Counted from the first letter of the stretch, positions 1-64,000 are shown. The stretch is 64,000 nt of DNA from Meiothermus sp. (GCF_026004075.1 NZ_BPIK01000002.1:372001-436000), one strand, 5' to 3'. Numbers and translations are program-made. Notes: a model not told the origin generated them from the sequence alone.

Positions 1-134
1 CGCTGGTACAGGCGGGTATCAGGGTCAACGACCAGATCGGTGAGCTTACGCTCCTTGGGCCGTTGCGTATGCGCTACGAAAGAGCCCTATCGGTAGCCTT
101 CACCATGAGTCAGGTATATATGGGCAAGCCTTGA
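1..134 (+). CDS. hrcA: Probable HrcA heat-shock repressor, C-terminal fragment
   Basis: An open frame enters from the left edge and stops with TGA at 132-134. The last ~43 residues contain a 'GELTLLGPLRMRYERA' stretch. This resembles the conserved end of HrcA, where a 'GPTRMxYxxV' motif is followed by a short helix. HrcA binds CIRCE operators and represses groE/dnaK genes. Only the tail is visible, so the DNA-binding domain cannot be checked. The next gene (moaD-moaE) starts 46 bp downstream on the same strand. The assignment is by motif recognition only. Confidence 0.55.
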   Translation, partial: LVQAGIRVNDQIGELTLLGPLRMRYERALSVAFTMSQVYMGKP

Positions 135-180
135 TCAAAGCTTATGGACACCCAGGCCCTAATCCAGGACAATCTTTTGT

Positions 181-879
181 ATGCGCGTACATGTGTTGCT
201 TTTCGCTCTTTTCCGTGAGCAAGCAGGGCAGGCTCGGCTACAGCTCGAGCTGCCGGAAGGCTCTACCGTGGCCGATGCCAAAGCCTTGCTGGAAGCCCAG
301 TTTCCCCTGCAACTCTCCGGCGGGCTGGCCGCCATCAACGAGCAGCTCGCGCAACCCGGCGACCTCTTGCAGGATGGTGACGAGCTGGCCTTCCTACCGC
401 CTGTTTCAGGCGGCGCCTCGGCGCCTGCAGAAACATCTGCCGATATCGACAGCTTTGGCCTAACCTACGAGGCTCTGGCTGTACAGCCCTGGGTCGACTG
501 GGCCTCGGGCGACCCTTACGGAGCAGTGATCAGCTTTCTGGGCACTACGCGCAGTCCCAACAAAGGCCTGGCGGTTACCCATCTGGAGTACGAAGCCTAC
601 CCCGGTATGGCCGAAAAGGTCATGCAGCAAATTATTGCCGAGATGCGCGCACGCTGGGTGCTGGGTCGGGTGGCCCTGTGGCACCGATTAGGGCGGATAA
701 TGCCCAGCGAGGGCTCTATCTTAATCGTGGTCTCGTCGCCTCACCGCCCGGAGGCCTTCGAGGCTTGCCGCTATGCCATTGAGCGGGTCAAACAAATCCT
801 GCCGGTTTGGAAGAAAGAATTTCTGCCCGATGGCTCGCATTGGGTAGAAGGCCATGCACCCGAGGGGCACCGACTTTAA
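181..879 (+). CDS. moaD-moaE: MoaD-MoaE fusion, molybdopterin synthase
   Basis: A 232-residue protein joining both subunits of molybdopterin synthase, which puts the dithiolene sulfurs into precursor Z (cPMP) in the cytoplasm. Residues 1-78 are a ubiquitin-like MoaD ending in VSGG, the site normally thiocarboxylated at its free C-terminus. After a ~12-residue Ala/Thr/Ser-rich linker, residues ~90-232 are MoaE, with 'WHRLGRIMPSEGSI', 'PHRPEAFEACRYAI' and the catalytic-lysine region 'VWKKEF'. The fusion buries the Gly-Gly, so processing or an unusual mechanism is needed, as reported for mycobacterial MoaX. The ATG at 181 starts MoaD cleanly. No other molybdenum cofactor gene is nearby. Confidence 0.9.
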   Translation: MRVHVLLFALFREQAGQARLQLELPEGSTVADAKALLEAQFPLQLSGGLAAINEQLAQPGDLLQDGDELAFLPPVSGGASAPAETSADIDSFGLTYEALAVQPWVDWASGDPYGAVISFLGTTRSPNKGLAVTHLEYEAYPGMAEKVMQQIIAEMRARWVLGRVALWHRLGRIMPSEGSILIVVSSPHRPEAFEACRYAIERVKQILPVWKKEFLPDGSHWVEGHAPEGHRL

Positions 880-932
880 CAGAAAGCCTGCTCCAGACTG
901 AATGCCTGCTCTTGCCGTAGGGTTGTGTCGCG

Positions 933-962
933 TTGGACAAACGCGAGCTGCTATGCTATAAA
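933..962 (+). promoter_or_regulatory. Candidate rpsA promoter
   Basis: TTGGAC at 933-938 and TATAAA at 957-962 are separated by 18 bp, a good sigma-70-type match (TGGACA shifted by one gives a 17-bp spacer). The predicted transcript has a leader of about 130 nt before the rpsA ATG, in contrast to the many genes here with almost no leader. A long leader fits the autogenous control known for rpsA in other bacteria, but no specific structure was identified. Confidence 0.55.
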
Positions 963-1100
963 TGACAGGTATGTCTCAACATAGGGTTTAGTATCCCTGG
1001 GGAGACAACCCATCGCGCAGACTATCGAAAACCCAGCCCCAGAGTGATCTGGGCGGGATTTTGGCGCGATGAACGGCAAAGGCAGAGAGGAAACAGGCGA

Positions 1101-2768
1101 ATGGAAGACCAAGCTACCCAGACTCCAGTGGAAACTGGAAAAGAACCCCAAGTTTTTAGCATGGAGCAGGCCCTGCAAGATGCAGAGGCTCGGCTCGAGA
1201 AGACCGTCCAGCGCGGCCAGATTGTCACCGGCACGGTGGTGTTCGTCACCAACGACGGCGTTATGGTAGACATCGGGGCGCGCACCGAAGCCATTATCCC
1301 GCTCAACCAGCTCACCGAGGAAAACCTGCCCGAAGAGGAGCTCAAGAATCTTCTCAAGCCAGGCGATACCGTTACCGCCTACGTGGTGCGGGCCGACCTC
1401 GAGAACGGCCAGGTGGTGCTCTCCAAAAAGCGAGCCGAAGCCGACCAGAGCTGGGTCAAGATTCAGGCCCTCTATGAGCAGGGCGAGCCGGTGATGGTGC
1501 AGGTTAAGGAAAAGGTCAAAGGGGGTCTGGTGGCGACCATCGAGGGCATCCGCGCCTTCCTGCCTGCCAGCCAAGTAGACCTGAAGCGCACCCCAGACCT
1601 TGACGAGTATGTGGGCCAGAGCTTCCTGGTCAAAATCATCGAACTCAATCGCAAAAAGGGCCGCATCATCCTATCGCGCCGCACAGTGTTGGAAGCCGAG
1701 CAAAAGGCGGCCCGTAGCCAGATACTCGCCAGCCTGAAGGAAGGCGATATCGTCGAGGGCCAGGTTGTTGAGGTCACCGAGTTCGGCGTGTTCGTAGCCC
1801 TAGGCGGTGTGGACGGCCTGGTACACCGCAGCGAGATTACCTGGGGTCGTTTCAATCATCCAAAGGACGTGGTGCAAAAAGGCCAGACCGTCAAGGCCAA
1901 GGTGCTATCGGTAGATACCGAGCGTGAGCGCGTCAACCTTTCGATGAAAGCCCTGACCGAAGACCCCTGGTTGACCGTTTCGGAAAAGCATCCCATCGGT
2001 TCCAAACTCACCGGCAAGGTAGTGGGCCTGACCCAGTTTGGGGCTTTTGTAGAGGTGGAGCCTGGGTTGGAAGGTCTGATTCACATCAGCGAACTCTCCT
2101 GGACCAAGCGTCCCAAGCACCCCGGCGAAATCTTGAAGGAAGGGCAGGAAGTAGAGGCCCAGGTTCTGCGCATCGACCCAGAGGAGCGCCGGCTCTCGCT
2201 GGGCTTAAAGCAGACCCAGCCCGACCCTTGGAAGAGCCTGCCTGACCGTTACCCTCCCGGTACTCCGGTTAAGGGCAAGGTGACAGGCCTTACCGACTTT
2301 GGTGTATTCGTGGAGATCGAGCCGGGTATCGAAGGCCTAATTCACGTCTCCGAACTGGCCTACGAGCGCGTTGAGAAGCCCTCCGAGATGTTCAAGAAGG
2401 GCGACGAGGTTGAGGCCGCCATCCTGCAAATTGACCCGGTGGAGCAGCGTATTAGCCTCTCGCGCAAACGTCTCCTAACCCCGCCTCCCCAGGCCGTCGG
2501 CGTTCCCAGCAGCGAGGAAGGTGAGGGCCGCAAAGGCCGCCGCGAAGGCAAGGAAGGCGAGCGTCCCAAACGGAAAGGCAAGGGTGGCCCCCGCGAAGGG
2601 CGCAACCGCGACCGCGACTACGACTATGGCATGGGTGGTGGGGCAGCCGCCTACACCAATTACGACCCCAGCGTAGCCACTGCTTCCAATACCAATGTCA
2701 AGCTAGGTGATGTGTTTGGCGACCTCTTGAGCCAGCTTACCCTGGAAGAAGACAAGGAAAAAGCCTAA
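1101..2768 (+). CDS. rpsA: 30S ribosomal protein S1
   Basis: A 555-residue RNA-binding protein of the small ribosomal subunit that helps load mRNA. Five S1/OB repeats are visible; the last four begin near 'GEPVMVQVKEKVKGG', 'GDIVEGQVVEVTEFGVFV', 'GSKLTGKVVGLTQFGAFV' and 'GTPVKGKVTGLTDFGVFV'. They are followed by a Lys/Arg/Gly/Glu-rich tail, a 'YDYGMGGG' segment and an acidic end. The start at 1101 is chosen because an AGAGG lies 10 nt upstream and an N-terminal acidic segment follows directly. An in-frame ATG at 1044 would add 19 unlikely residues. A promoter lies at 933-962 and a strong terminator follows the stop. The basic Gly-rich tail is unlike E. coli S1. Confidence 0.95.
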   Translation: MEDQATQTPVETGKEPQVFSMEQALQDAEARLEKTVQRGQIVTGTVVFVTNDGVMVDIGARTEAIIPLNQLTEENLPEEELKNLLKPGDTVTAYVVRADLENGQVVLSKKRAEADQSWVKIQALYEQGEPVMVQVKEKVKGGLVATIEGIRAFLPASQVDLKRTPDLDEYVGQSFLVKIIELNRKKGRIILSRRTVLEAEQKAARSQILASLKEGDIVEGQVVEVTEFGVFVALGGVDGLVHRSEITWGRFNHPKDVVQKGQTVKAKVLSVDTERERVNLSMKALTEDPWLTVSEKHPIGSKLTGKVVGLTQFGAFVEVEPGLEGLIHISELSWTKRPKHPGEILKEGQEVEAQVLRIDPEERRLSLGLKQTQPDPWKSLPDRYPPGTPVKGKVTGLTDFGVFVEIEPGIEGLIHVSELAYERVEKPSEMFKKGDEVEAAILQIDPVEQRISLSRKRLLTPPPQAVGVPSSEEGEGRKGRREGKEGERPKRKGKGGPREGRNRDRDYDYGMGGGAAAYTNYDPSVATASNTNVKLGDVFGDLLSQLTLEEDKEKA

Positions 2769-2788
2769 CCCTTCTCTGTTAGCGAATA

Positions 2789-2813
2789 GCCGCCCAGTTG
2801 GGCGGCTTTTTTT
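2789..2813 (+). terminator. Intrinsic terminator after rpsA
   Basis: GCCGCCCA at 2789-2796 pairs perfectly with TGGGCGGC at 2799-2806 and is followed by seven T residues. It lies 20 bp after the rpsA stop and faces the convergent aminopeptidase gene. Confidence 0.9.
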
Positions 2814-2905
2814 CGACACAACTTCTTCGGCAAGCCAGCAGTCGGGATCTCGCTTTACATAAACTGCGTGGCAGCAAACTTAGGGGGAGCCACGGAAGTT
2901 CTGAT

Positions 2906-3979
2906 CTACAACCCTACAAAGCGCCCGTTCTCCTGCAGCACCTCGCCATCAACCAAAAGGCGTCCTCCTTGGCGCAGATCCAGAATTAAGTCCCAGTGAA
3001 TCGAGGAGGTGTTGGTTCCGCCGGTCTCGGGATAGCTCTGACCCAGGGCCAGATGCGCTGTACCGCCAATTTTTTCATCGAAGAGAATAAGGCCGGTAGG
3101 GCGGCTGATGCCAAAGTTGGTACCGATACCAACCTCGCCCAGGCGGCGAGCCCCAGGGTCGGCCTCGAGCATTCGTAGCAGGTATTCCTCCCCAGTCTGA
3201 GCGCTGGCCTCTACTACCCGCCCTTCCCGAAAAAATAAGCGCACCCCCTCCACCCGCTGCCCCGATACCACTACCGGCAGGTTGAAGTGTACCTGGCCCT
3301 CCACTGAGGCCTCGAGCGGGCCGGTAAACACCTCGCCACTGGGCATATTGCGCTTACCGTCGGAGTTGATCCAGGTGCGCCCTTCCACCAATAAGCGCAG
3401 GTCGGTTTCGTCAGTCTGAATGCGGAGTTCTTTTACCTTTTGCAGCCGCTCTATAAGAGCAGCCTGGAAAGCCGAAAGTTCGTGCCAGGCGGCAATGGGA
3501 TCGGGGCGGTCGAGGTACAAGGCCCGTTCGACAAAGGCCCGAAAAGCAGCGGTAGACATGCCCGCCTGCTGGGCATAGCCGGCAGTAGGGTACAGGGTCA
3601 GGCACCAGCGCCTGCGGGCCCGTGCTCGTTTGTAAGTCCGCCACCCGGCTTCAAAGCGGGCCATGCGGGCTGGAGGTACCTCGCTAAGCTCGAGCGGGTT
3701 CAGGGCGCTCTCGATGCGCAGGCTGGCATCTACTTGTTCCATAAGGCGCATCTGGGGTAGCGGCGGCTGATCCAGCCAGGCCTCGCCCCATTCGAAAAAA
3801 GGCCTCGAGACCGCCGCCGGGAAAAGCTGCACGATGGGATAGGCGCCATGTTGTAAAACCACCTCCTGCAGGGCCTCGAGCAAAGGTAGCGCTGCGGGTT
3901 CGGCTTCAATCAGCACGGTCTGGCCCGGCTGTAGATCCAGACAGTACTGCACCAGCAAAGAAGCAAAGCGACTTTCCAT
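2906..3979 (-). CDS. M29-family aminopeptidase
   Basis: A 357-residue metallo-aminopeptidase of the thermophilic aminopeptidase T/AmpS family (M29), which removes N-terminal residues from peptides in the cytoplasm. The family's metal-binding region is present: 'NMPSGEVFTGP' (Glu), 'LGEVGIGTN' (Glu), 'DEKIGGTAHLALG' (Glu and His) and 'SSIHWDLI' (His and Asp). The length is slightly short for the family (~400). The ATG at 3979 has TATAAC 8 nt upstream, the leaderless pattern; a GAGG within that gap could also act as a weak ribosome-binding site. It converges on rpsA across the terminator. Confidence 0.9.
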   Translation of the reverse strand: MESRFASLLVQYCLDLQPGQTVLIEAEPAALPLLEALQEVVLQHGAYPIVQLFPAAVSRPFFEWGEAWLDQPPLPQMRLMEQVDASLRIESALNPLELSEVPPARMARFEAGWRTYKRARARRRWCLTLYPTAGYAQQAGMSTAAFRAFVERALYLDRPDPIAAWHELSAFQAALIERLQKVKELRIQTDETDLRLLVEGRTWINSDGKRNMPSGEVFTGPLEASVEGQVHFNLPVVVSGQRVEGVRLFFREGRVVEASAQTGEEYLLRMLEADPGARRLGEVGIGTNFGISRPTGLILFDEKIGGTAHLALGQSYPETGGTNTSSIHWDLILDLRQGGRLLVDGEVLQENGRFVGL

Positions 3980-4123
3980 ACCTCAACGTTATACCGGAGG
4001 CGAAAACATTCTCAGAGCTGCGAGGCTCGAATAGCCCACAAAGTAGGGCAATTTAGCCCATCCGCAGACCATTGGGCGAATATGCACGTAAAATCGCCAC
4101 TTCTGCGCTATGATGTAAAAAGC

Positions 4124-5446
4124 ATGAGCGAAGTCAAAATCACACCGCTGGCCCGTCGTCTGGCGGAAGAAAACGGCATAGATTGGCACCAAATTAAGGG
4201 CACCGGCCCCGACGGCACGGTAGTAGAGCGGGATATTTTAGCCTTTCTGGCAAGGGTAATGGCCGGTGAGGTCAACCTGCCCCCTACCCCCGAGGAAGTA
4301 GCCCCTCCCCCTGGCGCCGTGCCCGACATGGCCCAGGCTCAAGCCGCTTTACAAAAAGAGGGGGTACAGCTCGGCGATCTGGTTCCCTCGAGCCCCACTG
4401 TCCCACCCCAGCCGCCAGCATCGGCCCTGCCCACCCTGGAAGACATCGAGTTTGATATCGACCTCGACACCATACCTCCTCAGGTACCTCCGGCTGCAGC
4501 TGCCTTCGAGGAAGCCCCCACCCTGGCCCCCGAGCCCGAAATCGTGCCCAACTTCGAAGAACCCGAGCCGCTGGTAGCCTCCGAACCCCTCTCCACCCTC
4601 CAGTGGGATGAACCCGAGCCCTTCCCCAACCTCACAGACCCGGCAACGGAGGTCAATCCCGAACTGGCCAGCCTGCCCCCCCTGCCCACCGAGGCCGACC
4701 TCGAGCCCTCCAGCAGTACCAACAAGCTCATCTGGGAGACTCAGGAAATCCTGACTGCCCCCGAGATTCCTGCCCCTGCACCCGAACCCCTGGCAGCAGG
4801 CATGAGCTTCACCAATGCCCCCGAACCCCCCCTGGCTGAACCAGAGCTCCCACCTACACCTGAATTCCAGGCTCCGGTGGAGACCCCTCCTGCTCTCTCA
4901 CCTACTCCACCCGCAGAACCGTTGACACCGCCCGAACCTGAGCCCGTGGCGGCCCCCGTATCCCCTGCTCCCAGCACCCCAGTGTTGCGGGTTCAGGCCT
5001 GGCAGCGCCTGGTTGAAATTGGGCCAGCACAGGACGCTGCCCAGACCCTGAGCGAGGCCTGGCATATGGAAGTAGGACTCGACGCCCTGCTGTACCGCGC
5101 CGCCGACAAAGCCCTGTCCGACACTCAAACACCCCTGCGCCCCACCAAAGGCCACCTCGAGGGCAACGAGCTCAAAAGCCTGCGGGTAGCCCCCTCCCAG
5201 TCGTTGCGCGGCGCGCTGGACTCCTTGCGTATGGCCTCTGAACCCGCCGAAGGGCTGGTGGTGCTCTCGCTGGCGGACAGCGCCTTCGACCAGGTCATCT
5301 TTCCTGGCCTCTCCACCCTCACCCTGGGCCGGGCCAGCGGCGGCCATGCTTTGCTCTCGCTTTCCGGTGATATGCAAGCCGACCAGGCCGGAAAGCTCCT
5401 GGAGCGCGTGGCCTACTACCTCGAGCGTCCCATCCTGCTGGCGTAA
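4124..5446 (+). CDS. Orphan E3-binding-domain protein with Pro/Glu-rich linker
   Basis: A 440-residue protein. Residues ~4-42 form a peripheral subunit-binding domain ('ITPLARRLAEENGIDWHQIK', then GTGPDGTVVERDILAF), which in 2-oxoacid dehydrogenase E2 proteins docks E1 or E3. A ~240-residue Pro/Glu/Ala-rich, probably unstructured linker follows. The C-terminal ~140 residues faintly resemble an E2 acyltransferase fold ('SLRGALDSLR', 'GRASGGHALLSLSGD') but no HxxxD active-site motif is seen. No lipoyl domain is present. The start at 4124 has TATGAT 9 nt upstream and no Shine-Dalgarno. An in-frame ATG at 4082 would precede that box. It may be a scaffold or regulator of a dehydrogenase complex; the function is inferred. 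Confidence 0.75.
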   Translation: MSEVKITPLARRLAEENGIDWHQIKGTGPDGTVVERDILAFLARVMAGEVNLPPTPEEVAPPPGAVPDMAQAQAALQKEGVQLGDLVPSSPTVPPQPPASALPTLEDIEFDIDLDTIPPQVPPAAAAFEEAPTLAPEPEIVPNFEEPEPLVASEPLSTLQWDEPEPFPNLTDPATEVNPELASLPPLPTEADLEPSSSTNKLIWETQEILTAPEIPAPAPEPLAAGMSFTNAPEPPLAEPELPPTPEFQAPVETPPALSPTPPAEPLTPPEPEPVAAPVSPAPSTPVLRVQAWQRLVEIGPAQDAAQTLSEAWHMEVGLDALLYRAADKALSDTQTPLRPTKGHLEGNELKSLRVAPSQSLRGALDSLRMASEPAEGLVVLSLADSAFDQVIFPGLSTLTLGRASGGHALLSLSGDMQADQAGKLLERVAYYLERPILLA

Positions 5447-5585
5447 CCTTTCAGTTTAGTCAGCAATTTTGTAAAACTTGCAAAAAATCCGTTCTGTAGG
5501 AAGTTTGTAGGAAGTTTGATTAATTTCGCTTAAGACAGCGTGTCTACAACTAGGCACAGGGAGGGGCTTGTGCTAGGCTCGAGGC

Positions 5586-6095
5586 ATGAGAAAATTACCC
5601 TGGCTGTTGCTCCTGCTACCCCTGGTGCTCTCGAGCTGCATTATTGTGGTGGGTTTACCGGCATCCGACTTCCGCTTCGACAGCAACTGGCGTCGAACCT
5701 CCGATGGAGCCTACGTTTTCTGCACCAATCAGGACTCCTACATACGCTATAGCTTCCGGGCACCCGACCCCGACCGCATTCAGAGCATTACCGAAATTTA
5801 TCGAGGGAACATATCAGGAAGAACCTTGGTGGAGCCTCGTCCGAAAGCGGATTTGACCTACTCGAATGGAAGGTACACCTTTGTGGGTAAACTGACCTTC
5901 GGTCAGACAGGTATTCCGCAAAGCCTGCAACCATTTTCAATTGTAGTGACGCCCACCCTTCCACCGCCCGTCACCACCAATCCCCCACCCACCTCCAAGA
6001 ACGGGGAGACTGAGGTAACCGTCGAAGTGGTTAGCACCGCTGGAGTAACTTACAGCGGAACCTACACCTACGACACCTACGCTAACTGCCCCTAG
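5586..6095 (+). CDS. Small lipoprotein of unknown function
   Basis: A 169-residue protein with a hydrophobic signal ending in the lipobox LSSC, so it is probably lipidated and envelope-anchored. The body is rich in Thr, Ser, Pro and aromatic residues. It includes a Pro/Thr hinge ('TLPPPVTTNPPPTSKN') and a final cysteine. No family was recognised. TAGGCT sits 6 nt before the ATG, suggesting leaderless transcription. It heads a same-strand cluster with the two lipoprotein/PEGA genes that follow (15 and 10 bp gaps), so a shared envelope role is likely. Confidence 0.8.
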   Translation: MRKLPWLLLLLPLVLSSCIIVVGLPASDFRFDSNWRRTSDGAYVFCTNQDSYIRYSFRAPDPDRIQSITEIYRGNISGRTLVEPRPKADLTYSNGRYTFVGKLTFGQTGIPQSLQPFSIVVTPTLPPPVTTNPPPTSKNGETEVTVEVVSTAGVTYSGTYTYDTYANCP

Positions 6096-6110
6096 AAAGG
6101 AAGTCTGACT

Positions 6111-6485
6111 ATGCTTCGCCCGCTTCTGCTTCTTTTGCTGGCTTTTGCCCTCTCCTCGTGCATCCTTCTGGTGGAAGAGGACGAGCCCCGGCGACCCGTG
6201 CAGCCGGTGCAGCCTGTTACACCGGTACAGCCCAGCATTGTGACGCCCGGCCCCGGCAGCTTTACCTACCGTTGCAGTGGGGGCACGCTGGTGGTGAACT
6301 ACCTCGACAGCAACAACCTGCGGCTTTTCTACGACGGTGCTTTCCAGAGCCTGAGCCTGGTGCGGCGCAGCCCGACCCTGCTGTTTAGCGGCGGGGCCGG
6401 TGGGGCCTACACCTGGGAGTGGACGGGCAGCCGTGGCACCCTTACGGTGCGGGGCCAGGTGGTGCTGAGCAACTGCGCCCTGTAG
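6111..6485 (+). CDS. Lipoprotein with MliC-like (lysozyme-inhibitor fold) domain
   Basis: A 124-residue protein with a lipoprotein signal (lipobox LSSC) and a Pro/Val/Gln linker. The C-terminal ~75-residue domain starts '[14 protein letters not shown]' and ends 'GQVVLSNC'. The paired cysteines, the 'LRLFYDG' strand and the aromatic segment before the last strand resemble the MliC/PliC C-type lysozyme inhibitor family. The same domain ends the next gene. AAGGAAG lies just upstream of the ATG. Inference: surface protection or a structural role; the inhibitor function is untested. Confidence 0.75.
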   Translation: MLRPLLLLLLAFALSSCILLVEEDEPRRPVQPVQPVTPVQPSIVTPGPGSFTYRCSGGTLVVNYLDSNNLRLFYDGAFQSLSLVRRSPTLLFSGGAGGAYTWEWTGSRGTLTVRGQVVLSNCAL

Positions 6486-6495
6486 GGGGTCAAAT

Positions 6496-7768
6496 ATGCG
6501 ATACCTGCTTGGAATTCTAACTTTATTGGGGCTGGCACTGGGCCAGGCCCTCACACCCAAGAGCATCATTGTGAACCCTGCCCCGCCCCCCGACCTACAG
6601 GTGCGGGTCTGGGTAGACAAAGACCCCAACAAAACCGGCAACCCGGTCTATCAGTTTGGCGAGCCCATCCAGATCTCGGTGCAGGTGACCCAGCCGGCCT
6701 TCGTATACCTCTTTAGCGTGCGGGCCACCGGCGAGATTAGTGGGATTCTGCCCAACGCCTTCGAGCAGCAAAACTTCCTGCAGGCTGGCGAGGTGCGCAC
6801 TTTCCCCGGCCTTGGGGCCCCCTACACCTTTACGGTGGAAGGCCCGGCGGGGCAGGACAGGGTGCTGGCTGTGGCCAGCCGCCGCCCGCTGGATGTTTCG
6901 GAGATTGTGGACATCCAGACCGGGCGGGCCCGCATCCAGGGCGAGGGCAACCTGGCCCGGGCCCTCTCGATTGTGGTCACGCCCATCCCCACCAACGACT
7001 GGGTGACCGATGAGGCCTATTACATTGCCGGGCAACTGCCCCCGCCCCCCCCCCAGCACCGGCACCCTGTCGCTGAACAGCAGCCCCAGCGGGGCTCAGG
7101 CGCTCATCAACGGGCGCCTGGTGGGCAACACCCCCCTCACCCTCGAGCTGCTGCCGGGTACGTACAACCTCGAGCTCCGTCGCAGCGGCTATAACCCCCT
7201 GCGCACGGCCTTTACCATCCAGGCCGGCCAGGTCACCCGGCTCAACCTGACGCTCGTAGCCACCCCACCACCCACCGGCGTGCTGGCCGTGGACAGCAAC
7301 CCCAGGGGGGCCCAGGTGCTGGTGAACGGCCGGGTGGTGGGCAACACCCCCCTCAACCTCACCCTCAACCCCGGTAGCTACACGGTGGAGTTGCGCCGCA
7401 GCGGGTTCAGCCCCTTCCGCACGCTGGTTACCATTCAGGCGGGCCGCACCACGCGCCTGACCGTCAACCTGGTCAGCATTGCGCCACCCCCTCCGCCCGT
7501 CCAGCCGGTGCAACCCGTGCAGCCGGTGCAGCCGGTGCGCCCGCCCTCGGGCTCCTTCACCTACACCTGCCAGGGTGGTACGCTGGTGGTCAACTACATC
7601 AGCAGCAACCAGGTGCGCCTGTTCTACGACGGGGCCTTCCAGACCCTGCCCCTGGTGCGCAGCGGCGCGGAGCTGGTCTATTCCAACAACATCTACACCT
7701 GGGAGATTGGGCAGCTGGGCCGCCTGATCGTGCGGGGGCAGGTGGTGCTCTCGAACTGCCGAATCTAG
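6496..7768 (+). pseudogene. DUF4384 - 2x PEGA - MliC-like protein, frameshifted in a C10 tract
   Basis: Two overlapping frames make one gene. The first starts at 6496 with a signal peptide and a DUF4384 domain ('VYQFGEPIQISVQV', 'FVYLFSVRATGEISGILPNA') and would run out of frame to 7194. The second, open to 7768, holds two PEGA repeats ('[19 protein letters not shown]' and '[19 protein letters not shown]'), a Pro/Val/Gln linker and an MliC-like domain nearly identical in layout to the preceding lipoprotein. They join if the run of ten C at 7045-7054 is nine, giving ~423 residues. It could be a sequencing error, a phase-variable tract or a recent null mutation. The intact form is probably a secreted or cell-wall protein. 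Confidence 0.8.
7045..7054. repeat. C10 homopolymer at the frameshift point
   Basis: Ten consecutive C residues lie in the Pro-rich hinge between the DUF4384 and PEGA parts. Loss of one C restores a single open frame. Tracts of this length are prone to slippage and to sequencing error. Confidence 0.9.
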
Positions 7769-7777
7769 TTTTTCGGT

Positions 7778-7813
7778 GCCTCGAGCTGCCAAAGGGCTCG
7801 AGGCGCTCTTTTT
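7778..7813 (+). terminator. Intrinsic terminator after the lipoprotein cluster
   Basis: GCCTCGAGC at 7778-7786 pairs with GCTCGAGGC at 7796-7804, followed by GCTCTTTTT. It begins about 10 bp after the stop at 7768. Both arms contain the CTCGAG palindrome. Confidence 0.85.
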
Positions 7814-7862
7814 GCGGATTAGTTTACAATCTTTATCAGCTTTTATTTCATGATAGAGACCT

Positions 7863-8426
7863 ATGGACTGGCTCACACAACCCTGGCCCTGGTACGTGGC
7901 CGGCCCCCTAATTGGCCTGACCGTACCCCTGCTGCTCCTCGTTGGCAACCGGCGCTTTGGCATCTCCTCCTCGCTGCGGCATGTGTGCGCGGCGCTGGGC
8001 AGCCGGCTGCCCTTCTTCCGGTACGACTGGCGGGCCGAAAGCTGGAACCTGGCCTTCGTGCTGGGCATCGTGCTGGGGGGGTTGGTGGCGGGGGTGCTCC
8101 TGGCCAACCCCAACCCGGTGCAGCTTAATCCCCAGACCGCGGGGGCGCTCCAGCAGATGGGGGTCTCGGCGGATTCGGGTTTTCTGCCCAAGGAATTGTT
8201 CTCCTGGCAGGCAGTGTTGAGCCCGGTGGGATTCTTGTTTTTGCTCCTGGGCGGCTTTTTGATTGGCTTTGGGGCCCGCTGGGCGGCGGGGTGCACTTCG
8301 GGCCACTCCATTACAGGCCTGGCCGCGCTGCAACTTCCCTCGCTGCTGGCAACCCTGGGCTTTTTTGCCGGTGGCCTGGTCGCGGCCCACTTCATCCTGC
8401 CCTGGGCCCTGGGTCTCCTGAGGTGA
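7863..8426 (+). CDS. YeeE/YedE-family sulfur transporter, first half
   Basis: A 187-residue integral membrane protein with four to five hydrophobic segments. The conserved cysteine motif '[16 protein letters not shown]' is typical of YeeE/YedE (TsuA-like) thiosulfate uptake channels, where buried cysteines relay the sulfur anion through the membrane. It is half the usual ~350 residues. The other half is the next gene, whose start lies 3 bp after this stop. CATGAT is 8 nt upstream of the ATG. Confidence 0.85.
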
Positions 8427-8429
8427 AGC

Positions 8430-8912
8430 ATGGCGCTCCCGATTCGTGACGAGTTCGAGCTGCAAACCAAAGCCCGCACCCCTGGCGCGTTGGGCCTGCT
8501 GGCGTATCTGCCCTACCTGCTGGCCGGGGCTTTCTTTGGTTTTGTGGCGATCCGGAGCGAGATCGCCTCGTGGTACCGCATCTACGAGATGTTCCGCTTC
8601 GAGTCGTTTCACATGTACGGGGTGATCGGCAGTGCGGTGGTTACCGCGGCCTTCTCGCTCTGGCTCCTGCGGAAACTGGGGGTGAAGTCGCCGGACGGCG
8701 AACCCCTGCGCGTGCGGCCCGCCGATCCGGGGCGCTATCGCTACCTGCTGGGCGGGATGGTGTTTGGGCTGGGCTGGGGGCTGGTGGGGGCCTGCCCCGG
8801 CCCCATCTACGCGCTGTTGGGCAGCGGCTATGCCGGGGCGCTGGTAATTCTGCTGGGGGCGCTGCTGGGCACCTATGTGTATGGCCTGATGCAACGCCAC
8901 CTGCCGCACTAA
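8430..8912 (+). CDS. YeeE/YedE-family sulfur transporter, second half
   Basis: A 160-residue membrane protein carrying the second conserved cysteine motif of the family, '[18 protein letters not shown]'. Three to four membrane spans are visible. It is translationally coupled to the preceding half, and the two together equal one TsuA-type transporter, so they probably form a heteromer importing thiosulfate or a related sulfur compound. Its stop codon overlaps that of the convergent trmK in a shared CTAA. Confidence 0.85.
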
Positions 8913-9655
8913 GGGCGCTGCTCCCAAAGCGCCAGGGCTTGCTCGAGGTAGGCCCGCTCCTGCTGCACTTGCTTTACCGGGGGCAGCCCGGCCAGGTGCT
9001 GTTGCTTCTCCTGAAGTTCGGCCCATAGCAAAGGATGCCGGGCCTTGAGCAGCAGCGGCCCGTAGCGCAGGGCGGCCTCGAGCGGCAACCCGCTGTAGGC
9101 CGTACAGGGCCCCCGCACCAGGGTCAGGATGCTGTAGCGCCAGAAACCCTGCACCATCTGCTCCTTGACCAGGGCGTAGCCGGCCTCCAGCGCCCAGCGG
9201 CGCAGGGGCAGGGCGCTGTCGTTGGGCTGGAGTACCAGGCGGGGCGGTAGCCGGGCTGGGTGGGCCGAGAGGATTTTGACCATCAGCCGGGCCCCCATCC
9301 CGCACAGGCTCAGCGAGTCGGCCTCGCCCGGTTCCAGAGGCCCCAGCCCGTCGCCCAGCCGCACCTCCGCGCAGAGGCCCTCCAGCGCCCGCCTCGAGTT
9401 CTCCCAGGGCTCCCTGTGCTTCTCCACCACTATCACCCTTTGCACCCGTCCGCTCAGGAGCAGGTAGCGCGGCAGCAGGGCGTGGTCGGCCCCGATGTCG
9501 GCGTGGGTGGGGGCGCTTATTTCCTGGGCGACGGCCTCTAAGCGGGGCTCGAGTTGATATAAAATCTGCGCGTGAGTGGCGCTTGAAGCGCCACTCACTT
9601 GCCGCGCCACCTGGCGCGTGCGAGGGTCTCTTTCTAAACCTTTTGGGTCATCCAT
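8909..9655 (-). CDS. trmK: TrmK-like tRNA (adenine-N1)-methyltransferase
   Basis: A ~248-residue class I SAM methyltransferase of the TrmK/YqfN family, which methylates N1 of A22 in tRNA. Motifs: '[16 protein letters not shown]' (SAM-binding motif I), 'LCGMGARLM' (family GMGG-like motif) and '[15 protein letters not shown]'. The recognisable domain begins near 'LEPRLEAVA'. The ~33 residues before it coincide with a dispersed palindromic repeat (9557-9607). The ATG at 9655 is the first available; GTG codons inside the repeat are alternatives. The frame stays open upstream but without a recognisable domain. Convergent with the YeeE pair. Confidence 0.85.
9557..9607. repeat. Dispersed palindromic repeat, copy 1 (inside trmK)
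   Basis: Contains a perfect 12-bp inverted repeat with a 3-nt loop at 9572-9598. The complement of this 51-bp block matches 29439-29489 at roughly nine positions in ten. It lies within the first codons of trmK and is translated as part of its N-terminus. Confidence 0.8.
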
Positions 9656-9669
9656 ACACAAACTTGGCA

Positions 9670-10869
9670 TTAACGGTAAATCCAGGCATAGGCCACCAGC
9701 AACGTTATCAGCGTGAGCGGCAGGCCAAAGCGCAGGTGCTCCCCAAAGCTCAGGTGGTAGCCCTCGCGCCGGGCCGCCTCGGCCACAATCAGGTTGGCCA
9801 CCGAACCCAAAAGGGTCAGGTTGCCCGCCAGGGTGGAGGCCGCCGCCAGCAGCAGCCAGCCCTGGGTATCCCCCGCCGGGATCAAGGGGTACAGCAGCAG
9901 CACCGCCGGCACGTTGGAGATGAGGTTGGAGAGCAGCACCGTTACCCCCGCCAGGCCGGGGGCGGTGGCGGCCAGGGGCTCCAGCAGGGCAAGGATGCCC
10001 AGCTTCTTGACCGCTGCCGTGACCATGAACAACCCGGAGAACATCACCAATAGCTCCCAGTCCACCCGCATAAAAAAGCGCTCCGAGCGGATGCGGCGGC
10101 TCCACAGCAACAGCCCTGCGGCAATCAGGGCGGCCTGGGCCAGCGGGTAGCCCAGCACAAAGGCGGCCAGCAGGGCCAGGGTAATCCAGGCCCCTTTGAA
10201 CAAAAGCGCCCGGTTGAAGCGGAAGCGCAGGGGCGGCAAAGGCGGCAGGGGGGCCCTCGAGCGCACCGCCGGATACAGCGCGTACAAAAGCCCCACCTGC
10301 ACCGCCAGGCCCACCAGGGCCACCGGGGTCAGGGCTGCGGCAAAGTCCAGGTAGGTAATCCTGGACAGGCTTCCCACCACGATGTTCTGGGGGTTGCCAG
10401 TGAGGGTGGCCACGCTGCCCAGGTTGGTGGCCCCGGCCAGGGCCAGCAGGTAGGGTACGGGCGGCAGCCCCAGGGTGCGGGTGAGGGCCAGCACCAGCGG
10501 GGTAAAGAGGATGGCGATGGTGTCGTTGAGGAACAGCGCCGACAGCAGGCCGGTACCAAAGGTGAGCCAGACCAAAAGGCCCAGCGGCGAGCGGGCCAGG
10601 TGCACCAGCCCATTCAGCGTAAGCTGGAAAAAACCCGCATAGGCCAGGTGGGTGTTGAGCACCATCACCCCAAACAAAAACCCCAGGGTATGGGGCTCGA
10701 GGGCCCGCCAGGCCTCCTCGAAGTTGAGCACGCCCAGCACAATCAGGAAAGCCGCCCCAGTAAGGGCGATGGCCGCCCGGTTCATGCGGTAGCCGGGCCA
10801 GTAACCCAGGCCCAGGCCCAGGTAGGTCAGGCCCAGCACCAGGTACGCGAGTATCTCCATGCCGTTCAT
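9670..10869 (-). CDS. SLC13/ArsB-type anion permease
   Basis: A 399-residue polytopic membrane protein with about ten hydrophobic spans, of the ion-transporter superfamily that includes ArsB, NhaD and DASS carriers. Two internally related halves are seen: 'GLLSALFLNDTIAILFTPLV' with 'GATNLGSVATLTGNPQN', and 'LLSNLISNVPAVLLL' with 'STLAGNLTLLGSVANLIV'. The paired Asn-rich re-entrant motifs are diagnostic of the superfamily. The start at 10869 is preferred over 10920 because GAGG lies just upstream. The substrate (arsenite, dicarboxylate, sulfate or sodium) cannot be told from sequence; no arsenic genes adjoin. Located 14 bp upstream of trmK. Confidence 0.85.
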   Translation of the reverse strand: MNGMEILAYLVLGLTYLGLGLGYWPGYRMNRAAIALTGAAFLIVLGVLNFEEAWRALEPHTLGFLFGVMVLNTHLAYAGFFQLTLNGLVHLARSPLGLLVWLTFGTGLLSALFLNDTIAILFTPLVLALTRTLGLPPVPYLLALAGATNLGSVATLTGNPQNIVVGSLSRITYLDFAAALTPVALVGLAVQVGLLYALYPAVRSRAPLPPLPPLRFRFNRALLFKGAWITLALLAAFVLGYPLAQAALIAAGLLLWSRRIRSERFFMRVDWELLVMFSGLFMVTAAVKKLGILALLEPLAATAPGLAGVTVLLSNLISNVPAVLLLYPLIPAGDTQGWLLLAAASTLAGNLTLLGSVANLIVAEAARREGYHLSFGEHLRFGLPLTLITLLVAYAWIYR

Positions 10870-10965
10870 CCCAGCCTCTACGATTTTCCCATACACTTGG
10901 ACGCTGGAAGCAAACCACAAAATGTGGGAGGCCCCGGTCAGAGGCCCCCCATACCCAAACTTGCA

Positions 10966-11169
10966 TCAAACCTTTTCGATGCGCCGCTCGGCCGCCTGCA
11001 ACACCTGTAGCAGGGCCTGGGCCTGCTCGAGCCGCTCGATGAAGAAGCTCGAGCCGGTCTCACTCAGGGCCGCGTACTCACCGCGTTCAGTGTCTATTCG
11101 CACCGCTACCACCCGCCGGGCCTGGATGAATATCTCGGCCCAGGGCAAGTATTCTTCGGTTCTGCTCAT
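10966..11169 (-). CDS. Small conserved-looking protein of unknown function
   Basis: A 67-residue soluble protein. The N-terminal part is beta-rich ('EEYLPWAEIFIQARRVVAVR') and the C-terminal half is an amphipathic helix ('FFIERLEQAQALLQVLQAAERR') that may dimerise. No family was recognised. The start at 11169 has TATTTT 7 nt upstream; an upstream ATG at 11223 would put that box inside the gene. A perfect 8-bp inverted repeat lies just upstream (11204-11220). It precedes the anion permease by ~100 bp on the same strand. Confidence 0.6.
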   Translation of the reverse strand: MSRTEEYLPWAEIFIQARRVVAVRIDTERGEYAALSETGSSFFIERLEQAQALLQVLQAAERRIEKV

Positions 11170-11203
11170 ACCCATCAAAAATAGCGGAGAAAAGCCAGTA
11201 GCC

Positions 11204-11220
11204 ATGTCGAAATTCGACAT
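11204..11220. promoter_or_regulatory. Candidate operator, 8-bp perfect inverted repeat
   Basis: ATGTCGAA and TTCGACAT are separated by one base. The repeat sits about 22 bp upstream of the TATTTT box of the gene starting at 11169, so it would overlap that promoter's -35 position. The cognate regulator is unknown. Confidence 0.4.
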
Positions 11221-11329
11221 CAAAAAGGCCTCGAGCGTTTCTTAGACCTCTTAGTCAAAAACATTGCCTGCGCCTTGTAGGACATGAGCAGCTTCAGTCC
11301 GCCAGTGTAGGGCTTAGGGGTGTTACGCG

Positions 11330-11551
11330 CTAGCGGGCACTCAACCAAGCCGGGCTCTGGGGCCAGAGCAACGCCAGAAGCTCCCTTAGACCCATCAGGC
11401 TACCGGCTAACACCAGCGTCAGAATCAGCCAAACCGAAATCACATCGCCCAAAGCCGGCGAATCGGTGCGCCAGAACCGGGGCTGCCGTACAAACTGGGC
11501 GGCCATATAAGCCGCAAATACCGTGAATAGAAACCAAATCAATCCGAGCAT
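11330..11551 (-). CDS. Small two-span membrane protein
   Basis: A 73-residue protein with two predicted membrane helices ('LIWFLFTVFAAYMAAQF' and 'VWLILTLVLAGSLMGL') joined by a polar loop. No family was recognised. The ATG at 11551 has TACCCT 9 nt upstream (leaderless pattern). Divergent from hrpB, with 65 bp between the starts. Confidence 0.6.
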   Translation of the reverse strand: MLGLIWFLFTVFAAYMAAQFVRQPRFWRTDSPALGDVISVWLILTLVLAGSLMGLRELLALLWPQSPAWLSAR

Positions 11552-11616
11552 CTTGTACTCAGGGTAGCAGCCTGGCTGACCCGGGCCTGTGCAAAAATAC
11601 CAGGGAAGTTGGGGCC

Positions 11617-14097
11617 ATGTCCGATATCAGTCTGCCCATCTATTCTGTTTTACCCGCGCTGCAAAAGGCTCTGGACACGCACCGCACGGTCGTCCTACAA
11701 GCCCCGCCTGGTGCGGGCAAGAGCACGGTGCTGTCGCTGGAACTGCTGAAGGAACCCTGGCTCGAGGGCCAGAAGATCTGGATGCTACAGCCCCGCCGCC
11801 TGGCCGCCCGCAACGTGGCGGCCCGTATGGCCGACCTGTTGAGGGAGCCGGTGGGCCAGACCGTGGGCTACCAGGTGCGCTTCGAGCGGCGGGTGGGGCC
11901 TGCCACCCGCATCGAGGTGCTCACCGAGGGCATCCTGACCCGCCGTCTGCAACAGGATCCCAGCCTGGAGGGGGTGGGGCTGATTCTCTTCGACGAGTTC
12001 CACGAGCGTAGCCTCCAGGCCGATCTGGGCCTGGTGCTGTGCCGCGAGGTGCAGCAGGCTCTGCGCCCGGATCTGCGCCTCTTGCTGATGTCGGCCACCC
12101 TGGACGCAGAGGGGCTGGGCACGTTTTTGCAGGCCCCTGTCCTGACGGCAGAAGGGCGGCAGTACCCGGTAGAGATCCGCTACCTGCCCAAAGACCCCGA
12201 GGGCCCCCTGCCGGGGGTGGTGGCCGGTGCGGTCTCGCGGGCCCTGGCCGAGCACGCGGGCGATCTGCTGGTCTTTCTGCCGGGGGTGGGCGAGATTGCC
12301 CGGGTAGAGCGGCTGCTGATGGAGCGGCACCCGGAGATAAAAATCACCCCGCTCTACGGCGACCTGCCGCTGGCCGCCCAGCAGGCCGCCATCCTGCCCG
12401 ATCCGGCGCGCCGCAAGGTGGTGCTGGCGACCTCCATTGCCGAGACCAGCCTGACCATCGAGGGCATCCGGGTGGTGGTGGACTCGGGGTACTCGAGGCT
12501 CCCCCGCTTCGAGGCCCGAAGCGGCCTCACCCGCCTGGTCACCGTGCGGGTCACCCGCGACGCCGCCCAGCAACGGGCCGGGCGGGCCGGACGCCTGGGG
12601 CCGGGGGTCTGCTACCGCCTGTGGAGCCCGGCCACCGATGCACAGCTCCTGCCCCAGCGCCGACCGGAGATTCTGGAAGCCGACCTGGCCTCGCTGGTGC
12701 TCGAGCTGGCCCGCTGGGGGGTGCAGGATCCCTACGCCCTAGACTGGGTCACACCGCCCCCCGCCGGGGCCCTCCGGCAGGCCCGCGATCTGCTCGAGGC
12801 CCTGGGGGCGCTGGAGGGCCCGACCCTGACCGAGCGGGGCAAGGCCCTGCTCGAGTGGCCCACCCACCCCCGGCTGGCCCATTTGCTGCTGGAAGGCCTG
12901 GCTTTGGGGCAGGGCACCCTCGCCGCCGACCTGGCGGCGCTGCTGGAAGAGCGCGACCCCCTGCCCCGTGAAACCGGGGCCGACCTGGGCCTGCGCATCG
13001 AAGCCCTGCGGCACTGGCGCCAGACCCGGCAGGCTTTGCACGGCGCCGAGACCGGCGTGCTGTCCAGGGTGGAGCGTCTCAGCCAGGAGTGGCGCAAACG
13101 GCTGGGGGTGACGGCCGACAACCGCCCCCCCGACCCGCACACGGTGGGCCTGCTGGTGGCCCAGGCCTACCCCGACCGCCTGGCCCACCTGCGCGAAGGC
13201 GACCGCCTGCGCTACCGGCTCTCGGGGGGGCGCGGGGTGCGGCTGGGCGAGGACGACCCCCTGGCCGGCACCCCCTGGCTGGCGGTGGCCCATCTGGACG
13301 CTGGCCAGGAGGAAGGGCGCATCTTTCTGGCTGCACCGGTCGAGCCCGAGCACCTGGCCCCCCTGGCCCGTCCCGTGGAGCATATCGCCTGGGATGCCCG
13401 CAACGGGGTTTTGCTGGCCCAGCGCGAGCTGCGGATTGGGGAGGTGGTGCTATCCAAAGAGCCCCTGGCCCGCCTCGAGCCCGCCAGGCGCCGCGAGGTG
13501 TTGTGTCGGGCCGTTCGCAGCGAGGGTTTGGGGCTTCTGCCCTGGACGGAAGCGCTGCGCCAGTGGCAGGCCCGCGTGCTGAGCCTGCGCAGTTGGCGAC
13601 CCCAGGAAGGCTGGCCCGATGTCTCCGATGCCCACCTGCTGGAGACCCTCGAGGGCTGGCTGGCCCCCTGGCTGGACGGGGTCTCGCGCCGCGAGGACTT
13701 CGGCCGGCTCGAGCTCGGGAGCATTCTGGAGGGGCTTTTACCCTGGCCGCTCCCAGCCCGCCTGGAGGCCCTGGCTCCCACGCGGCTCGAGGTACCCAGC
13801 GGCTCCAAAATCAAGCTCACCTACAGCCCCGATGGCAGCCCGCCGGTGCTGGCGGTCAAGCTACAGGAGCTATTCGGACTGGCCGATACCCCCACCGTCA
13901 ACGAGGGACGCACCCCGGTTTTGCTGCACCTGCTCTCCCCCGCCGGGCGGCCCATCCAGGTGACCCAGGATCTCAAGAGCTTCTGGAACAACACCTACCT
14001 CGAGGTGCGTAAGGAGCTGCGCGGGCGCTACAGCAAGCACCCCTGGCCCGAAGACCCCTGGAATGCCGAACCCACCCGGAAAACCAAGCCACGGTAA
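11617..14097 (+). CDS. hrpB: HrpB-type DEAH-box ATP-dependent helicase
   Basis: An 826-residue DEAH/RHA-family helicase matching the usual HrpB length (~820). Motifs: Walker A 'APPGAGKST' (residues ~30-38), motif Ia 'QPRRLAARNVAAR', a DEFH box ('LFDEFHERSLQADL'), motif III 'MSATLD', motif V 'ATSIAETSLTIEG' and motif VI 'QQRAGRAGR'. HA2 and the HrpB C-terminal domain follow. HrpB proteins are putative RNA helicases of poorly defined role. Monocistronic; no clear Shine-Dalgarno near the ATG. Confidence 0.95.
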   Translation: MSDISLPIYSVLPALQKALDTHRTVVLQAPPGAGKSTVLSLELLKEPWLEGQKIWMLQPRRLAARNVAARMADLLREPVGQTVGYQVRFERRVGPATRIEVLTEGILTRRLQQDPSLEGVGLILFDEFHERSLQADLGLVLCREVQQALRPDLRLLLMSATLDAEGLGTFLQAPVLTAEGRQYPVEIRYLPKDPEGPLPGVVAGAVSRALAEHAGDLLVFLPGVGEIARVERLLMERHPEIKITPLYGDLPLAAQQAAILPDPARRKVVLATSIAETSLTIEGIRVVVDSGYSRLPRFEARSGLTRLVTVRVTRDAAQQRAGRAGRLGPGVCYRLWSPATDAQLLPQRRPEILEADLASLVLELARWGVQDPYALDWVTPPPAGALRQARDLLEALGALEGPTLTERGKALLEWPTHPRLAHLLLEGLALGQGTLAADLAALLEERDPLPRETGADLGLRIEALRHWRQTRQALHGAETGVLSRVERLSQEWRKRLGVTADNRPPDPHTVGLLVAQAYPDRLAHLREGDRLRYRLSGGRGVRLGEDDPLAGTPWLAVAHLDAGQEEGRIFLAAPVEPEHLAPLARPVEHIAWDARNGVLLAQRELRIGEVVLSKEPLARLEPARRREVLCRAVRSEGLGLLPWTEALRQWQARVLSLRSWRPQEGWPDVSDAHLLETLEGWLAPWLDGVSRREDFGRLELGSILEGLLPWPLPARLEALAPTRLEVPSGSKIKLTYSPDGSPPVLAVKLQELFGLADTPTVNEGRTPVLLHLLSPAGRPIQVTQDLKSFWNNTYLEVRKELRGRYSKHPWPEDPWNAEPTRKTKPR

Positions 14098-14103
14098 AAA
14101 CGC

Positions 14104-14214
14104 CTACGACTCGGCAGGCTCTGGCTTCAAATACCCCCCACGCACCGTCGCACCCACCACCATGCCGGCCACCACCCCGTTCGCCCCATACGTCGTTCCA
14201 ATGCGAATCCCTAA
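14104..14214 (-). pseudogene. C-terminal remnant of a membrane-like protein
   Basis: Reading left on the minus strand, ~36 residues ('GTTYGANGVVAGMVVGATV', then 'GGYLKPEPAES' and a stop) look like the last membrane span and tail of a transporter. The frame upstream loses coding character where it overlaps the PIN remnant on the other strand. The parent family is uncertain. Confidence 0.35.
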
Positions 14215-14389
14215 ACAAATACTGCTCGACACCAACTTTTTTATTTCCCTCCGGCGCAAAGAGCCGGAGGCAATCAATTTTCTTAGCCGCCTTTCACGCA
14301 AGCAAATGGTTACCTCCGCGATTGTGCAAATGGAATATACCACTCTGGCCGAAAAAAACTTCGAAGCCCCAACTAGGATCAAAAAATAG
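14201..14389 (+). pseudogene. N-terminal fragment of a PIN-domain (VapC-like) protein
   Basis: 62 codons. 'ILLDTNFFISL' matches the first acidic motif of PIN nucleases and 'SAIVQMEYTTL' the second (Glu). The frame then runs into 'FEAPTRIKK' and stops, less than half the normal ~130 residues, with no third or fourth acidic motif. Probably a decayed toxin gene; no antitoxin is adjacent. Confidence 0.5.
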
Positions 14390-14423
14390 GCGATTGGTGT
14401 AACTACAGTTAAGCGGCCAAACC

Positions 14424-14507
14424 TTGCGTATACTCATCACAGGCAAGTCGGGTTCTGGGAAGTCCACCCTGGCCCGCTCCATCATTCAGCAAATACAGAG
14501 TCAGTAG
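14424..14507 (+). pseudogene. N-terminal remnant of a P-loop NTPase
   Basis: Starting at a TTG, 27 codons read 'LITGKSGSGKSTLARSIIQ', a beta strand, Walker A motif and first helix of an ATPase, then stop. The remaining ~80 bp before the tRNA show no convincing continuation. With the two preceding fragments this makes 14.1-14.5 kb a stretch of gene debris. Confidence 0.4.
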
Positions 14508-14589
14508 CGGCATACGACTATCGTCAACCGCAAATGTGCGTTTGCCGAGCTGGCCTGGAACAGCTACCGAGGACGATATGTCTTGAGAC

Positions 14590-14667
14590 TGGTGCGCCCG
14601 GCAGGACTCGAACCTGCGACCTAAGGTTTAGGAAACCTTTGCTCTATCCATACTGAGCTACGAGCGC
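14590..14667 (-). tRNA. tRNA-Arg (anticodon CCU)
   Basis: The minus strand folds as a complete tRNA: acceptor GCGCTCG/CGGGCGC with one G-T pair, D-arm GCTC/GAGC, anticodon stem AAGGT/ACCTT with loop TTCCTAA (anticodon CCT), T-arm with GGTTCGAGTCC, discriminator A and an encoded CCA. It reads the rare Arg codon AGG. Gene debris on one side suggests the tRNA may be an integration or recombination point. Confidence 0.93.
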
Positions 14668-14860
14668 GAAAGGCTTGCCCAGGCAAGCAATCCAGATTGT
14701 AACATCTACCCTCCAGGGCATCCATAGGCCCAAAACGATAGCAACCAGCTCTCATCAAAGCAGGTTGCAACAGCTACTGCCTCACCATAAATAAAAACTG
14801 GTTTGCAGGCGTGTTGTTCAGGGGCTCGAGGCCACCTGTAGTCCCCGGAATGAAGCAGCC

Positions 14861-14875
14861 TATAATGTTTCCGGT
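14861..14875 (+). promoter_or_regulatory. gatB -10 box, leaderless pattern
   Basis: A perfect TATAAT at 14861-14866 ends 9 nt before the gatB ATG, so transcription should start at or next to the start codon. No Shine-Dalgarno is present. Confidence 0.65.
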
Positions 14876-16296
14876 ATGCCCGATTTCGAAGCCGTGGTAG
14901 GGCTGGAAGTCCACCTGCACCTCAAAACCAAAAGCAAGATGTTCTGCGGCTGCGATGCCAGCTATTTTGGCGACCCGCCCAACACCCACACCTGCCCGGT
15001 CTGCCTGGGCCTGCCAGGGGTGCTGCCGGTGGTCAACGCCCAGGCCGTGGAGTACGGCATTCTTTTCGGGCTGGCCCTGAACTGCCAGATTGCCCCCTGG
15101 ACGCAGTTCCACCGCAAAAGCTACTACTACCCCGACATGCCCAAAAACTACCAGATCTCCCAGTACGACCTGCCCATCGCGGCCCACGGCTACCTGGAGG
15201 TGGAGGGGCAGCGGGTGCGCATCAAGCGGGTGCACCTCGAGGAGGACGCGGCCAAGTCCACCCACCCCGAGGGGGCCTCCTATTCCCTGATTGACCTCAA
15301 CCGGGCCGGCTCCCCCCTGATCGAGATGGTCACCGAGCCGGACATCCGCACCCCCGAGCAGGCCCGGGTTTTTCTCTCCCACATTCGCTCGATCGCTCAG
15401 ACCCTGGGGGTATCCGACGCCAACCCCGAGGAGGGCAAGATGCGGGCCGATGTGAACGTCTCGGTGCGGCGGGTGGGGGAGCCGCTCGGAACCAAGGTCG
15501 AGATCAAGAACCTGAACTCCTTCCGCAGCGTGGCGCGGGCCCTCGAGTACGAGATACGCCGCCAGCAAGAGATTTTGCGCAGCGGGCGCAGGGTCGAGCA
15601 GGCCACTTTGGGCTTCGACGAGGCCGCTGGCAAAACCTACGTCATGCGCCTGAAGGAAGGCGAGGCCGACTACCGCTACTTCCCCGACCCCGACCTGCCC
15701 CCCATCGTGGTGGACGAGGCCTGGCTTGAGCGGCTCCGCGCGGCCATGCCCGAGCTGCCCGCCCAGAAATACGCCCGCTACGTGGAGGCCGGGGTGCGCC
15801 CCTACGACGCCGAAATCCTGGCCTACAACCCCTCGCTGGCCCGCTTCTTCGACCAAACCCTGGCCCACCACCAGGGCAACCCCCAGACCGTCGCCAACCT
15901 GCTCAACGCCGAGGTGGCCGGTTATCTGAACGAGCGGCTGGTGGAAGTGCAGGAGACTGCCCTCACCCCCCAGCACCTGGCCGCGCTGGCAGGGATGTTC
16001 GAGCGACGCGAGATCACCAACCGGGTCTTGAGCCAGCTACTCCCCGAGGTGATGGAAGGGGCCGACCCCTTGAAGCTGGTGGAGGAACGCGGCCTGCGGG
16101 CGGTCGCGGACGAGGGCGCGCTGCGGCCCCTGGTGGAGCGGGTGGTGGCTGCCAACCCCAAGGTGGTGGAGCAGGTCAAGGGTGGCAACCTCAAGGCTGC
16201 CAACGCCCTGCTGGGCCCCATCATGAAGGAGACCCGGGGCACCGCCAAGGCCGACGTGGTCAAAAAGATGCTGGGCGAGATGCTGGGGGTCGAGCT

Positions 16297-16300
<4 letters not shown>
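14876..16300 (+). CDS. gatB: Asp/Glu-tRNA amidotransferase subunit B
   Basis: A 474-residue GatB, normal length. It binds mischarged Asp-tRNA(Asn) or Glu-tRNA(Gln) and, with GatA and GatC, converts it to the amide. Signature regions: 'VGLEVHLHLKTKSKMFCGC' with 'CPVCLGLPGVLP' (zinc site), 'RKSYYYPDMPKNYQISQYD', 'LIDLNRAGSPLIEMVTEPD' and 'RADVNVSV'; the C-terminal half is the helical/YqeY tail. It overlaps purM by 4 bp (ATGA), implying coupling. gatA and gatC are not in the window. Confidence 0.97.
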
Positions 16301-17304
<1,004 letters not shown>

Positions 17305-17319
17305 GCCCGACACCCTCCT

Positions 17320-17952
17320 ATGAAAGAACTCTGGCTGGTACGCCACGGCGAGACCCCCTGGAATGCCGAGGGGCGTTTTCAGGGTCATTACGACATCAAT
17401 CTCTCCCCGCAGGGCCTGCACCAGGCCTTCCGGGTGGCCGAACGCCTGGCCGCCTGCCGCCAGGGCTTCGATGGCCTGTACAGCTCCGACCTGCAAAGGG
17501 CGGCCCTCACCGCCAAGCCCATCGCCGAGGCCCTGCGCCTTACACCTACCTTCGACCCCCGCCTGCGCGAGATTTACGCCGGCGAGTTGCAGGGGCTGTT
17601 GCGCAGCGAGATGCAGGTGCTCTACCCCGAGTTCCACGAGGCCATCCAGCGCGACCCCTGGAACACCAAGCGCCCCGGCGGCGAGAGCATGGCCGACCTA
17701 GCCGCGCGGGTGCAGGAATTTATCGAGGAGCTACCGGAAGGCCGGTTTATCGTGGTGACCCACGGGGGGGTGATCCGGGCCGCGCTCAAGATTGTGCTCG
17801 AGCTGGAGAATGGTTCCTGGCGCAAGTTTCAAATCCAGAACACCTCCATCACCCGCCTGCTCTACCCCGAAGGCACCGCCCTCTCGATTGGGGATGTGGG
17901 CCACCTCGAGGCCTGGGCCGAGGGGCTGATGGACGAGGCCACGCTCTCGTAG
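17320..17952 (+). CDS. Histidine phosphatase family protein (phosphoglycerate-mutase-like)
   Basis: A 210-residue member of the histidine phosphatase branch. The catalytic motif 'LVRHGETPWNAEGRFQG' is at the N-terminus; the second catalytic histidine is in 'VVTHGGVIRAAL', with 'YSSDLQRAALTAKPIA' between. The substrate could be a sugar phosphate, alpha-ribazole phosphate or phosphoserine; sequence alone does not decide. Third gene of the gatB-purM unit. Its TAG abuts the opposing CTA stop of the next gene, forming TAGCTA. Confidence 0.88.
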   Translation: MKELWLVRHGETPWNAEGRFQGHYDINLSPQGLHQAFRVAERLAACRQGFDGLYSSDLQRAALTAKPIAEALRLTPTFDPRLREIYAGELQGLLRSEMQVLYPEFHEAIQRDPWNTKRPGGESMADLAARVQEFIEELPEGRFIVVTHGGVIRAALKIVLELENGSWRKFQIQNTSITRLLYPEGTALSIGDVGHLEAWAEGLMDEATLS

Positions 17953-18186
17953 CTACCTCGACCAGCGGATGCTCAGTTCTTCTCCATCCCCCATGGCTTT
18001 AGCCAGCAGCTCGATGAGGGCCGGGTCGGCGCCCTGCTCGCGCCAGGTCTCCAGTAAATCCGCATTCAGGTAGTAGTCCTGATCCTGGGCGTGTTCCTCT
18101 TCCATCTGGGCGACCAGGAACGAAAGCTGGGCCTCGCTAATCTGGCCGATGGGCGCGCCGGTATCGGCGTTGAACAGTTGCACCAT
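17953..18186 (-). CDS. Small acidic protein of unknown function
   Basis: A 77-residue acidic protein. The first part, 'VQLFNADTGAPIGQISEAQL', resembles a small beta segment; the rest is helical ('DLLETWREQGADPALIELLAK'). Start at 18186: TACACT (18193-18198) lies 6 nt upstream, matching the leaderless pattern, while the ATG at 18192 would touch that box. Divergent from the PLP enzyme, with only 33 bp between start codons. No family recognised. Confidence 0.65.
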   Translation of the reverse strand: MVQLFNADTGAPIGQISEAQLSFLVAQMEEEHAQDQDYYLNADLLETWREQGADPALIELLAKAMGDGEELSIRWSR

Positions 18187-18219
18187 GCCCATAGTGTAGC
18201 AGGTGGGTATACTGCGGGC
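18187..18219. promoter_or_regulatory. Back-to-back leaderless promoters in 33 bp
   Basis: Minus-strand TACACT (18193-18198) is 6 nt from the ATG at 18186 and plus-strand TATACT (18208-18213) is 6 nt from the ATG at 18220. Each promoter's -35 region must lie inside the other gene or its -10 area. Confidence 0.6.
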
Positions 18220-19326
18220 ATGGACAAGCCCTCCCGACTCAGACCGGCCTCCTGGCTGGTGGCCGCCGGCCGCCCAACCGCGCCCGGCGAACCCCTGAAC
18301 ACCCCGTTGGTTCCGGCCTCCAACTTCATCCTGGGGCAGGAACGGGCCTACGCCCGCGACGGCGGCACGCCCACCTGGGAGGCCCTCGAGACCCTGGTGG
18401 GTGGGCTCGAGGATGGGAAGGCCGTGGCCTTTGCCTCGGGCATGGCCGCGGTGGCGGCGGTTTTTGATCAGCTTCCGGTGGGGGCGGTGGTGGTGCTGCC
18501 GGACGACTGCTACCAGGGGGTGGTGGGGCTGGCCCTGGCCGGAGCCGAGAAGAAGCGCTGGTCGGTGCGGCGGCTGGCCCTGGAGGATACCGAGGGCTGG
18601 GTGCGGGCCTGTGGCGAGGCCGACCTGATCTGGATCGAGTCCCCCTCCAACCCGCTGCTCACGGTGGTGGATCTGGCCGCCATCGGACAGGCCCCGCGCA
18701 AACCCGGCGCCATTCTGGCGGTGGACAACACCTTTGCCACCCCCCTCAACCAGCAGCCCCTGGCCTTGGGGGCCACGGTCTCGGTGCAGTCGGCCACCAA
18801 GTTTATCGGGGGCCACTCCGACCTGCTCGGGGGGGTGGCCACCACCCGCGACGAAGCCCTCTGGCAGGCCCTTCGAGCCTCCAGAACCTTGACCGGCGCC
18901 ACCCCCGGCACCCTCGAGGCCTTCCTGGCCGTGCGGGGGGCGCGCACCCTGGCCCTCCGCCTGCAAAAAGCCCAGGAGAACGCCCATACGCTGGCCCTTC
19001 GCCTCGAGCAGCACCCCCGGGTGGCCCGCGTGCGCTACCCAGGCCTGCCCTCCCACCCCACCCACGCCACCGCCAAGCGCGTGCTGAGGGGCTTTGGCAG
19101 CATCATCTCCTTCGAGCTGCACGGTGGGGCCGCCGAGGCCGACGCGGTCTGTCGGCGCGTCCGGCTGATCCGCCACGCCACCAGCCTGGGGGGGGTGGAG
19201 TCCACCATGGAGCGCCGGGCGGCCATTCCGGGGCAGGAGCACCTCCCCCCTTCCCTGCTGCGGCTGAGCGTGGGCATCGAGGATGTCGAGGATCTCTGGG
19301 CCGACCTCGAGGCCGCCCTGCAATAA
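18220..19326 (+). CDS. Cystathionine gamma-synthase/lyase family PLP enzyme
   Basis: A 368-residue Cys/Met-metabolism PLP enzyme. Key features: 'GGTPTWEALETLVGGLEDG' (cofactor phosphate region), 'AFASGMAAVAAVF', 'WIESPSNPLLTVVD', 'VDNTFATPLNQQPLALGA' and the PLP lysine in 'SVQSATKFIGGHSDLLGG'. The C-terminal 'HATSLGGVESTMERRA' is the substrate-carboxylate region. Cystathionine gamma-synthase, gamma-lyase and methionine gamma-lyase share these motifs, so the exact reaction is open. No transsulfuration neighbour is present. Expressed from the divergent promoter pair. Confidence 0.9.
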   Translation: MDKPSRLRPASWLVAAGRPTAPGEPLNTPLVPASNFILGQERAYARDGGTPTWEALETLVGGLEDGKAVAFASGMAAVAAVFDQLPVGAVVVLPDDCYQGVVGLALAGAEKKRWSVRRLALEDTEGWVRACGEADLIWIESPSNPLLTVVDLAAIGQAPRKPGAILAVDNTFATPLNQQPLALGATVSVQSATKFIGGHSDLLGGVATTRDEALWQALRASRTLTGATPGTLEAFLAVRGARTLALRLQKAQENAHTLALRLEQHPRVARVRYPGLPSHPTHATAKRVLRGFGSIISFELHGGAAEADAVCRRVRLIRHATSLGGVESTMERRAAIPGQEHLPPSLLRLSVGIEDVEDLWADLEAALQ

Positions 19327-19355
19327 CCCGCTCAACCTGCTATACTTTTGGCTTT

Positions 19356-20402
19356 GTGGAGAACCTCACCCCCCGCGCCCTGGGCTTCCGCATGCCCGCC
19401 GAGTGGGCCCCGCACGCCGCCACCTGGACGGCCTGGCCCTACGACGAGGAGAAATGGCTGGGCTACCTGGAGCCTGTACGACAGGAGTTTGCCGCCTTCG
19501 TGAACACCCTGGCCCGCTTCGAGCCGGTGCACCTGGTGCTGCACGACGAAGAATCCGAGCGGGACGCAAAAGAGCGGCTGACTGGCCCCATCCACTTCCA
19601 CCGCATCCCCCACGACGACCTGTGGCTGCGCGACTCCGGGGCGATTTTTGTAACCCGTACCCCCCCATCGGGGCCGGTTGAGGTGGCCGCCGTCAGCTGG
19701 GAGTTCAACGGCTGGGGCGGGAAGTACCCAGCCCAGCAGGACAACCAGATGCCCTTGCAGATGGCCCGCATCCTGGACATGGGGCTGTTCGAGGCGGGCA
19801 TCGTGATGGAGGGGGGGAGCCTCGAGGTCAACGGCCAGGGGGTGGGCCTCACCACCCGGCAGTGCCTGCTCTCGCCGGCGCGCAACCCCGGCCTCGACGA
19901 GGAGGTGCTCGAGGGCTACCTGCAACAGTTTCTGGGCATCGAGCACCTGATCTGGCTGGGCAACGGCCTCGAGGGCGACCACACCGACGGGCACATCGAC
20001 ACCCTGACCCGCTTCACCTCGCCCCACACCATCGTCACAGCGGTCTGCCCAGACCCCGACGACCCCAACCACCGCCCCCTGCAGGAGAACCTGGAAATCC
20101 TGCGAAGCCTGGGGGGTTTTCGCATCGTAGAGCTGCCCCTCCCCAAAAACCCGCTCTGGCTGGATAGCGAAACCCGCCTCCCCCTCACCTACGCCAACTT
20201 TTACATCGCCAACGGCGCCGTGCTGGTGCCCATCTACGGCGACCCCCACGACGAACAGGCCCTGGAAATCCTGCGCCCGCTCTTCCCTGGACGCGAGGTG
20301 ATCGGCCTCCAAAGCCGCTACCTGATCACCGGCGGGGGCAGCTTCCACTGTGTCACCCAGCAGCAGCCCGCCGGTGCCATATGGCCGGGTGAGGAACGCT
20401 AG
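19356..20402 (+). CDS. aguA: Agmatine deiminase
   Basis: A 348-residue guanidino-group-modifying enzyme that hydrolyses agmatine to N-carbamoylputrescine. Motifs: 'MPAEWAPHAATWTAWPYDEE', 'DDLWLRDSGAIFV', 'GGSLEVNGQGVGLTT', 'EGDHTDGHIDTLTRF' (catalytic His/Asp region) and the nucleophile Cys in 'GGGSFHCVTQQQP'. The start is GTG; TATACT at 19341-19346 is 9 nt upstream. aguB follows after 10 bp, so the two enzymes give a complete agmatine-to-putrescine route. Confidence 0.95.
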   Translation: MENLTPRALGFRMPAEWAPHAATWTAWPYDEEKWLGYLEPVRQEFAAFVNTLARFEPVHLVLHDEESERDAKERLTGPIHFHRIPHDDLWLRDSGAIFVTRTPPSGPVEVAAVSWEFNGWGGKYPAQQDNQMPLQMARILDMGLFEAGIVMEGGSLEVNGQGVGLTTRQCLLSPARNPGLDEEVLEGYLQQFLGIEHLIWLGNGLEGDHTDGHIDTLTRFTSPHTIVTAVCPDPDDPNHRPLQENLEILRSLGGFRIVELPLPKNPLWLDSETRLPLTYANFYIANGAVLVPIYGDPHDEQALEILRPLFPGREVIGLQSRYLITGGGSFHCVTQQQPAGAIWPGEER

Positions 20403-20412
20403 AGGAGCCGCC

Positions 20413-21294
20413 ATGACCAAGCTAGCCGTTGTTCAGATGTCCATGACCGCCGACCGCGAGCAGAACGTGGCCAAGGCCACCCAGATGGTGCGCCAAGCCG
20501 CCGCCCAGGGCGCACAGATCGTGCTGCTGCCCGAGCTTTTCGAGAGTCTCTACTTCTGCCAGGTCGAGCGGGAAAGGTTCTTTGCCCTGGCCCACCCGGT
20601 CGAGCATCACCCTTTTCTGCCGCACTTCCAGCAGCTAGCCCGGGAGCTACAGGTGGTGCTGCCCATCTCGTTTTTCGAAAAAGCGGGGCAGGCCTACTTC
20701 AACAGCCTGGCCCTGATTGACGCCTCGGGGGAGGTGCTGGGGGTTTACCGCAAGTCGCACATCCCCGACGGCCCCGGTTACGAGGAGAAATACTACTTCA
20801 ACCCCGGCGATACCGGCTTCAAGGCCTTCTCTACCCGCTTCGGCCACGTGGGGGCCGGCATCTGCTGGGATCAGTGGTTCCCCGAGTGCGCCCGCAGCAT
20901 GGCCCTGCTGGGGGCCGAGATTCTGCTCTACCCCACGGCCATCGGCTCCGAGCCGGTCGAGGCCGGTGGGGTGGATACCAAGGATATGTGGCAGCGGGCC
21001 ATGATCGGCCATGCGGTTGCGAACCTCTGCTACCTGGCGGCGGCCAACCGGGTGGGCACCGAGGTGGTGGAGGGCCACACCCAGACCTACTACGGCTCCT
21101 CCTTCATCGCCGACTACATGGGCAACAAACTGGCCGAGGCCGGCCGCAGCGAAGAGACCATCCTGCTGGCCGAGCTCAACCTGGAGGAAGCCCGCGCTTT
21201 CCGGGCCGGTTTTGGCTTCTTCCGCGACCGCCGGCCCGAGCTGTACGGCCCCCTCCTGACCCTGGACGGCAAAACCCGTCCCCCCCGGTCTTGA
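20413..21294 (+). CDS. aguB: N-carbamoylputrescine amidase
   Basis: A 293-residue nitrilase-superfamily enzyme that removes the carbamoyl group from N-carbamoylputrescine to give putrescine, CO2 and ammonia. The catalytic triad is visible: Glu in 'LLPELFESLYF', Lys in 'VYRKSHIPDGPGYEEKYYF' and Cys in 'AGICWDQWFPECARSM'. AGAGGAG lies 6 nt before the ATG at 20413, a good ribosome-binding site as expected for the second gene of a transcript. It pairs with aguA. Confidence 0.95.
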   Translation: MTKLAVVQMSMTADREQNVAKATQMVRQAAAQGAQIVLLPELFESLYFCQVERERFFALAHPVEHHPFLPHFQQLARELQVVLPISFFEKAGQAYFNSLALIDASGEVLGVYRKSHIPDGPGYEEKYYFNPGDTGFKAFSTRFGHVGAGICWDQWFPECARSMALLGAEILLYPTAIGSEPVEAGGVDTKDMWQRAMIGHAVANLCYLAAANRVGTEVVEGHTQTYYGSSFIADYMGNKLAEAGRSEETILLAELNLEEARAFRAGFGFFRDRRPELYGPLLTLDGKTRPPRS

Positions 21295-21304
21295 CACCTG
21301 GCAC

Positions 21305-21709
21305 CTAACGGATTAACCGCAGGCCGGGGAAGACCGCGGTGAAAACCGTGTCGTCGAAGCTCATCACCCCGAGCCCGTGATGCTCGGCATGGGCGGCAAT
21401 CAGGAAATAGGCCAGGATTCTTCGCGGGAGCCCGCCCTTGCGCCGTAGCTGCGCGTACTGTCCAAAGCCCCTACCCGCCGCTTCCCAAACCGTGGGCGGC
21501 ATCTCCCAAAGGGTAGATATCTGGGCTTTCTGAAGGAACAATTGGATGCCCGGGGCATCGCTCGAGGCCATCAGCTCGGCGTGTACCACCGGCGAGAGAA
21601 CCAGCGCCTCCAGGGCCCCATACTTTTTCAGGAGCTGCCGGGCACGGTCGTGGTGGACATCCGCCTTGTTGAGCGCCGAAAATATCACGTTGGTATCCAG
21701 GCTAATCAT
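21305..21709 (-). CDS. PIN-domain toxin-like protein, third acidic residue replaced
   Basis: A 134-residue VapC-family protein, normally an Mg-dependent RNase toxin. 'MISLDTNVIFSAL' carries the first Asp, 'PVVHAELMA' the Glu and 'MSFDDTVF' the last acidic site. The helix usually reading '(A)DFLIAAHA' here reads 'LAYFLIAAHAEHHG', so the third catalytic Asp is Tyr (TAT for GAT), which may abolish activity. It overlaps the AbrB-type antitoxin by 8 bp, the usual operon order. Start at 21709, not the upstream in-frame ATGs inside the antitoxin gene. Confidence 0.85.
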   Translation of the reverse strand: MISLDTNVIFSALNKADVHHDRARQLLKKYGALEALVLSPVVHAELMASSDAPGIQLFLQKAQISTLWEMPPTVWEAAGRGFGQYAQLRRKGGLPRRILAYFLIAAHAEHHGLGVMSFDDTVFTAVFPGLRLIR

Positions 21710-21956
21710 CCAGACTCCGCATCTCCCGCACGTACCGCACGGCATCATCGTGGGTCTCGGCGCGTAGCGCGGCGAAGTCGTGCTCGGCAAGCACCTCGTC
21801 GAGCACCTTGGACAGGTCGGGGCGGATCACCCGGATCTCGAGACACCCCTCCTTGACCACGTACTCCACGCGGTCGCCCGGCTTGATGCCCAGCGCCTTG
21901 CGGACTTCTACCGGTAGAGTAAGTTGATATTTTCCACTTACTAATCCTTGCGCCAT
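21702..21956 (-). CDS. AbrB/SpoVT-type antitoxin
   Basis: An 84-residue protein whose first ~45 residues form a swapped-hairpin AbrB DNA-binding domain ('LVSGKYQLTLPVEVRKALGI', then KPGDRVEYVV). The rest is a helical tail that would neutralise the PIN partner. Such antitoxins usually autorepress the operon. TACAGT lies 6 nt upstream of the ATG (leaderless pattern), and AGTAAGT motifs recur around the start (on both sides of the ATG), possible operator elements. Confidence 0.88.
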   Translation of the reverse strand: MAQGLVSGKYQLTLPVEVRKALGIKPGDRVEYVVKEGCLEIRVIRPDLSKVLDEVLAEHDFAALRAETHDDAVRYVREMRSLDD

Positions 21957-22054
21957 AAACTTACTGTAGCAGAAAGTGAGGTTGTATGGCATGGCAGCAA
22001 TCGAGGGACGGATCCTCTTCCCCCACACAGGCTGGCTTTGGATAAACTTTGGAC

Positions 22055-22819
22055 ATGTTTCACGGCAAAGTGGTACTAGTCACCGGCGCAGCCAGGGGCA
22101 TTGGACGGGCCATCGCCGAGGCTTTTGCGGAGGAGCGGGCTCTTCTGGTTCTGTGCGACGTGCGGCCCGAGGGCCTCGAGGTAGCCAAGCACCTGGGAGG
22201 CTTATTCGTCTACGCCGACCTGGCCCAGCCCGAACACCGCGAGCGTTTTGTCGAGCAGGCGGTTAAGCAGTGGGGCGGGGTGCACGTCCTGGTCAACAAT
22301 GCAGCCATCGCGCCGCCCGGCTCGGCGCTCAAGGTGGGGCTGGCCGACTGGCGGCAGGCCCTGGAGGTCAACCTGACCGCCCCCATGCACCTCTCGGCGC
22401 TGGCCGCGCGAGAGATGGTCAAAAACGGTGGGGGTGCGATTGTGAACGTAGCCAGCGTGCAGGGCCTGTTCGCCGAACAGAACAACGCGGCCTACAACGC
22501 TTCCAAAGGGGGCCTGGTCAACCTGACCCGCTCCCTTGCACTCGACCTGGCCCCCATGAACATCCGGGTCAATGCGGTGGCCCCTGGGGCCATCGCTACC
22601 GAAAACGTGCTGGAGGCCATTCAGATGTCCCCGCACCCCGAACTCACCCGCCAGGACTGGGAAGACCTGCACGCCCTGCGCCGCTTAGGCAGGCCCGAGG
22701 AGGTCGCCCAGGCGGTGGTGTTCCTGGCCTCCGAGAAGGCCAGCTTTATCACCGGCGCGATTCTGCCGGTAGACGGCGGCATGACCGCCAGCTTCATGAT
22801 GGCGGGCCGGCCGGTTTAG
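22055..22819 (+). CDS. Short-chain dehydrogenase/reductase
   Basis: A 254-residue classical SDR. NAD(P)-binding '[16 protein letters not shown]' is at the N-terminus; an Asp in 'LCDVRPEG' after strand 2 favours NAD. '[10 protein letters not shown]', Ser in 'NVASVQGLF' and the catalytic 'YNASK' complete the active site. '[10 protein letters not shown]' ends the fold. The substrate is unknown. TAAACT lies 6 nt before the ATG at 22055 and there is no Shine-Dalgarno. Divergent from the AbrB/PIN pair (98 bp). Confidence 0.9.
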
Positions 22820-22826
22820 CCAGCGC

Positions 22827-23105
22827 CTACTGTTCGTGCAGCAGCAGCTCGCCGCTGGGCTTTTCGCCCTCGGTGCCCCGGACGTTGGCCCAGTGTTTGA
22901 GCAGCTGGTCGCGGGCATCCAGAATGGCCTGCTGGATGCGGCCCAGTTCGGCACGGGAAAAACCGTTGTTGGACTGCAAGGCCAGCGGCTGCAGCGAGAA
23001 CTTGGCCACATGCCCCTCGTGTTTGACGCAGATATAGGGGGGCTCGAGGTTATAGCCCGAGTTGACATAAAAGCGATACTGTCCCGAACGGTGAAGAGTA
23101 ATCAT
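22827..23105 (-). CDS. DUF4160 family protein
   Basis: A 92-residue protein matching the DUF4160 pattern: 'MITLHRSGQYRFYVNSGYN', then 'PPYICVKHEGHVAKFSL' and a final helix pair ('GFSRAELGRIQQAILDARDQ'). Many family members sit beside a DUF2442 partner in toxin/antitoxin-like pairs; none is visible here. AGGAGG lies 12 nt before the ATG at 23105. The frame is open further upstream through a hairpin region to 23231, but that part encodes an unusual Phe/Leu-rich segment. Confidence 0.75.
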   Translation of the reverse strand: MITLHRSGQYRFYVNSGYNLEPPYICVKHEGHVAKFSLQPLALQSNNGFSRAELGRIQQAILDARDQLLKHWANVRGTEGEKPSGELLLHEQ

Positions 23106-23173
23106 ATAGGGCTGGTTCCTCCTGTGGTGTGACAAATAACCGTGAATATAAAAGAAGACGTAACGCCATAGTA

Positions 23174-23256
23174 GCAAAAAGAAGCCCCGCCGGTATGAGA
23201 TGGTGTTAATCTCCGTCGGGGCCTGTTGCATCCGAGGTAAACGGGGTTCTCTCCCC
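23174..23256 (-). terminator. Hairpin(s) with T-rich tail upstream of the DUF4160 gene
   Basis: On the minus strand GCCCCGACGG (23213-23222) pairs, with one mismatch, with CCGGCGGGGC (23184-23193), followed by TTCTTTTT. A second perfect small hairpin, GGGG-AGAGAA-CCCC, lies at 23243-23256. It may simply terminate Nudix transcription. Because it precedes DUF4160 by ~80 nt and overlaps a short ATG-initiated Phe-rich reading frame, an attenuator is also possible. Confidence 0.55.
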
Positions 23257-23294
23257 TGCGGCTTCGGGCGGCCTCAGTTCGGAGGACAGGCCGA

Positions 23295-23786
23295 CTAGCG
23301 GCTAAACGACCAGGAGAGCACCTGGCCCCTGCGGTAGGGCATCACTCCATGAAAAGGCCGTGGATCGGCATCGAAAACCAGCGGCAAGAAGTACCGGTCG
23401 CCCGGCCACATGGGCAGCTCCTGGCGCAGAATTTTTTGGATGGGTACCCAGTGCAGCTCGCCTTCGCCGTTGGCTGTATGGGGGCTGCCTGTCCACTCCG
23501 TAATCAGAAAAATGAAGCCGAACCAGTCCTCGCCCTGCCGGCCAAACCCCGGCCAGGAAATGGTGCCGCGCAGGTTGAGTTGCAGTGCGGTGAGGCCGGA
23601 TTCTTCCAGGATTTCCCGCCGCATGCCTGCCGCTACGTCTTCGTGGGGCTCGAGCTTGCCGCCCAGGCCGTTGTATTTGCCATAGGCCGGATCCTGAGGC
23701 CGGGCGTTGCGGTGCACCAACAACACCTCCTGTCTGTCTGGCGACAGAACGAAGCCCAGGGTAGCCAGGATGGGGGTATAGGGCAT
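23295..23786 (-). CDS. Nudix hydrolase (MutT/8-oxo-dGTPase-like)
   Basis: A 163-residue Nudix protein. The Nudix box is complete: 'GKLEPHEDVAAGMRREILEE' followed by SGL. The rest resembles the MTH1-like subgroup ('VHRNARPQDPAYGKYNGLG', 'GRQGEDWFGFIFL'), which hydrolyses oxidised purine nucleoside triphosphates. Start at 23786, 16 bp after the stop of the zinc-ribbon gene on the same strand, so they are probably co-transcribed. Confidence 0.88.
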   Translation of the reverse strand: MPYTPILATLGFVLSPDRQEVLLVHRNARPQDPAYGKYNGLGGKLEPHEDVAAGMRREILEESGLTALQLNLRGTISWPGFGRQGEDWFGFIFLITEWTGSPHTANGEGELHWVPIQKILRQELPMWPGDRYFLPLVFDADPRPFHGVMPYRRGQVLSWSFSR

Positions 23787-23802
23787 GAGCGCGCGACCGG
23801 GG

Positions 23803-24540
23803 CTACTCGCCTTTCCACAGGATGCGCCCACAGGAAGGGCAGCGCACCACCTTGCTGGCCTGGTGAACCTGCTGGGCCACGTGCATGGGAAGCTGCACAT
23901 TGCAGGCCGTGCAGCGGTAGCCGCTGCCGGTTTTGGTCATTTTAGCCAGGCCGGTGCCTTTGCGGGCCCTGCGGATGGACTCGTACTCCTTTACGATGGC
24001 GCTCGGGATTGTAGCTGCCAACTGGTCGCGGTTGACTTTTTTAGTCTGGTATTGGACCTCGAGGGCATCCACCCGCTCCTGGTTGGCAGCTTCCAGCGCC
24101 TGGAGCTTGGGTCTGGCCTCCTCTACCTGCGCTTTGACCTGGGCCAGTTCCGCCTCTAGCTTTTCGATCTGCTCGAGCAGCGGCATAATCTGACCGACGA
24201 TATCCTTATTGTTGCCCTCGAGGTCTTCGATCAGGCCCGACAACTGGCGAATCTGCTCGCCGTACTGGGTCTGCTCTTTAGCCCCGGTGGCCTGGGCCTG
24301 GGCTGCCTTGGCTTTTTCGCGCTTGCTTTTGAGGTCTTGCAGCTCGAGGTCGAGCTTGCTGTAGGCCAGGCGCACCTCGTTCAACTGCTCTTGCAAATCG
24401 CCCAGGTGGATTTCCAATTCCCTCAAGTGCACACGGGCCTGCGCCAGCTCCTCGGGTATGCGGGATTGATCTTCGCGAATCTGGTCAAGCTCGAGGTCGC
24501 GTTCTTGCAGGCGGTTCAACTCGGCCAGTGGGTCACTCAC
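23803..24540 (-). CDS. Coiled-coil protein with C-terminal C4 zinc ribbon
   Basis: A 245-residue protein. Residues ~5-180 are a long, heptad-rich antiparallel coiled coil; the end has two CxxC knuckles ('YRCTACNVQL' and 'VVRCPSCGRILW'). This is the layout of the CT398/HP0958 (zf-RING_7) family, some members of which act as RNA- or protein-binding chaperones. The start is GTG at 24540; TAGACT lies 6 nt upstream (leaderless). The specific role is unknown. Confidence 0.85.
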   Translation of the reverse strand: MSDPLAELNRLQERDLELDQIREDQSRIPEELAQARVHLRELEIHLGDLQEQLNEVRLAYSKLDLELQDLKSKREKAKAAQAQATGAKEQTQYGEQIRQLSGLIEDLEGNNKDIVGQIMPLLEQIEKLEAELAQVKAQVEEARPKLQALEAANQERVDALEVQYQTKKVNRDQLAATIPSAIVKEYESIRRARKGTGLAKMTKTGSGYRCTACNVQLPMHVAQQVHQASKVVRCPSCGRILWKGE

Positions 24541-24600
24541 ATCTATAGTCTAACACCCTCGAGCAGGCCAAAGGCTAGGGGCCTTCACCGGCCCAGCTTC

Positions 24601-25122
24601 CTAAACCGTTCCCAGTTTGGCCTCGTCGGCCAGATCGGGCGTTTCTTCTTCCGTCTTTTGGGCCTTTTTACCTTTGCCGGGCTTACGATCGAGCTTACGC
24701 ACTTCCTCGATAAAGTTTTCCAGACTATCGAATTCGCGGTAGACCGAAGCGAAGCGAATGTAGGCCACCGGATCGAGTTCCTTCAAGAAAGCCAGCGAGC
24801 GCAGCCCGATCTCTTCAGAGGTAATTTCCATCTCTTTGACGGTATCTTCAAAGCCAAAAGCAAACTCCTGCAGCACCTCCGGGTCAATGGGACGCTTCTG
24901 GGCCGCTAGGCTCAAGCCCCGCAATAGTTTGTTGGGGTCAAAGGTTTCCTTGCGTCCCGAGCGCTTGATAACCAGGAGTGGCTCCACCTGGGCCCGCTCG
25001 TAGGTGGTAAAGCGACGCTTACAGGCCGGGCACTCCCGGCGACGTCGAATCACCGAGCCCTCGTCCGAAGGACGGGAGTCCAGCACGCGGCTATCGGGAT
25101 GTCCACAGAAGGGGCAGTTCAT
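24601..25122 (-). CDS. nrdR: NrdR transcriptional repressor
   Basis: A 173-residue NrdR. An N-terminal zinc ribbon ('MNCPFCGHPDSRVLDSR' and 'CPACKRRFTTYER') is followed by an ATP-cone ('VIKRSGRKETFDPNKLLRGL' to ~residue 140). NrdR senses ATP/dATP and represses ribonucleotide reductase genes at NrdR boxes. A Lys-rich, acidic-ended tail of ~25 residues is extra to the family. No nrd gene is in the window. Confidence 0.96.
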   Translation of the reverse strand: MNCPFCGHPDSRVLDSRPSDEGSVIRRRRECPACKRRFTTYERAQVEPLLVIKRSGRKETFDPNKLLRGLSLAAQKRPIDPEVLQEFAFGFEDTVKEMEITSEEIGLRSLAFLKELDPVAYIRFASVYREFDSLENFIEEVRKLDRKPGKGKKAQKTEEETPDLADEAKLGTV

Positions 25123-25161
25123 AGACCTGACCTCAGCGTGCAGAGTGCAGTTTCTACCTCC

Positions 25162-25881
25162 TCACGGCAGCTCCCTCAGCAGGTCGTAGATTTCCGGCTG
25201 GTGCGGCGGCTCAGGCAGAAGAACCTCCAGGAGCTGGCCCCGCACCCCCTCTGAGACCATTGAACCAAGGGCTACCGCTACCCGCACCAGGGAGCGGTCG
25301 TGCTCTTCCCCCACAGGGTCGCGACTAGGGATGACCCCATTAACCCGCACGTTGGTGGGGAATATGCGGGTTGCGCCTTCTATCAGACCGCTTACCGCAC
25401 CGCGAATGGCAGCTACATGGGGCTGTTCACGCTGCAAGGGCGGAAGTACCAGGGTGACAAATCCGCCTCCACTCAAGTAGCGCAAACCCTGCTGCAATAC
25501 GTACAGGCTCGACTTTACATCGGCGTTGAGTAGGTCGTACCACTCAGCCTCTAATAGCTCGACAAAGGGGGTTTTACTCTCGGCGCTGGTTACGTGCACA
25601 ATTCCATCGAGCATTCCGAATAGCTCCTCGATTTTCTCGAAGGTGTTCATCACATCCAGCACCACCGACATATCCCCCCGGATGGGGATGGCCGGCGCAC
25701 CAAACTGCTCAACCTCCGAAGCAATGGCGGTAGCCATTTCTACGTCGGGGTCAACCGTAATAACCGTAGCCCCGTTGCGGGCATAGGAACGGGCGATAGA
25801 GCGCCCAAAACCACGCCCGGCGCCTGTCACCATGACGATGCGCTGCTCCAAACCCAACAAATCTCGTGAAAATTCGACCAT
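25162..25881 (-). CDS. SDR-fold protein lacking the catalytic Tyr-Lys
   Basis: A 239-residue Rossmann protein of the SDR superfamily with an intact dinucleotide motif ('MVTGAGRGFGRSIARSY'). Where SDRs have YxxxK it reads 'VAAIRGAVSGLIEG', so neither Tyr nor Lys is present; the conserved NAG also reads 'VTSAES'. It is probably a non-enzymatic nucleotide-binding protein or has a changed mechanism. TATGAT lies 8 nt before the ATG at 25881. It lies just upstream of nrdR on the same strand. Confidence 0.8.
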   Translation of the reverse strand: MVEFSRDLLGLEQRIVMVTGAGRGFGRSIARSYARNGATVITVDPDVEMATAIASEVEQFGAPAIPIRGDMSVVLDVMNTFEKIEELFGMLDGIVHVTSAESKTPFVELLEAEWYDLLNADVKSSLYVLQQGLRYLSGGGFVTLVLPPLQREQPHVAAIRGAVSGLIEGATRIFPTNVRVNGVIPSRDPVGEEHDRSLVRVAVALGSMVSEGVRGQLLEVLLPEPPHQPEIYDLLRELP

Positions 25882-25938
25882 TGCCCCTCATCATAGCGCA
25901 AAAGGCTGTGTAGGGCGTAGCACGAGGAACAACCCGTC

Positions 25939-25968
25939 TTGCGGAGTTTATTGAACCCGTGCTATATT
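25939..25968 (+). promoter_or_regulatory. Candidate promoter of the 26-codon ORF
   Basis: TTGCGG (25939-25944) and TATATT (25963-25968) are separated by 18 bp, placing the transcript start about 30 nt before the small ORF. Only moderately close to consensus. Confidence 0.45.
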
Positions 25969-26005
25969 TCAGAAGTTAGATAAACGTCGCAAAGGAGGTG
26001 AACCC

Positions 26006-26086
26006 ATGACGATGATTTCCCACTTTATGCCTGCCCCTGGAGTCGCGTCGGTGGTTTGCCGCCCTACGGTTGCGTTAATGCCATAA
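26006..26086 (+). CDS. 26-residue ORF with an almost perfect Shine-Dalgarno (leader peptide candidate)
   Basis: ATG at 26006 to TAA at 26086 encodes 26 residues ending 'VCRPTVALMP'. AAAGGAGGTGA, an almost complete complement of the 16S 3' end, is 4 nt upstream, by far the strongest ribosome-binding site noticed in the window. Twenty bp after the stop is a perfect 10-bp hairpin. The peptide is not a clear membrane toxin and no family is known. Inference: a leader peptide whose translation controls the downstream acetyltransferase array. Confidence 0.55.
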   Translation: MTMISHFMPAPGVASVVCRPTVALMP

Positions 26087-26105
26087 AAGCATTCCCGTAT
26101 ATCCG

Positions 26106-26140
26106 AGCTGGGGGCGAATCCAAAAGCCCCCAGCTTTCTC
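26106..26140 (+). terminator. Hairpin after the 26-codon ORF
   Basis: AGCTGGGGGC and GCCCCCAGCT are perfect 10-bp arms with a 10-nt loop, followed by TTCTC. The U-run is weak for a full terminator, so partial termination or attenuation before the acetyltransferase array is plausible. Confidence 0.6.
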
Positions 26141-26235
26141 ATGGTCTTGCGAGAGGAGCGTGATGGAAGTCGTTCAAATCTGTAGAGTCTGGCAGATCGC
26201 CCAGGAAAACACTCCCCCATTTACTGAGGCTTTAT

Positions 26236-27198
26236 ATGAACATCCGTCCCTTCGACTTTTCCGAGGCCGACTACCAGGCCTATGCCACCGTTCGCCAGGC
26301 GGCCCACCCCGAAAGCCCGCTAGACCTAGCCGGGCTGCAACACCTGGATCGTACTCGAGCCCCAAGCGATGTGCTGGCGCGCTTTGTGGTCGAGCAAGCG
26401 GGGGAGGCTGTGGGGGTGCTGGAGTACGCCACCCCCTACTACGACCCCAAGCCGGGGGTGCTCGAGGTGGTCTACTACCTGCACCCCTACCACCAAGTTC
26501 TGGAAGGGCCCTTATGGCAGTTCTTGCAGGGGCACATCGCCCCACACCAGCCCCAAGAGCTACAGGCCACCGTGCGGGAAGACTGGCCCCAGTACCGCTT
26601 TCTAACCGCCCAGGGCTTTGTCGAGGTGGAGCGCCGCTGGGTATCGGTGCTCGACCTGGCCCATTTCGACCCCAGTGCCCTTGCACGCCCCCTACCGCCG
26701 GGTATTACCATCCAGTCCCTCAGCGCCCTGCCCTGGCAGGAGGAGGCTTTTCAGCGCGACCTGTACGCGCTGGAAATCGAGCTGCTGGGCGATGTACCCA
26801 CCGCCGAGCCCATCACTCCCTGGCCTTTTGAGGTCTGGCAGGAGCGCAGCCTCAAAGACCCCAACCTGCTGCCCGAGGGGTTCTTCGTGGCCCTCGAGGG
26901 TGCGCATCTGGTAGGGGTGAGCATGCTCTTCAAGTCCCACCGCCCCCAGACCCTGCAAACCGGCCTCACCGGGGTGCGCAAAAGCCACCGCCGCCAGGGC
27001 CTGGCGCTGGCCCTCAAGCTGCGGGCAGCGGAATTTGCCCGGGCCTACGGAGCCCGGTACATCCGCACCTCCAACCATCAGAGCAACCGCCCCATGCTGG
27101 CCATCAACGAGGCCCTGGGGTTTGTGAAGGAGCCGGCCACGGTGTTGCTGCGTCTCAGTCCCGTACCCCAAAAACCCGGCCAATCAGGTAGTCAATGA
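26236..27198 (+). CDS. Tandem-GNAT acetyltransferase, array member 1
   Basis: A 320-residue protein of two GNAT-like halves. The second half carries the acetyl-CoA motif A 'RKSHRRQGLALALKLRAAEF' and the typical 'SNRPMLAINEALGF' ending; the first half lacks a clear motif A and may be structural. GNAT enzymes transfer acetyl from acetyl-CoA to amines; the substrate is unknown. First of five same-strand paralogues. GAGG lies upstream of the ATG. The 3' end overlaps the opposing small membrane-protein gene by 44 bp. Confidence 0.88.
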   Translation: MNIRPFDFSEADYQAYATVRQAAHPESPLDLAGLQHLDRTRAPSDVLARFVVEQAGEAVGVLEYATPYYDPKPGVLEVVYYLHPYHQVLEGPLWQFLQGHIAPHQPQELQATVREDWPQYRFLTAQGFVEVERRWVSVLDLAHFDPSALARPLPPGITIQSLSALPWQEEAFQRDLYALEIELLGDVPTAEPITPWPFEVWQERSLKDPNLLPEGFFVALEGAHLVGVSMLFKSHRPQTLQTGLTGVRKSHRRQGLALALKLRAAEFARAYGARYIRTSNHQSNRPMLAINEALGFVKEPATVLLRLSPVPQKPGQSGSQ

Positions 27199-27352
27199 GC
27201 AAAAACAGCACCACCAGCATCAGCAGGGCCCCCCACCAGGGGGTGTTGACCCAGATCAGCACGAAGGTGCGCTCGAGCAGTTTGAACAGCAGGAAACCAA
27301 ACACCACCGTGGTTCCGATGGCGGCCAGCTTTTGGCGGATCTTTTGGCTCAC
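27155..27352 (-). CDS. Small two-span membrane protein
   Basis: A 65-residue protein with two predicted helices ('TTVVFGFLLFKLLERTFVLI' and 'ALLMLVVLFLLIDYLIG') and a basic N-terminus. GTG start with TAAGCT 6 nt upstream (leaderless). It lies antisense to the end of acetyltransferase 1 and divergent from acetyltransferase 2 (27 bp apart). No family recognised. Confidence 0.6.
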   Translation of the reverse strand: MSQKIRQKLAAIGTTVVFGFLLFKLLERTFVLIWVNTPWWGALLMLVVLFLLIDYLIGRVFGVRD

Positions 27353-27379
27353 GGCTCCAGCTTAGCATCCGAGGATGAT

Positions 27380-28369
27380 ATGAATAAACTAAACATCAGA
27401 CCCTTTGAAGAGCGCGACTACCCGGCCATCGCCGAGGTGTATATAGCAGCCTGGCCCGACCAGGCCCACAGCGAGGCCAGCCTGCGCGAGCACGACCACC
27501 ACGCGCCCGAGGTCAAGTGGGGCCGTTTTATAGCCGAGCAGGGCGGAGAAGTGGTGGGTGTGGGCGAGTACACCCAGTTTGAGGGCATGTACCACCCGCA
27601 GAAGTTTGGGGTCTGGGTGACGGTGAAGCCAGCTTTCCGTAGCCGGGGGATTGGCAAAGCCCTGTACCAGCAGGTGATGGAGGCCCTAAAGCCCCACGAT
27701 CCCATCTCGATTCTGAGCAGCACCCGCGAAGACCAGCCCCAGGCCATAGCCTGGCTCGAAAAGCTGGGTTTCGTGGAGAAGATGAAGTACTGGGAGTCGC
27801 GCCTTGATGTGCAGAACTTCGACTTCGCTCCCTGGGCCGGCAAAATAGAGGCGGTGGAGGCCGCCGGTTTCCAGCTCAGAAGCCTGAAGGAGCTGGAGGC
27901 CGACCCCCAGCACCGGCAGAAGCTCTACGACCTCTGGCTCGAGGCCCGCTTAGATGTACCCCGTCCGGATGCCCTGAGCGAGGTGCGCTTCGAGGACTAC
28001 TGCAAGTGGGTGTTTGAGAGCAACTACTACCTGCCCGAAGGCCATTTTGTGGCTATAGACAAAACCACCGGCCAGTACGTGGCCCTGAGCACCCTCTGGA
28101 AAACCGACGGCGACTATCTGCAAACCGGCCTCACCGGCACCCGCCGGGCCTACCGCCGTAAGGGCCTGGCCCTGGCCCTCAAGCTCAAAGGCATACAGCT
28201 CGCTCAAACCATGGGCATCCGCGAGATTCGCACCGGCAACGAGTCGAACAATCGGGCCATGCTTGCCATCAACGAGGCCCTGGGCTTTGTGAAGCAGCCC
28301 ATCTGGACGGACTATGTGCTGGCGCTTGGGGAAGAGACCTCGAGCCCCGCCGAACAGGAGTTATCATGA
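27380..28369 (+). CDS. Tandem-GNAT acetyltransferase, array member 2
   Basis: A 329-residue protein with two complete GNAT domains. Motif A appears twice: 'FRSRGIGKALYQQVMEAL' near residue 90 and 'YRRKGLALALKLKGIQLA' near residue 258. The end has 'NNRAMLAINEALGF', almost the same as member 1. Start at 27380, with GAGG just upstream. It overlaps member 3 by 4 bp (ATGA), so the two are co-translated. Confidence 0.9.
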   Translation: MNKLNIRPFEERDYPAIAEVYIAAWPDQAHSEASLREHDHHAPEVKWGRFIAEQGGEVVGVGEYTQFEGMYHPQKFGVWVTVKPAFRSRGIGKALYQQVMEALKPHDPISILSSTREDQPQAIAWLEKLGFVEKMKYWESRLDVQNFDFAPWAGKIEAVEAAGFQLRSLKELEADPQHRQKLYDLWLEARLDVPRPDALSEVRFEDYCKWVFESNYYLPEGHFVAIDKTTGQYVALSTLWKTDGDYLQTGLTGTRRAYRRKGLALALKLKGIQLAQTMGIREIRTGNESNNRAMLAINEALGFVKQPIWTDYVLALGEETSSPAEQELS

Positions 28370-29331
28370 GCTTTTCGATTCGACCCTTCACGCCCGCCGA
28401 CTACCCCGAGCTGGCCCAGATTCGCAACGCCAACTGGCCCGACAACCCAGTGCTGCCCGAGACCCTCGAGGCCAATGACAAGCGCCTGAAGCCGGGGCTG
28501 GTGATGCAGCGTTTGATTGCTGAGCGCGATGGAGTGATGCTGGGTAACGCACTCTTTTTTCACATGGAGTGGATGTACCATCCGCAGAAGTTTTACGTGG
28601 GCCTTACCGTTGACCCTGCACATCAAAGAAAGGGTATCGGCACGGCTTTGTACCAAAAAATGATGGAGGAGTTGCAGCCCTACGACCCCATCAAACTGGT
28701 AGCTTCGACCAGAGCTGACAAACCCGCAGCCCTTAGATTCGCCGAGAAACGTGGTTTTATCGAGGAGTTCAGGGCCTGGGAGTCGAAGCTCGAGCTGGCC
28801 AAGTTCGACCCCGCGCAGTGGGCCAAGGACGTTGAAAAAGTGCTGGCTCAGGGCTACCAAATCAAGACCCTGGCTGAACTCGAGGATGATCCCGACTACG
28901 AGCGCAAAATGTATGAGCTAGATCACGCGGGCAGTTTTGATGTGCCGCTGCCACCCGGCGAGAGCTTCACCTTTCCTGACATGGAACGCTACTGGGAGAA
29001 CGTCCGTTCCAACCCAGACTTCCGCCCTGAGCTGTGGTTCCTGGCGGTGAAGGACGGCGAGTACGCAGGCGTCTCGATGCTCTTCCACCGCCCCGCCGAC
29101 AATGACCTGAATACCGGCTTCACCACAGTAAAGCGGGCGCACCGGCACAAGGGCGTCGCGCTGGCGCTCAAGGTCGCAGCACTGACCCACGCCAAAAATC
29201 TGGGTAAAACCGCAGTCCGCACCGAGAACGCCCAGACCAACCGCTCGATGCTCGGTATTAACGAAGCCCTAGGCTTCGAGAAAATGCCCGCGTGGATTGA
29301 TTTGGTAAAGGTTCTGCGCAAGGAAAACTAG
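28366..29331 (+). CDS. Tandem-GNAT acetyltransferase, array member 3
   Basis: A 321-residue protein with two GNAT domains and motif A at 'HQRKGIGTALYQKMMEEL' and 'HRHKGVALALKVAALTH'. The end, 'TNRSMLGINEALGFEKMP', is homologous to members 1 and 2. Close similarity of the first ~150 residues to member 2 points to a tandem duplication. Followed by ~200 bp without a gene that holds two palindromes. Confidence 0.9.
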   Translation: MSFSIRPFTPADYPELAQIRNANWPDNPVLPETLEANDKRLKPGLVMQRLIAERDGVMLGNALFFHMEWMYHPQKFYVGLTVDPAHQRKGIGTALYQKMMEELQPYDPIKLVASTRADKPAALRFAEKRGFIEEFRAWESKLELAKFDPAQWAKDVEKVLAQGYQIKTLAELEDDPDYERKMYELDHAGSFDVPLPPGESFTFPDMERYWENVRSNPDFRPELWFLAVKDGEYAGVSMLFHRPADNDLNTGFTTVKRAHRHKGVALALKVAALTHAKNLGKTAVRTENAQTNRSMLGINEALGFEKMPAWIDLVKVLRKEN

Positions 29332-29372
29332 TGTGCTACCGATTCTGCTTATAACTGACCGAAAAGCAACGG

Positions 29373-29489
29373 AAAAGACCCTCGGTCGCCCCTCAGGCCA
29401 AGTCGCTTGCGCGATTCCGGCGAAGCCGGAACCTATTCGGCGCGGCAAGTGAGTGGCGCTTTATGCGCCACTCAAGCGCAGATTTAGTA
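29373..29489. repeat. Dispersed palindromic repeat, copy 2 (intergenic, two hairpins)
   Basis: Contains TTCCGGC-GAA-GCCGGAA (29415-29431) and GAGTGGCGC-TTTAT-GCGCCACTC (29451-29473). The block 29439-29489 matches the complement of 9557-9607 inside trmK, and both copies have a GACCCTCG sequence upstream on the equivalent strand. This looks like a REP-type family. Nothing else was seen between 29332 and 29530. Confidence 0.75.
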
Positions 29490-29530
29490 TGAGTTCCAAA
29501 CCTTGTACAAAGCATTCACGGGGCTATTGA

Positions 29531-30418
29531 ATGACCTTCGACTCGAGACCTTACAGGCCTGCCGACTTAGAGCCGCTGACCGCCTTCGTGATCGAGTGCT
29601 GGCGCCGCACCCCCACACCCAGCGAGCTTATGTGCCCCGGCGACTTTGTCTGGGGCGTGCTTCAAAATGCCAGCTACAAACCCGAGGAGGGGATTCGCAT
29701 TTGGGAACAGGGCGGCGCGGTGGTGGGCTTCGTGCTCCAGAAACGAGCCAAGTTCGACCTCTACATGGCCCCGTGGCTCTCGCCGGAGGAACGGTCAGAG
29801 TTGCTTCGAGCGATGGTCACCCACGCCGAGACACACGCCCTTCGTCTCGACCCCACGGCTAGGGTCAGCACCAGCGCGGCCCGCAGCAACCTCGAGACCA
29901 TCCAGACCCTACAAGCCCTCGGGTACGCCCAGAGCCCCTTCATGATGTACTTCCTCGAGCGCCCGCTGGACAAGGACATCCCCCCACCCAGGCTGCCCGA
30001 GGGCTTCGTGGTGCGCCACCTCGAGCCACATGAAATGGGGGAGCGGGTGGACATCCACCTCGAGGTCTGGCACCCTTCGCGGTTTTCCATGCAGAGTTAC
30101 CTCAACATCCGCTCCGCCCCCCTCTACCGCCCCGACTTGGATCTGGTGACGGTCGGCCCCGAAGGCCGATTCGCCTCGTACTGCATCATCTGGTACGACC
30201 CGGTTAATAGGATCGGAGAGTTCGAGCCGGTGGGCACCCGCCCGACCTTCGAGGGCAGGGGCTTGGGGCGGGCGGTGCTGACCGAAGGTTTCCGCCGCCT
30301 GAAGGCGCTGGGGGCAAAGACCGCTTGCGTCGCCTGCGAGCCAGATACTTTAGAGTTCTACCAGTCCGCCGGATTCACCGAGGTCAACCAATGGCTAGAC
30401 TTCAGCAAGACGCTTTGA
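29531..30418 (+). CDS. Tandem-GNAT acetyltransferase, array member 4
   Basis: A 295-residue two-half GNAT protein. The C-terminal half keeps motif A ('FEGRGLGRAVLTEGFRRL') and an ending 'LEFYQSAGFTEVNQW'. The N-terminal half ends near 'YAQSPFMMYFLERPL' with a weaker motif. More divergent from members 1-3. No strong ribosome-binding site near the ATG at 29531. Confidence 0.88.
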   Translation: MTFDSRPYRPADLEPLTAFVIECWRRTPTPSELMCPGDFVWGVLQNASYKPEEGIRIWEQGGAVVGFVLQKRAKFDLYMAPWLSPEERSELLRAMVTHAETHALRLDPTARVSTSAARSNLETIQTLQALGYAQSPFMMYFLERPLDKDIPPPRLPEGFVVRHLEPHEMGERVDIHLEVWHPSRFSMQSYLNIRSAPLYRPDLDLVTVGPEGRFASYCIIWYDPVNRIGEFEPVGTRPTFEGRGLGRAVLTEGFRRLKALGAKTACVACEPDTLEFYQSAGFTEVNQWLDFSKTL

Positions 30419-30464
30419 TCCGCCCCTTCACGATGCAAGCGCGCCCCCTGCTTCGCTCCGCTAC

Positions 30465-30557
30465 GCCAACTACGCCCCGCTGTTGATCATCAACAAGAAG
30501 CTGGGGTTTGCAATGGGTACTACCCAAATCTCTTTTCGAAAACTGCTGAGGAGAACG
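30465..30557 (+). pseudogene. C-terminal GNAT remnant between array members 4 and 5
   Basis: 'NYAPLLIINKKLGFA' resembles the conserved GNAT ending 'NRAMLAINEALGF' of members 1-3. No full domain precedes it. It reads in the same frame as member 5, which starts at its own ATG four codons later. This suggests that another copy was lost by recombination. Confidence 0.5.
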
Positions 30558-30560
30558 GCT

Positions 30561-31361
30561 ATGAAGCTAAAATCACTGGGCCTCCGCACCGAGCTGATGC
30601 TGCGTAGCTTCGAGAGCCATATCGAAGTCAAGCCCAGCTACATCGTGGTGCGCACTCCGCAAAACCCCACCTACCGCTGGGGCAACTACCTGATTTTCCA
30701 AGCGCCGCCCGAACCCGGCGATTTGCAACGCTGGAAGCAGATTTTTCACGATGAGTTGGGCTCGCTGAACCACTTTGTGTTTACCTGGGATTTTGTGAAC
30801 GGTGAGCAAGGGGCAGCGCAGGAATTCCTCGAGGCGGGTTTCTGGTTGGAACAAACCGTGGTACTAACAACGCAGAAGGTTCATCCCCCCCGCACCCTAA
30901 ACACCCATTGCCAGTGCCGCGCCTTCCATTCGGACACCGACTGGGCGCAGTGGCTGGAAATGGCGCTGATCCAAAACGCCGCCCTGCCTGCCGAAGAACG
31001 TGAGGGCGAAGGGTATGAAATCTTTCTGAAGCACAAAGCTGCCGAGTACCGACGCATGATTGCCGCAGGTTGGGGAAACTGGTTCGGGGCGTTTGTGGGT
31101 GGGAAACTGGCAGCTTCGATGGGGTTATTTGCCAAAGACGGGCTGGGGCGTTTTCAGAGCGTGGACACCCATCCCGACTTTCGCCGCCAGGGGCTGGCTG
31201 GAACCCTGCTATACCACGTTGCCCAATACGGCTTTGGTGAGCTGGGTGCAAAGGACTTGGTGATCCTGGCCGACCTGCACTACTTCGCCAAAGACCTCTA
31301 CACCTCGGTGGGGTTCCGACCCACCGAACATCTGGTCGCCCTCGAGTGGGCCTTGGCATAA
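30561..31361 (+). CDS. GNAT acetyltransferase, array member 5
   Basis: A 266-residue protein. The C-terminal half has a GNAT motif A 'HPDFRRQGLAGTLLYHVAQ' and a terminal 'DLYTSVGFRPTEHLV'. The N-terminal half is GNAT-like but degenerate ('FVFTWDFVNGEQ'). Start at 30561 because GAGGAG lies ~8 nt upstream; a TTG at 30483 in the same frame would include the GNAT remnant. Its end converges on the ChrA pair with a 10-bp gap. Confidence 0.85.
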   Translation: MKLKSLGLRTELMLRSFESHIEVKPSYIVVRTPQNPTYRWGNYLIFQAPPEPGDLQRWKQIFHDELGSLNHFVFTWDFVNGEQGAAQEFLEAGFWLEQTVVLTTQKVHPPRTLNTHCQCRAFHSDTDWAQWLEMALIQNAALPAEEREGEGYEIFLKHKAAEYRRMIAAGWGNWFGAFVGGKLAASMGLFAKDGLGRFQSVDTHPDFRRQGLAGTLLYHVAQYGFGELGAKDLVILADLHYFAKDLYTSVGFRPTEHLVALEWALA

Positions 31362-31371
31362 CACCAGCGCC

Positions 31372-31896
31372 TTACAAAAGCCCCGTCAGCAGCCCCAACA
31401 GCCCCCCTCCAGCAATTACGATTACCACACTCACACCGCGGTAAATCAGGTAACAGGCCAGGAGCACCCCCAGGCCCCAGAAGAGCGAGTCCACGCTGAG
31501 CTGAACCAGCACCAGAACCATGCTGGCGCTCAGGCCCATGCTGATGGGCACCAGCGCCTTGCGCAGGGCCCGGCTCCACTGGGCTCTGGACATCCAGGCC
31601 CAGCCCCACACCAGCCACATGGCCCCCACCGCGCCGGGCAAAAACATGCCCAGGGCCGCGGCCAGGGCCCCGCCCAGCCCCGCCGCGCTCAGGCCGTAGA
31701 ACAGCACCGCCAGCATATTGGGCCCCGGTACAAACTGCCCCAGAGCAAAACCATCGGCAAACTCCTGCCGGGTTACCCAGCCGTTGCCGATGATGACGCG
31801 GGCCATCTCGGGCAGGTTGGCCATGCCTCCGCCAAAACTAAGCACCCCAAAGCGCAGGAAGGCCAGGAAGACCTCGAGGGTTTCACCCACGGCCAT
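31372..31896 (-). CDS. ChrA-type chromate transporter, second half
   Basis: A 174-residue membrane protein of the chromate ion transporter family, short-chain type. 'FLRFGVLSFGGGMANLPEM' and 'FADGFALGQFVPGPNMLAVL' are the conserved family motifs, followed by three to four spans. Short ChrA proteins work in pairs; the partner starts upstream and overlaps by 14 bp. The physiological anion may be sulfate or chromate. Confidence 0.88.
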   Translation of the reverse strand: MAVGETLEVFLAFLRFGVLSFGGGMANLPEMARVIIGNGWVTRQEFADGFALGQFVPGPNMLAVLFYGLSAAGLGGALAAALGMFLPGAVGAMWLVWGWAWMSRAQWSRALRKALVPISMGLSASMVLVLVQLSVDSLFWGLGVLLACYLIYRGVSVVIVIAGGGLLGLLTGLL

Positions 31897-32485
31897 CGGC
31901 CCCCATCTCGTGGCTTGGCCGACTTTGGGCGGGCTCCGAAGGCTTTTGCGCGGCTTCTTGCCAGTACAACCCCATTCCCACCGGAACCGTGAGCAGCAGC
32001 ACCAGCAGCAATTGCCAGTGCAGCAGGCCATAGGTCACAAATACCACCAGCGCCAGCCCCACGGCCTTGAGGGAGTCTAGGGCGATGGGGGCCTGGCGCA
32101 GCATGGTGGCCAGAATGAGGCCGATGGCCGCCGCCGCCACCCCGTTGAGGGCGCTCTCGGCCAGTGAGCCGGGCACCGCTCCAAAGCGAAAATAGGCAAA
32201 GCTCAAAAGCAGCATCAGCAGAGCCCCAGGGGTCAGTACTCCCAACAGGGCTAGCATTCCACCCACCACCCCACCCAGCCGCGTCCCGATGTGGGCGGCG
32301 GTGTTGGCGAACACCGGCCCCGGCAGGATGCGGCACAGCGCGGTGGTCTCCAAAAACTCCCGCTCGTCCATCCAGCGGTGCTTCAGCACAATGCTCTGAT
32401 AAATCTGGGCCTGTCCACCCCCGCCAAAAGCCACCAAACCCACCTGCACAAAAGCCAGAAAAAGTCGGCTGCGCGGCACCTTCAC
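31883..32485 (-). CDS. ChrA-type chromate transporter, first half
   Basis: A 200-residue short-chain ChrA homologue: 'FVQVGLVAFGGGGQAQIYQS' and 'ALCRILPGPVFANTAAHIG', then hydrophobic spans and a polar Pro/Ser-rich tail. GTG start at 32485 with TATCAT 7 nt upstream. It forms an operon with the second half. Divergent from the phosphatase gene with only 25 bp between starts. Confidence 0.88.
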   Translation of the reverse strand: MKVPRSRLFLAFVQVGLVAFGGGGQAQIYQSIVLKHRWMDEREFLETTALCRILPGPVFANTAAHIGTRLGGVVGGMLALLGVLTPGALLMLLLSFAYFRFGAVPGSLAESALNGVAAAAIGLILATMLRQAPIALDSLKAVGLALVVFVTYGLLHWQLLLVLLLTVPVGMGLYWQEAAQKPSEPAQSRPSHEMGADGRG

Positions 32486-32510
32486 CCTTTGGATGATACA
32501 CTGTCGGGCG
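32486..32510. promoter_or_regulatory. Overlapping divergent leaderless promoters in 25 bp
   Basis: The minus-strand -10 (TATCAT, complement of 32493-32498) and the plus-strand -10 (TACACT, 32497-32502) overlap by 2 bp. They are 7 and 8 nt from GTG starts at 32485 and 32511. RNA polymerase cannot occupy both at once. Confidence 0.6.
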
Positions 32511-33296
32511 GTGCATTACGTCGTCGGCGACATCCACGGCTGCCTTCAACCCCTCGTCCGGCTCCTGCAGCGCGAGGGCTTTTTGGGTGAGGGGCTCGAG
32601 TGGACCGGGGGCCAATCCCAGCTCTGGTTCCTGGGCGACTACACCGACCGCGGCCCCGATGGGGTGGGGGTGATCGAGCTTTTGATGCGCCTGGAGCTCG
32701 AGGCTTCCGCCGCTGGGGGCGCTGTGCATGCCCTCCTGGGCAACCACGACCTCATGCTGCTGGCCGCACATCACTTTACCGATACCGAGATTCCCAGCTT
32801 CAAGCGCCAGGGCCAAAGCGTGACTTTTCACCAAATCTGGAAACAGGTCGGCGGCCAGGCCCGGGATCTCGAGCGCCTGAACGAGGCCCACATCGAGTGG
32901 CTCTCCAACCGCCCCGCCCTGGCCCGGGTCGAGAATACGCTGCTGATGCACGCCGACAGTTTGTTTTATCTGGAATGGGGCGACAGCCTGGAGCAGATTA
33001 ACCGCAGCCTGCGCGACATCCTGCACTCGGACAGGGTTGAAACATGGGATCACCTGGCCGAGCAGTTCGCCAGCCGGTTTGCTTTCCTCGAGGGGGGCAC
33101 CGCCCTGACCGAGGAATTTCTGGGGCAACTGGGCGGCCACCGGCTGGTACACGGCCACACCCCTATCTACAGCCTGATTGGCTACCCGCCCCAGAGGGTG
33201 TTCTACCCGCTGGAGTACAACGATGGCCTGTGCTTCAACGTGGATCACGCCCTGTGGCGCGGTGGGCCGGGGTTTACATTCCACCTGGGCCCCTAG
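32511..33296 (+). CDS. PPP-family serine/threonine protein phosphatase
   Basis: A 261-residue calcineurin-like metallophosphatase of the bacterial PPP type. Signature motifs: 'VVGDIHGCLQPL' (GDxHG), 'FLGDYTDRGPDGVGV' (GDxxDRG) and 'LLGNHDLML' (GNHD), with further ligands in 'NTLLMHADS' and 'VHGHTPIYS'. It dephosphorylates Ser/Thr (or dinucleotide) substrates. GTG start chosen because it follows TACACT by 8 nt; an ATG at 32493 overlaps that box. No kinase partner nearby. Confidence 0.9.
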   Translation: MHYVVGDIHGCLQPLVRLLQREGFLGEGLEWTGGQSQLWFLGDYTDRGPDGVGVIELLMRLELEASAAGGAVHALLGNHDLMLLAAHHFTDTEIPSFKRQGQSVTFHQIWKQVGGQARDLERLNEAHIEWLSNRPALARVENTLLMHADSLFYLEWGDSLEQINRSLRDILHSDRVETWDHLAEQFASRFAFLEGGTALTEEFLGQLGGHRLVHGHTPIYSLIGYPPQRVFYPLEYNDGLCFNVDHALWRGGPGFTFHLGP

Positions 33297-33315
33297 GCCC
33301 ATAATGGCAGAGGGT

Positions 33316-34410
33316 ATGCTACCTTATCTGCAACTCTCCGGCCCGCCCTACGAGCAAGGCCATCAGCAAGGAACCGCCTGGGCCGGGCAAATCGCCCACA
33401 ACCTCGAGCTCTACTTTCGCCGCTTCGAGGTGGAGTGCAGGCTCTCCCCCAGCGAGGCCCGTGAACGGGGGGCTCGCTACTTCCAGGCCATCCGGGCACA
33501 AAGCCCAGCCTACGCACAGGGCATCGAGGGCATCGCCGCGGGGTCGGGGCAACCCCTGGTAGATATCGCCACCCTCAACGTGCGCTACGAGATCGTCTAC
33601 TACCAGTTCGCCCAGGACACCCCCCCGGTCTACCTGCCCCACGAGGCCCCCAACGGCTGCACCGCCTTTGCCCTGATGCCCGCCCACAGCGCCGACGGCC
33701 ACCTGTGGCTGGGCCAGAACTGGGACTGGATGGAAGGGGTACAGGGGGCCCTGCAGCACGTCACCGAGCCCGACGGAACCCGCATCCTGGCCTTTACCGA
33801 GGCCGGAATTTTCGGCGGCAAGATCGGGCTCAACTCCCACGGTCTGGGCCTGTGCATCAACGGGCTGGTCTCGGTAGGCGACAACTGGGCCGGGCTGGGC
33901 AAGCCCTTCCACCTGCGCACCTACGAGGTGTTGCGGCAGAAAAACCTCGAGGCTGCCCAGGCCGTGGTGCTGGAAGAACCCCGCACCGCCTCGGGCAATT
34001 TCCTGCTGGGGCAGGGGGCCCAGGCTGTGGATATCGAGGTCTCCCCCCAGGGCGTCTGCCGCTGGCAGGACGAGCGCCAGCTGGTGCACGCCAACCACTA
34101 CCTGGCCCCCGAGCGCTACGGCATCGAGGTGCCGCCCATCGAGTGGCTCGACCGCTCGCACCACCGGGCCGAGCGCCTGGCCCTGCGGCTGGGCGAGGTG
34201 GAAAAACCCGGCCTGGAAGACTTCAAAGCGGCCCTGTCCGACCGGGATGGCGCTCCTTATGCGGTCTGCCGCACCGCCAGCCCGGAGGAATACGCGCTGG
34301 GCGAGCCCTACCGCACCATCGTTTCGGTGATTATGAACCTGGGAACAAAGGAGCTCTGGATCTCCGACGGGCCCCCGCACGAGAACCCCTATGTGCGCTA
34401 CCAGGTTTGA
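33316..34410 (+). CDS. C45-family Ntn hydrolase (acyltransferase/penicillin-acylase-like)
   Basis: A 364-residue protein of the C45 family (acyl-CoA:6-aminopenicillanate acyltransferase-like). The N-terminal 'LSGPPYEQGHQQG' motif is typical. The autoprocessing nucleophile Cys lies in 'APNGCTAFALMP', followed by 'GQNWDWMEG'. These enzymes self-cleave before the Cys and hydrolyse or transfer amide acyl groups. Start at 33316 (CATAAT 10 nt upstream); the ATG at 33304 overlaps that box. The substrate is unknown. Confidence 0.85.
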   Translation: MLPYLQLSGPPYEQGHQQGTAWAGQIAHNLELYFRRFEVECRLSPSEARERGARYFQAIRAQSPAYAQGIEGIAAGSGQPLVDIATLNVRYEIVYYQFAQDTPPVYLPHEAPNGCTAFALMPAHSADGHLWLGQNWDWMEGVQGALQHVTEPDGTRILAFTEAGIFGGKIGLNSHGLGLCINGLVSVGDNWAGLGKPFHLRTYEVLRQKNLEAAQAVVLEEPRTASGNFLLGQGAQAVDIEVSPQGVCRWQDERQLVHANHYLAPERYGIEVPPIEWLDRSHHRAERLALRLGEVEKPGLEDFKAALSDRDGAPYAVCRTASPEEYALGEPYRTIVSVIMNLGTKELWISDGPPHENPYVRYQV

Positions 34411-34536
34411 GTATACCTGGATAGGAGACCTACCCCATTACGATGCCCACAAATACGCTGCACAGTGAGCAGAGATTTACCCATGTACGCTTACAAGGCA
34501 TCCGTGGGAACCGCCACTGGTAGCTAGAATAGTCCT

Positions 34537-35028
34537 ATGGCCCGCATCCAGGTGGCCCAGGGCGACATCACCGAGTTTGCCGGCGACGCCATCGTCAACG
34601 CAGCCAACAACCACCTCATTCTGGGAAGTGGGGTGGCCGGGGCCATCCGGCGCAGGGGCGGCCTCAGCATTCAGGAGGAATGCGACCGCCACGGGCCCAT
34701 CCGGGTGGGCGAGGCGGCCCTCACCGGGGCCGGCCAGCTACCCGTGCGCAAGGTAATTCACGCGGCGGTGCTAGGCGACCAGCCCGCAACCCTGGACACC
34801 GTCCGCAGCGCTACCCAGGCCGCCCTGCGGCTGGCCCTGGAGCACCGGCTCTACAGGCTGGCCTTTCCCCTGCTGGGCACCGGGGTGGGCGGGCTGGACG
34901 TGCCCCAGGTGGCAGAAGTCATGCTGGAGGAGCTCGAGGCCGCCCCCGACCCGCTGGAGATCACCCTGTACGGCTACAGCCCGGCCGACGCCGAGGCCAT
35001 CCGGCAGGCCCTGGCCCGGCGCCACTAA
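34537..35028 (+). CDS. Macro-domain protein (ADP-ribose binding/hydrolase)
   Basis: A 163-residue stand-alone macro domain. '[19 protein letters not shown]' with '[13 protein letters not shown]' forms the ADP-ribose site; '[11 protein letters not shown]' is the second loop. Such proteins remove ADP-ribose or O-acetyl groups. TAGAAT lies 6 nt before the ATG (leaderless). Converges on the MFS gene with a shared CTAA double stop. Confidence 0.93.
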
Positions 35029-36230
35029 CCGCCTCGCAGGCCGCGAAACAGCCGGGCGGTGTTGGCCGCTGCCGCGGCGTAGAGCAGGGCCCCCACAAAA
35101 AAAGGCAGCCCCACCAGCCAGGGGGCCACTTCGGGCCTCGCTACCACCGAAAAGAGGAACCCACCCAAAAGACCGCCCACCGCCACCGTCAGGCTTTGCA
35201 GACCGGCCAGCGCCCCTTGCAGGGTGCCCTGCTCTTGAGGCGAAACCTCGCGGGTCAGGAAGGACTGGATGAGGGGCTGGCCCAGGTTGCTCAGGGCGGC
35301 CAGGGCGATGATGGCGTACATCATCCAGCCCTGGGTCGCCAGACCGTACAGGGTGAAGGAGAACAGCCCCACGCTCTGGGCCAGGATCAGCGCCCGGCGC
35401 TCCCCCAGGCGGGCCACCACAGGCCGAACCAGCCCGGCCTGGACAATCACGCCGCCCAAGCCCACCAGAAACAGCGAGAAGCCCACCTCGAGCGGCTTCC
35501 AACCAAACTTATAGGCGGTATACAGAACCCAGACGCTCTGCAAAGCCCCGAAAGCCAGAAAGATGAGCGAGAGGCTCAGGGATAACCCCCGCAAGATGGG
35601 GGTTTTCCGCAAGACCCCCAGGGCCACAAACGGGTTGAGCGAGCGGGCCTGGGTGTTGCGGTTTTCCGGCTTGAGCGACTCGGGCAGCACAAAGTAGCCA
35701 TACAAAAAGTTGAGGAAGGCCAGCCCCGCCGCAAAGTAGAAGGGCAGGCGCAGGTCAATGTTGCCCAGCAGCCCTCCCAGCACCGGCCCCAGCACGAAAC
35801 CCATCCCAAAGGTGGCCCCAATCAGGCCAAAGTTGCGGGCCCGCTCTTCGGGCCTGGAGATATCGGCAATGTAGGCGTTGGCGGTCGAGAGGCTGGCCCC
35901 CAATGCCCCGGCAATCACCCGCGCAGCAAACAGCACCCAGATGGACTGGGTGAGGGCGGCAATCAAATAATCCACGGCGGTGCCCACCAGCGAGGCCAGC
36001 AGCACCGGGCGGCGCCCGTAGCGGTCGGAGAGCATGCCCAGGATAGGGCCAAAGGCGAATTGCATCACGGCGTACACCGCAAAAAACAGGCCGTTGAGCC
36101 GGGCCCCCGCCTCCACGCCGCCGGCCAGGGTCTCGATGAGCTTGGGCAAGACCGGAATGACCAGACCCAGGCCCATCACGTTGATAAGTACCGAAATCAG
36201 GATGAAGGGAATAGAGGCGCTCTTCGACAT
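35025..36230 (-). CDS. MFS efflux transporter (TetA/DHA1-like)
   Basis: A 401-residue 12-span major-facilitator protein. Motif A '[14 protein letters not shown]' is in loop 2-3 and '[13 protein letters not shown]' in helix 5 (motif C, antiporter type). It resembles tetracycline/multidrug H+ antiporters. Start at 36230 with CATAAT 9 nt upstream. Divergent from tsaE. Confidence 0.9.
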
Positions 36231-36304
36231 GACCGCGCCATTATGACACCCGCGGCCCGGGCGGATTGGAAGCACAGGCTCATCCAGGCGATAAGCTAGT
36301 AAGC

Positions 36305-36730
36305 GTGCTGCTGAAGCATCTGGAAGACACCCGTTCGGTTGCCCACCGGCTCGCACAAAGCCTGCCCGAAGGGGCGCTGGTGCTGCTTACGGGGCCCATG
36401 GGCGCGGGCAAGACCACCCTGGTGCAGTTCATCGCCCAGGCCCTGGGGTTCCAGGGCGAGGTGACCAGCCCCACCTACACCCTGATTCACGAATACCCCA
36501 GCCCGCAGGGCCTGATCGTGCATATCGACGCCTACCGCATGGCCGACCAGGAGGAGCTTTTTAATCTGGGCCTCGAGGACTACCTGCCCGAGGCCCGCCT
36601 GGTGCTGATTGAATGGGGGAAGCCTGAGGTGTTCCCGGATAGCCTGGAGATCCGCCTGACCCCTACCGAAGATGGACGGAGGCTCGAGATCATCCCCCAC
36701 GGCCACGCGCCGCTCCCGAAACTGGCCTGA
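36305..36730 (+). CDS. tsaE: tRNA t6A biosynthesis ATPase TsaE
   Basis: A 141-residue P-loop protein, normal TsaE length. Walker A 'LTGPMGAGKTTLVQFIA', 'GEVTSPTYTLIHEY' and 'IDAYRMADQEELFNLGLEDY' are diagnostic. With TsaB, TsaC and TsaD it makes threonylcarbamoyladenosine at position 37 of ANN-decoding tRNAs. GTG start at 36305 with TAAGCT 7 nt upstream; no Shine-Dalgarno. Confidence 0.95.
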   Translation: MLLKHLEDTRSVAHRLAQSLPEGALVLLTGPMGAGKTTLVQFIAQALGFQGEVTSPTYTLIHEYPSPQGLIVHIDAYRMADQEELFNLGLEDYLPEARLVLIEWGKPEVFPDSLEIRLTPTEDGRRLEIIPHGHAPLPKLA

Positions 36731-36847
36731 GCACCCCACGGGCAGCTTCGCCCTTGGGGCCCGTCGCGGCCAACCAAGTTTTGCTGTTCAGAAAGCTATT
36801 TGTTCCCCAGAATGAGGAAAAATCCGTTGTGGGGCACGGGGCTCTTT

Positions 36848-36876
36848 TTGGAGGGGTGACCGGTTGGTCATATAAT
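36848..36876 (+). promoter_or_regulatory. Sugar ABC operon promoter with embedded operator
   Basis: TTGGAG (36848-36853), 17-bp spacer, TATAAT (36871-36876). The 14 bp directly before the -10 box (36857-36870) form the inverted repeat TGACC-GGTT-GGTCA, a good position for a repressor. AAAGGAGG precedes the ATG at 36911. Confidence 0.6.
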
Positions 36877-36910
36877 GGGTACGACCCCTCGAGGTTAAAG
36901 GAGGCAGTTC

Positions 36911-38155
36911 ATGCGAAAAGCCCTAGTCATCCTGATCGTTTTGTTGGGAGCGGCGCTGGCCCAGGGTCAGGTCACCATCACCTACTGGCAGTACGACTTC
37001 AGGAGCAAGGTTGAGGCGGTGAACGAGCTGATCAAAAAATTCGAGGCCGCCAACCCCGGCATCAAGGTGCAGCACCAGACCTTCCCCTTCGATGCCTACC
37101 AGCAAAAAGTGGCTTCCTCGATTCCCGCGGGCCAGGGGCCGGATGTGGTCAACCTGTTTTATGGCTGGCTGCCCACCTGGGTCAAGGCCGGGTATCTGCA
37201 ACCCATGCCCGCCGAGTACATCAAGGTGCTGGATAGCGAGTTCTCGAGCCTGGCCCAGGCCGCCAAGGTAGGGGGCAAGCTCTACGGCATGCCCACCGCG
37301 GTGCGTTCGCTGGCCCTGTTCTATAACCGTGACCTCTTGAACGCCGCCGGCTTCAAGAACCCGCCCAAAACCTGGGACGAGTTTCTGAGCATGGCAGCCA
37401 AGCTGACCATCAAGGACGGCAACAGGTTCACCCAACTGGGCTACGCCATGGCCCCCGACGGGCAGGATCACCACCTGGTGCGCGAGGTGCTGATCCGGCA
37501 GTTTGGCGGGCGGCCCTACTCCGACGATGGGCGCCGGGTACTTTACGGCGATGCCGCTGGCCTCAGGGCCTTCACCTTCTACACCGACTGGCTCAAAAAG
37601 TACAACGTGGGCACCCTGGGCAACCAGTTCTTCCCCGGCAACAACGCCTACCGCGACGCCTTTATCGCCGGCAAGGTGGGCATGATTATTGATGGCTCGT
37701 TCGCCATCGGCACCATCCGCAGCGGGGCCAAGTTCAACTGGGGTGTGGCCGAGCTGCCCGTAGAAAAAATTGGCGCCCGCAAGGTGAACTACGGCTCCTT
37801 CTGGATGCACGGCCTGACCCCCCTGGCCACCGGGCCCAAGCAGGCGGCCTCGCTCAAGTTCTTGGAGTTTCTGGTCTCCGAGGAAACCCAGCGCTACTGG
37901 CTCGAGAAGGTGGGCGAGCTGCCGGCCCGCAAAAGCCTGATCAAAGACCCCAAACTCACCCTGGACAAGGTCTTTGGCCCCTTCGTGCTCTCGCTGGCCT
38001 ATGCCAAAGCCACGCCTTTTGTGGATGAAATCGGGCAGCGCAAGGTCATGACCGATGCCATCAACCGGGTGCTGCTGGAAAACAAAGACCCGGCGGAGTC
38101 CTGGCGCATGGCCGTGGCCGAGGAGCAAAAGCTGCTGGACGCGTTCTGGAAGTAG
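36911..38155 (+). CDS. Sugar ABC transporter, substrate-binding protein
   Basis: A 414-residue extracytoplasmic solute-binding protein of family 1 (CUT1). The Sec signal peptide ends near 'AALAQGQVTITYWQ'. 'FEAANPGIKVQHQTFPFD', 'GMPTAVRSLALFYNRDLLNA' and 'GKVGMIIDGSF' are typical for maltose/oligosaccharide-type binding proteins. AAAGGAGG lies upstream. The ligand is not predictable; the downstream GH125-like gene points to manno-oligosaccharides or related glycans. No ATPase gene is in the cluster, so a shared MsmX/MalK-type ATPase is likely. Confidence 0.92.
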   Translation: MRKALVILIVLLGAALAQGQVTITYWQYDFRSKVEAVNELIKKFEAANPGIKVQHQTFPFDAYQQKVASSIPAGQGPDVVNLFYGWLPTWVKAGYLQPMPAEYIKVLDSEFSSLAQAAKVGGKLYGMPTAVRSLALFYNRDLLNAAGFKNPPKTWDEFLSMAAKLTIKDGNRFTQLGYAMAPDGQDHHLVREVLIRQFGGRPYSDDGRRVLYGDAAGLRAFTFYTDWLKKYNVGTLGNQFFPGNNAYRDAFIAGKVGMIIDGSFAIGTIRSGAKFNWGVAELPVEKIGARKVNYGSFWMHGLTPLATGPKQAASLKFLEFLVSEETQRYWLEKVGELPARKSLIKDPKLTLDKVFGPFVLSLAYAKATPFVDEIGQRKVMTDAINRVLLENKDPAESWRMAVAEEQKLLDAFWK

Positions 38156-38169
38156 CGCACCCGGCTCGA

Positions 38170-38203
38170 GGGATTCTTCGCCAGGGGGCGAGGAATCCCT
38201 TTT
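38170..38203 (+). terminator. Intra-operon stem-loop after the binding-protein gene
   Basis: GGGATTCTTCGCC pairs with GGGCGAGGAATCCC, imperfectly at one position, and is followed by TTTT. Hairpins here commonly raise binding-protein levels relative to the permeases by 3'-end protection or partial termination. Confidence 0.6.
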
Positions 38204-38245
38204 CCACCCAACACAAGCGACTATGAGGGGACTTTGGAGTCCGGT

Positions 38246-39172
38246 ATGGCATTTTCTATGAGACCCTCTGAGCCCACCCGACGCGGCGTATCGCTGGCGA
38301 CCCGCGAGGCGCTGTGGGCCCTGGCCTTCCTAGCCATCCCGCTGGCCTTTTTCCTGTTTATCCGCATCTGGCCGGCCTTCCAGGCCCTGTGGCTCTCGCT
38401 CTTCAACTGGCACGCCGACCCCAGCCAACGGCCTTTTGTGGGCCTCGAGCACTACCACCAGATGCTGGACGACCGGCTCCTGCTCAAAGCCCTGCAAAAC
38501 ACGCTGGCCTACACCCTGCTGGGCGTTCCCCTGCAGCTATTGTTGGGGCTTTGCATCGCCCTCTTGCTGAACGCGGTAACGCGCTTCCGGGAGGTGTTCC
38601 GGGCCATCTACTTTGCGCCCTACGTGACCCCTGCGGCCGCCATCGCCTGGGTGTTTAGCTGGATGCTCTCGCCCAATTTTGGCATTGTCAACGAAATTCT
38701 GGGGGTGTTCGGTATCCCGCCCCAGCCCTTCCTGACCAGCCCCTCCCAGGCCCTGGTCACCGTGACCATGGTGGTGGTGTGGCAGAACCTGGGTTTTCAG
38801 GTGGTGCTATTCCTGGCGGGCCTGCAAAACATTCCCCGCGACTACTACGAGGCCGCCCGCATAGATGGGGCCAGCAACTGGCAGCTCTTCCGCCACATCA
38901 CCCTTCCGCTTTTGAACCCGGTGATGGTCTTCTCGGCGGTGATCGGCACCATCGGCTTCTTACAGCTGTTCACCCAGGTGGTCAACCTCAACTTCACCGA
39001 CCAGGGCGGGCCGCTGGGCTCGACCCTGACCCTGGCCCTCTACATCTACCAGCAAGCCTTTGCCCGGTTTGACCTGGGCTATGCCGCCGCCATCACGGTG
39101 CTGCTGTTTGTGATTATCCTGGCCATCACCCTGGTGCAACTGCGGCTTTTGTCTCGGCGGGTGGAGTACTGA
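38246..39172 (+). CDS. Sugar ABC transporter, permease (MalF-type)
   Basis: A ~308-residue CUT1 permease with six membrane spans. The EAA loop that contacts the ATPase reads 'YYEAARIDGASNWQLFRHIT'. Start at 38246, with GGAG 7 nt upstream; a TTG at 38234 is less likely. It overlaps the next permease by 1 bp (TGATG). Confidence 0.93.
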   Translation: MAFSMRPSEPTRRGVSLATREALWALAFLAIPLAFFLFIRIWPAFQALWLSLFNWHADPSQRPFVGLEHYHQMLDDRLLLKALQNTLAYTLLGVPLQLLLGLCIALLLNAVTRFREVFRAIYFAPYVTPAAAIAWVFSWMLSPNFGIVNEILGVFGIPPQPFLTSPSQALVTVTMVVVWQNLGFQVVLFLAGLQNIPRDYYEAARIDGASNWQLFRHITLPLLNPVMVFSAVIGTIGFLQLFTQVVNLNFTDQGGPLGSTLTLALYIYQQAFARFDLGYAAAITVLLFVIILAITLVQLRLLSRRVEY

Positions 39173-39984
39173 TGAAACGCCTGTCCACGCTCCTGATCTA
39201 CCTGCTGCTCATCCTGGGCAGCCTGGTGATGTTTTTTCCGTTTGTGTGGATGTTCCTGACCTCCCTCAAGCCCTTCGCCGAGATTTTCGAGCTCAGGGTG
39301 CTGCCCCAGGCCCCTACCCTGGACAACTACCGCGAGGTGCTGTTCAAAACCCAGTTTCCCCGCTGGTTCCTCAACAGCCTGATTGTGGCGCTCATCACCA
39401 CGGCCTCGGTGCTGTTCTTCGACGCACTGGTGGGCTACACCCTGGCCAAGCTGCGCTTTCCCGGCAAGGGGTTCATTTTTGTGCTGATCCTTTCGACCCT
39501 GATGGTGCCCACCGAGATGCTGATCATCCCCTGGTACGTGATGAGCACCGAGTACGGCTGGAGCAACACCTACTGGGGTCTGCTGTTTCCGGGCCTCATC
39601 AGCGCTTTTGGGGTGTTTCTGATGCGGCAGTTTTTCCAGACCCTGCCCACCGACCTGCTAGATGCCGGGCGGATAGACGGGCTGAGCGAGTTTGGGGTGT
39701 TCTGGCGCATCGCCTTCCCACTGGTGCGCCCGGCCCTGGCGGCTTTGGGTATCTTTACCTTTCTGGGCAACTGGAACGCCTTTTTGTGGCCCCTGATTGT
39801 GGTACAGACCGCCGATATGCGCACCATACCGGTGGGGGTGGCGCTGTTCTCGAGCGAGGCCGGCACCGCCTGGAACCTGATTATGGCGGCCAGCAGCCTG
39901 GCGGTGCTGCCGGTGCTGCTGGTCTTCCTGTTCTTCCAGCGCCAGATTATCGAGGGCGTGGTGCTGACCGGGGTCAAGGGCTAG
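39172..39984 (+). CDS. Sugar ABC transporter, permease (MalG-type)
   Basis: A 270-residue CUT1 permease with six spans. EAA loop: 'LLDAGRIDGLSEFGVFWRIA'. The final 'FQRQIIEGVVLTGVKG' is typical of MalG homologues. Third gene of the operon; a hairpin-bearing element follows directly. Confidence 0.94.
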   Translation: MKRLSTLLIYLLLILGSLVMFFPFVWMFLTSLKPFAEIFELRVLPQAPTLDNYREVLFKTQFPRWFLNSLIVALITTASVLFFDALVGYTLAKLRFPGKGFIFVLILSTLMVPTEMLIIPWYVMSTEYGWSNTYWGLLFPGLISAFGVFLMRQFFQTLPTDLLDAGRIDGLSEFGVFWRIAFPLVRPALAALGIFTFLGNWNAFLWPLIVVQTADMRTIPVGVALFSSEAGTAWNLIMAASSLAVLPVLLVFLFFQRQIIEGVVLTGVKG

Positions 39985-39985
39985 A

Positions 39986-40085
39986 GCGGTTCTCGGAAAG
40001 AGCTGAGCAATCTTCAAAAATCAACACCGCTTCGCTGGACTCGTTTTTTGCCGCTAGGACTAGCGGCAAAAACAGAGGGAACCGC
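39986..40085. repeat. 100-bp element with terminal inverted repeats and inner terminator hairpin
   Basis: It begins GCGGTTC and ends GAACCGC (7-bp terminal inverted repeats). Inside, 40044-40072 is TTTTTTGCCGCTA-GGAC-TAGCGGCAAAAA, a bidirectional terminator. It sits between the permease stop and the small membrane-protein gene. MITE-like in shape, but only one copy was seen. Confidence 0.5.
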
Positions 40086-40117
40086 GATGAAGGGGTTTTC
40101 CTGGTAATCTGGTCGGC

Positions 40118-40327
40118 ATGAACCAGCGCCTGGGCCAGAGGCTATGGCAGCAGTACCGCGGGCATCTGGTCAGCTTTGCCGCGGGGGTGCTGGTGGGCGT
40201 GATGTTCGCCGACTGGCTGCGCAGCATCGTGACCGTTCTGTTCGTGCTGGGGGTGCTGGGGGCGATGTACTTCATCTGGGTCTACTTCGATAAGCTCAAG
40301 AAGCAGTGTGCCGCCTTATGGAGCTGA
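40118..40327 (+). CDS. Small membrane protein
   Basis: A 69-residue protein with two predicted spans ('LVSFAAGVLVGVMFADWL' and 'VTVLFVLGVLGAMYFIWVYF') and a basic start. Unknown family. Its stop overlaps the start region of the glycosidase gene, suggesting coupling. It lies downstream of the terminator-bearing element, so it probably has its own promoter. Confidence 0.65.
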   Translation: MNQRLGQRLWQQYRGHLVSFAAGVLVGVMFADWLRSIVTVLFVLGVLGAMYFIWVYFDKLKKQCAALWS

Positions 40328-42030
40328 TGACGCCCGCCCCCATCCTGGACGCACCCCCCGAGCACCTGCCCACCGGGAACCTCGAGGTGCACGTAGAAGC
40401 CAGCCCCCAGGCCCCCTCCATTTCGCGCATCGGGGTGGCCTCGCTGGGGCTCAATGGGCTGCTGGACTGGGTAGGTGAACCGCTGCTGGAAGTGTCCGGG
40501 CGGGGCTGGCAGGTCTCGCGCCTCGCGGACTGGATTCCCTGCTGGGAGAACGAGCACCTCACGGTTACGCTGCTGGCCCCCTGGGGGGAGCGGGGGCTGG
40601 CGCTGCGCCTCGAGCCCAAACAGAAGGGCCCCCTTCAGGTGGCGGGGAACCTCGAGTACCTGGGCCTGCGGCGCTTCCGGGAGGAGCCGCTCGACTGCGT
40701 CTTCCACAGCGGGCAGGACGGCTGGACGGGGAGCTATGTGCTGGAAGCCCGCACCTACCGTACCCTGCTGGCTTTGGGCCTGCAGGCCGACCCCCCGCCC
40801 CGTCGCACCAACTGGGGGCCGCAGTTCGTGCTCGAGTGGGACACCGGCCCGGTCACGCTCTACCTGGGCCTGGCCCCCGAAAGCGATGGGGCCCGCACCA
40901 CCGCCCTGCACCTGCGGCGGGTGGGCTGGGAGAGCCTGCTGCGCAAGACCCTGCACAAGCTGGCCTTGCTGACCACCCACTACAGCGGCCCCCTCTACGA
41001 GGTCTACCGGCGGCATCTGATTTTCAGCTACTTCTACGCCCAGGCCGACACCCTGGAGGGCGAGCCGGTGCTGCTCACCTCGAGGAGCCCGCACTACTAC
41101 GTCTCGGGGGCCTACTGGGCCCGCGACGCGCTTTTGTGGTTTTTTCCGGCCCTGCTCAAGGCCGACCGCAAACGGGCCAAGGCGGTGCTGAAAGCGGTAT
41201 TTCAGCGCCAGGCCCGCTGGCCGGGGGAGCACGCCCAGTACCTGAGCGGGCCGCCCCTGTATCCCGGCTTCGAGCTCGACCAGGCCGCGGCCTACCCCCT
41301 GGCCCTGGCCCGCTACCTCGAGGCCACCGGCCCCAACCCCGAGCTGGTGGCCGAGCTGCGCGAGCCCCTGGCCTGGGTGTTGGCACGGGTGGCCGAGGAA
41401 AAACACCCCTCCCTCACCCTCTACCGCACCTTCCTCTCCCCCACCGACGACCCGGTCAGGGAGCCCTACCTGACCTACGACAACGCGCTGTGGTGCGTGG
41501 CGCTGGAACGGCTGGCCCCCTTCTGGCCGGAACCCGAGGCGCTCAGGCTCGAGGCCCGCACCCTGCGCGAGACCCTCTACCGCCAGGCCGAGCGCAACGG
41601 GCGTTTCGTTTTCAGCTTTGAGCCGGGGGGCCCCCACACCTTCGCCGACGAACCCGCGGGCAGCCTGCTGCTGCTCCCGCACCTGGGCTTCTGCAGCCGC
41701 CAGGATCCCATCTGGCAGGCCACCGCGCTCTGGATTCTGGGAAACGACAACCCCCACCACTACAAAGGGCGCTTCCCCGGCGAGGGCTCGGCCCATTTTC
41801 CCTTTCCCTCGGGCTTTGGCCTGGCCAACCGGATTCTCTCGGGGCTGATGCGGCCGGCAGGGGACGCGCTCATGATCCTCGAGCAGGCCCCCCTCGACCA
41901 GGGCTACGCCTGCGAGTCCTTCGACCCCGAGACCGGCCAGGCCCGCACCGGGGTGGGGTTTGCTGCGCTGGCCGGCTTTATTGCCTACGCGCTGGCCGCG
42001 GGCAAAGACCCCAAAGGGCCTACCGTATAG
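40318..42030 (+). CDS. GH125-like glycoside hydrolase (exo-alpha-mannosidase type)
   Basis: A ~570-residue protein. An N-terminal beta-rich region is followed by an (alpha/alpha)6-type domain from ~'SPHYYVSGAYWARDALLWFF'. The C-terminal part, with 'AGSLLLLPHLGFCS', 'ILGNDNPHHYKGRFPGEGS' and 'GYACESFDPETGQ', parallels GH125 exo-alpha-1,6-mannosidases. The similarity is by motif layout and is not strong; another inverting (alpha/alpha)6 glycosidase is possible. No signal peptide, so it is cytoplasmic and would act on sugars brought in by the adjacent ABC transporter. Starts at 40306 or 40327 are alternatives. Confidence 0.7.
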   Translation: MELMTPAPILDAPPEHLPTGNLEVHVEASPQAPSISRIGVASLGLNGLLDWVGEPLLEVSGRGWQVSRLADWIPCWENEHLTVTLLAPWGERGLALRLEPKQKGPLQVAGNLEYLGLRRFREEPLDCVFHSGQDGWTGSYVLEARTYRTLLALGLQADPPPRRTNWGPQFVLEWDTGPVTLYLGLAPESDGARTTALHLRRVGWESLLRKTLHKLALLTTHYSGPLYEVYRRHLIFSYFYAQADTLEGEPVLLTSRSPHYYVSGAYWARDALLWFFPALLKADRKRAKAVLKAVFQRQARWPGEHAQYLSGPPLYPGFELDQAAAYPLALARYLEATGPNPELVAELREPLAWVLARVAEEKHPSLTLYRTFLSPTDDPVREPYLTYDNALWCVALERLAPFWPEPEALRLEARTLRETLYRQAERNGRFVFSFEPGGPHTFADEPAGSLLLLPHLGFCSRQDPIWQATALWILGNDNPHHYKGRFPGEGSAHFPFPSGFGLANRILSGLMRPAGDALMILEQAPLDQGYACESFDPETGQARTGVGFAALAGFIAYALAAGKDPKGPTV

Positions 42031-42628
42031 CCAGCCAGGTCAGAAGCAACAGAACACCCAGGCCCGTCAGTGCCACGGTCAAGGCCGCGCTGCGGGTTTT
42101 GCGGAAGTACAGCGAGAGCACGAAGCCCGTAAGCGCCACCAGCAACAAAAACCCGCCCGAGAGGTCAATCAGCCAGGCCCAGGCCGGGCCAGCATCCCGC
42201 CCGCGGTGCAGATCGTTCAGGACGGCCACCGGCCCCTGGGCCACCACCTTGAGGGTATAGCTGCCGTCGGCCCGGCTAATGAAGGCATCGGCGGCATAGC
42301 CAGGGGCGCGGAAGCTGATGGAAGCCTCCTGGTCGTCGGCGCGGGTGTCGCTCACCTGCCCTCGTAGGCCGTGGGCGGCCCGCAAGGCCTCGGCAGCCTC
42401 GAGCCAGTTGACCTCGCCCCCTTGCTGCCAGCCCTGGGGCAGGGTGCCTTGGTAGGTGTGGATGGTCTGGGCATTGCCAAACACCCACTCGGGATGGTTG
42501 AGGGTGATGCCGGTAGCGGCAAAAAACAACACCACCAGCAGGCTCAACATAGAAGCGTAGAGATGCAGCCAGCGGGCCAGGGCATAGACCCTCGAGCGCA
42601 GTGGTTTCTGCGCTTTTTCCACTGGCAT
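42020..42628 (-). CDS. PepSY-associated transmembrane protein
   Basis: A ~202-residue protein. One span near the N-terminus ('LHLYASMLSLLVVLFFAATG' then ITLNHPEW, the PepSY_TM signature), an extracytoplasmic PepSY-like region ('ISFRAPGYAADAFISRADGS', 'VLNDLHRGRDAG') and two further spans. Such proteins often move electrons across the membrane. Start at 42628; the ATG at 42646 overlaps DUF2271. It ends tail-to-tail with the glycosidase gene (11-bp overlap). Last gene of the ApbE cluster. Confidence 0.85.
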   Translation of the reverse strand: MPVEKAQKPLRSRVYALARWLHLYASMLSLLVVLFFAATGITLNHPEWVFGNAQTIHTYQGTLPQGWQQGGEVNWLEAAEALRAAHGLRGQVSDTRADDQEASISFRAPGYAADAFISRADGSYTLKVVAQGPVAVLNDLHRGRDAGPAWAWLIDLSGGFLLLVALTGFVLSLYFRKTRSAALTVALTGLGVLLLLTWLAIR

Positions 42629-42629
42629 C

Positions 42630-43166
42630 TCAGCCCTGCCGATCATAGGAAAGGCTCACCTCCTTAAGCTCGCCAGCCACGTTGTAGCTGCGCTTGAAAG
42701 GGGTCTGGGCCAGGGTGACTTTTTCGCGGAACAGCTCGTAGGGGCCGTGCTCGCGCACCAGCTCTACGCACACGTAATAGTCGCCCTGATTAACCAGGTT
42801 GCCCTTGTCGTCCTTGCCGTCCCAGCTCAGGGTGTAGCGCCCCGGCATCCGGGTAGGGCCCGATACGGCCTCGGTGGGCTCGTTGCTGCGGTACCAGCGC
42901 CGGAGTTCGTTGAGCCAGCGCGGGCCCTTGCGGGACTGCTCAAACCAGACCGCCAGGGTGCGCACCGGCAGGCCCTGGGCGTTCTCGAGCCAGACCGCCA
43001 CATAAGGTGCGCGGTATCGCGTACCCCCTCCCACAAACTCGAAGGTAATGTCCAGCTTCATACCCGCCCACCGGGCCTGGGCCAGGCTTTTACCAGCCCA
43101 CAGGGTGAGTACAAGACCAATCATCCAATACACAAAGTTTCGACGGCTGATAAAGGAGCGTTTCAT
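42630..43166 (-). CDS. DUF2271 secreted protein
   Basis: A 178-residue protein with an N-terminal signal that includes paired arginines ('SFISRRNFVYWMIGLVL'). The DUF2271 region has 'APYVAVWLENAQGLPVRTLA' and 'GRYTLSWDGKDDKGNLVNQG'. DUF2271 genes commonly neighbour ApbE and PepSY_TM genes in extracytoplasmic flavin systems. It overlaps apbE by 4 bp. Confidence 0.88.
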   Translation of the reverse strand: MKRSFISRRNFVYWMIGLVLTLWAGKSLAQARWAGMKLDITFEFVGGGTRYRAPYVAVWLENAQGLPVRTLAVWFEQSRKGPRWLNELRRWYRSNEPTEAVSGPTRMPGRYTLSWDGKDDKGNLVNQGDYYVCVELVREHGPYELFREKVTLAQTPFKRSYNVAGELKEVSLSYDRQG

Positions 43167-44070
43167 CGAATCACCTCGGTTATTTGCTGTGTAAAGCTGG
43201 GGTTGGTATGGGTGCGTCCGTTGGCCTCCACCAATAAGCAGCCCACCCCAAATACCTCGGCCAGGGCCAGGCTGAGCATGGGCTCGAGCACACAGAAAGC
43301 CGTGGCCAGCACATCGGCGGTGGCTGCGTCTGGGGCCAGCACCGTGGCCTGCACCATCTGGGTGGCAGGCCGGGCCGTGCGGGGGTCGAACAGGTGCGCT
43401 CCCCGCTGCGAGCGACCACTGGTGGCCACGCCCTGGTTGCAGACCGAGAGCCGGGCCAGCGGCGGGGCGTTGTCGGCCACGTCCAGGGGATCGGCCACCC
43501 CAACCCGCACCGGCTGCGACCCGATATGCCGGATCTCCCCGCCCAGGTTGAGCAGCACCTCCTCGGCCCCCTGCGCTACCGCGGCCTGGGCCGCGCGGTC
43601 GGCGATATGCCCTTTGGCCAGGGCGTTTAAGGTGAGGGGCAGCGCGGTGAGTTTATGGGCTACACGGCCCTCCAGCCGCCACAGGGGGCCCTTGAGCGCC
43701 TGGCGCAGGGCCTCGAGTTCGTCCTCGGTGGGTTTGGGGTTTTGCCTGTATAAAGCCTGGATGGCCGCAGCCGCCGGGTTAAAGGCCCCGTGGGTGTAGG
43801 CCATCCAGCCTTCGGCGGCGTGCAGCAAGGCATGGAGTTCCGGCGAAAGCTGGGCTATGCCCTGGGCCTGCCAGCGCGCGAGTTCGGAGTCGGGCGAAAA
43901 GCTACTGAAGATGCGCTCGAGGCGCTCAATTTCGGCCAAGCTGGCGGCCTCGGCGGCGCGGGCTTGCCGCGGGCCCTGGCTCGCACCTGAAGGGTCAGGG
44001 TCGTACCCAGCACCCCCTCGTAGTGGGCCTGATGCAGGTACGGGCGTGGTCTGAATAGGGCCAGCGGCAT
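43163..44070 (-). pseudogene. apbE: FAD:protein FMN transferase (ApbE), frameshifted
   Basis: The main frame (43163-43939) holds most of ApbE: 'SLAEIERLERIFSSFSPDSE', 'LNALAKGHIADRA', 'EVLLNLGGEIRHIG' and 'APDAATADVLATAF'. The missing start, with the family's 'GTTLTLQV' motif, lies just upstream in another frame from an ATG at 44070 behind GAGAGGAG. Adding one base near 43963 joins them into ~300 residues. ApbE links FMN to threonines of exported proteins. It could be a sequencing error or a recent inactivation; a TTG at 43939 could start a truncated product. Confidence 0.78.
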
Positions 44071-44150
44071 CACGGGTGCTCCTCTCCGCAGGGAAGTATC
44101 CCCGTGCGGCATAAGGTTTGCGTAAACAAAGGATGAAGCTTTGGTGAAGG

Positions 44151-44858
44151 CTAGAGGTTCAGTCCGATGTCGAAGGTAGCGGCATAGCCCTGCCCGCTCT
44201 GGGTCAGGTTGAGCAGGAGCTGGCTCCCCCCGTTGCGGTAGATGCCGTCGTTGGCGTTGCGGGTACGGGTGCCCGTTTTCACATAGGGCGGGTTGGCAAA
44301 AATGCGGTCGCTCAGGGCATCGTCGAAGAAAAGCTGCGAGGTGAAGTCGCGGTTCTGGTAGCGAATTTTGAAGTGGATGTGCACGGTGCGGCCCGGATAC
44401 CAGCCGGGGTAGATGGTGGTGAACTGGGCCACCCCCTGGGCATCGGTGATCTGGTGGCCGCGCAGCCACTTCTGCCCGCGGGTGTCGGCGAAGCGATCCT
44501 GCACCCCGGAGTAGAGGCCCTGGGCGTCGCACTGCCAGATATCCACCATGGCCCCCGGCAGCGGGGTACATCCGCTGGCCGAGACCCTCGAGACCACAAA
44601 GCGCAGGCTCAGGGGCACCCCCGGCTTCACCACCCCCGTGGTGGGGTCGGAGCGGATATCGGAGCGGTTGAGCTGGGTATCCACAAAGTAGGGCCCCTCG
44701 GTCAGGGCCGGGCGCACAATGCAGGAAGGCAGCGTGCCCTGCGCATCGGCCTTTTGTCCCAGGAGTCCGCTCACCCCGGCCAGCCCGCCCAGGCCCAGCG
44801 CCATCAGCACCTTACGGCGGTTCAAAATCGTTCCAATCGGTTTATCGTCGCTGTCCAT
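44151..44858 (-). CDS. Tat-exported intradiol ring-cleavage dioxygenase-like protein
   Basis: A 235-residue protein of the protocatechuate 3,4-dioxygenase family. A twin-arginine-like signal ('ILNRRKVLMALGLGGLAGV') sends it outside the cytoplasm. Fe(III) ligands Tyr and His are in 'GWYPGRTVHIHFK'; 'LTEGPYFVD' and 'GAMVDIWQCDAQGLYSG' are typical. Exported members are poorly characterised. Start at 44858, with GGGAGGG upstream. It lies 80 bp upstream of apbE on the same strand and may be in its operon. Confidence 0.85.
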   Translation of the reverse strand: MDSDDKPIGTILNRRKVLMALGLGGLAGVSGLLGQKADAQGTLPSCIVRPALTEGPYFVDTQLNRSDIRSDPTTGVVKPGVPLSLRFVVSRVSASGCTPLPGAMVDIWQCDAQGLYSGVQDRFADTRGQKWLRGHQITDAQGVAQFTTIYPGWYPGRTVHIHFKIRYQNRDFTSQLFFDDALSDRIFANPPYVKTGTRTRNANDGIYRNGGSQLLLNLTQSGQGYAATFDIGLNL

Positions 44859-44943
44859 CCTGGCCCTCCCTTTTTTCCAACATTTTCGACGCAAATGGTG
44901 GCAAACGGGTTAGGAAAATAGGGGTTGAACCCCGCTGTTATGC

Positions 44944-45204
44944 CTAACCGCCCAGGTTCTTCTTAAGGGTCTCGAACTCGGCCTGGCTGATCTCGCCTTT
45001 GGCATAGCGCTCGCGGGCGATCTCCAGGGCCCGGTCGGGGGCCGCTTTGCTGCCATTGGTGGGGCTGCGCAGCAGCCGCACAATCAGCGCCACCACCAGC
45101 GCAATCAGTCCGAGCAACAGCAGGGCCCACAGCACATCGTCCATCCAGCCAAAGCCGTAGTAGCCGAAACCATCCCAACGTCCACGGTGATCCATCATCC
45201 ACAT
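44944..45204 (-). CDS. Membrane-anchored SHOCT-domain protein
   Basis: An 86-residue protein: an aromatic/Gly-rich N-terminus, one membrane span ('VLWALLLLGLIALVVALIVR') and a C-terminal SHOCT motif ('IARERYAKGEISQAEFETLK'). SHOCT modules are thought to aid oligomerisation. Start at 45204, with GGAGG upstream. It follows the secreted protein at 45315-45779 on the same strand. Confidence 0.85.
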   Translation of the reverse strand: MWMMDHRGRWDGFGYYGFGWMDDVLWALLLLGLIALVVALIVRLLRSPTNGSKAAPDRALEIARERYAKGEISQAEFETLKKNLGG

Positions 45205-45314
45205 ACTGCGCCTCCCACGGCAAAAAAGTGGTCCCGGGTAAGCCTTTGCTTTTGTAGTAGGGGCGTGTGGCCGAAGCTTCAACCACACGCCCGACTTCTA
45301 CTACCGGACAGGGC

Positions 45315-45779
45315 CTAGCGCCACCGCCCCCGGGGGCCGTCCCAACCACCCCGGCCCCCCAGGCCCATGCGCAGTTGCACCGGCTGGGCCACAAAGGCCT
45401 TGGCTACAGCCTGGCTGCTGGCTTTGAGGGTATTGGCCTGCTCGGCAGTAAGCCGCCCGGCCTGCTGGGCCTGGTCAATGGCCTGGTTGCGGGCGGTGAC
45501 CAGGGCCGCCTCGAGGGCCGCTGGGGTCTTGCCGAGGTCGGTGGCCACCTGGGCCAGGGTCTTGGTGCCACCGCTCAGCACCGCCAGCTCGGCGGGGGTG
45601 ACCCCCAGGAACTGGGCCGCGCTCCAGTACAGGTTGCCAATCAAGCCCCTTGGGGCCATCATGCGCTGCATGGCCCTGGGCTGCATCGGGGCGGGCTGGG
45701 GCGCCGGGGTTTGCTGGGCAAAGGCACCCGCTACCGCCAGGCTCGAGACCAACAACAGGGTTTTTAGCGTCTTGTTCAT
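45315..45779 (-). CDS. Secreted small protein of unknown function
   Basis: A 154-residue protein with a clean Sec signal ('LLLVSSLAVAGAFAQQ'), a Pro/Gln/Met-rich segment, a helical middle ('TPAELAVLSGGTKTLAQVA', 'AGRLTAEQANTLKA') and a Gly/Arg-rich C-terminus. The helical repeats recall small periplasmic chaperone-like proteins but no family is certain. GAAGGAGGA precedes the ATG. The divergent two-component operon and an 11-bp tandem repeat upstream suggest it is a target of that regulator. Confidence 0.75.
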   Translation of the reverse strand: MNKTLKTLLLVSSLAVAGAFAQQTPAPQPAPMQPRAMQRMMAPRGLIGNLYWSAAQFLGVTPAELAVLSGGTKTLAQVATDLGKTPAALEAALVTARNQAIDQAQQAGRLTAEQANTLKASSQAVAKAFVAQPVQLRMGLGGRGGWDGPRGRWR

Positions 45780-45833
45780 ACTCTCCTCCTTCCGGAAAGC
45801 CCTCTGGCTTTCCCGAGAAGAAGTTTGCGGCAG

Positions 45834-45855
45834 GGCAGTTACGAGGCAGTTACGA
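45834..45855. repeat. Perfect tandem 11-bp repeat (GGCAGTTACGA x2)
   Basis: Two identical adjacent 11-mers at 45834-45844 and 45845-45855, upstream of the secreted-protein gene. An 11-bp period places two sites on one DNA face, as OmpR/PhoB-type dimers require. Confidence 0.75.
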
Positions 45856-45910
45856 ATCGCTGAGAAGGTCTCTCATGTGCAAGAAGCCCGTACCTAGCGG
45901 TTTTTTGATG

Positions 45911-45941
45911 GTAACCCCGCTCATAACCCATCCATAACCCC
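45911..45941. promoter_or_regulatory. Three ~11-bp spaced TAACCC repeats before the response-regulator gene
   Basis: GTAACCCC at 45911, CATAACCC at 45922 and CATAACCC at 45933 have 11-12 bp spacing and end at a TACAAT box (45942-45947). Likely an autoregulatory site for the OmpR-type regulator. Confidence 0.55.
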
Positions 45942-45960
45942 TACAATGCAAGCTATAGGC

Positions 45961-46623
45961 ATGCGGCTCTTGCTGGTGGAAGACGAGCCCAACATCGCCC
46001 GCCCGGTTCTGCGGGCTCTGGAGGCCCAGGGCCATCAGGTGCGCCATGCGCCCGACCTGACCACGGCCCGCGCGCTGCTGGCCGAGGCCGAGCCCGACCT
46101 GATGGTTCTGGACGTGCGCCTGCCTGAGTCGGAGGATGGGGGGTTTATTCTGGCCCGTGAGGCCCGCGCCGCCGGCTACAAAGGCCCCATTCTCTTCATG
46201 ACCGCCCGCGACGCCCTGGCCGACCGGGTGATGGGCCTGGACGAAGGCGGCGACGACTACGTGGTCAAGCCCTTCGACCTGCCCGAGCTTCTGGCGCGGG
46301 TGCGGGCTTTGCTGCGCCGGGTGAGCGAGGTTAAGCAGAGCCGGGTGCAGCGAGGCCCCCTCGAGCTCGACCTCGCCCAGCGCAGCGTGCGCTGGGAGGG
46401 GCGGCTGGTGGAACTCTCCCCCCGCGAGTACGCCCTGCTGGAACGACTGGCCCTGTTTCCGGGCCGGGTCTACAGCCCCGAGGAGCTGCTCGATCTGATC
46501 TGGGGGGAGGAAGCCTCCGATACCGGGGTGGTCAAGGTGTGTGTGCACCACCTGCGCAACAAGCTGGATAGCAGCGTGGTGCGCACGGTACCGGGGGGCT
46601 ACCGGCTGGGGGTAGAGCCATGA
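45961..46623 (+). CDS. OmpR/PhoB-family response regulator
   Basis: A 220-residue regulator: receiver with 'LLVEDEPN', phospho-Asp in 'MVLDVRLPES', Thr in 'LFMTARD' and Lys in 'VVKPFDLPE'; winged-helix output with 'LSPREYALLERL' and 'VHHLRNKL'. Start at 45961; an ATG at 45946 overlaps the -10 box. It overlaps the sensor kinase gene by 4 bp. Confidence 0.95.
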   Translation: MRLLLVEDEPNIARPVLRALEAQGHQVRHAPDLTTARALLAEAEPDLMVLDVRLPESEDGGFILAREARAAGYKGPILFMTARDALADRVMGLDEGGDDYVVKPFDLPELLARVRALLRRVSEVKQSRVQRGPLELDLAQRSVRWEGRLVELSPREYALLERLALFPGRVYSPEELLDLIWGEEASDTGVVKVCVHHLRNKLDSSVVRTVPGGYRLGVEP

Positions 46624-47960
46624 GCCTGCGGCTGCGCCTGGCCCTGTTTATCGCCCTGGCCATTGCCCTGGCCCTGCTGGTGCAGGGGTTTTTAGGGTAC
46701 GCCAGCTTCGAACGCTTGCAGATGGGCAACCTCGAGCGCGACCTGAACGCCTACCTCGCCCGCATCGCCGACCAGCTCGAGGGCCGCCGGGGCCCCCCAC
46801 GGCTCTTCAGGCGTGATCGGGACGGCGATTCCGGCACCGAGTGGATGGAGCGCCTGCGGGACAACACGCCCCTGCTTCCCCTTCCAAACCCCGCACCGGT
46901 GGGCACCATCGCCCACGCCCGGCTGGTGCAGGGGCAGGTGGTACTGCGGGAGTGGGGCAGTTTTCCCAGTGAAATTCCCCTGGACTACCACCCCGCGGCC
47001 CGGCTCGAGCAGAACTGGCTCTACCGTAGCGTGCGCCTGGGCCCCGGGCTCTACCTGCAGGGGGCGCTCGAGGCCAGCCAGGTGCGGGCCAGCCTGGCCG
47101 GCTACCAGCAGACCGTGCTGTTCACCGCCCTGGTGGTGGCGCTCCTGGGGGCCGGGGTGGCCTGGCTGGTAAGCGGGCCGGCCCTGCGGCCCCTGCGCCA
47201 CCTCCAGCAGGCCGCCCGCCGGGTGGCCGACTCAGGCGACCTGAGCCTGCGGGTGCCCGCCGAGGGCAGCGGGGAGCTCCTGCACCTGAGCCAGACCTTC
47301 AACCAGATGCTCGAGCGGCTCTCGGCCTTCCGCCAGCGCGAGACCGAGTTCACCCGCAACGCCGCCCACGAGCTGCGCACCCCCCTGACCTCTTTGCGCT
47401 TGCAGCTCGACGCGCTGCAGCAGGGGCTGGCCTCGCCCGAGGAAACCCTATCGGTGGTGCGCGAGGAGGTGGAGCGCATGACCCACCTGAGCGAGTCGCT
47501 CCTGACCCTGGCGCGGGAGGGCCGGGGGCAGCGGGTGGGGCTGGACGTGGCCCAGCTCGCCGAGGAGGTCGCACAAAAAGCGGGCGTGCCCTACCAGGGG
47601 CCCCTTCACCTGGAAACCTCCGGTGACCCCTTTCTGCTGCGCCAGGCCCTGGAAAACCTGCTCTCCAACGCCCAGAAGTACGCCCCAGGGGCCCCGGTGC
47701 GGCTCGAGCTGGCCCACTCCGACGACCGGCAGTTCGCCATCCTGCGGGTGCAGGACGAAGGGCCGGGCATGCCGCCCGAGGTACTCCAGCGGGCCACCGA
47801 GCCCTTCTACCGCGCCCCCGGCACCCGGGTGCCCGGCAACGGCCTGGGCCTGAGCGTGGCAGCCCAGGTAGCCCAGGTACACGGGGGTCGGCTGGAGCTT
47901 AAGAACCTCGAGCCCCGCGGGTTCGCAGCCGAGCTGTGGATCCGGGTTCAACCGGCCTGA
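46620..47960 (+). CDS. Sensor histidine kinase
   Basis: A 446-residue membrane kinase: spans near residues 5-25 and ~160-185 flank an extracytoplasmic sensor of ~135 residues; HAMP, then H-box 'AAHELRTPLTSLRLQ', N-box 'LENLLSNAQKYAP', and ATP lids 'DEGPGMPPE' and 'GNGLGLSVAAQV'. It partners the overlapping regulator. The signal is unknown. Its stop overlaps tail-to-tail by 13 bp with the opposing kinase gene. Confidence 0.95.
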   Translation: MSLRLRLALFIALAIALALLVQGFLGYASFERLQMGNLERDLNAYLARIADQLEGRRGPPRLFRRDRDGDSGTEWMERLRDNTPLLPLPNPAPVGTIAHARLVQGQVVLREWGSFPSEIPLDYHPAARLEQNWLYRSVRLGPGLYLQGALEASQVRASLAGYQQTVLFTALVVALLGAGVAWLVSGPALRPLRHLQQAARRVADSGDLSLRVPAEGSGELLHLSQTFNQMLERLSAFRQRETEFTRNAAHELRTPLTSLRLQLDALQQGLASPEETLSVVREEVERMTHLSESLLTLAREGRGQRVGLDVAQLAEEVAQKAGVPYQGPLHLETSGDPFLLRQALENLLSNAQKYAPGAPVRLELAHSDDRQFAILRVQDEGPGMPPEVLQRATEPFYRAPGTRVPGNGLGLSVAAQVAQVHGGRLELKNLEPRGFAAELWIRVQPA

Positions 47961-49221
47961 TGGAGTGGCAGGCGCACCTCGAAGAGCGCTCCACCCTCGG
48001 GGCGGTTGTGGGCCGCTACCGTCCCCTTGTGCAGCTCCACCAGGGCCTTGACGATGGAGAGCCCCAGCCCGCTGCCGCCGGTGGCCCTCGAGCGCGAGGC
48101 CTCGGCCCGGTAGAAGCGGTCGAAAACCTTGTGCAGGGCTTCTGCGGGGATGCCGGGGCCGCTGTCCAGCACCCGCAGGTGGGCGTGGGTGGTGTCTTTG
48201 GCTACTTCCAGGGCAATCTTACCCCCGGCCGGGGTATGCTCCAGGGCGTTGGTGAGCAGGTTCCCGATCACCTGGGCCAGCCGGTCGGGATCGGCCCGCA
48301 CCGGGACGGGCCCCTCGGGCAGTCTCAGCTCGAGCGCAACCTGCTTGGCCTCCAGAGCAGTCCCAAAGGCAGCGGCCATCCGGCGGGCCAGCTCGGCCAG
48401 GTTCAGCGGCTGCAAAGCCAGGTTGAGCCGCCCGGCATCGGCCAGCGAAAGGGTGCGCAGGTCTTCAACCAGGCGCGAGAGCAGCCGGGCCTGCTGGTGC
48501 AGGCGGTCTATCTCGCCCATCTCCAGGGGCACAACCCCATCCTGAATGGCCTCGAGGCGGCCCTGCATCACCGTCAGGGGGTGCGCAGTTCGTGGGCGAT
48601 ATCGGCAATCATGGCCCGGCGCTCGGCCTCGAGCTTTTCCAGGGCCTCGGCCATGCGGTTGAAATTGCGCGCCAGACGCGCTATCTCGTCCTCACCCCTG
48701 GGCGCGGGAATGCGCACCGACAGCTTCCCCTGGGCCAGGCTGCTGGCTGCAGCCGAGATGGCCTCGATGGGCCGGGCCATTCGGCGGGCAAACACCAGGG
48801 CCACCAGCACCCCCAGCCCGGTGGCAATCAGGCCCGCAATCAGCAGGTTTTGCTGTAAGCGGGCCTCCAGGCTGGGCCGGCGCAGGCGGGGCGGGGCCTG
48901 CAGCCGAACCGGAGGTGCAGCGGGGTTGTCCAGGGGGGTGATCCAGAACACCGGGTTGGGGTTGTCGGGGTCATCGGAGGGGCGCATCTGTACCCGAATT
49001 TCGCGGCCTTCCGCCAGCATCTGCCGCAGCTCGGGGGTCAGGCTCAGGCTGGGCGGGCGGCCCTCGTTGCGCCGCAAAAAGTCGCGCACCTCGGCGGGCA
49101 GTTCCCGAAAGGTACGCTCGCGCTGGAAGGTGTTGAGGGCCACCGTCAGCAGGCTGGTGGTGACGGCCACCAGGGCCATTAGAAGGCTCAGACGGACTTC
49201 AATGCGGTCAAAAAGGCGCAT
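47948..49221 (-). pseudogene. Sensor histidine kinase, frameshifted after the H-box
   Basis: Two abutting frames form one kinase. 48574-49221 encodes two spans, a sensor, HAMP and the H-box up to 'ADIAHELRTP', then hits TGA. 47948-48571 supplies 'QGRLEAIQDG', N-box 'IGNLLTNALEHTPAGG', and 'DSGPGIPAE' and 'GGSGLGLSIVKAL'. One extra C in the run of five (G5 at 48577-48581 on the plus strand) would give 'ELRTPLTVMQGRLEA', the exact family sequence. So a one-base loss in a homopolymer, either error or mutation. Its regulator follows upstream (49236-49913). Confidence 0.85.
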
Positions 49222-49235
49222 ACAAGCTACCTACG

Positions 49236-49913
49236 TCAGGTTTCGACCCACAGCCGGTACCCCACCCCCCGCACGGTCTCCAGAAGCCCCGCACCCCCGG
49301 CGGCCTCGAGCTTCCGGCGCAGGTTCTTGAGGTGCACGTCCACCACCCGCTCCAGCGCCTCCGAGTCGGGCAGGGCGGCCTCGAGCAGCTCGGCCCGGCT
49401 GAAGGCCCGGCCAGGGGTGCGGGCCAGGGTTTCCAGCAGGCGAAACTCGGTGGGGGTGAGCTCGAGGCGCACCCCGCCCAGCCGGGCCACCACCTTCTCA
49501 CTATCTATCTCCAACGGCCCCACCCGCAGGATGCCTTTGGGGGCCTCGGCCAGCACCGCCCGCCGCAGCACCGCCTTGACCCGGGCCACCACCTCGCGGG
49601 GGCTGAAGGGCTTGGTTATGTAGTCGTCGGCCCCCAGCTCCAGGCCCAGCAGCTTATCCAGGTCTTCGGTGCGGGCCGTCACCAGGATTACCGGGGTGTG
49701 GCCGTTGCTGCGGATACGGCGCAGCACCTCGAGGCCGTCCACCTCCGGCAGCATGATGTCCAGAAGCACCAGGTCGGGCCGGGCCACTCGAACCAGGTTC
49801 AAAGCCTGCCGCCCATCGGAGGCCCGCTCGGTGCGAAACCCTTCCCGACGCAGGTAGCCCTCCAAAATTTCCGCGATCTCCGGCTCGTCTTCCACCACCA
49901 GTACCAGTGCCAT
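49236..49913 (-). CDS. OmpR/PhoB-family response regulator
   Basis: A 225-residue regulator: 'LVVEDEPEIAEIL', phospho-Asp in 'LVLLDIMLPEVDG', 'ILVTART', Lys in 'YITKPFSPRE' and a winged helix ('LTPTEFRLLETL', 'VVDVHLKNLRRKL'). Start at 49913; TACACT lies 7 nt upstream (leaderless). Co-oriented with the frameshifted kinase, 14 bp apart. Confidence 0.95.
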   Translation of the reverse strand: MALVLVVEDEPEIAEILEGYLRREGFRTERASDGRQALNLVRVARPDLVLLDIMLPEVDGLEVLRRIRSNGHTPVILVTARTEDLDKLLGLELGADDYITKPFSPREVVARVKAVLRRAVLAEAPKGILRVGPLEIDSEKVVARLGGVRLELTPTEFRLLETLARTPGRAFSRAELLEAALPDSEALERVVDVHLKNLRRKLEAAGGAGLLETVRGVGYRLWVET

Positions 49914-50012
49914 CGGCTCCAGTGTATCGGCAGACCCGGCCATGCCCCCAGTCTGCCCGCAGGCCATGAAGGGCCGGGGTGGGATTTATGTAGATTTGGG
50001 GAAGCCCGCCCT

Positions 50013-50040
50013 TTGCAAACCTGACCCATCGGTCAATAAT
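50013..50040 (+). promoter_or_regulatory. Candidate promoter of the MFS gene
   Basis: TTGCAA (50013-50018), 16-bp spacer, AATAAT (50035-50040), then 8 nt to the GTG start: a leaderless arrangement with a recognisable -35. Confidence 0.5.
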
Positions 50041-50048
50041 GGGCTTTC

Positions 50049-51332
50049 GTGACACTGCCCCCCGGCGAGCCCCGCCGTTCACAAACCCTGGCCATCTGGG
50101 AAGGCCTGCTGGCCATCCTGTTCATCAACTGGAGCACCGGCATGGTCATGACCGGCTATGCGCTGTGGCTGGGAGCGCCCCCGGTGGCCCTGGCCATCCT
50201 GGGTGCGCTGCCCATGGTGGGGCAGATGGCCGCGCCGCTGGCCCTGTTTTTTCGGGGCAGCCGGAAGGATCTGAGCGCGACCCTATCGGTCTTTGGGCGG
50301 GGCCTCTTCATCCTGATGCTGTTTGTACCCCTGATGCCCGAAGCCTGGCGCATTCCGGGCATGTTGCTGATTGCCGCACTTTCACAGTTGATCGTGGCGC
50401 CGGTCAACGTGCTGTGGACAAGCTGGATGGCCGACCTGGTGCCGGAGCAACAACGGGGCCGGTACTTCGGGCTGCGCAACGGGCTGCTGGGTCTGGTGGG
50501 CACCCTGGGCAACCTGGCTGCCGGCGGCCTGATTGACGCCCTGGGCAAACCCTGGGGTTTCTTGCTGGTGCTGGGCCTGGCGGTGGGGGCAGGGATTGGG
50601 GCCACCTTCATCCTGCGGCGGCAGTTTGAACCCCCGGTAGCAAGCACACCCCCTCGCTTTGCAGAGTTCGTGCAACCCCTCTCCGACCGGCGCTTCCGGG
50701 GGTTTTTGGGGTTTGTGGTGCTGTTTTTGGGGGCGGTGAGCGTGGGAGGGCCTTTCGTGTTTCCGCTCTTCCTCGAGTATGCCCGCATGAGCTTTACCCA
50801 GGTGGGCCTCTGGACGGTGATTGCCGCAAGCTGTGGGCTGGTGCTGAGCCCTTTGTGGGGCCGGCTGGCCGACCGCATTGGGCACTGGCAGGTTTTGTTG
50901 TTCAGCAGCAGCGTGGCCGCCCTGGTACTGCCCCCTTTGTGGCTGGCCGGTGGGCCGGGCCGCCTCGAGACCATCTGGATGGCCGCGGTCTTCGACGCCG
51001 TGGCCTGGGGCGGAATTGGCACCGCCCTGACCAACGTGGCCCTGCAAAGTGCCTCGCCGGAAAAGCGCAACCTCTACCTGGCCTGGTACTGGATGGCCTT
51101 TGCGGTAGGGGGCATCCTGGGCTCTTTGCTGGGCGGGGCGCTGGGCAACCTGCACAAAAATCTCCAGCTCTTTCCCAGCGCCTACCACCTGCCCATCCTG
51201 GTCTCGATGGGGTTGCGGGTGGTGGCGGTCTACTACCTGGGGTGGCGCATCCGGCGCGATAGGAAAAGGGCCTCGCTGGAGTCAAAAGCAGCGCCTTCCA
51301 TGCCTGCCGAAAACAAAACACCTGAATCTTAA
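50049..51332 (+). CDS. MFS transporter
   Basis: A 427-residue protein with about 12 hydrophobic segments. 'MADLVPEQQRGRYFGLRNGL' and 'SPLWGRLADRIGHWQVLL' match MFS inter-domain motifs of a permease subgroup with unknown substrates. GTG start at 50049 set by the promoter. Ser/Lys-rich C-terminal tail. Divergent from the regulator gene; converges on the ferredoxin gene. Confidence 0.85.
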   Translation: MTLPPGEPRRSQTLAIWEGLLAILFINWSTGMVMTGYALWLGAPPVALAILGALPMVGQMAAPLALFFRGSRKDLSATLSVFGRGLFILMLFVPLMPEAWRIPGMLLIAALSQLIVAPVNVLWTSWMADLVPEQQRGRYFGLRNGLLGLVGTLGNLAAGGLIDALGKPWGFLLVLGLAVGAGIGATFILRRQFEPPVASTPPRFAEFVQPLSDRRFRGFLGFVVLFLGAVSVGGPFVFPLFLEYARMSFTQVGLWTVIAASCGLVLSPLWGRLADRIGHWQVLLFSSSVAALVLPPLWLAGGPGRLETIWMAAVFDAVAWGGIGTALTNVALQSASPEKRNLYLAWYWMAFAVGGILGSLLGGALGNLHKNLQLFPSAYHLPILVSMGLRVVAVYYLGWRIRRDRKRASLESKAAPSMPAENKTPES

Positions 51333-51362
51333 AAAAACCAGGGCCGGGGTAATCCCCGGCCC
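51331..51362 (-). terminator. Intrinsic terminator of the ferredoxin gene
   Basis: GGGCCGGGG (51341-51349) pairs with CCCCGGCCC (51354-51362) around a 4-nt loop. On the minus strand it is followed by TGG and seven T. Confidence 0.85.
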
Positions 51363-51379
51363 ACCAAAACGCAAGGGGT

Positions 51380-51619
51380 TTACTCGAGGCCCGAGAGCCT
51401 GCGGTTTTTGGCGATGTAGTCGCGCCACTGCTCGGGCACGTCTTCCTCGGGGTAGATGGCCGAGACCGGGCAGGCCGGCACACAAGCCCCGCAGTCAATG
51501 CACTCGTCGGGGTGGATGTAGAACTGGTCTCCACCGTCGTAGATGCACTCCACCGGGCAGACTTCGACACAGGACTTGTCCTTGGTGCCGATGCAGGGTT
51601 CAACAATCACATGGGGCAT
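51380..51619 (-). CDS. Seven-iron ferredoxin
   Basis: A 79-residue ferredoxin of the Thermus type. The first cluster region ('PCIGTKDKSCVEVCPVECIY') suits a [3Fe-4S] centre; the second ('CIDCGACVPACPVSAI') a [4Fe-4S] centre. The length and C-terminal helix ('PEQWRDYIAKNRRL') match 7Fe ferredoxins, soluble one-electron carriers. GGAGG lies upstream of the ATG. Confidence 0.95.
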   Translation of the reverse strand: MPHVIVEPCIGTKDKSCVEVCPVECIYDGGDQFYIHPDECIDCGACVPACPVSAIYPEEDVPEQWRDYIAKNRRLSGLE

Positions 51620-51790
51620 GGTTTTCCTCCGTTGGTTGGGCTTGGGTAGATGGGCAAAGCGCCAAACTGGCTCTTATTCTAAGGAATTTTGCCAAAAGTC
51701 AAGGGGCGGTGCGACTGTTTTGCATCGGGTACAAGCGGCTGTGAACCCTCAAAACCCACTGGTGCTATTCTAAAAACGTTTGGGCTCTAA

Positions 51791-52888
<1,098 letters not shown>

Positions 52889-52907
52889 CGTGAGAGTTTC
52901 GACGCGC

Positions 52908-53384
52908 TCAGCCGCCCTCTGTTTTGGCTGGAAGACCCCATCCCACCTGCCTCAGCGCCTCGTACAGCCCCACCCCCACCGCCACCGCCAGGTTGAGCGA
53001 GCGCCCGCCCCTGCCCGGCATGGGAATGGTCACGCCGGGAAAGCGCTCCAATACCTCGCTGGGGAGTCCACGGCTTTCCGGCCCAAACAAAAGGTAATCG
53101 CCGGGTTGGTAGCGCACCTCGGTATACAGCCGCGACACCTTGCTGCTAAAGGCCCAGATCCGGCCATCCGAGGGCAAGGTCTCCAGAAAAGCCCCCCAGG
53201 AGTCGTGCAGAACGTAATCTACCTCGGGCCAGTAATCCAGCCCGGCCCGCCGCAGTTTGGCGCTATTCCACTGGAAGCCCAGCGGACGAATCAGGTGCAG
53301 CTCGGCCCCGGTGGCCGCGCAGGTACGGGCGATGTTGCCGGCGTTCTGGGGAATTTCGGGCTGATAGAGCACCACCTTGAACAT
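52908..53384 (-). CDS. trmL: tRNA (cytidine/uridine-34)-2'-O-methyltransferase
   Basis: A 158-residue SPOUT-class methyltransferase with the trefoil-knot motifs 'VVLYQPEIPQNAGNIARTCA', 'YLLFGPESRGLPSEVL' and 'IPMPGRGGRSLNLAVAVGVG'. It methylates the wobble ribose of tRNA-Leu. TAAATT lies 6 nt before the ATG (leaderless). Converges with lysK, 19 bp apart. Confidence 0.95.
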   Translation of the reverse strand: MFKVVLYQPEIPQNAGNIARTCAATGAELHLIRPLGFQWNSAKLRRAGLDYWPEVDYVLHDSWGAFLETLPSDGRIWAFSSKVSRLYTEVRYQPGDYLLFGPESRGLPSEVLERFPGVTIPMPGRGGRSLNLAVAVGVGLYEALRQVGWGLPAKTEGG

Positions 53385-53546
53385 GGCCCGAATTTATCGC
53401 ATCAATTCGGTTTGCGGCGGCCCCTTGAAAGCCGTTAGATTAAGATTGGCAACCCCAATTAACGGGATTCGCGACCAGAAGTAACGTGTGGGTGCACATT
53501 TCTGCACATCTTTTCAAATTTTCACTGCTACCTTCAGAAAAGAAGG

Positions 53547-55181
53547 ATGGCGGCGTACCCCGAGATCGGACTCATGTTGCTGGCTGCGGTAGCCGGTTTG
53601 GCCACCTGGTGGCTGGCCAGGAGTGAGCCGGTCTGGCGCTGGGCCAGCCTGGGGATGCTGTTTTGGGGACTTCAGATCGGGGTAGGTCTCCTCGAGCGCC
53701 AGGCGGAACCCCAAGCGCCCCTTACCCTTTCGCACGCCCTACTGCTCATAGCTGCGCTGGCCTGGAAAGCCACTCTGCGCTCATTACCCCTGCGTGAAGC
53801 ACCCCGCCTAACCCTGGCCCTGCTACCCTTTGCCGCACTTGTACCGGCTACCTTGTTTCTGGCTTATTCAGCCCAGCCTTCCCAGATGGTTCAGATGGTA
53901 TGGCTGGCCGACCTGCTGCCCTTGTTGCTGGCGCTACCCCTCCTGGAAGCGGCCCTGCGGGGGCAGGCCAGCGAAAGCCGCCTGGTCTGGGGCTTGGGGC
54001 TATTGCTCAAGGCGGGCGGGAGCTGGGCCCTGGGGCTGGGCTGGCCCCCCCATGGGTTTGCGTATCTGGCCTGGGCTCTAGGCTTTTCCCTGATTGGCTG
54101 GGGGGGCTACCTCGAGGCCACCGAGTCCCGCCTGAGTAAAGGCACATTGGCCTCGGTACTTGTAGGACTACTGGGCAGTCTGGTGGTGCTGGGACTCGAG
54201 CCTCACGTCCAGCAACCCTTCCACAGCTTTTTCCTGGTGGGTTGGGGGTACGCCGTGATGTTCGTCCTAGCCGGCATCGGATGGGTGGTGTATTTGCGAA
54301 TTAGCAGTGCCGAGCGGCAGCTCGAGCTCTGGATCAACCTGCTCGAGAGCCTCTCCAGCAAAGCCCAGTCCACCCAGAACCTCACGCCCCAAGGGGTGCT
54401 GCACAGCGTGATGGAGGGGCTCCAACCTCTGTACGGCAACCTGGTGGGGATCGAAGTGCGCTCCGACGTAACCATCCGGGCAGGGCAGAACGGCCCCTAC
54501 GTGCACACCTTCGAGCTGGCCCTCGACACCCCTACCGAGGGACGGCTCTACTTTTCTGGCCCACCCAAAGACGAGCGTGGGCTGGAGGCCCTGGCCCCCC
54601 TGCTCACCGAACGGCTGCGGCTCTCCCTGGCCCTCAACGAATGGCGCAACAAAGCCTACACCGACCCCCTGACTGGGCTCTTGAACCGCCGCGGTTACGA
54701 GCGTCAGGTGCAAAGGCTGCTTCGGCGAGCAGGAGAAGAGGGTAAGCCCCTAAGCCTGGCTCTGCTGGACATAGACCACTTTAAGCAGATCAACGACACC
54801 TACGGCCACCCGGTCGGCGACAAGCTGCTTAAACAGTTGGCCGAGGTGCTGCGCAAGGCCAGCCGGAGCGACGACCTGGCAGTGCGATTGGGGGGAGAGG
54901 AGTTTGCGCTGGTGCTGTTCGGGGCCGACCTCGAGGACGCCTACCGGGTGCTGGAGCGCATCCAGAGCGAGGTGCGGGCCCTGCAGATCAGCCCCATCGC
55001 CTGGCGGCTGAGCATCTCGGCGGGGCTGGCCGGTGGTGAAATCCCCCCTTCGATGGCCACCGTGCAGCGCTGGCTCGAGCAAGCCGACCAGGCCCTCTAC
55101 GAGGCCAAGCAAGCCGGACGGGATCGGGTCTACCCTGTTCCACCCTCCAGCCAGTTCCTGGAGGATTTGCTCGAGCTTTAA
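53547..55181 (+). CDS. Membrane-bound diguanylate cyclase (GGDEF)
   Basis: A 544-residue protein. The N-terminal ~250 residues contain about seven membrane spans, a linker follows, and the GGDEF domain starts at 'YTDPLTGLLNRRGYERQ'. The active motif is 'RLGGEEFALVLFG'; 'LLDIDHFKQINDTYGHPVGD' is intact. No RxxD inhibitory site was seen before the GGEEF. It makes cyclic di-GMP. No EAL domain. AGAAGG directly abuts the ATG, so M10 (53574) is a possible alternative start. Confidence 0.93.
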   Translation: MAAYPEIGLMLLAAVAGLATWWLARSEPVWRWASLGMLFWGLQIGVGLLERQAEPQAPLTLSHALLLIAALAWKATLRSLPLREAPRLTLALLPFAALVPATLFLAYSAQPSQMVQMVWLADLLPLLLALPLLEAALRGQASESRLVWGLGLLLKAGGSWALGLGWPPHGFAYLAWALGFSLIGWGGYLEATESRLSKGTLASVLVGLLGSLVVLGLEPHVQQPFHSFFLVGWGYAVMFVLAGIGWVVYLRISSAERQLELWINLLESLSSKAQSTQNLTPQGVLHSVMEGLQPLYGNLVGIEVRSDVTIRAGQNGPYVHTFELALDTPTEGRLYFSGPPKDERGLEALAPLLTERLRLSLALNEWRNKAYTDPLTGLLNRRGYERQVQRLLRRAGEEGKPLSLALLDIDHFKQINDTYGHPVGDKLLKQLAEVLRKASRSDDLAVRLGGEEFALVLFGADLEDAYRVLERIQSEVRALQISPIAWRLSISAGLAGGEIPPSMATVQRWLEQADQALYEAKQAGRDRVYPVPPSSQFLEDLLEL

Positions 55182-56284
55182 GGTTGGTGACCCAACCCAA
55201 GAACGCTTTGGTTACCACGCAGGATGTGCACCTGCACCCCCTCCGAGACCAGATGATTTCGCTTTCGCAAAAGCTGCTGCACCCCGTCTGTCATGCCAAA
55301 TACCCTGCGCCCTTTCTCCCCCGGCCATAGAAAAAACCCTTCGGGCAAAGCCACCAGGTGCACCTGGGATGTCCGAGCTCGGGCACGTAAGGCACCTTCC
55401 AAAACCTTTGCCGAGGCCAGCATGGTTACGAGAATTAGGTTGGTACCAGGTTCCGGGTCGGGCACCGGCGTAGGGTTCTGCTGGGGCCGGGCTCGGCCCA
55501 GCTCAGCCAGCAGTCGCTGCTCGTGGATAGTGCCAAAGCCTACTGGTATAGACCTGCCTCCCAACGATAGCCCCACCGCCAGCCCCTCTTCGGACGCCGC
55601 ACGGAGCAGACTGGCCGCCAGGCTGGAGGCATGCTCGAGGTAGACTTCCCCTACCCTGCCCTCCCCTTGCAAGTCCAGGTGCAGCCAGATTGCGCTGCTC
55701 TTGACCCGCTCGAACTCCCGCATCATTAGCTGTCCGTACCGGGCTGTGGCCTTCCAGTGCAGGTGTCGAAGCGGATCGCCAGGCGTGTAGGCCCGCACAC
55801 CCACAAACCGGGTGGCATCCTCCATGCCCCCCTCGGCGGGGTGACCATCGGCCAGGAGGGTGCGCCTAAGATGGGGAAGCAATGCCGGATGTATCTCAGG
55901 ATAGACCACCACCGCACCCCGCTCAAGGCTGAGGTGCACCTCGCGCTCGAGTACACCCAGCAAATCCCGCACAAAAACCCGGACACCGGGTAAGTGATGC
56001 TCCCCCCGGCGTCGCGCCAGCAGTAAAAGCTTGTCCTCCAGACGCCATCTCCCCCAGACCAAGGCCCGTCCGCCCCAGGCCATTACCCCCAAGGGGGCCG
56101 ACCCATCCCCCTCGAGTCTGGCAAAAAGCGGAACCCAGGTTTGGAGCACCATCTGAACCTGGGCCTCGGCCTTCTGGCCCGAGAATAAAAAAGCCTTAGA
56201 GGTTACCGTGCACCGGGCTCGAGCCCACCGCGGCCCCAGCAGCAGCAGGCAAACAATCAACAGCGGTAGCAGCCAAACCCACAT
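55178..56284 (-). CDS. DUF58 protein
   Basis: A 368-residue protein: one N-terminal span ('VWLLPLLIVCLLLLG'), beta-rich middle, then the DUF58 core 'FVGVRAYTPGDPLRHLHWKA' followed by 'REFERVKSSAIWLHLDL', a von-Willebrand-like fold. DUF58 proteins act with MoxR ATPases in envelope or complex assembly. Start at 56284, 4 bp after the moxR stop. Convergent with the GGDEF gene through a shared TTAA. Confidence 0.9.
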   Translation of the reverse strand: MWVWLLPLLIVCLLLLGPRWARARCTVTSKAFLFSGQKAEAQVQMVLQTWVPLFARLEGDGSAPLGVMAWGGRALVWGRWRLEDKLLLLARRRGEHHLPGVRVFVRDLLGVLEREVHLSLERGAVVVYPEIHPALLPHLRRTLLADGHPAEGGMEDATRFVGVRAYTPGDPLRHLHWKATARYGQLMMREFERVKSSAIWLHLDLQGEGRVGEVYLEHASSLAASLLRAASEEGLAVGLSLGGRSIPVGFGTIHEQRLLAELGRARPQQNPTPVPDPEPGTNLILVTMLASAKVLEGALRARARTSQVHLVALPEGFFLWPGEKGRRVFGMTDGVQQLLRKRNHLVSEGVQVHILRGNQSVLGLGHQP

Positions 56285-56288
56285 CGCC

Positions 56289-57218
56289 TCAAGCCTCAAC
56301 CGGAACCGGAAGGCTTTGCAGAATTTCCTCCAGTACCCCCTCGGCTCTGGCCCCCTCGAGCCGAGCCTCGTAGTGCAGCAGCAGGCGGTGGGCCAGCACC
56401 GGCACGGCCGCCCTTTGAATATCGTCCGGTAGCACAAAGTCACGCCCTGCTATGGCTGCTTGGGCCTGGGCAAAGCGCTGTAAAGCCAGTGCCGCCCTGG
56501 GGCTTGCCCCCAGCAAGACCTGGGGGGCCCGCCGGGTGGCGTGCACGATGGCCAGCAGGTAGTCCTCGAGGTCGGGCTCGAGGTACACCTGCCGAACCTG
56601 TTGTTGCAACTGCACGATCTCCTGTGCGTTGGAAAGCGGCTCCAGGGCGGCTTCCGGGCTGGTTTCCCGCAGGCGGCGCAAAATCTCCCGTTCGGCCTCG
56701 GGTTCTGGATAGTGAAGACGCAGGCGGCAGATAAAGCGGTCGAGCTGGGCCTCCGGAAGACGGTAGGTTCCCTCCTGTTCGATGGGGTTTTGGGTGGCGA
56801 TCACCCAGAAAGGCTGGGGCAGGGGATGGGTCTGTCCCTCCAGGGTAACCTGGCTCTCCTGCATGGCCTCGAGCAGGGCCGACTGGGTCTTGGGGGTGGC
56901 CCGGTTGAGTTCGTCGGCCAATAGCACACCCGTAAAGATGGGCCCCGGACGGAAGCGAAACTCGCCATTGTGGTAGATGTAAACCCCGGTTAGGTCGCTG
57001 GGAAGCAGGTCGGGGGTCATCTGTACACGGCGGAAGGATAGGCCCAGGCTGCGGGCTAAAGCCCGGGCTAGGGTGGTTTTGCCCGTGCCCGGCACATCTT
57101 CCAGGAGCAGGTGTCCCCCCGTCAAAAGGGCTGCCAGGGCTTGCTGAATCACCTCGGCTTTGCCCACAATAACCCGCTCTATCTGTTGCTCAATACGCTG
57201 GTACCAAGGTGCAATCAT
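56289..57218 (-). CDS. MoxR-family AAA+ ATPase
   Basis: A 309-residue AAA+ ATPase: Walker A 'LEDVPGTGKTTLARAL', Walker B 'GVLLADELNRATPKTQ', sensor 'VIATQNPIEQEGTYRLPEAQ' and sensor 2 'GASPRAALALQRFA'. MoxR proteins act as chaperones, usually with DUF58 partners as here. It overlaps the upstream gene by 4 bp. Confidence 0.95.
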   Translation of the reverse strand: MIAPWYQRIEQQIERVIVGKAEVIQQALAALLTGGHLLLEDVPGTGKTTLARALARSLGLSFRRVQMTPDLLPSDLTGVYIYHNGEFRFRPGPIFTGVLLADELNRATPKTQSALLEAMQESQVTLEGQTHPLPQPFWVIATQNPIEQEGTYRLPEAQLDRFICRLRLHYPEPEAEREILRRLRETSPEAALEPLSNAQEIVQLQQQVRQVYLEPDLEDYLLAIVHATRRAPQVLLGASPRAALALQRFAQAQAAIAGRDFVLPDDIQRAAVPVLAHRLLLHYEARLEGARAEGVLEEILQSLPVPVEA

Positions 57219-58582
57219 AGGGGTGGAAACCTCCGGGTTATCTCCTCGACCAGGCGGCGGGCCTCCTGGCCATGCTCGGGCAATGGTTTACCGCCATAAC
57301 GTACCCGCTGGTAGAGCTCGAGCAGCCGAATCAGCGCATCTCTGACCTGGGGCTGTCGGGCCAAAACATCCTGCGCAAACCGGGCTGGGCTCGACGAAGG
57401 AGGCCTTGGCAAACCCAATTCCTGCATGCGCTCCTCGAAACTTCGGTAGGCCTCACGAATGGGGTCTTGTGGAGCGGTGCGGGGCCTGGGTGGGTGGTGT
57501 TTGACCGGGGTCGTGGGCAAATCGAGTTCCTCAGGTCGCTGTAGCTGCCACGCCCAGTACAGCATGCCCAGCAGCAAAAAGAACCCCGCCAAAGCCATCA
57601 AGAAAGCCAGCAAATATCCGGTTTCAGTAAAGCCAGGGGGTACACTGCGAGCCTGCCACTCCACCACCGGGGTAGCAGGCAGTCCCTCCCCACGCGGCCA
57701 AACCCATCCACCCCCCCAACCACTTCCCCGCAGCCCCGAGAGCAGCAGGGCCCAGGTAAGGGCCACCGCCAGAACCGGCAGCAGAAAAGAGCCCCGGCCC
57801 GGCGCACCCTTGGCTCTATTTCCCCAGAAGGTCAGCACCAGCACCAGAGCCACCATCAGAAGCATCGCCAGGTGCAACCCATCCAAGGCCCGGTTCAAAA
57901 AAGGTAACCAGGACTCGAGGGGCGAGCCAGCAGGGCGTACCCAGCGCACCGCAGGCCCCGAGGCCTCGGGGGCTTCCCGGATGGCGGGGGCCGAAGGTGT
58001 CTCGAGGGGCCGCGTCTGCTCGATTGGAGCTGCAGGGCTTGGCAGCCGCAGTTCCAAATGACCCATCCCAAGCACGAAAAGAGCGCCACAAAGCACCAGG
58101 GCCCCAAGGCCTGCCGGGTTCCACCAAAACCCGCGCCCGACGTTTTGGGCTTTGGACCACTCCCAAACCAGCCCCCAGACCAGATGTAACCCCAGCAGCA
58201 GAGCAAAAACCAAACCCGAAGGGTAGAAAATCAGCAATCCCAGACCTGGCCATAAAGCCCAGCGCTCCTGCCGCAGCATCTTGCCCACCATCACACCAAA
58301 TATCCAAAGTAAAGAGGTGGTTTGGAACCAATTATTCCAGGCCTGTTCCCAGGAAGCCGGGGAAGTGAGCAGGTGCAAAAGACCCGGAAAAGCGGAAAAC
58401 CATAGGAATCCATCCCGGTAATGGCTACGCCACAAAAGCACAAATAGCCCCATTCCCAACAGCAGCCCCAGGCGCAGCTCTGCTGCGGCCACACCCAGTA
58501 AAACACCCCCCAACCCCACCACCAGTGCCCACCGAGCCAACAACTCATTTGAAACTGTTTGTCTGGAAACGAAAAAACCCAT
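57215..58582 (-). CDS. Multi-span membrane protein with DUF4129-like C-terminus
   Basis: A 455-residue membrane protein, first gene of the moxR operon. It has about eight spans, an extracytoplasmic Pro-rich segment in the middle and a cytoplasmic helical tail ('PIREAYRSFEERMQELGLPR', 'ARQPQVRDALIRLLELYQRV') resembling DUF4129. Such proteins accompany MoxR/DUF58/transglutaminase clusters. Start at 58582 is uncertain; 58603 is in frame. Confidence 0.75.
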   Translation of the reverse strand: MGFFVSRQTVSNELLARWALVVGLGGVLLGVAAAELRLGLLLGMGLFVLLWRSHYRDGFLWFSAFPGLLHLLTSPASWEQAWNNWFQTTSLLWIFGVMVGKMLRQERWALWPGLGLLIFYPSGLVFALLLGLHLVWGLVWEWSKAQNVGRGFWWNPAGLGALVLCGALFVLGMGHLELRLPSPAAPIEQTRPLETPSAPAIREAPEASGPAVRWVRPAGSPLESWLPFLNRALDGLHLAMLLMVALVLVLTFWGNRAKGAPGRGSFLLPVLAVALTWALLLSGLRGSGWGGGWVWPRGEGLPATPVVEWQARSVPPGFTETGYLLAFLMALAGFFLLLGMLYWAWQLQRPEELDLPTTPVKHHPPRPRTAPQDPIREAYRSFEERMQELGLPRPPSSSPARFAQDVLARQPQVRDALIRLLELYQRVRYGGKPLPEHGQEARRLVEEITRRFPPL

Positions 58583-58635
58583 AGCGGCGGATAAGTGGTT
58601 CAAACCTGCACCGAATCCTCAGACTATCTTAGGCC

Positions 58636-58664
58636 TTGACACGCAAAAAAAAAACAGCTAACCT
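58636..58664 (+). promoter_or_regulatory. Good promoter cut off by the insertion element
   Basis: A perfect TTGACA (58636-58641) and TAACCT (58659-58664) with a 17-bp spacer point right, straight into the insertion sequence whose left end is 2 bp away. If the element and one TA are removed, the promoter drives the small gene at 59552. Confidence 0.6.
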
Positions 58665-58685
58665 AGAGCCTGCTAACTAGCTGTT
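58645..58685 (-). terminator. Minus-strand terminator straddling the element's left end
   Basis: On the minus strand AACAGCTA (58678-58685) and TAGCTGTT (58653-58660) pair around a 17-nt loop and run into ten T. One arm lies inside the element and one outside. Confidence 0.6.
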
Positions 58686-59530
58686 CGTAAAAGCTCCACA
58701 GTTTTCGCTGTCATCAGAATCGAAAAAGCCAACCAGTGCCAACCTCGCAAGGTCTCAGCCAGCCGCTCATAGTCTCGCGCCAGCCTGCGAAACCGGGATG
58801 TCCAGGCAAACGAACGTTCCACCACCCAACGCTTCGGCAGCAGCACGAATCCTCGTTTGGCCCCTTCCACCTTGACCACACACAGGGCGATGCCTTCCGC
58901 CTCTGCCGCTTGTGCCGCTTCCTCCCCAGTGTAACCCTGATCCACAAAGGCCACTTCCACCTGCTCCCCCGTCACTTCCTGCACCTGTTGACTGAGGGCT
59001 CCCACCTGGGCCCGTTCCTGTTCACTGGCCGCCGTTACTACCAGGGCCAGCAGATGCCCCAGGGTATCTACCGCCAGGTGAACTTTGCTTCCCTTGCGTC
59101 GTTTGTACCCATCGTATCCGGCCCGCTCCCCACTTTGCGGGGTGGACTGTAGGGTGCGAGCATCGTAGATGGCAGCGCTGGGATGGGCGGCTTTGCCCTG
59201 GAGCATTCGCAGGGTCATGCGCAGGTCGTGTACCAGGTCTTCGAAGACCCCCCGGTTCATCCAGCGGTAGGCTTGCGCCTGAACGATATGGGGGGGTGGG
59301 AAGTCGTGGGGCAGGTAGTCCCACTGAGCACCGGTTCGAACCATCCAGCGCAGGGCGTTGAACACTTCGCGCAGGTCGTACTTGCGCTGGGGTGCTTCCA
59401 GCGGGGCGAGGGTCAAATAGGGCAGCACCAGAGCCCATTCCTCATCACGGACGTCCGATGGGTAAGCACGGCGGTTCATGCTCTAAACATAACTGCAGTG
59501 CCTGATTTGGGTAAGGTGGTTTGTAGATTC
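58666..59530 (-). mobile_element. IS5-family insertion sequence
   Basis: The ~865-bp element carries one complete transposase. The left end GAGCCTGCTAAC and the inverted right end GAATCTACAAAC match at 8 of 12 positions, with both ends flanked by TA, consistent with the TA target duplication of IS5 subgroups. The ends are inferred from weak repeats, so boundaries may be off by several bases. The intact transposase suggests recent arrival. Confidence 0.7.
58673..59479 (-). CDS. IS5-family transposase
   Basis: A 268-residue DDE transposase. N-terminal DUF4096-type region ('[18 protein letters not shown]', '[19 protein letters not shown]'); catalytic DDE: Asp in '[18 protein letters not shown]', Asp in '[13 protein letters not shown]', Glu in '[20 protein letters not shown]'. 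The reading frame is intact. Its TAG stop lies 8 bp inside the left end. Confidence 0.93.
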
Positions 59531-59551
59531 TAACGCACGAAAGGAGAGTTT

Positions 59552-59734
59552 ATGAAGGTTGTCGTTGTTTTGACCTTACTTTCGGTGTTTGCAATTGGGG
59601 CCGTGGCTTGGTACAACGCAGCATCCCAGCCCGAGCAAACTGCATGCATGCGCATTCGGGACTGCCACTTCCCCGAAAAAGGCCCTCTTGTCGGCATTCC
59701 GACCATCTGGGGCTCCAAAGTGGTAAATATCTGA
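59552..59734 (+). CDS. Small membrane-anchored or secreted protein
   Basis: A 60-residue protein: hydrophobic N-terminal signal/anchor ('VVVVLTLLSVFAIGAVAW') then a short polar domain with two cysteines ('TACMRIRDCHFPEKG'). AAAGGAGAG lies 5 nt before the ATG. It starts 22 bp after the right end of the insertion sequence, which has probably separated it from its promoter. No family recognised. Confidence 0.65.
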   Translation: MKVVVVLTLLSVFAIGAVAWYNAASQPEQTACMRIRDCHFPEKGPLVGIPTIWGSKVVNI

Positions 59735-59748
59735 TACCGTTTCCGCTT

Positions 59749-59866
59749 GAATCCTTCACCGCCATGCGTAGTCAGAGGTGAAGGATTCGAGCCGACCGAA
59801 GGGAGTAGGAGGGCATTCCGGCAGTATCGTTTGGACCTTCAAAAGTGAGCGATACCGCCAGAATGC
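59749..59866. repeat. Two large inverted repeats after the small gene
   Basis: IR1: GAATCCTTCACC (59749-59760) with GGTGAAGGATTC (59777-59788), perfect. IR2: 17-bp arms at 59813-59829 and 59850-59866 with two mismatches and a 20-nt loop. No U-runs, so not ordinary terminators. Confidence 0.65.
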
Positions 59867-59879
59867 GTATTACAGAAAG

Positions 59880-60167
59880 TTACTTCCGCAACAGCCGCAC
59901 CACCTCGACCAGTTGCGCCGGCGTGGGGGGCTCGAGGTCGGCCTGGCACTGGGCCAGGTAGGCCTCCAGGATCTCCTCCCCCACCGATTCCAACGCGCTC
60001 TTCACCCCGCTCAACAGGGTGAGAATTTCCCGGCACTCCCGGTCTTCCTCCACCATCTTTTGCAGACCGCGCACCTGACCTTCCAGACGGCGCAACCGGT
60101 GGATAATACGGGTTTTTTCGTCCGGGCCAAAGCTGGCGTTGGGGGTGGGTTCAGAAGCGGTGGACAT
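59880..60167 (-). CDS. CsoR/CstR-family repressor, probably persulfide-sensing
   Basis: A 95-residue all-helical DUF156 regulator. Cysteines at positions 45 ('EEDRECREIL') and 74 ('YLAQC') match the reactive pair. The CsoR copper-ligand His position is Tyr70, so copper sensing is unlikely and CstR-like persulfide sensing is favoured. Rhodanese and oxidoreductase neighbours agree. It lies 8 bp after the rhodanese gene. Candidate operators are at 61240-61280. Confidence 0.88.
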   Translation of the reverse strand: MSTASEPTPNASFGPDEKTRIIHRLRRLEGQVRGLQKMVEEDRECREILTLLSGVKSALESVGEEILEAYLAQCQADLEPPTPAQLVEVVRLLRK

Positions 60168-60175
60168 AGCAGATC

Positions 60176-60538
60176 CTACCGGGTGACGGGGTACCTACGG
60201 GACATCCAGGCCTGAATGCCGCCGGTTACCAGGTTTAGGTTCCGGTAGCCTTTGCCCATCAAGTACTGCACCGCCACCGCGCTGCGGTTCTGGGTGTTGC
60301 AGTGGATATAGACCGGCCGATCCTTGGGCACGCGGTTCCACCAGCGTTCAATCTCCTGCAGCGGCCAGTTGACCGCGCCCTTCACGTGACCCTGGGCAAA
60401 CTCCTGGGGCGTACGCACATCAATCACGAACACCTTGGGGTTGGACAAAGCCGCCTTGAGATCGTCTACAGTGACAATCTTAGGCTGGGCCAGCCCCCAG
60501 GAGAGCAAGGTCAGGAGCAGAAGGGCTGCTAGCCTCAT
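60176..60538 (-). CDS. Exported rhodanese
   Basis: A 120-residue single-domain rhodanese with a Sec signal ('LAALLLLTLLSWGLAQP'). The active-site loop is 'YIHCNTQNRSAVAV', Cys being the persulfide carrier; 'VIDVRTPQEFAQGHVKGA' is the family motif. It moves sulfane sulfur outside the cytoplasm. It overlaps the oxidoreductase gene by 4 bp. Confidence 0.92.
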   Translation of the reverse strand: MRLAALLLLTLLSWGLAQPKIVTVDDLKAALSNPKVFVIDVRTPQEFAQGHVKGAVNWPLQEIERWWNRVPKDRPVYIHCNTQNRSAVAVQYLMGKGYRNLNLVTGGIQAWMSRRYPVTR

Positions 60539-61212
60539 GCCACCACCCCAGCGCTGGCCTTGATGGCCGCCTCCACGAAGACCCGGTCGGGCTGCCCACC
60601 CAGAATGCGCTGCTGGGTCGTGCCGCTGATGATGGTATCGGGCACCCCCGAGATGTTGTAGCGCCTCGAGAGCTGGGGGAACTCGCTGGCTTCTACCCCT
60701 TCGGCGATGATATTGGGGTTGTGGTAGGCCAGCTTGTAGGTCGCCAGCACGGCCTGCGGGCAGTAGGGGCAGGTGGGGGTCACGAAGGCCTGCATACGTA
60801 CCGGCGAGGCAACTTTTTGCAGATCGGCCTGCGACTTTTCACCCAGCTTGCTCTCGCCGGTGCCCAGCATCAGCAAGGTTTCGATCAGGGTGCTGAACTC
60901 GTAGCCAGCCGGCAGTCCCAGGAAGCGGATGTTGTTGCGGTTCGAGCCTTTTTCCCGCAGCAGAATGGTGGGTGCATAGCTCAGGCCCAAGGCCTGGGCC
61001 TCGGGGTCGGAGTGGATGGAGCGCTGCTCCAGGCTCAGGTGGGGGTTCAGGGCCACCACTTCCTTGAGCAGGCCCAGGGTTTCGTCCTGCAGCCCTACCT
61101 CCTGGCCGGGCAGCTCGAGGCCCGAGGTGGTAAAGACCACCACTTCCACGGGGTTCTGGATGGGGGCCAGCATTTCACGCACCTGGGCTTGAATTTTCTC
61201 GTCTAAAAACAT
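60535..61212 (-). CDS. Protein disulfide oxidoreductase-like protein (CPYC)
   Basis: A 225-residue protein of two thioredoxin folds, as in thermophile PDO/glutaredoxin-like proteins. The C-terminal fold has the active site 'FVTPTCPYCPQAVLATYK'; the N-terminal fold has no CxxC ('VVFTTSGLELPGQ'). Probably reduces protein disulfides or persulfides. Start at 61212, with AAAGGAG upstream. First gene of the oxidoreductase-rhodanese-repressor operon. Confidence 0.9.
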   Translation of the reverse strand: MFLDEKIQAQVREMLAPIQNPVEVVVFTTSGLELPGQEVGLQDETLGLLKEVVALNPHLSLEQRSIHSDPEAQALGLSYAPTILLREKGSNRNNIRFLGLPAGYEFSTLIETLLMLGTGESKLGEKSQADLQKVASPVRMQAFVTPTCPYCPQAVLATYKLAYHNPNIIAEGVEASEFPQLSRRYNISGVPDTIISGTTQQRILGGQPDRVFVEAAIKASAGVVA

Positions 61213-61239
61213 GATTTCTCCTTTGGCGAGGGGCCACAT

Positions 61240-61280
61240 ATACCCCTACCGGTATGTTCAGTATACCCCCAGGGGATATA
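61240..61280. promoter_or_regulatory. Two candidate CsoR/CstR operators
   Basis: Site 1, ATACCCCTACCGGTAT (61240-61255), and site 2, TATACCCCCAGGGGATATA (61262-61280), match the ATACCCC...GGGGTAT-type palindromes of this repressor family. They lie between the divergent oxidoreductase and rhodanese genes and could control both. Confidence 0.7.
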
Positions 61281-61315
61281 TTTCGCAAGGGTGGTTGACC
61301 ACTAGACTGAAAAGC

Positions 61316-61675
61316 ATGTGGGGTTGGTTCAAAAATTTGCTGGGTCTGGGGGCCAGGGTGCCCCGGATTAGTGCGCTAGAAGCCCAGGAAAAGCTCAGGG
61401 CCGGGGCGCTTCTGATTGACGTGCGCACCCCCCTCGAGCGCAAACTAAGCAAAATACCGGGCTCCCAGGGCCTGCCGCTGGCCGAGCTGCCCAGGCGCTG
61501 GGAAAGCCTGCCCAAAGACCGGCCCATCATCTGCTTTTGCGAGAGCGGCAGCCGCAGCCAGCAGGCCGCCGAGTTTCTGGCCGAGAAGGGCCTCGAGGTC
61601 TACAACCTGGCCGGGGGAATTTCGGCCTGGCAGGCCGCGGGGTTGCCGGTGAAGAAGGGCGACTTGCAGCGCTAA
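61316..61675 (+). CDS. Cytoplasmic rhodanese
   Basis: A 119-residue rhodanese with a short amphipathic N-terminus ('WGWFKNLLGLGARV'). Active loop 'ICFCESGSRSQQAAE', with 'LIDVRTPLERKLSKIPGS' before it. TAGACT lies 7 nt before the ATG and TTGACC is nearby. Divergent from the oxidoreductase operon across the operators. Confidence 0.92.
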   Translation: MWGWFKNLLGLGARVPRISALEAQEKLRAGALLIDVRTPLERKLSKIPGSQGLPLAELPRRWESLPKDRPIICFCESGSRSQQAAEFLAEKGLEVYNLAGGISAWQAAGLPVKKGDLQR

Positions 61676-61743
61676 AGTCCTCAAGCGGTCTTATTGGTGC
61701 AGAAAAACCCTACCCTGCTCGAGCGAGCTTTAGAGTGAGACAT

Positions 61744-62400
61744 ATGGAAGTATTGCTTTTAGCGTTTATCGCTTTTTTGATTTTATTAGGCTGGGTGTTC
61801 TTGGGGAAAAACCGGGATGGCTCCGCCCGATCCGCCTCGATTACTTACACCAAGAAACATGCCCTGCTCAGCCCTGCCGAGCGCTCGTTTTATGGTGTAC
61901 TTCAACAAGCCGTTGGCAATACTTACCATATTCACGCCAAGGTTCGTCTAGCCGACCTTATCCAACCGGCCTCAAGCCTGTCCCGCTCAGACTGGCGTAC
62001 AGCGCTCAATCGCATTGACCGCAAGCATCTGGACTTCGTTTTAGTAGATCCCAGCACCACCGAAGTGATGTATGCCATAGAGCTCGACGACAGCAGTCAT
62101 AGTTCCGACAAACGCGTCCAACGCGACACTTTTGTGAATGCCGCTTTAGAATCAGCAGGTTTGCGCTTAATTCGTGTCCCAGCCAAGAGTGCCTACAGTC
62201 TGTCAGAGGTACGAAGTATGCTGGGCTTCGAAGCAAACCCACAATCCTCCGGCACGACAGCACCTGCAACCCCAACCTGCCCTAAGTGTGCTGCCCCAAT
62301 GGTCAAACGCCAGGCCAGCCGGGGTGAGCACGCAGGTAAGCTCTTCTGGGCTTGTAGTCGCTATCCAGAGTGCAGATCGATTGTATCCATCAATAATTAA
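61744..62400 (+). CDS. DUF2726 protein with topoisomerase-type zinc finger
   Basis: A 218-residue protein: one N-terminal span, DUF2726 domain ('RKHLDFVLVDPSTTEVMYAI', then 'ELDDSSH'; restriction-endonuclease-like fold) and a C-terminal C4 finger ('CPKCAAPMVKRQA', 'WACSRYPECRSI'). The combination suggests DNA binding or processing at the membrane; the role is unknown. TAGAGT lies 7 nt before the ATG. Base use appears less GC-rich than its neighbours. Confidence 0.88.
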   Translation: MEVLLLAFIAFLILLGWVFLGKNRDGSARSASITYTKKHALLSPAERSFYGVLQQAVGNTYHIHAKVRLADLIQPASSLSRSDWRTALNRIDRKHLDFVLVDPSTTEVMYAIELDDSSHSSDKRVQRDTFVNAALESAGLRLIRVPAKSAYSLSEVRSMLGFEANPQSSGTTAPATPTCPKCAAPMVKRQASRGEHAGKLFWACSRYPECRSIVSINN

Positions 62401-62437
62401 ACGGCAGTACTGGGGACGGCTTACCCACCTAAAGCTA

Positions 62438-63070
62438 CTACTCCGGCAAGCCCAGTCTTTTTGCCAGCGCCTTTACAGCCTGTTGGGTGGTGGGCGGCCC
62501 GTGCCCCACGTAGATCTTCTGGGCCTCGAGGCGGGCGATCTTCCCCACCGTGCGCCGGGCCTGTTGGGTGTCGTGGTTGACCATGGCCGGGGGAACCCAG
62601 GGGCCTTTCGCACCTACCCGCAGCGCGTCGGCGGCCAGCAAAACCCCTTCGCGCAGCAGGCCAATCTGACCGGGGGTATGGCCGGGCAGGTGCACCACCT
62701 GCCAGCCCATCACTTCCGCGCCTTCTTCAACGGGTGTCAGAGCTTCTCTGGGCACCGGCCGGGGGCTGTTGGCAATCCAGTCACCCAGCCAGGGAATGGG
62801 CGGAAAAGGTGGGCGGCGCGCTTCCCCGCTAATGAAGGGGATGTCGAGCGGATGGGCGTAGATGGGCAGCCCGTAGCGCTCCCAGAGCATCCGGGCCCCG
62901 CCCACATGGTCGAGGTGGTGGTGGGTGAGCAGCAGGGCCACCGGCCTGCGCCCCCCCAGGTGCCGCAGCAGCCTTTGGTTCTCCTGCGGCATGCCGGAGT
63001 CCACCAGCAATAAACCCTCCGGGGTGTCCAGCAAGTACAGGTTGGCGGTCAGCGAAAAAACTTGCATCAA
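62438..63070 (-). CDS. Metallo-beta-lactamase-fold hydrolase
   Basis: A 210-residue MBL-fold protein. Zinc ligands: '[16 protein letters not shown]' (HxHxDH), His in '[13 protein letters not shown]', Asp in '[11 protein letters not shown]' and a final 'VGHGPPT'. Glyoxalase II-like size, but the substrate is not predictable. It overlaps dxs by 4 bp (ATGA), so it is co-translated with it. Confidence 0.9.
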
Positions 63071-64000
63071 GGCTTTATTGCTTCGCCAATCGTCTGAAGC
63101 GAAACCCCCATCTCGGCCAGGGCCGCCCGGATGGCCGCAGCGTCAATGCCGGCCTCGCGGTGCATGCGGGGAATGGAGCCGTGGTCGTAGAAGACATCCG
63201 GCAGGCCCAGCACGCGGATATCGGGTTTCAGGCCCAGTTCATTGAGGGCTTCCAGTACCGCGCTGCCAAAGCCCCCCATCTTCTGGTGGTCTTCGGTGGT
63301 CACCAGCTTGTAGCCCTCGAGGGCCAGCGCTTCCAGCATCCCCTTGTCCACCGGCTTGAGGAAACGGGCGTTGATGACGCCAATCTCGGGGTGATCCTGG
63401 GCGGCCTCGAGGGCATACTTGAGGGTCTTGCCAAAGGCCAGTATATAGGCCCTGGAGCCCTCCTTCAGCACCTCCCAGCGGCCCCACTCGATCTCGGGCC
63501 AGGCCCCCTCGGGGACTTTTTCCACGTTGTCGCGGGCGTAGCGGATGGCGATGGGCCCGCCCAGCTCCAGGGCCTTCTTGAGCATGGCCCGAAGCTCCAA
63601 AGCATCCTTGGGGGCAGCAATCTGCACGTTGGGCACGGTGCGCAGGTAGGCGATATCGAAAACCCCGTTGTGGGTGGCCCCATCGCCCCCCACAATCCCG
63701 GCCCGATCCACCGCAAACACCACCGGCAGGTTCTCGATGGCGATGTCGTGGATGATCTGGTCGTAGGCCCGCTGCATAAAGGTTGAGTAAATAGCCAGCA
63801 CCGGCTTGAGGCCCCGCAGGGCCATACCCGCCGCCACCGTGGCCGCCACATCCTCGCAGATGCCGGTGTCCAGGTAGCGCTCGGGGTGGGTCTGGGAGTA
63901 CTTCACCAGCCCCGAACCCTCGCGCATGGCCGGGGTGATAACGAAAAGCCGGGGCTCCTTATGGGCCAGCTCGGTCACCGCGTCGCCGAAGGCCGCCGAC
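63067..64000 (-). CDS. dxs: 1-deoxy-D-xylulose-5-phosphate synthase, C-terminal part
   Basis: The frame runs off the right edge; ~310 residues are visible, the central pyrimidine-binding and C-terminal transketolase domains. '[20 protein letters not shown]' then 'DTGICED', '[20 protein letters not shown]' and '[13 protein letters not shown]' are diagnostic. Dxs makes DXP from pyruvate and glyceraldehyde 3-phosphate, first step of isoprenoid synthesis by the MEP route. The thiamine-pyrophosphate-binding N-terminus is outside the window. Confidence 0.95.

Follow-up and report, generated by a model that had tools for sequence, protein, structure and literature searches.

How five GNAT acetyltransferase genes come to stand side by side at one place in a Meiothermus genome, and what they do there, is the question raised by the window analysed here, a stretch of 64,000 nucleotides (GCF_026004075.1 NZ_BPIK01000002.1:372001-436000). 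For two decades, expanded sets of GNAT genes have been described from the Deinococcus-Thermus phylum, mostly without an assigned function.

The array and its proteins

The five genes, A to E (Table 1), lie on the plus strand between 26236 and 31361 and encode proteins of 320, 329, 321, 295 and 266 residues. Their ORFs, order and lengths are as initially annotated, as is the 4-bp overlap of B and C (ATGA), and all five products score above the curated GNAT Pfam cut-off. The initial annotation had also given every protein two GNAT-like halves, which is supported for A to D; in E the C-terminal half alone is recognized as GNAT. Pfam sees two GNAT stretches in B and C only, with A, D and E detected solely via their C-terminal halves; A is counted as a two-domain protein from the full-length homology that joins A, B and C (35-42% identity), and D from a profile comparison that aligns 280 columns with A-C at 99.9% probability. 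The corresponding profile match of E is confined to residues 115-266 and its Pfam match to residues 146-256, and its AF2 model, derived from three sequences, has a pLDDT of 41. By these comparisons A to D carry two GNAT domains per chain, and neither D nor E is a close paralog of A-C. The strong resemblance reported between the N-terminal halves of B and C proves to be weak, at 45% identity versus 42% in the C-terminal halves.

The description of the array as interrupted by nothing but a repeat and a GNAT fragment overlooks a small gene that is transcribed antisense between A and B and overlaps the end of A. Its 65-aa product has two hydrophobic stretches and gave no match in a Pfam and NCBIfam search, and the gene is found at the equivalent site in about 14 genomes with 58-92% identity (tblastn, translations). 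The repeat, which is palindromic and lies in the C-D spacer, has partial copies at other sites of the same genome. The fragment between D and E is confirmed as the remnant of a sixth GNAT gene; its ~25 residues match GNAT C-termini (blastp-short, E 2e-5, 88 family members), the D stop overlaps its start-like TTG-IRPFT stretch, and it differs from the counterpart in genome G016 by 13 bp, which fits decay. A relic of a RIO1-family kinase gene, absent from the initial annotation, also lies upstream of A. Its two parts match the ends of the L070 RIO region at 80% and 76% identity (blastn), and the gene is intact between the leader and A in G003 and G005 (PF01163, 116.6 bits).

Table 1. Features of the GNAT locus, in nucleotides counted from the start of the window
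Feature	Position	Strand	Remarks
Promoter-like element	25939..25968	+	TTGCGG, 18-nt spacer, TGC-TATATT (extended -10 type); sequence reading
Structured leader RNA, candidate attenuator	25986..26146	+	covariance model R1
Leader helix P1	25987-26069
Leader ORF (uORF)	26006..26086	+	26 codons, MTMISHFMPAPGVASVVCRPTVALMP then stop, after AAAGGAGGTGA
Possible antiterminator pairing in leader	26053-26060 with 26113-26120
Leader helix P2	26071-26099
Leader intrinsic terminator	26106-26135		G+C-rich hairpin, T-rich tail
RIO1-family kinase gene relic	26146..26235	+	both ends present, middle deleted
Gene A (P0001)	26236..27198	+	tandem GNAT; PF00583 at residues 199-296; orthogroup A
65-aa small-protein gene	27155..27352	-	antisense, between A and B
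Gene B (P0002)	27380..28369	+	tandem GNAT; PF00583, 76.4 bits
Gene C (P0003)	28366..29331	+	tandem GNAT; Pfam hits, tree, identity profile
Probable recent recombination tract common with G016	28990..31750	+	~99% nucleotide identity; right edge approximate
C-D spacer with palindromic repeat	29332..29530	+
Gene D (P0004)	29531..30418	+	distant tandem GNAT; GNAT Pfam match in C-terminal half
Remnant of sixth GNAT gene	30415..30557	+	IRPFT from the N-terminus, ~25 residues from the C-terminus; interior lost
Gene E (P0005)	30561..31361	+	GNAT in C-terminal half; fold of N-terminal half unproven
C45 autoproteolytic acyltransferase/hydrolase gene	33307..34410	+	PF03417; NF040521

Modelled with AF2 (pLDDT 94), B aligns over its whole length with known tandem GNATs at Z scores of 20-29 (VIA-align), those of 22-29 covering 267-298 aligned residues; the individual scores are 28.6 for 7q3a, 27.6 for 3tt2, 26.4 for 2wpx, 24.9 for GlmA and up to 23.9 for MshD. 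Among PDB entries, the sequence profile finds its best relative in ORF14, from the clavulanate cluster (E 1.4e-22). A setting like that of the clavam cluster was considered for the array and rejected, as the neighbouring genes encode NrdR, an SDR protein, a chromate-transporter-like protein, a metallophosphatase, the C45 protein and a macro-domain protein, and the kinship with ORF14 is one of fold and sequence only. The acetyl-CoA motif [QR]xxGx[GA] is retained in the C-terminal half of 28 of 30 family members, A, B and C included, and in the N-terminal half of 17 of the 30. In A it is absent from the N-terminal half and present as RRQGLA in the C-terminal half, B has it in both (RSRGIG and RRKGLA), E has RRQGLA, and the sequence in D, EGRGLG, begins with E rather than Q or R. 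Since the motif is commoner there, the C-terminal half is probably the working half, a pattern likewise reported for the majority of characterised tandem GNATs (PMC10936415), with exceptions (PMC13060382).

A candidate attenuator at the operon head

Ahead of the array lies a conserved structured leader of ~155 nt; conservation in other Meiothermus extends over the 160 bp before A. It is preceded by a promoter-like element, read by eye from the sequence and not detected by a consensus scan, and an equivalent TTGCGG ... TGCTACACT stands ahead of the leader in most relatives. The leader contains a short ORF with a near-perfect Shine-Dalgarno sequence. Such an ORF, of 23-26 codons and with its Shine-Dalgarno, is present in 15 of 15 leaders, and the core of the peptide reads VVC-x-R-x-[VI]-[MT].

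A covariance model, R1, built from ten leaders and run against 111 genomes from the class, hits the operon head in 15, which make up 15 of the 19 array-bearing genomes of the family. Four of these hits, in three genera, lie outside the training set (G022, E 2.6e-16; G018, 3.6e-13; G001, 2.6e-8; G020, 3.5e-8), as does the weaker hit in G009 (E 0.007). Among the 19, no leader was found in G010, G012, G016 and G023, the last of which has a broken A gene, and the three Meiothermus genomes that lack the array (G007, G011, G014) gave no leader hits. Where the RIO gene is present the leader precedes it, and so marks the operon head. No Rfam family matches the leader at E values up to 1. Weak hits of the model in Thermus and elsewhere (15-24 bits) were taken as chance, because the downstream genes are not shared.

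When the ten leaders are folded into P1, P2 and the terminator, 88.8% of cells are paired, as against 38-48% in slid controls. Seven pairs vary on both sides, 3.3 being expected by shuffling, and 8 of 500 shuffles reach seven. With ten sequences, and these related, the covariation lends the structure moderate, not strong, support. The terminator hairpin, in which 92% of cells are paired, was missed by a mechanical terminator scan; in G009 and G015 it is missing or weak. P1 encloses the Shine-Dalgarno sequence and the start of the uORF, and its 3' arm (GGUUUGCC) could pair with GGCAAACC in the arm and loop of the terminator. This possible antiterminator has 87.5% of cells paired, versus 59% or less when slid, and shows no covariation. 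Stalling at a terminal Pro-stop in the manner of TnaC, suggested by the M-P-stop endings of the Meiothermus leaders, was dropped as the uORFs of Calidithermus, G001 and G020 end in Ala, Thr or Ser.

Readings of the operon

The reading that we favour, with a probability of roughly 0.6, is that A-E form a conserved operon, probably inducible, whose tandem-GNAT N-acetyltransferases act on small amines. Most transcripts would then end at the leader terminator. If the ribosome stalled or failed while translating the uORF, be it because of an inhibitor of translation, a lack of amino acids or a metabolite, P1 would be left open, the antiterminator could form and the GNAT genes would be switched on. 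Their products would N-acetylate small amines from acetyl-CoA, chiefly via the C-terminal half and with a separate substrate for each paralog, and the C45 Ntn enzyme linked to the array may strip or swap acyl groups on the resulting amides. A bolder proposal, for which the odds are clearly below even and which we offer tentatively, is that the leader represents a new ribosome-sensing class specific to the tandem-GNAT operons of Meiothermaceae, with a peptide that stalls on the same inhibitor or metabolite that the array enzymes acetylate, so that leader and array would make up a hitherto undescribed inducible system for detoxification or metabolite control.

The nature of the amines could differ, as antibiotic inactivation and ordinary amine metabolism are both compatible with the array. 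The alternative that survives best, although it falls somewhat short of an even chance, is a metabolic module of N-acylation and deacylation, in which the GNATs would acetylate a cellular amine (a polyamine, amino sugar, amino acid or thiol precursor), the C45 enzyme would hydrolyse or transfer the acyl group and the leader would sense a metabolite or amino acid. The C45 gene is 2 kb from E, and its product scores 249.3 bits against NF040521 (cut-off 85), with Gly-Cys (NGCT) where self-cleavage probably takes place. Four families of the phylum have a C45 gene downstream of GNAT members and in the same orientation, 9 bp away in G029, 21 bp away in G027 and behind an array of five GNAT genes in G040; C45 and GNAT genes lie apart in G028, G032 and G036. 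Members of the C45 family include 6-APA acyltransferase and the related insect Tan protein (PMC10194958), so that turnover of acyl-amides is a reasonable common theme of the GNAT and C45 enzymes. Thermus, among the class genomes searched, has neither C45 nor the GNAT family, and the structural neighbours of B include enzymes of metabolism, namely GlmA (glucosamine) and MshD (mycothiol), beside ORF14. The linkage may, however, be inherited rather than functional; the three array-less Meiothermus have C45 without GNATs, and B, C and D reach just 27.4, 19.1 and 24.2 bits with the MshD model TIGR03448, which has a cut-off of 163.1.

Less probable, and in our judgement unlikely, is an antibiotic-resistance operon in which the GNATs would inactivate ribosome-targeting drugs, aminoglycosides or others, and the uORF would sense the drug by stalling, as with vmlR and erm. 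AAC enzymes are themselves GNATs, and the arrays differ between species as resistance genes do. On the other side, A and B occur almost throughout the genus and have long been kept, unlike most acquired resistance genes, and none of the five proteins passes any curated resistance or mycothiol model, the best sub-threshold scores being 26-31 bits against cut-offs of 140-210. The AAC models of NCBIfam gave at best 26.5 bits (cut-off 140) and the Eis models (PRK01346) 16.3 bits (cut-off 576). Identity of any of the proteins as an AAC, Eis or mycothiol synthase was rejected, as the curated cut-offs are not reached. The conserved attenuator-like leader lends indirect support to the detoxification role that the initial annotation suggested, a role that stays plausible. 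Its layout counts for drug sensing and for the favoured reading alike: an ORF, a helix resembling an anti-antiterminator and a terminator follow the layout of the vmlR leader of B. subtilis, an anti-antiterminator with a uORF, a middle hairpin and a terminator (PMC9226507).

As doubtful as resistance is the notion that the leader is a metabolite-binding, riboswitch-like RNA in which the short ORF is incidental. Its helices are conserved, with some compensatory changes, and silent codon changes are not clearly more frequent in the uORF than in the other frames, frame 2 included, as might be expected if the structure also constrains the ORF. An incidental ORF accords poorly with the retention of the ORF, the start codon region and a AGGAGGTGA-type Shine-Dalgarno sequence in nearly all 15 leaders, even in distant ones that differ in nucleotides. 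For an inducible acetyltransferase operon, a leader with a readable short ORF offers an experimental handle, as the agent that stalls the ribosome would point to the likely substrate class.

Age of the array and known systems

Of the 111 class genomes, 40 have members of the A/B/C family, often grouped into arrays, and arrays of 2-8 members recur over the class; examples are Calidithermus chliarophilus (G022, eight), G040 (five) and G099 (four). A maximum-likelihood tree of 88 members places A in a clade of 24 rows (support 100/99) that spans several families of the order, and B and C in separate clades that both extend outside Meiothermus. By this tree A, B and C are separate, well-supported old orthogroups with their nearest kin in other genera, and the duplications thus predate the genus. 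D and E belong by sequence to other subfamilies of patchy distribution; among 41 relatives D was recovered from 8 and E from 13, often adjoining A/B-type genes. That a single GNAT gene was recently amplified in place in the Meiothermus lineage, as might be surmised from the adjacency and common strand of the genes, the clear paralogy of A-C and the remnant, is very improbable and was rejected, since in the tree A, B and C fall in separate clades with members from other genera and families, and D and E represent different subfamilies. As to the initial annotation's caveat that the five might not be each other's relatives, the tree refutes recent amplification and leaves the common ancestry of A-D, as read from their sequences, in place.

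The surroundings are stable. In Meiothermus and Calidithermus the array is flanked, with local losses, by nrdR-SDR on one side and, on the other, by a pair of chromate-transporter genes followed by metallophosphatase, C45 and macro-domain genes. Synteny, which had been proposed as a check, bears this out: A and B occupy one conserved locus, in conserved order, and C, D and E vary. Part of the array was probably exchanged between species by recent recombination. Identity to G016, another Meiothermus, is 65-98% upstream and 65-86% in the first part of C; near position 28990 it climbs to ~99%, a level that holds across D and E and past 31700 (99.5% in the C-D spacer, 99.3-99.6% in D and E); taken as wholes, nrdR, SDR, A, B and C are 84-89% identical and the genes to the right 93-97%. 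This jump suggests that the 3' half of C, the remnant, D and E were exchanged together, and with the edge of the tract inside it C would be a mosaic of a diverged 5' part and a recently exchanged 3' part. Copies would have been gained, lost and recombined across species. Repeated duplication and loss, as initially proposed, stands in kind, given the recurring arrays of 2-8 members, the GNAT remnant and the RIO relic, and fails as a single graded local amplification; the locus is a paralog array that has lasted long at one place by gain, loss and interspecies recombination, not a fresh amplification.

Neither the ordered array, the leader, the link to C45 nor Meiothermus GNAT arrays or RNA motifs were found in a search of the openly licensed literature. 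A GNAT expansion that arose in the Deinococcus lineage, in the same phylum and lineage-wide, was noted in 2007 in terms of family counts (PMC1978522); the case described here is a conserved ordered array in Meiothermaceae with old orthogroups across families. The C45 protein belongs, by NF040521 and PF03417, to the same family of C45/AAT Ntn acyltransferases as 6-APA acyltransferase and Tan, and differs from them in that its neighbours are GNAT arrays and not beta-lactam or dopamine genes. The leader shares with that of vmlR (PMC9226507) a first helix that carries a short ORF, followed by a middle hairpin and an intrinsic terminator, together with a possible antiterminator between the 3' arm of the first helix and the terminator. 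It differs in phylum and sequence, in the length of the uORF (~26 codons versus 3), in having the Shine-Dalgarno sequence inside the helix and in a possible antiterminator without covariation. With the known tandem GNATs (ORF14, 2wpw/2wpx; MAB_4324, 7q3a; the Sphaerobacter protein, 3tt2; GlmA, 5kf1; MshD) B shares two GNAT folds per chain, and the array members share an acetyl-CoA motif that is stricter in one half. Identity to these proteins is just 14-23% and no curated equivalog is reached, and the arrays described here differ from them also in bringing together 2-8 paralogs with a common leader.

Small elements in and just before the array

Between the structured leader RNA and the first GNAT gene, A, lies the relic of a RIO1-type kinase gene that, in several relatives, is intact and the first gene of the operon. 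A 65-aa gene is positioned antisense between A and B and is conserved in ~14 genomes (Meiothermus/Calidithermus and related); its product has two hydrophobic stretches and a family search returned no match for it. The C-D spacer contains a palindromic repeat, with partial copies at three further sites in the same genome.

Coordinates of the features
Feature	Location	Strand
RIO1-type kinase gene relic	window 26146-26235	
65-aa gene	window 27155-27352	-
C-D spacer	window 29332-29530	
Partial repeat copies	G000 C1:318219, C2:381562, C2:488516	
Calidithermus chliarophilus array (L053)	G022 C3:1273446-1287139	

Array loci in relatives

At six loci (L052, L058, L059, L060, L070, L071), the interval between the SDR gene and the array has, on the opposite strand, a gene for a large protein (~915 aa where intact), assigned by eye alone to signalling as GAF/HD-GYP-like, that is not present in the window. 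The array at L062 (G023) is decaying, with only the final ~70 codons of A left and B broken into two open frames. The largest array seen, in Calidithermus chliarophilus, is preceded by a leader and a RIO gene and has eight A/B/C-type GNATs and one E gene grouped around a chromate-transporter pair.
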